Part shown: positions 1 through 15,779 of the stretch, piece after piece
How positions within the stretch are numbered: the stretch's first letter is position 1
Layout of the letters: every line of letters starts with the position of its first letter
NCBI GenBank assembly: GCA_022600395.1
Contig: JAHZKM010000082.1
Location: forward strand, 1-15,779
Reading direction: 5' to 3'
DNA: 15,779 nt
Origin: Pseudomonadota bacterium
Lineage (GTDB): Bacteria > Pseudomonadota > Gammaproteobacteria > PS1 > Pseudothioglobaceae
Program-made: the position numbers and the translations under genes
The notes under the pieces: generated by a model
The model's input: the letters and a program-made list of their open reading frames with translations, nothing else
Database searches by the model: none
Told to the model about the DNA's origin: nothing

Positions 1-4
1 AATA

Positions 5-30
5 AAAAACCCCATATAAACGGGGTTTTT
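5..30 (-). terminator. Rho-independent terminator of the bamD-MFS-ssb operon
   Basis: An inverted repeat pairs AAAAACCCC (5-13) with GGGGTTTTT (22-30) around an 8-base loop. Read leftward, as the upstream ssb transcript would be, the GC core is followed by a run of T (complement of the A run at 4-9). It begins about 20 bases past the ssb stop codon. The T run at 26-30 would let it also work on transcripts arriving from the left. Confidence 0.85.
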
Positions 31-49
31 AAGAAGACCAGATAAAAGG

Positions 50-529
50 CTAGAAGGGAATGTCGTCATCAAAACCGTTGTCAACAGGTGTAATTGGTTC
101 TTGCGTAGGTGTTTGAGCACGAGAAGCATTTGGAGCGGCTTGTTGGCCACCTTCTTGAGGTGCACCACTCGCTGATGCACCGTCGCGACGATCAAGCATT
201 TGCAGAGTGCCATTAAAGCCTGAGACCACCACTTCAGTTGTGTAACGATCAGCACCTGATTGATCTTGCCATTTACGTGTTTGCAATTTACCTTCCACAT
301 AAACCTTGGAGCCTTTATCTAGATATTGACCAGCAATTTCTGCAAGTTTGCCAAATAAACTAACACGATGCCATTCTGTTTTTTCTTGCTTTTGCCCAGT
401 ATTTTTGTCTGTCCAAGACTCGCTTGTTGCTACTGAAAGATTGGCAATTGCATTGCCATTTGATGCAAATTTTACTTCTGGCTTTTGACCTAAGTTACCT
501 ACTAAAATTACTTTATTAATGCCTGCCAT
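50..529 (-). CDS. ssb: Single-stranded DNA-binding protein
   Basis: Predicted SSB of 159 residues. It coats single-stranded DNA during replication, recombination and repair, normally as a homotetramer. The start shows the family signature [19 protein letters not shown], followed by an OB fold over roughly residues 4-110 with the usual TEWHRV and [11 protein letters not shown] segments. After it comes a flexible Gln/Pro/Ala-rich linker (about 115-148) and the acidic tip DDDIPF that recruits partner proteins. Length is close to that of other proteobacterial SSBs (about 160-180). A GGAG ribosome site lies about 10 bases before the ATG. It is the last gene of the leftward bamD-MFS-ssb run, 21 bases after the MFS gene, and is followed by a terminator. 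An MFS gene beside ssb is a common gammaproteobacterial arrangement. Nothing is unusual about it. Confidence 0.97.
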
Positions 530-550
530 TGTATTTTCTCCAGTTAGTTT

Positions 551-1705
551 TTAAGATTTTTCGGTGCTCATACTTAGTGCGATTAGCCACCAAATAAGTG
601 CGATAAATGTGGTGAATAAGAATACACTATTTAGACCAAATGTGTGATAAATCAATCCACCAAAAACACCGCCTGCGAATGCTCCTAAAAACTGTGAACT
701 AGCATAAAAGCCCATTGCTAGCCCACGTTTATCGCTACTGGCTGTTTTGGCAATAAGTGAAGGTAGTAGCGCTTCAAGCGCATTAAAGGCGATAAAAAAT
801 ATAGTTAAAATAATGAAAAATGTAGTGTAATTTAGAGCGGATTGATAAAATAATATTTGACTTAATGCGAGTAAAAAAATGGATAGCAAAAAAATGGTTT
901 TGGTTTTCTGAAACTTGGTAGCAACAATAATCATTGGAACCATACCTAAAAAAGACAATACAATCACGGGTAGATAAATTTGCCAATTATCTTGAATAGA
1001 TAAAATGTTGTGATCAACTAAAAAAATCGGAATAGCAATAAAAGCACTGGTGAGAATTAAATGAAGTGCAAAAACGCTAAAATCAAGTCTTAGTAGGGCG
1101 GGTGTCAGGATGTGTTTAAAGTTTTGAATTGACAATGTGTATTGTTTTGTTGGTTTAGCATGTGGTAGTGTGCTGACAACTAGAAGTGCTACTACTGATA
1201 AGAATGCAATTATCCAAAATAGTCCTGAAATACCTAGCTGGTATCCAATCATAGGGCCTAATAATAAGGCCAGCATAAAAGCTACGCCAATTTGAACACC
1301 GACAAATGCATTGGCTTTTGGACGCTCTTCTTCCCTGACATAATCAGCTAAAAACGCCATTAAAACTGCCGAAATGGCGCCCGCACCTTGCAGGGCTCTA
1401 CCGATAACAACTTGATAGATATCATTCGCATTAGCGGCGATGATGCTGCCTATAAAAAAAACAATTAAGCCTAATATTAATAATGGCTTACGACCGTATT
1501 TATCCGATAAATAACCAAATGGAATTTGAAAAAATGCTTGTGTTAAACCGTAAGCGCCAATAGCGACACCAATTAATAGCGGAGTGGTGCTAGAGTAGTT
1601 GTTAGCATAGAGGGAAAAAATAGGAAAAATCATAAATAATCCCAACATGCGTGTTGCCATGATGAGAGATATTTTGAATGCGAAAGAGCGCTCCAGTTTG
1701 GTCAT
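551..1705 (-). CDS. MFS transporter, YajR-like, without C-terminal domain
   Basis: Predicted inner-membrane major facilitator superfamily transporter of 384 residues with about 12 hydrophobic segments. The loop after the second segment carries the MFS motif A form GYLSDKYGRKPLL. The stretches RMLGLFMIFPIF, GAYGLTQAFFQIPFG, RALQGAGAI and FNALEALLPSLIAK are very like those of E. coli YajR, a proton-coupled exporter of unknown physiological substrate. YajR is about 454 residues long and ends in a soluble ferredoxin-like (YAM) domain. This protein stops after the last membrane segment, so that domain is absent. It starts 16 bases after the bamD stop and precedes ssb by 21 bases, so co-transcription is likely. 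The substrate cannot be read from the sequence. The family call is firm and the YajR orthology is moderate. Confidence 0.9.
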   Translation of the reverse strand: MTKLERSFAFKISLIMATRMLGLFMIFPIFSLYANNYSSTTPLLIGVAIGAYGLTQAFFQIPFGYLSDKYGRKPLLILGLIVFFIGSIIAANANDIYQVVIGRALQGAGAISAVLMAFLADYVREEERPKANAFVGVQIGVAFMLALLLGPMIGYQLGISGLFWIIAFLSVVALLVVSTLPHAKPTKQYTLSIQNFKHILTPALLRLDFSVFALHLILTSAFIAIPIFLVDHNILSIQDNWQIYLPVIVLSFLGMVPMIIVATKFQKTKTIFLLSIFLLALSQILFYQSALNYTTFFIILTIFFIAFNALEALLPSLIAKTASSDKRGLAMGFYASSQFLGAFAGGVFGGLIYHTFGLNSVFLFTTFIALIWWLIALSMSTEKS

Positions 1706-1721
1706 GAGCGGTGTGTGCTAA

Positions 1722-2489
1722 CTAGTCTTCTAATGAGTAGTGTGGCGTGTAAAGGGGGTAGCTTTTCTTTAGTACGCGGCGCGCGTCTTGAGCTAGAATT
1801 GGTGTATTGATAATATCGTAGTTGTACGCCATTAAGTGAAGTGCTGCTGGCACAGAGGGGGTATTTGGATACTTTTCAATAATATATTTGCCACGATTAA
1901 TAGCGGCAATGTTTGCCCCTTTTTTGGTGTAGTAGATAGCAACAAATAATTCATGACGAGACAAGATGTTTCTTAATACCACTAAACGAGTTTTAGCCTC
2001 TTCAGTGTATTCTGTTTTTGGAAATTTGTCGATCAATGCTAAGTAATAATTAAATGCATCGCGTACTGAATTAACATCACGCTGAGCATTGTCGGTAATG
2101 TAGTCGTCTAAGATAGAGCGAGATTTATCTTCTGAAATAACGCCGCGTAAGTAATAAGCATAAGGCGTAGAGAAGTGATTAGGGTAAAGCTTAATGTAGC
2201 TATTTAGGCGTTCAATCGCAGGATCGTAATCTTCACTTTTATAAAGTGCATAAGCAATTTCTAGTTTGGATTGTAGGGCGTATTTCGAGCCAGGGTAAGC
2301 CGCCTGAAGCTGTTCAAATAATTCAATAGCCTTGTCCATAGAGCCTGCTGAAACCTGTTCTTTTGCTTGATTAAAGAAGGTTTTTGGCGACCAACCCTTG
2401 GTAATTGACTCACGTTTTTTGTCTTCTTCCCAAAGACAACCGCTAAGAAAAAAGATGAACAAAGGCAAGATTAGAATTAGTTTTTTCAT
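1722..2489 (-). CDS. bamD: Outer-membrane assembly lipoprotein BamD
   Basis: Predicted BamD (older name ComL), 255 residues, an essential lipoprotein of the BAM complex that folds beta-barrel proteins into the outer membrane. The N-terminus is a lipoprotein signal peptide with lipobox LSGC at residues 15-18, so Cys18 would be acylated. Residue +2 is Leu, not Asp, which fits outer-membrane sorting. The mature part is a chain of tetratricopeptide-like helix pairs. Typical family segments are FNQAKEQVSAGSMDKAIELFEQL, AYPGSKYALQSKLEIAYALYK, YPNHFSTPYAYYLRG and DKFPKTEYTEEAK (spread over about 37-170). E. coli BamD is 245 residues, so it is full length. It heads the leftward run and is divergent from the (p)ppGpp gene. 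No clear Shine-Dalgarno is seen. Confidence 0.93.
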   Translation of the reverse strand: MKKLILILPLFIFFLSGCLWEEDKKRESITKGWSPKTFFNQAKEQVSAGSMDKAIELFEQLQAAYPGSKYALQSKLEIAYALYKSEDYDPAIERLNSYIKLYPNHFSTPYAYYLRGVISEDKSRSILDDYITDNAQRDVNSVRDAFNYYLALIDKFPKTEYTEEAKTRLVVLRNILSRHELFVAIYYTKKGANIAAINRGKYIIEKYPNTPSVPAALHLMAYNYDIINTPILAQDARRVLKKSYPLYTPHYSLED

Positions 2490-2506
2490 GAATTATTGTA
2501 TCATTT

Positions 2507-2552
2507 TATTATAAATATGCACATCATTATACTGACGCATAAGTATTATAAT
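2507..2552 (+). promoter_or_regulatory. Divergent promoter region between bamD and the (p)ppGpp gene
   Basis: The 97-base gap holds a perfect -10 box TATAAT at 2547-2552 on the plus strand, with only a weak -35 (TCATTA, 2524-2529, 17-base spacer). It would start RNA about 28 bases before the rightward gene. On the minus strand two TATAAT boxes are also present (complements at about 2507-2512 and 2527-2532), with poor -35 partners, for bamD. CATTATACT and AGTATTATAATG form an imperfect inverted repeat across the centre. Assignment of exact start sites is a guess. Confidence 0.4.
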
Positions 2553-2586
2553 GGCAAAACTTAACGCTTGATTTGACTCAAACCAT

Positions 2587-4689
2587 ATGTCTAAAAACAA
2601 CCCAAGAATTTTAATTAGTGATCTGTGCGATGTGCTTGAATTGTACATGCCTAAATCTCAAATTGAGGGAGTCTATCAAGCTTATGTTGTGGCAGCAACT
2701 GCACATGATGGGCAATATCGAAAATCAGGCGAGGCTTACGTCTTTCATCCACTTTCTGTAGCTATGATCTTGGCAGAGTTGCAGTTAGATTATTACTGTA
2801 TTGTGGCCGCATTACTTCACGATTGTATTGAAGATACTAGCGTTACTTATGAAGAAATTCAATATGATTTTGGTTATGAAATAGCGCATATTGTAGAAGG
2901 TGTATCTAAACTAACAGGATTGGAATTTCACACTACGGTTGACAAGCAGGCCCAAAACTTCCGAAAATTGTTTTTAGCCATGAGTGATGATATGCGAGTT
3001 ATGGTTATTAAGCTTGCAGATCGTTTGCATAATATGCGCACTTTGGGCTCTATGCGAAGAGATAAGCAGCTTAGAATTGCTAAAGAGACTGTTGAAATTC
3101 ATGCGCCTATCGCGAGAAGATTGGGTCTAAATAGTATTAGAGTGGAGCTGGATAACTTATCCTTTGCGATTATCCATCCATTTAGACACAGGGTGCTGGA
3201 AAGTCAAATTAAAAAACAATGTGGAAATCGTTCTAAAGTCATTAAACATATCCAGGAACAGTTAAATAATCGCTTAGTGAAAGAAGGTCTGTTAGAAGTT
3301 GAAATTAGCGGACGAAGAAAACAACCGTGTAGTATTTATAAAAAAATGAAAAACAAGCGGTTGAAGTTTACACAAGTGCTAGATATGTACGCTTTTCGAG
3401 TGATTGTTAAAGATGTTGCTCAGTGTTATCAGGCTCTCGGTATTATTCATAATCTATATAAGCCATTGCCAGGTAAGTTTAAAGATTATATTGCTCTGCC
3501 AAAATCAAACGGCTATCAATCACTGCATACGATTTTATTTGGTCCTAACAAAATTTTTATCGAGGTTCAAATTCGTTCTGAAGACATGCACTTTGTTTCT
3601 GAATATGGAATTGCTGCGCATTGGCATTATAAAAGCGATTCAGATAATGATTCTGAACTAGCAAGTAATTGGCTAGGCTCATTGCTCGACATTCAACAGA
3701 ATTCAGGTACTTCGGTTGAATTTATAGAAGAAACTAAAAATGATTTATTTCCATCAGAGGTTTTTGTATTCACTCCAGGTGGCGAAATAATACAACTGCC
3801 TTATCGATCAACCGTCCTAGATTTCGCCTACATGGTGCATACTAATATTGGCCACAAAACGTTTAAAGCTAAAATTGATCAAGTGAATGCACCTATTTCA
3901 ACGCGATTACACTCGGGCCAAACAGTCGAGATTGTTACTAGTGATAAGGCTAAACCTCATCCATCTTGGTTGCAAATGGTAGTAACGGCTAAAGCAAAAT
4001 CCGCTATTAAGACTTACCTAAAACAACAATCTGCTTCAGAATTGATCCAATTAGGCGAATATCTACTTTCTAATGCGCTAGATTATCTTGCAATTGAAAT
4101 GGCTAGTATTAGTTCAGAAAAATGGCAAACTAGCTTAGATGATTTAGGGTGTAAATCTCTAGAAGAATTACATTTGCGCATTGGTTTAAGCGAAATCCTG
4201 GTTTCCGTAGTGTTAAATAAATTACAAGATGATAATAAAAAGTATTCTATGCAGAATATTAAAATTCATTCAACGCGCGATAAAGCTATTAGCTTTGCTC
4301 ATTGCTGCTATCCTATTCCTGGTGACAAGGTTTCTGGTATTTTGACTACATCAAAAGGCTTGGTTATGCATCGTTCTGATTGCGCCAATTTGACACGACT
4401 TAAAAGTAAACAAGCTCAATGGCTAAGTATTGATTGGCAAAACAATGAGAGTGAAGTTTTTAATGTTAAGATTACAATAGATGTTGATAATCAACGCGGT
4501 ACGCTTGCCTCTATCGCTAATATGATTTCAAAGTTAGAAAGTAATATTGAGCATATCGAAGTAAAAGAAAAAGACAATTCGGTTAAATCGCTTGATTTAG
4601 TGATTTGTGTGATGGATATCCAGCATTTATATGAAATTACAGAAAACTTAAAAACACTTAAATTTATCCTAGATGTGAGCAGAGTTTAG
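2587..4689 (+). CDS. spoT: Bifunctional (p)ppGpp synthetase/hydrolase, SpoT/Rel type
   Basis: Long RelA/SpoT-homologue enzyme, 700 residues, making and degrading the stringent-response alarmone (p)ppGpp in the cytoplasm. The HD hydrolase (about 1-195) keeps its metal-site set: R45, H54, H78-D79, E82-D83 (LLHDCIEDT) and D145 (KLADRLHNM). The synthetase (about 215-350) has D266 (DMYAFRVIV), the segment NGYQSLHT and E326 (EVQIRSED). Both activities are therefore expected. Where SpoT/Rel enzymes have RxKD and RelA has ExDD, this one has KFKD (297-300), so it sorts with the bifunctional type but with Lys for Arg. A TGS domain follows (about 391-452), then the HCCYPIPGD cysteine motif from residue 572 and a C-terminal ACT domain (about 625-700). 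E. coli SpoT is 702 residues. No rpoZ lies upstream as it does in E. coli. The start has no clear Shine-Dalgarno. Confidence 0.93.
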   Translation: MSKNNPRILISDLCDVLELYMPKSQIEGVYQAYVVAATAHDGQYRKSGEAYVFHPLSVAMILAELQLDYYCIVAALLHDCIEDTSVTYEEIQYDFGYEIAHIVEGVSKLTGLEFHTTVDKQAQNFRKLFLAMSDDMRVMVIKLADRLHNMRTLGSMRRDKQLRIAKETVEIHAPIARRLGLNSIRVELDNLSFAIIHPFRHRVLESQIKKQCGNRSKVIKHIQEQLNNRLVKEGLLEVEISGRRKQPCSIYKKMKNKRLKFTQVLDMYAFRVIVKDVAQCYQALGIIHNLYKPLPGKFKDYIALPKSNGYQSLHTILFGPNKIFIEVQIRSEDMHFVSEYGIAAHWHYKSDSDNDSELASNWLGSLLDIQQNSGTSVEFIEETKNDLFPSEVFVFTPGGEIIQLPYRSTVLDFAYMVHTNIGHKTFKAKIDQVNAPISTRLHSGQTVEIVTSDKAKPHPSWLQMVVTAKAKSAIKTYLKQQSASELIQLGEYLLSNALDYLAIEMASISSEKWQTSLDDLGCKSLEELHLRIGLSEILVSVVLNKLQDDNKKYSMQNIKIHSTRDKAISFAHCCYPIPGDKVSGILTTSKGLVMHRSDCANLTRLKSKQAQWLSIDWQNNESEVFNVKITIDVDNQRGTLASIANMISKLESNIEHIEVKEKDNSVKSLDLVICVMDIQHLYEITENLKTLKFILDVSRV

Positions 4690-4780
4690 GTTGGCTTCTC
4701 CCTGATTAAAATGACACATTAATGTTATCTATTTGTTTAAAATTAAACTAAATTATTTTTTTATTTTTTTTGGTATTTTT

Positions 4781-4975
4781 ATGAATTGGACAGACTCCCT
4801 AGATATTGCAATTGCCTTGGATGAGGCGTACCCTGATATAGATCCTTTAACCATTGGATTTGTTGATCTTAGAGACAAGGTGATGGCGTTAGAAGAATTT
4901 GAAGATGATGAGGAAAAATCGGGTGAAAAAATTCTTGAGGCCATTCAAATGAACTGGATTGAAGAAAAAGAATGA
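4781..4975 (+). CDS. iscX: Fe-S cluster assembly protein IscX
   Basis: Small acidic protein of 64 residues matching IscX (YfhJ), a winged-helix-like protein that binds the cysteine desulfurase IscS and iron and tunes iron-sulfur cluster assembly. Recognisable family segments are MNWTDSLDIAIAL, YPDIDPLTIGFVDL and the C-terminal EKILEAIQMNW; E. coli IscX has 66 residues. I chose the ATG at 4781 because the protein then begins with the family N-terminus. An upstream TTG at 4733 would only add Phe/Ile-rich residues read from an AT-rich leader. Its stop overlaps the tolB start as ATGA (4972-4975), so translation is probably coupled. It is unusual that iscX sits here rather than at the end of an isc operon. 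Confidence 0.92.
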   Translation: MNWTDSLDIAIALDEAYPDIDPLTIGFVDLRDKVMALEEFEDDEEKSGEKILEAIQMNWIEEKE

Positions 4976-6247
4976 CCAAGCTCCTAGCTACTTTTTTAAC
5001 GTTATATAGCGCAACTGCTTTTGCTATTTTAGAAGTAACTATTTTAAAAAAATCAGAAGACGCCTTTCCGATTGTTATTTCTCCATTTTTAGTTAAAGGT
5101 GATGCTCAACAAGGTGAGTCTATCGCTCATATTATGCGCGACAATTTTAACCGCTCTGGTGAATTTAGCGCCTCTAGCGCTGATTATGTTATCACTAGCC
5201 AAGTTGATTTTGATAAGTGGCAGACTAAAAAAGTTGAGGCTATTGTTATTGGCAAACTTGAACAAGTTAGTAAGAAAATTTTTAATGTTGAAATTGAGTT
5301 GTTAGATATATATTCGAAAAAAACACTCTATTCTAAAAAGTTTGCAGTACACAATAGTGGTATTCGACGCATTGCTCATTATCTTTCTGACCAAATTTAT
5401 TTTGCCTTATTAGGTAAAAAAGGTTCGTTTGATACTCGTCTGGCTTACGTAACAGTTACTAATAAGGATCAAGGAAATCGAGAATATCGCTTAGAAATTG
5501 CTGATTCAGATGCACAAAATCCGCAAACTATTCTCAGAGCTGCGAGTCCAATTTTATCGCCCGTTTGGTCTCCAGATCAAAACAAAATCGCTTATGTGTC
5601 ATTTAAAAATGGGCGTTCTGAAGTTTTTAATACAATATCCATTTATGCGCCGAAAAACGCAAAAATTACCTTATTTTGATGGTATTGCCTCATCACCTGC
5701 TTGGCACCCCAATGGTGAGAGCATTGTTTTGACATTATCCAAAGAAGGTAACAAAGATATTTACTCCTATCACTTAAAAGAAAAAAAGTTAACTAGGTTA
5801 ACTAGTGATAGAGGTATTGATACAGAGGCGAGTTTTTCTAATGATGGTGAGCGTATTGTCTTTACCTCTAATCGTTCAGGACAGGTTCAGGTTTATATTA
5901 AACATTTAAAAACTGGCAAGATTACTCGGGCAACTTTTGCAGGAAGTTACAATGCAAAAGCAGTATTTTCTCCTGACGGAAAAAGTCTGGCTTTAGTGCA
6001 TCGAGTAGATAAAGATTATCGTATTGCGTTATTAGATATAGCCACTAAAGATTTAATGGTGATGACGCAAAACAAGTTAGATGAATCGCCTTTTTTTTCA
6101 CCAAATGGTAGTATGATTATATTTGCAACCAATAAAGATGATTCTGGTGTACTGTCTGTTGTGTCTATTTTAGGCCTGCAAACATTTGAACTGGCGAGCA
6201 AAGCTGGCGAAGTTAGAGAGCCAAATTGGTCGCATTATTCTAAATAA
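4972..6247 (+). pseudogene. tolB: tolB, Tol-Pal periplasmic propeller protein, split by a frameshift
   Basis: TolB is the periplasmic partner of Pal in the Tol-Pal envelope system. Frame one (4972-5679) gives a signal peptide (MTKLLATFLTLYSATAFA), the N-terminal TolB domain (segment PIVISPFLVKGDA, then GEFSASSADYVITSQVDFDKW) and the first propeller blades (SPVWSPDQNKIAYVSFKNGRSEVF), then a stop. The rest is in the next frame, from about 5655 to 6247: GIASSPAWHPNGESIVLTLSK, then ASFSNDGERIVFTSNRSGQ, AVFSPDGKSLALVHR, FFSPNGSMIIFATNK and the closing VREPNWSHYSK. One base too many (or two too few) between about 5620 and 5677 explains it. Possible sites are TTTTTAA (5624-5630), the A5 runs at 5653 and 5661, and T4 at 5674. 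Joined, it would be about 424 residues, near E. coli TolB (430). Everything else looks well conserved, so either a base-call error or a recent mutation is possible. The start overlaps iscX by 4 bases. Confidence 0.85.
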
Positions 6248-6262
6248 TATCAGGAGATTTAC

Positions 6263-6844
6263 ATGTTAAAAAATATCTTATTAATAATTTCAGTCGTACT
6301 ACTATCATCCTGTTCATCAACAGTTGAACAGCTTTATCAAAAAGTGGATCCTAGGCCTAGTGTGCCGACAGATCAAGAAAATTTATCCACCACCCAAGAA
6401 AGTGTTATTGCACCAGATTCTTCAAGTTTTCGTCCTCAAGAATTTGCAGGAAGTCATTCGCGTTCAGTTGATCAAAACAATTCTGCCAGAATTGCGGTGG
6501 CTAAGCTAAAGAATTCAAACACTAAGTTTGTACTTTACTTCTCATACGATGGAAGTGAAATTGACGAATTGGCCACTCAAGAAGTAATTAAGCATGCCAA
6601 CTTTATGCGCGATAATCCAATGCTTAATTTACGCCTAGAAGGGCATGCAGATGAGCGCGGCACTCGTGAATACAATTTGGCATTGGGTGAAAATCGCGCT
6701 TTAGCTGTTAAAGAGATCCTAGGCTTGTATGATTTATCTTCTCGCATTGAAGTGATTAGCTTTGGTGAAGAAAAACCGATTGCCCAATTGCATGATGAGA
6801 GTGCTTGGCAACAAAACAGACGTGTTGAATTTATTTATCAATAA
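6263..6844 (+). CDS. pal: Peptidoglycan-associated lipoprotein Pal
   Basis: Pal anchors the outer membrane to peptidoglycan and works with TolB; 193 residues. The lipobox LSSC (14-17) predicts acylation at Cys17, and Ser at +2 fits outer-membrane sorting. A Ser/Gln-rich linker (about 20-75) leads to the OmpA-like domain (about 86-193). The peptidoglycan-binding segment GHADERGTREYNLALGENRA lies at 127-146, including D130 and R145, the pair 15 residues apart that binds diaminopimelate in OmpA. The domain ends with the usual QQNRRVEFIY. A good AGGAG ribosome site (6252-6256) precedes the ATG by 6 bases, so pal can be translated well even if upstream tolB is broken. E. coli Pal is 173 residues; the longer linker accounts for the difference. 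Confidence 0.96.
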   Translation: MLKNILLIISVVLLSSCSSTVEQLYQKVDPRPSVPTDQENLSTTQESVIAPDSSSFRPQEFAGSHSRSVDQNNSARIAVAKLKNSNTKFVLYFSYDGSEIDELATQEVIKHANFMRDNPMLNLRLEGHADERGTREYNLALGENRALAVKEILGLYDLSSRIEVISFGEEKPIAQLHDESAWQQNRRVEFIYQ

Positions 6845-6847
6845 AGA

Positions 6848-7534
6848 ATGGTGCGTCGTTTTTTCCTAATTTTTACGTTGACCTTATTTGTTTTTCAGCC
6901 TGCTCTTTCAGGTATTGATACAGATAAAGTAATTATGGATCACAATAAGAAAATTAAGCGTCTAGTGCGGGCCAATAAAGCTTTAAAAGGACAAATTGAA
7001 CAGCTATCGCAACAGCAATTAGAGAGCAATCAAAAAATTACTGAACTGTTTAATCTAATGGAATACAAAAAATCTAGTGCTATAGTTGAAAAAACTATGC
7101 TGCGTGTGCGCGAACATAATAAAAAAGCCAAAAATATATATACTAGCGCTCGATCGCTATTAGTTACTGATCAATATGATCAAGCTGTTATTTTATTTAA
7201 GCAATATTTAGATGTTTACCCTGAAAGTAATCACGCCTCAGACGCACATTATTGGCTCGCTAAAACCTATTTGGCGCAAGGTCAGTACTCTCTTGCAAAG
7301 AATACATTTATAGCCTTTCAACAAAACAGTCCACTGCACCACAAATATGCCAACTCTTTATTTGAATTAGCTAAAGTATATATTGAGCTAAAGCAGACAG
7401 CTAAAGCCAAAGATATCCTTGATAATTTTTTGGATAAATTTCCATCACACCGTGTTGCAAGTCTAGCACAACAGCTGCTTGGCAAGATTACGACTAATAA
7501 GCCAATCAAAAGCGAGACTGAGCAACTAAATTAA
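6848..7534 (+). CDS. cpoB: Cell division coordinator CpoB (YbgF)
   Basis: Periplasmic CpoB-type protein of 228 residues. In E. coli it links the Tol system to the PBP1B/LpoB peptidoglycan synthase at the division septum. The sequence shows an N-terminal signal peptide (about 1-21, ending PALS), a Gln/Lys-rich coiled coil (about 27-75) that trimerises in the family, and C-terminal tetratricopeptide repeats from about residue 96. Repeat segments are ARSLLVTDQYDQAVILFKQY, YPESNHASDAHYWLAKTYLA and ELAKVYIELKQTAKAKDIL. E. coli CpoB is 263 residues; the shorter linker explains most of the difference. It lies 3 bases after pal, the normal Tol-Pal order, and 1 base before the next gene. The call rests on architecture plus position and is strong. 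Confidence 0.9.
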   Translation: MVRRFFLIFTLTLFVFQPALSGIDTDKVIMDHNKKIKRLVRANKALKGQIEQLSQQQLESNQKITELFNLMEYKKSSAIVEKTMLRVREHNKKAKNIYTSARSLLVTDQYDQAVILFKQYLDVYPESNHASDAHYWLAKTYLAQGQYSLAKNTFIAFQQNSPLHHKYANSLFELAKVYIELKQTAKAKDILDNFLDKFPSHRVASLAQQLLGKITTNKPIKSETEQLN

Positions 7535-7535
7535 T

Positions 7536-8843
7536 ATGAAAATTTTAGAGATTCCAAGTTTTTCTTTGGATGCTTTATGCCATTTAAATGCTCAGCGCTA
7601 CCCTTTTTTGTTAGAAAGTGTCAGTCATAATGGTAATAATCGCTACTCTATTTTGTTTGCACATCCGCAACAAGAAATAATTTTAAAACGACTGCAAGAT
7701 TTTGATTTTTTAGATGCTTTATCTTCTCAAATTAAAAATAGTCATTTTCAGCCTTCAGATTTACCCTTTATAGGTGGTTGGTTTGTTTATTTATCCTATG
7801 AGTTAGCTGGTCAAATTGAACCTACCTTATTAAAAAATATGCATAACACTAGCGATCTGCCTATTGCTGTAGCGGTTAAAATTCCTTGTGCCGTTGTTTT
7901 TGATCACAAATTGTCTAAGACTTACTTATTGGATGAGGATGATGATCAGTCCAGAATAGATCAGGTATTAAGTGACATTGAACAAGCTAAAACAACCGAA
8001 GAGTTGTCTAATTTTCTAGGTATATTGAAGTGTGATCCTGGCGATAAATTTTTATCTGGGGTTGAAAAAATTAAAAACTACATTAAAGCGGGCGATGTAT
8101 TTCAAGTGAACTTATCGCGTGCTTGGTATTATACGCTTAAGAACAATTGCAGTGCGACCCAGCTATATAATGCGCTAAAAAAATCTAATCCAGCGCCATT
8201 TTCCGCATTAGCCCAATTTCAAAATTTTAGTATTATCTCTTCATCGCCCGAGCGCTTGTTTAGCGTGGACGGCGATAAGGTTGAAACGCGTCCAATTGCA
8301 GGTACACATCCTAGAGGTATCGGTGTGGAGGATGAGCAGCTTAAACAGGATCTAATTAATCATCCAAAAGAGCGCTCAGAGCATATTATGCTTCTTGATT
8401 TAGAGCGAAATGATTTGGGCAGGGTATGTGAGTATGGTTCAATTGAAGTTGATGAAGTAATGGCTTTGGAAACTTATCCATATGTACACCATATCGTCTC
8501 TAATATTAAAGGAAAATTAAGCCCTTTGACTAGTATCAAGCATTTGGTATCAGCTTTATTTCCAGGAGGCACGATTACAGGGTGTCCTAAAATTCGTTGC
8601 ATGCAAATTATCTCAGAGCTTGAGCAAGAAGCTCGAGAGGCTTATACAGGATCATTAGGATATATTAGCAATAATGGAAAAATAGATTTTAATATCTTAA
8701 TTCGTACCTTGATTAAGCAAGAAAAAAACCTAAGTTTTAGAGCGGGCGCAGGCATCGTTTTTGACTCTAATGCACAGCGTGAGTTAGAAGAAACAACTCA
8801 CAAAGCGCAGGGCATATTGCAAGTTTTTTCAAATAAAAAATAA
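7536..8843 (+). CDS. pabB: Aminodeoxychorismate synthase component I (PabB)
   Basis: Chorismate-binding enzyme of 435 residues. With a glutamine amidotransferase (PabA) it aminates chorismate to 4-amino-4-deoxychorismate, for p-aminobenzoate and folate. The N-terminal half is the anthranilate-synthase-I-like domain, and the catalytic domain runs from about 165. Visible motifs are GDVFQVNLSR (186-195), RPIAGTHPRG (252-261), LLDLERNDLGRVC (286-298), FPGGTITGCPK (342-352) and AYTGSLGYI (369-377). TrpE is the main alternative, but it is usually about 500 residues and has a GTVSGAPK-type motif. The GTITGCPK and CMQIISELE forms and the short length favour PabB. It carries PIAGT, not the PIKGT of E. 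coli PabB whose Lys forms an enzyme adduct. It starts 1 base after cpoB, so it belongs to the tol-pal transcript. No pabA is in the window. Confidence 0.88.
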   Translation: MKILEIPSFSLDALCHLNAQRYPFLLESVSHNGNNRYSILFAHPQQEIILKRLQDFDFLDALSSQIKNSHFQPSDLPFIGGWFVYLSYELAGQIEPTLLKNMHNTSDLPIAVAVKIPCAVVFDHKLSKTYLLDEDDDQSRIDQVLSDIEQAKTTEELSNFLGILKCDPGDKFLSGVEKIKNYIKAGDVFQVNLSRAWYYTLKNNCSATQLYNALKKSNPAPFSALAQFQNFSIISSSPERLFSVDGDKVETRPIAGTHPRGIGVEDEQLKQDLINHPKERSEHIMLLDLERNDLGRVCEYGSIEVDEVMALETYPYVHHIVSNIKGKLSPLTSIKHLVSALFPGGTITGCPKIRCMQIISELEQEAREAYTGSLGYISNNGKIDFNILIRTLIKQEKNLSFRAGAGIVFDSNAQRELEETTHKAQGILQVFSNKK

Positions 8844-8866
8844 AAAAGAGTGATTGTGGCAAGCAA

Positions 8867-10744
8867 TTACGGTTGAAACTTGGAAGTCATAGGGTAGCGT
8901 CGCTCTTTACCAAAAGCATTTGGACTAATTTTTGGCCCTGGAGCGCTTTGTCTACGCTTGTATTCATTATTGAGCACTAATCGGCTAATACGCTCTACGA
9001 TTTGCTGGTTAAAGCCTTGTTTGATGATTTCTTTAACAGAAAGTCTTTGCTCAACAAATAACTCTAGAATGGCATCCAGCTCATCATATGGTGGTAAAGA
9101 GTCTTGATCAACCTGATCAGGTGCAAGCTCTGCAGAAGGCTCTCGATCGATCACTCGACCAGGAATGATATAAGATTGGGTGTTACGGTATTTTGCCAAT
9201 CGATAAACCATAGTCTTTGATACATCCTTAAGTGGGGCAAATCCACCAGACATATCGCCATATAAAGTAGCGTAACCAACAGCCATTTCTGACTTGTTGC
9301 CCGTAGTTAACACGATTTTTCCAAGTTTATTAGAAATAGCCATTAGCAGGGTGCCACGCACTCGAGCTTGTAGGTTTTCTTCAGTAGTGTCAGTTTGCAT
9401 GCCACTAAATACGCCACTCAATTGAGTGTTAAAGCTTTCAACCATAGAATGGATGCTAATCTCCTGGTAATCGATATTCATAGCACTAGCTTGAGCTTTA
9501 GCATCTTCTAGACTCATGTTGGAGGTGTAAGTGTAAGGCATCATAATCGCTTTAATATTTTCTCCACCAATGGCATCTGCTGCAATAGCAAGCGTTAATG
9601 CAGAGTCAATGCCACCAGATAAGCCAATAACTACCCCGTTAAATACGCCATTTTTTTGAATATAATCTTGAGTGGCTAGCACTAACGCATCATAAATCGT
9701 TTTTTCAATACTAACAGCTTCTTCTGTATGCTTTTGTGCTGTGGCGAGTGAGGTTGTGGCAGTTTTAAAAAAAGGGAGTTGATGTGTGATTTGCGCTTTG
9801 GCATTCATAGCAAATGAGCCACCATCGAAAATAATTTCATCTTGGCCACCTACTAAATTGACATAAACAAAATTTACTTGATTTTCAAGTGCGCGTTTTT
9901 TAACTTCCTCAAGGCGTTGCTGATGTTTACCAACATGAAAAGGGGATGCGTTAATACTAATAATACAGTTTATACCGTATCGGGCAGTTTCTTTAACAGT
10001 TTGAGCGTTCCAAATATCGGCACAGACAAGTAAGCCAATACGCTGACCTTTGATTGTAAAAACAAATGGCTCGCTACCAGCGCTAAAGTAGCGTTTTTCA
10101 TCAAAAACACTATAGTTAGGGAGTTGTTGCTTATGATAAATTTGAATTGAGCGTGATTGAATTAAGTAAGCAGCATTGTATAGTTTGCCGTCTTGCTGAT
10201 GAGGTGCGCCAAAAACAATAGAAATAGCCCCAGGAACGGCATTTTTAATTTTATTAACCGTTTCTTCAACTTGTTGGATAAAGCCAGTTCGAAGTAAAAG
10301 ATCTTCAGGCAGATAGCCTGTTAATGATAATTCTGGAAAAACCAACAGATCGCTACCTTGTTGGGCGGCCTTTATACTCAAATCAATAATTTGTTGAGTG
10401 TTATTAATCAAATCGCCAACAGTAGGGTTAATTTGTGCAATATCAATTTTGATAGACTCAGAGATGTTTGAAAGATTTTCTAGCTGTTCTTGCCAAAATA
10501 TAGCCTTTGCTTTATCGCCTTTCATTTTTGCATGTTCAAGTTTAGTGTTAGCAACCACTTCAGCAGGATTTATATTCAAAATATCGGCAAATAGCCAAGC
10601 ATGAGTCTCAGAAAGAGCGGATTTTCCTGATTTGTATTTACTTAAATTAGATTGGTTAATGCCATATTCTTGTGAGATTTTATAGTCGGAAAAGCCAGTC
10701 TTTTTGCGTACTTTGGTGAGATAGTCTTTGGTTTTATTAGCCAT
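8867..10744 (-). CDS. nadE: Glutamine-dependent NAD+ synthetase fused to an N-terminal helix-turn-helix domain
   Basis: NadE makes NAD+ from deamido-NAD, ATP and glutamine. Residues about 98-625 are a complete NadE. The glutaminase (nitrilase-fold) domain has triad E138 (FPELSLTGY), K205 (IYHKQQLP) and C241 (LLVCADIW). The synthetase domain has the PP-loop GLSGGIDSAL (374-383), TGNKSEMAVGYATLYGDMSGG and a C-terminal RRQSAPGPKISPNAFG. Ordinary two-domain NadE proteins start at about IKIDIAQINPTVGD, here residue 98. The extra residues 1-92 look like a Cro/CI-type helix-turn-helix of the phage-related kind (DUF3693-like): TGFSDYKISQEYGINQSNLS, KYKSGKSALSE, LNINPAEVVANTKLEHAK, then KAIFWQEQLE. 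The join has no stop and no ATG, GTG or TTG just before residue 98; the nearest internal ATG is codon 74. No Shine-Dalgarno precedes the ATG. The enzyme call is firm; the DNA-binding role is inferred. Confidence 0.93.
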   Translation of the reverse strand: MANKTKDYLTKVRKKTGFSDYKISQEYGINQSNLSKYKSGKSALSETHAWLFADILNINPAEVVANTKLEHAKMKGDKAKAIFWQEQLENLSNISESIKIDIAQINPTVGDLINNTQQIIDLSIKAAQQGSDLLVFPELSLTGYLPEDLLLRTGFIQQVEETVNKIKNAVPGAISIVFGAPHQQDGKLYNAAYLIQSRSIQIYHKQQLPNYSVFDEKRYFSAGSEPFVFTIKGQRIGLLVCADIWNAQTVKETARYGINCIISINASPFHVGKHQQRLEEVKKRALENQVNFVYVNLVGGQDEIIFDGGSFAMNAKAQITHQLPFFKTATTSLATAQKHTEEAVSIEKTIYDALVLATQDYIQKNGVFNGVVIGLSGGIDSALTLAIAADAIGGENIKAIMMPYTYTSNMSLEDAKAQASAMNIDYQEISIHSMVESFNTQLSGVFSGMQTDTTEENLQARVRGTLLMAISNKLGKIVLTTGNKSEMAVGYATLYGDMSGGFAPLKDVSKTMVYRLAKYRNTQSYIIPGRVIDREPSAELAPDQVDQDSLPPYDELDAILELFVEQRLSVKEIIKQGFNQQIVERISRLVLNNEYKRRQSAPGPKISPNAFGKERRYPMTSKFQP

Positions 10745-10770
10745 TTTTTTTTATTGTATTTATACATGTT

Positions 10771-10853
10771 TTTTTTACCTATTATAGTTATTTTTTACCA
10801 CCTATGTAATTAAGTTATTTTAGTTAAAAAATACTAGTAGTGGTAAAACCACC
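10771..10853 (-). promoter_or_regulatory. Candidate nadE promoter with flanking TTTTACC boxes and palindromes
   Basis: On the minus strand, TATAAT (complement of 10781-10786) with ATTACA (complement of 10805-10810, 18-base spacer) is the best promoter for nadE, giving a leader of about 30 bases. The box TTTTTTACC occurs at 10771-10779 and again at 10791-10799. These copies are exactly 20 bases apart and lie on either side of that -10 box. A third, shorter copy is inverted at 10842-10848 (GGTAAAA), inside the palindrome GTGGT-AAA-ACCAC (10840-10852), which touches another palindrome, TACTAGTA (10832-10839). The arrangement looks like operators, and the obvious candidate binder is the helix-turn-helix end of the neighbouring NadE. 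Promoter strength and binding are not shown by sequence alone. Confidence 0.45.
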
Positions 10854-10920
10854 ATAAATATAATATAACTATATGATTTTTAATTAAATTATTCATTTTA
10901 AAAAATAATTAAAAACTAGA
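10854..10920. repeat. Nearly pure A+T stretch with an inverted repeat
   Basis: The middle of the gap between nadE and the Sel1 gene is almost entirely A and T. It holds a perfect inverted repeat of TTTTTAATTA (10877-10886) and TAATTAAAAA (10906-10915). It lies just upstream of the rightward promoter and could act as an UP-element or bendable DNA. Because it uses only A and T, chance is also a fair explanation. Confidence 0.4.
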
Positions 10921-10921
10921 C

Positions 10922-10950
10922 TTTACACACAATAAAAATCACGGTATATT
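10922..10950 (+). promoter_or_regulatory. Sigma70-type promoter for the Sel1 gene
   Basis: TTTACA (10922-10927) and TATATT (10945-10950) are separated by exactly 17 bases, close to the sigma70 consensus. Transcription would start at about 10957, leaving a short leader with the ribosome site GAGGAG (10973-10978) six bases before the ATG at 10985. This is the best-formed promoter and ribosome-site combination in the window. Confidence 0.6.
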
Positions 10951-10984
10951 GACTTCAAATTGATAAATAAATGAGGAGTTTTTA

Positions 10985-11338
10985 ATGAACAAAATGCATG
11001 CACATTTGTTAGCAGAGTCAGAGCTAAAAATTGAAACAGTTAAGATCCAACAGCAGGCTTATTTAGGGGATGCCGAAGCTCAATGTAAATTAGCTGATAT
11101 TTTTCAAAAGGGACAGGGCGTCACTAGAAATACAGCGCATGCCTTTTTCTGGTATCAAAGAGCAGCTAAGCAGGGTAATTTAGCCGCACAGTTTAATGTT
11201 TGGTATGCTTATTTGACGGGTGAAGGAATTCAGGCTAATGAAAAATTAGCAGAAAAATGGTATGCCAGGGCAACACTTAAAAATTGCAGTTCAACAAAAT
11301 CAATTATTGCACAATTAATTGGCACTACTATTCACTAA
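10985..11338 (+). CDS. Small Sel1-repeat protein
   Basis: Protein of 117 residues built mainly from two Sel1-like repeats, short alpha-helix pairs related to tetratricopeptide repeats that usually mediate protein contacts. Repeat one covers about residues 28-64 (GDAEAQCKLADIFQKGQGV, then AHAFFWYQRAAKQ). Repeat two covers about 65-100 (GNLAAQFNVWYAYLTGEGI, then KLAEKWYARAT). There is no signal peptide or membrane segment, so it is probably cytoplasmic. The function is unknown and no partner can be named. The GAGGAG site and the promoter upstream predict good expression. It is divergent from the nadE fusion and followed after 30 bases by two very small membrane-protein reading frames, so all three may form one transcript. 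Confidence 0.85.
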   Translation: MNKMHAHLLAESELKIETVKIQQQAYLGDAEAQCKLADIFQKGQGVTRNTAHAFFWYQRAAKQGNLAAQFNVWYAYLTGEGIQANEKLAEKWYARATLKNCSSTKSIIAQLIGTTIH

Positions 11339-11368
11339 ACAATGGATTTATTTTTCAGGGAGAAAAAA

Positions 11369-11446
11369 ATGAACTTAGCACTACATACAATCATATATTC
11401 ATCGGCTGCTATTATTGCGTCATTAAGTGTAGCTTTGATTCATTAG
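11369..11446 (+). CDS. Candidate 25-residue membrane microprotein
   Basis: A short reading frame encodes 25 residues, beginning MNLALHTIIYSSAAII and ending SVALIH. It is nearly all hydrophobic and could span the membrane once. The support is its ribosome site: AGGGAG (11357-11362) lies six bases before the ATG, stronger than that of many real genes in the window. It sits 30 bases after the Sel1 gene and ends 4 bases before the next small reading frame, as in an operon. The function is unknown. It could instead be a leader peptide for the gene after it. With so short a frame, chance cannot be excluded. Confidence 0.45.
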   Translation: MNLALHTIIYSSAAIIASLSVALIH

Positions 11447-11450
11447 GCCG

Positions 11451-11642
11451 ATGAAAATATCATTCATTGTCAAATCAATTTTTGCTATAACCGCATCTTT
11501 ATTGATAAGTATAGAACTAGCTTCAGTCTATAGTAGTTACGCCTCTTCAGTTGATCCTAAGAATCTTAGTGTTATTTTTACAATTGTTTTACTACTAGGT
11601 CTGGCCTCTATACAGCAAAAAAAACCTAGCTCTTTCTTATAA
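11451..11642 (+). CDS. Small hypothetical membrane protein
   Basis: A 63-residue reading frame that I do not recognise as any family. It shows two hydrophobic stretches, about residues 4-27 (ending in SLLISIELASVY) and about 41-54 (VIFTIVLLLGLASI), joined by a polar link with VDPKN and ending in a short basic tail QQKKPSS. This predicts a small inner-membrane hairpin with both ends on the same side, or a cleaved signal plus one anchor. It begins 4 bases after the stop of the 25-residue frame, with only a weak AGG in front, so coupled translation is likely. No homologue-based role can be given. Confidence 0.55.
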   Translation: MKISFIVKSIFAITASLLISIELASVYSSYASSVDPKNLSVIFTIVLLLGLASIQQKKPSSFL

Positions 11643-11733
11643 CTTTCCACAAAAAATATTTTTTTTGTATAAACTTTAGAATATGTGGTATTCAATTACT
11701 GCATTTTTATTAATCTCAATGAGGGGAAGTTTT

Positions 11734-12756
11734 ATGAATAAATTATTAAAATTGTCAGCTGTATCGTTATTAACGATTGGCGCTATTAGCGCACAAGCAA
11801 GCATGTTCCATAGCGATACTTTAAAGGATGTGCAAGCTAAAGATAGTTTAACTTGTGGTGTATCAACAGGTACACCTGGTTTTTCTAGTCCTGATGCAAG
11901 TGGTAACTGGTCTGGTATTGATGTTGATGTCTGTCGTGCAGTTGCTGCTGCAACATTAGGCGATGCTAAAAAGGTAAAATTTGTACCATTAACAGCTAAA
12001 GAGCGCTTCGTTGCATTGTCATCTGGTGAAATTGATATGCTTTCGCGTAATACAACTTGGACACATACTCGTGATACCTCATTAGGTCTTACGTTTGCAG
12101 GTGTAAATTACTACGATGGCCAAGGTTTTATGGTTCAAAAATCATTAGGCGTCAATAGCGTAAAAGATTTAAATGGTGCATCATTTTGTATTCAGGCAGG
12201 AACAACAACCGAGCTTAATTTAGCAGATTACTTCCGTTCAAATAATATGGAATTTAAAGCAGTTACTTATGATACATCTGCACAAACTAAAGGTGGTTTT
12301 GAAGCAGGTCGTTGTGATGCGCTAACATCAGACGTATCCCAGCTTGCTGGTCTTAGGTCAACATTAAAGGACCCTAGCTCCGCTGTAGTTTTAGGTGATG
12401 TTATTTCTAAGGAGCCTTTAGGTCCAGTAGTGCGAAAAGATGACAATAATTGGCTTAATATTGTTAGATGGTCGCTTAATGCAATGATTGAGGCAGAGGA
12501 GTTAGGTGTTACTTCAGCAACTATTGACAATGCTTCTACTAGTCCTGGTATTCAGAGATTACAAGGAAAATCTGGTACGCTGAATGAAAGCTTAGGTCTT
12601 GGCAAAGATTGGTCGCGCAACATTATTGCACAGGTAGGTAACTATGGTGAAGTCTTCGAAAGAAATATCGGCATGTCAACGCCAATCCAGCTTCCACGTG
12701 GTGTAAACCAGTTATGGATCAAAGGTGGAATCTTATACGCTCCAGCGTTCAGATAA
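11734..12756 (+). CDS. aapJ: General L-amino-acid ABC transporter, periplasmic binding protein
   Basis: Periplasmic solute-binding protein of the AapJ/BztA/YhdW group, which brings a broad range of L-amino acids to the AapQM permease; 340 residues. The signal peptide is MNKLLKLSAVSLLTIGAISAQA. The mature part shows family segments DSLTCGVSTGTPGFSSPDASG, WSGIDVDVCRAVAAATLGD, VKFVPLTAKERFVALSSGEID and the amino-acid-site region LSRNTTWTHTRD, then GTTTELNLADYF. I start at 11734, because a strong GAGGGG (11721-11726) sits 7 bases upstream and this gives a proper signal peptide. An ATG at 11683 would put 17 extra residues in front. It heads the transporter operon and is separated from the permease genes by a terminator hairpin, which fits a binding protein made in excess. 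Confidence 0.93.
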   Translation: MNKLLKLSAVSLLTIGAISAQASMFHSDTLKDVQAKDSLTCGVSTGTPGFSSPDASGNWSGIDVDVCRAVAAATLGDAKKVKFVPLTAKERFVALSSGEIDMLSRNTTWTHTRDTSLGLTFAGVNYYDGQGFMVQKSLGVNSVKDLNGASFCIQAGTTTELNLADYFRSNNMEFKAVTYDTSAQTKGGFEAGRCDALTSDVSQLAGLRSTLKDPSSAVVLGDVISKEPLGPVVRKDDNNWLNIVRWSLNAMIEAEELGVTSATIDNASTSPGIQRLQGKSGTLNESLGLGKDWSRNIIAQVGNYGEVFERNIGMSTPIQLPRGVNQLWIKGGILYAPAFR

Positions 12757-12771
12757 AGTCTAAAAAAATAT

Positions 12772-12805
12772 AAAATGGCTAACCAAATGGTTGGCCATTT
12801 TTTTT
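12772..12805 (+). terminator. Hairpin terminator between aapJ and aapQ
   Basis: AAAATGGCTAACC (12772-12784) pairs with GGTTGGCCATTTT (12789-12801), with one G-T pair, around an AAAT loop, and T8 follows (12798-12805). It lies 15 bases after the aapJ stop and 13 bases before the aapQ ATG. This is a full intrinsic terminator. Placed inside an operon, it should let most RNA end after the binding-protein gene with some read-through to the membrane genes. Confidence 0.85.
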
Positions 12806-12818
12806 ATAAAGGTTTTTT

Positions 12819-13982
12819 ATGTTTATAAAACTAAAATCACTGCTATACGATAATGAAGTTCGAGCGATCGCGTTTCAAGTGTTAGCCGTTATTGTTATCG
12901 CTTATTTTGCTTATCAAGCTTTTGACAATATGATGCTTAATATTGAGCAAAGAGGTATTAGAAGTGGTTTTGGTTTTCTAAATGATGAAGCTGGTTTTGC
13001 TGTTAATGATAATTTCTTTTTGGAATATTCGCCAGCATCAACTAATCTTCAAGCATTTTATGTTGGCATTGTTAACACTCTAGTTGTTGCAATAGCAGGC
13101 ATATTTTTTGCTTCAATCATTGGCCTTATTATTGGTGTTGCTCGTTTGTCTAGTAATTATTTAATTAGAAAAATGGCTACAATATATATTGAAGTTTTTA
13201 GAAATATACCTATATTGCTTCAAATTTTATTCTGGTATTCAATAGCGCTAAACGCCTTTCCATCGCCTAAAAACAGTATTAGCTTCTTTGACAGTATCTT
13301 TCTCAATTCAAGAGGGTTGTATTTACCCAAGCCTTTAATGGAGAGCGAATTTTATCTGGTAATTGCAAGTCTTGTTGTTGGTATTATTAGCTATATTTTT
13401 ATTAAAAAACAGAGTAATAAGAAGCATGATGAAACAGGTGTAGTAACTAATACCACTGCATATTTCTTAGGGTTGGTTCTATTGCTGCCTTTTGCTGTTT
13501 ACCTAGTGGCTGGTGCACAATTAGAATACCCAGTATTAAAGGGTTTTAATTTTAGGGGTGGTTTAGATTTATCCATTGAATTTTTCGCTCTTACTTTTGC
13601 CTTGAGTATTTATACGGCCACTTATATTGCTGAAGCCATTCGCTCAGGAATTGAATCTGTAGATAATGGACAAAAAGAGGCAGCCTCAGCCATGGGTTTG
13701 ACACAAGCACAATCATTAAGATTGGTCGTATTGCCACAAGCACTAAGAGTAGCTATACCGCCAATTATCAACCAATACTTAAATCTTACCAAGAACTCCT
13801 CTTTAGCAGCAGCCGTTGGTTATACCGAGCTAGTGACTATATTCTCAGGTACTGTTTTAAATGTCGTAGGTCAAGCGATCGAGATTATTACATTAACAAT
13901 GCTAGTGTATTTAACAATATCGCTGGTTATATCATTGATCTTGAATATTTTTAACAAGAAAATGCAAATTAAGGGTAAATAA
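12819..13982 (+). CDS. aapQ: General L-amino-acid ABC transporter permease AapQ
   Basis: Inner-membrane permease of 387 residues, of the AapQ/BztB/YhdX group within the polar amino-acid (His/Glu/Gln/Arg/opine) permease family. Several hydrophobic segments are visible: about 17-35, 80-107, 175-194, 212-230 and 245-270, plus a C-terminal pair. The segment NTLVVAIAGIFFASIIGLIIGVARLS opens the conserved permease domain (its first 12 residues are NTLVVAIAGIFF). The EAA loop that contacts the ATPase is AIRSGIESVDNGQKEAASAM followed by GLTQAQSLRLVVLPQALRVA. The length near 390, with a large insertion between membrane segments, is typical of this subgroup and longer than ordinary 220-residue permeases. 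AAAGG (12808-12812) is the ribosome site. It is separated from aapM by 5 bases. Confidence 0.93.
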   Translation: MFIKLKSLLYDNEVRAIAFQVLAVIVIAYFAYQAFDNMMLNIEQRGIRSGFGFLNDEAGFAVNDNFFLEYSPASTNLQAFYVGIVNTLVVAIAGIFFASIIGLIIGVARLSSNYLIRKMATIYIEVFRNIPILLQILFWYSIALNAFPSPKNSISFFDSIFLNSRGLYLPKPLMESEFYLVIASLVVGIISYIFIKKQSNKKHDETGVVTNTTAYFLGLVLLLPFAVYLVAGAQLEYPVLKGFNFRGGLDLSIEFFALTFALSIYTATYIAEAIRSGIESVDNGQKEAASAMGLTQAQSLRLVVLPQALRVAIPPIINQYLNLTKNSSLAAAVGYTELVTIFSGTVLNVVGQAIEIITLTMLVYLTISLVISLILNIFNKKMQIKGK

Positions 13983-13987
13983 TTATT

Positions 13988-15085
13988 ATGGCAATCTACT
14001 CGTTAAAAGAGGCAAAACAACCGCCAAAATCGCAAACTAAGGCCATTCTATGGCTGAAAGATAACTTGTTTTCATCCACGCTGAATGTTTTGCTTACTTT
14101 TGTTGCGATATATATCCTTTATTTGCTTCTGCCACCGATTTTAAATTGGACAATTTTTGATGCTAATTTTGATTTGACTGCAGATAATCAATCTTGTGGT
14201 CGAGAAGGCGCATGCTGGTCATTTGTTAATGCTAATCTTAAAATGTTTATTTATGGATTCTATCCACAAGAAGAATTATGGCGTGTTAACACCATGTTTG
14301 GCCTTATTGCAGCGTTAATTGTACTCGGGTCAATCATTAAAAATTCACAATACAAGGCGCATTATATTATCGGATCTTTTCTAATATATCCTGTTGTTGC
14401 CTTCTTTTTACTATATGGTGGATTAGGCTTAGAGATTGTTGAAACTGACAAGTGGGGCGGTCTCACACTGACTGTTGTGGTTGCTGCCGTTGGAATTGTT
14501 GCTTCTTTCCCGCTGGGAATCTTATTTGCATTAGGGCGGCAATCTGAAATGCGCGTTGTGAAATTTATCTCGGTGGTATATATCGAGTTTATACGCGGCG
14601 TGCCACTTATTACCATTTTGTTTATGGCTTCTGTTGTACTGCCTTTGTTTTTCTCTGCAGGGATGGATATTGATAAACTTCTTAGAGCTTTGATTGGGAT
14701 AACTTTATTCCAAACAGCCTACATAGCAGAAGTGATTCGTGGCGGCTTACAAGCTATTCCTAGAGGACAATACGAGGCTGCCGATGCTGCAGGTCTTAGC
14801 TTTTTACAAAAAACAATGCTAGTTATTTTGCCACAAGCGCTAAAAATTTCTATTCCAAATATTGTTGGCTCATTTATTTCCTTATTTAAAGATACAACCT
14901 TGCTATTAATTATTGGCCTGTTCGATATGCTAGCAATTGTGGGTGCGGCGACCAGTAATTCTAATTGGCTAGGAAGAGATACTGAAGGCTATGTATTTGT
15001 TGCTATGGTTATTTGGGTGATTTTGTATTCAATGAGTCGTTATTCAAAAAGATTAGAGGTGCGTTTTAGCACTGAACACAAGTAG
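13988..15085 (+). CDS. aapM: General L-amino-acid ABC transporter permease AapM
   Basis: Second permease subunit of the transporter, 365 residues, AapM/BztC/YhdY group. It forms the membrane channel with AapQ. There are hydrophobic segments near 33-53, 103-119, 127-146, 159-185 and 205-225, and more to the C-terminus. The EAA loop reads EVIRGGLQAIPRGQYEAADA then AGLSFLQKTMLVILPQALKI, and is followed by FKDTTLLLIIGLFDML, typical of this subfamily. A cytoplasmic N-terminal tail (MAIYSLKEAKQPPKSQTKAI) precedes the first segment. It begins 5 bases after aapQ without a clear Shine-Dalgarno, so coupling to aapQ translation is likely. Full length for the group. Confidence 0.93.
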   Translation: MAIYSLKEAKQPPKSQTKAILWLKDNLFSSTLNVLLTFVAIYILYLLLPPILNWTIFDANFDLTADNQSCGREGACWSFVNANLKMFIYGFYPQEELWRVNTMFGLIAALIVLGSIIKNSQYKAHYIIGSFLIYPVVAFFLLYGGLGLEIVETDKWGGLTLTVVVAAVGIVASFPLGILFALGRQSEMRVVKFISVVYIEFIRGVPLITILFMASVVLPLFFSAGMDIDKLLRALIGITLFQTAYIAEVIRGGLQAIPRGQYEAADAAGLSFLQKTMLVILPQALKISIPNIVGSFISLFKDTTLLLIIGLFDMLAIVGAATSNSNWLGRDTEGYVFVAMVIWVILYSMSRYSKRLEVRFSTEHK

Positions 15086-15094
15086 GTAAAAAAA

Positions 15095-15779
15095 ATGAGT
15101 GAATTAACAAATAAAGAAATAGGCGAAAAGGGCTGTTGCGATATTATTGAAATAAAGGGGCTGAATAAATGGTATGGAGACTTCCATGCGCTTAAAGAGG
15201 TTAATCTCAACGTTAAAGAGGGTGAGATTATTGTTATTTGCGGCCCTTCTGGTAGTGGCAAGTCAACCTTAATTCGTTGTGTTAATTACCTAGAAAAGTT
15301 TCAAGAAGGTTCAATTTTGGTTGACGGAACTGAATTAACGGACGATGTTAAAAAAATTAGACAAGTGCGTTCAGAAGTTGCCATGGTATTTCAGCACTTT
15401 AACTTGTTTCCACATTTAAGTATTATTGACAACTTAACACTTGCGCCGATTTGGGTACACAACGAAACTAAGCAAAATGCAAAAGAAAAAGCCTTGAATT
15501 TGCTAGATAGAGTGGGCATTAAGGACCAAGCTGAAAAATACCCAAATCAGTTATCTGGCGGACAGCAACAACGTGTTGCTATCGCTAGAGCATTGTGTAC
15601 AGCGCCGAAAATTATGCTATTTGATGAGCCAACATCAGCACTCGATCCAGAGATGATTTCAGAGGTCTTAGATGTTATGATTGAACTGGCCAAAGAAGGT
15701 ATTACTATGCTGTGTGTCACTCATGAGATGGGGTTTGCTAAAAAAGTAGCAGATCGCGTCATTTTTATGGATGAAGGGC
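15095..15779 (+). CDS. aapP: General L-amino-acid ABC transporter ATPase AapP (3' end missing)
   Basis: ATP-binding subunit that powers the transporter; 228 codons are visible and the window cuts off the end. All ABC ATPase motifs present so far are intact: Walker [10 protein letters not shown] (50-58), Q-loop Q100, signature LSGGQQQR (153-160), Walker B IMLFDEP (173-179), D-loop SALD (181-184) and switch His210 (CVTHE). Related amino-acid ATPases have about 245-255 residues, so perhaps 20-30 residues are missing, with FMDEG being the start of the usual last strand. The ATG at 15095 lies 9 bases after the aapM stop, with AGG overlapping that stop codon as ribosome site. Confidence 0.94.

Follow-up and report, generated by a model that had tools for sequence, protein, structure and literature searches.

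A gene on the reverse strand of the window (the whole stretch of 15,779 nucleotides that was analysed) encodes a helix-turn-helix (HTH) head and a glutamine-dependent NAD+ synthetase (NadE) in a single chain. From comparative sequence evidence, we judge it likely that the product has two functions: besides making NAD+, it would bind the promoter of its own gene and regulate its own production, most probably by repressing nadE and no other gene. In HTH-NadE, transcription would be coupled to the final step of NAD synthesis within one chain, in small-genome bacteria of the SUP05/Thioglobus type.

The fusion gene and its distribution

The HTH-NadE fusion gene was delimited by profile matches to positions 8867..10744 (−), 625 amino acids plus stop, and no other full-protein match occurs in its own genome. 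The preliminary description had read it as NadE and a Cro/CI-type HTH in one 625-aa frame, and both parts scored above cut-off. The glutamine-dependent NAD+ synthetase equivalog NF010588 matched at full length over residues 96–624 with 732.5 bits (curated cut-off, 479), and HTH_3 (PF01381) scored 27.1 bits in the whole protein and 29 with the head alone (Pfam gathering cut-off, 23). The synthetase part, residues 98–625 (8870..10453, −), was assigned by profile, catalytic residues and structure matches; the nearest solved chains were 5KHA and 4F4H. Its glutaminase residues E138, K205, and C241 and its PP-loop S376–S381 (SGGxDS) are present and invariant in 45 proteins, and by these marks it is an intact-looking glutamine-dependent NAD+ synthetase. 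The N-terminal head, also placed by profile matches, spans residues 1–92 (10469..10744, −) with HTH_3 at 11–62, and its residues 3–92 matched profiles of phage regulators. The DUF3693-like tail that had been proposed for the head was given up, as no Pfam row for DUF3693 appeared up to E 1. Neither the NMN adenylyltransferase and ribosylnicotinamide kinase domains of NadR nor the biotin protein ligase domain of BirA was found in Pfam or among the best 25 NCBIfam matches listed. The predicted protein combines an intact enzyme with a DNA-binding domain in one chain, the combination by which a trigger enzyme is recognised. Elsewhere in the window, a gene that we take from its translation to be TolB-like is split into two overlapping frames (4972–5679 and 5498–6247, +), and the frameshift may be real or an assembly error.

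Eighty-three genomes of this family of marine sulfur bacteria (Thioglobus, Ruthturnera, SUP05) were sampled, to which the order level added none. The protein was matched in 78 of the 83, in six of them only through a nitrilase-type paralogue, all six being incomplete genomes. By our own count from the search, head and enzyme lay in one alignment in 70 of the 72 nadE-bearing genomes and in 11/11 genera. One of the two exceptions begins at a contig edge (G003), and the other has the two parts in separate frames (G056); six of the 70 fusions are broken or incomplete elsewhere (G066, G050, G024, G074, G020, and G031). Among the named relatives are Candidatus Thioglobus, Ruthturnera, Pseudothioglobus, and a mussel symbiont. 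The domain order in relatives, which the preliminary description had put forward as a check, confirms that the fusion is a trait of the whole family and not a local accident.

Some individual loci are disrupted. In one draft genome (L012 of G066) a stop after codon 69 parts the head from the enzyme, and the upstream repeat units described below are retained; a 69-aa protein (P0143), from a contig of equal length, is probably the head of this locus. Three further draft genomes (L067 of G050, L069 of G056, and L090 of G024) also have the fusion gene interrupted by stops or frame breaks. The end of contig G081:C7, at L092, resembles what we take to be a sequencing adapter and is probably contaminated.

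Across the class, 274 genomes were drawn, and 227 of them matched at E 1e-30. Among the matches listed, the alignment began at residue 1 in three family members only, with the others starting at residues 74–129, and in this sample no head fused to the enzyme turned up beyond the family. No HTH was found upstream at the 37 unfused loci inspected closely. When residues 1–96 were compared with 5.8 billion proteins, 533 relatives of fused length were retrieved; the best 120 of these all carried CN_hydrolase, and NAD_synthase was present in all but one partial protein, while many of the 120 lacked a precomputed HTH_3 call.

The recognition helix region, residues 29–37 (INQSNLSKY; 10634..10660, −), is identical in 63/63 distinct proteins from non-reduced genomes, as would be expected for a DNA-reading helix. 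Of the 618 eight-residue segments of the protein, residues 29–36 have the lowest entropy, in a tie, and many other exposed head positions are variable. The locus whose frame ends after 69 codons (L012) was omitted from the entropy and dN/dS sets. This pattern bears on the alternative that the head serves as a module for structure or oligomerisation, of XRE-repressor descent and no longer binding DNA, the upstream repeats belonging to another regulator. Such a module would agree with the fold matches of the head, which include the XRE-like domains of MPnS and cyanase, presumably non-regulating, and with K80, F83, and W84, which lie outside the HTH and are invariant too; against it, the invariant part is the recognition helix.

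Searches for the source of the head returned distant matches. A tblastn search of 50,697 phage records had no match at E 1e-3, none of 14 pattern matches in viral contigs was related to the head, and plasmids yielded 15 Pseudomonas records only, at ~26–27% identity over at most residues 1–73. A head-only protein search found 35 short proteins, appearing as truncated fusions or fragments. The phrog_4441 profile family had members in four of the 226 non-family genomes drawn (7/229 overall); of the four, one lies within an open frame of 1,368 codons and could be spurious. By profile the head is phage-type, and a close donor was not found among the phage, viral, and plasmid searches.

The repeat array and promoter upstream of nadE

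A repeat unit, RGTAWWWWWTAACTA, recurs in either orientation directly upstream of nadE. With up to one mismatch allowed, 160 units were counted in the 150 bp upstream of each of 68 loci, against 4.3 expected from dinucleotide-preserving shuffles, and every one of the 68 loci has at least one. Left out of the upstream counts were loci L031–L052, which largely repeat the same genomes and served as a background check, and L069 (G056), where head and enzyme are in separate frames.

In the window, the predicted promoter of nadE consists of a −10 box, TATAAT (10781..10786, −), and a −35 box, ATTACA (10805..10810, −), with a spacer of 18. Together the boxes match at 10 of 12 positions, a score reached by six promoter-like sites across the stretch, where shuffles gave 3.0. 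An operator-like unit, O1 (GGTAAAAAATAACTA; 10785..10799, −), lies in the −35/−10 spacer and is conserved; the exact pattern GGTAWWWWWTAACTA occurs in the genome at O1 only. A third half-site, GGTAAAA (10773..10779, −), lies past the −10 box, and there GGTAAAAA is invariant in 19 aligned loci. A second operator-like unit, O2 (AGTATTTTTTAACTA; 10821..10835, −), lies 36 bp upstream of O1. It is overlapped by a 14-bp dyad, TACCACTACTAGTA (10832..10845, −), which is the perfect TACCACTAGTGGTA in relative L010, and a further inverted repeat, GGTGGTTTTACCAC (10840..10853, −), was also called as a stem. A terminator-like match at 10838–10854 was rejected and read as part of the dyads instead. The preliminary description had proposed 10760–10860 as a binding region, and the conserved operator-like array, as a predicted site, lies in just this place. 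The array is probably bound by the NadE head, and binding of its own promoter by HTH-NadE is, on this evidence, likely.

An IHF-like site is found at 10866..10878 (−), with one mismatch to WATCAANNNNTTR, which we take to be the IHF consensus. Of 67 loci, 48 have an exact site of this kind on the nadE strand, almost always between −107 and −142, and the matches total 50 against 2.7 expected; L002, with 107 bp upstream, was omitted from this count. Most relatives conserve the site at this distance (~107–142 bp) ahead of nadE, which would point to bending of the promoter DNA.

This conservation might be ascribed solely to a strong promoter or an mRNA leader under selection, with no binding by the head. 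TAACTATAAT, at the −10 box, is indeed invariant in the 19 aligned loci and overlaps O1, and reduced genomes retain the −10 box and most units. However, units are found well outside the −35/−10 stretch and in both orientations, and their spacings recur (36 bp in 29 cases; 21 bp, inverted, in 19). In the more distant genus g5, two facing units 21 bp apart form a 36-bp inverted repeat. No Rfam family matched in the window, and we regard the promoter or leader explanation as very improbable.

The layout also speaks to the sign of control. A fusion that binds its own promoter could activate it, or could be a plain level-keeping autoregulator with no metabolite input; the sequence itself shows neither sign nor ligand, and units also lie upstream of the −35 box, as O2 does, where activators can sit. 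Against this, O1 fills the −35/−10 spacer and the third half-site lies past the −10 box, positions that are typical of repression, and fusion to a ligand-binding enzyme would presumably be wasted on a plain autoregulator. We therefore consider activation or plain level-keeping unlikely, and it seems reasonably likely that HTH-NadE represses rather than activates.

The sites were then compared with the rest of the genomes. In its own genome, sites with one mismatch number nine, O2 among them and eight elsewhere, and with up to two mismatches 131 sites were found against 221 for the reversed pattern, hence no enrichment. Exact sites number 16 across 17 genomes, spread over 11 of them, against nine for the reversed control. 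Fifteen of the 16 lie upstream of nadE, the remaining one is inside an ORF that we read from its translation as purH, and the other six genomes have none. At 22 named loci, 57 units fall in the 160 bp upstream of nadE and nine in the other 229,189 bp. The 37 unfused loci have no unit in 7,400 bp, a weak control because their DNA is mostly GC-richer.

An 84-bp profile was built from 19 loci, and its search scored 150 first-look candidates per genome. In the window's own genome it matched upstream of nadE at E 3.5e-21, with the next match at 0.026. In 20 other genomes, some of which had contributed to the profile, the best match was upstream of nadE in 18, of which 17 were at E ≤ 6.6e-5 and one (G082) only at 0.15. 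In the other two (G007 and G008) the best match was not at nadE, and the units there are laid out differently. Four genomes that had not contributed (G037, G041, G042, and G044) scored 60–74 bits. In the window's own genome, the second-best match (C118) falls across the start of a small ORF that precedes a gene whose translation we take to be carboxylase-like, and no repeat array was seen there. In one reduced genome, a second match away from nadE (G035:C1:986006-986083; E 2.6e-4) is possibly due to chance in AT-rich DNA.

The near confinement of sites to nadE is what an autoregulator predicts and stands against the view that the head is a mere structural module. As exact sites are nearly confined to nadE, control of other genes is unsupported. 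The enzyme-regulator first suggested for this DNA is partly supported, through the operator-like array at its own promoter, the invariant helix, and the relaxed selection on the head in reduced genomes.

A free-standing paralogue of the head argues in the same direction against a structural module, as it has a similar unit at its own gene. This 84-aa protein (L091:4998-5252 of G045) is 51% identical to the head and is encoded ~180 bp before an ORF that we take from its translation to be nrdA. A one-mismatch unit, TAGATATAAAATACC, lies 46 bp before its start and is the sole one in 10,264 bp; by chance, 35 of 2,000 shuffles contain such a unit in 150 bp.

Head and array in reduced genomes

Four closed genomes of ~1.02–1.03 Mb (G034, G035, G038, and G043), from the genus that holds Ruthturnera and probably from clam symbionts, were examined as a reduced set. 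In their six pairs, dN was 0.086–0.155 and dS 0.09–0.13 for the head, and dN was 0.014–0.022 and dS 0.16–0.22 for the enzyme part, so that dN/dS came to ~0.8–1.3 for the HTH (the head being 89 codons) versus ~0.1 for NadE. The ratio of head dN to enzyme dN was 6.0–7.9 in the reduced genomes versus 0.35–1.14 in 28 pairs of eight larger relatives of the genus; in the window's genus it was 0.08–1.17 (55 pairs). In these four genomes the head drifts as if neutral, and the enzyme is constrained. The recognition helix is largely kept, with three changes, each in one genome. The four genomes probably form one clade, in which case the drift counts as one event.

The array is altered in the same genomes. 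Three of the four have lost the TACC...GGTA dyad by deletion, and in the remaining one it can no longer be recognised; the third half-site has changed in every one of them, while TATAAT stays. Profile scores are 23–35 bits, as compared with 60–74 for seven larger genomes of that genus. Units of both the O1 and O2 types persist in three of the reduced genomes, and one unit persists in the other. The idea that head and operator had been lost cleanly and together was considered and dropped. As most units remain, the loss of the array is partial: damaged but not gone.

This persistence of units where the head drifts would suit repeats that belong to another regulator. Nevertheless, with the enzyme constrained where the head drifts, the head seems unneeded for catalysis, which speaks against a structural or oligomerisation module, and together with the helix, the paralogue, and the confinement of sites this makes the module improbable. 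Under the preferred reading, that of an autoregulating NadE, the reduced symbionts would amount to a natural experiment, with drift in the regulator part of a single gene and retention of its enzyme part.

Proposed autoregulation and comparison with known systems

In the proposed mechanism, an enzyme dimer would present two HTHs to the units, each of which is a 15-bp imperfect inverted repeat; a dimer carrying two HTHs would fit dyadic units, and a unit between the −35 and −10 boxes should hinder initiation. The bound protein would block RNA polymerase when NAD+ is plentiful or when the substrate-bound state is absent, and high enzyme or NAD+ would shut nadE off. In the simplest loop, enough enzyme, perhaps NAD+-bound, would turn nadE off. 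The signal may be NAD+, deamido-NAD adenylate, glutamine, or concentration alone. Type 2 NadE-Gln enzymes are described as dimers, one of them inhibited by NAD+ at an allosteric site, in an account that also calls the regulation of the pathway little known (PMC7196632). A substrate- or product-dependent switch of NadE between its roles is suggested only by this NAD+ inhibition of type 2 NadE (PMC7196632), and a response of HTH-NadE to NAD+ or to its catalytic state is possible but somewhat doubtful. Among nine genomes tested, NadA was present in all and the NrtR DNA-binding domain in none; PII was found in 76 of 83 genomes, and the listed PII genes of two of them (G062 and G034) are far from nadE. 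A bolder reading, which we offer tentatively and with more doubt, is that an essential biosynthetic ligase reads its own catalytic state, sensed as NAD+ or deamido-NAD adenylate bound in its active site or at an allosteric one, and closes a one-gene feedback loop on its own promoter. Capture of a phage-type repressor would then have led independently to a BirA-like principle, one fixed throughout a family of ocean sulfur oxidisers and now disappearing from their most reduced symbionts.

We know of no trigger enzyme that is a NAD synthetase, and a search of titles and abstracts in the open-licence literature found no HTH-NadE fusion, which is weak evidence of novelty. PutA differs from HTH-NadE in serving proline catabolism, in controlling putA and putP, and in its other domains; BirA and NadE are alike in forming an adenylate intermediate. 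Trigger enzymes are few, five being named for E. coli, namely, BirA, NadR, PepA, PutA, and PyrH (PMC8249747), and one built on a NAD synthetase is unreported as far as we searched. NadR of enterobacteria resembles HTH-NadE in joining a DNA-binding domain to an enzyme of the NAD pathway and in control of the transcription of NAD synthesis (PMC8249747, PMC5343134). As described there, however, NadR is of the NMN adenylyltransferase type and acts on nadA-pnuC and other genes, whereas HTH-NadE would catalyse the last step and have its own gene as apparent target. PutA is likewise enzyme and repressor, and in one screen it was bound at its own locus only (PMC8249747). BirA differs in being a biotin protein ligase that controls the bio operon; according to PMC5343134 it is autoregulated in Desulfovibrionales only, and its DNA-binding domain occurs in part of the lineages only. 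BzdR also joins an N-terminal DNA-binding domain to an enzyme-derived domain, but its shikimate-kinase-like part is inactive and binds benzoyl-CoA, whereas the enzyme residues of HTH-NadE are intact, and BzdR may represent an end state with enzyme activity lost (PMC3602430). Type 2 NadE-Gln with PII has the same general glutaminase-synthetase architecture but is controlled by NAD+ inhibition and a separate PII, and the parts of that account at hand describe no DNA-binding head (PMC7196632). As far as these accounts go, HTH-NadE would stand closest to PutA in logic, with one target at its own locus, to NadR in pathway, and to BirA in evolution.
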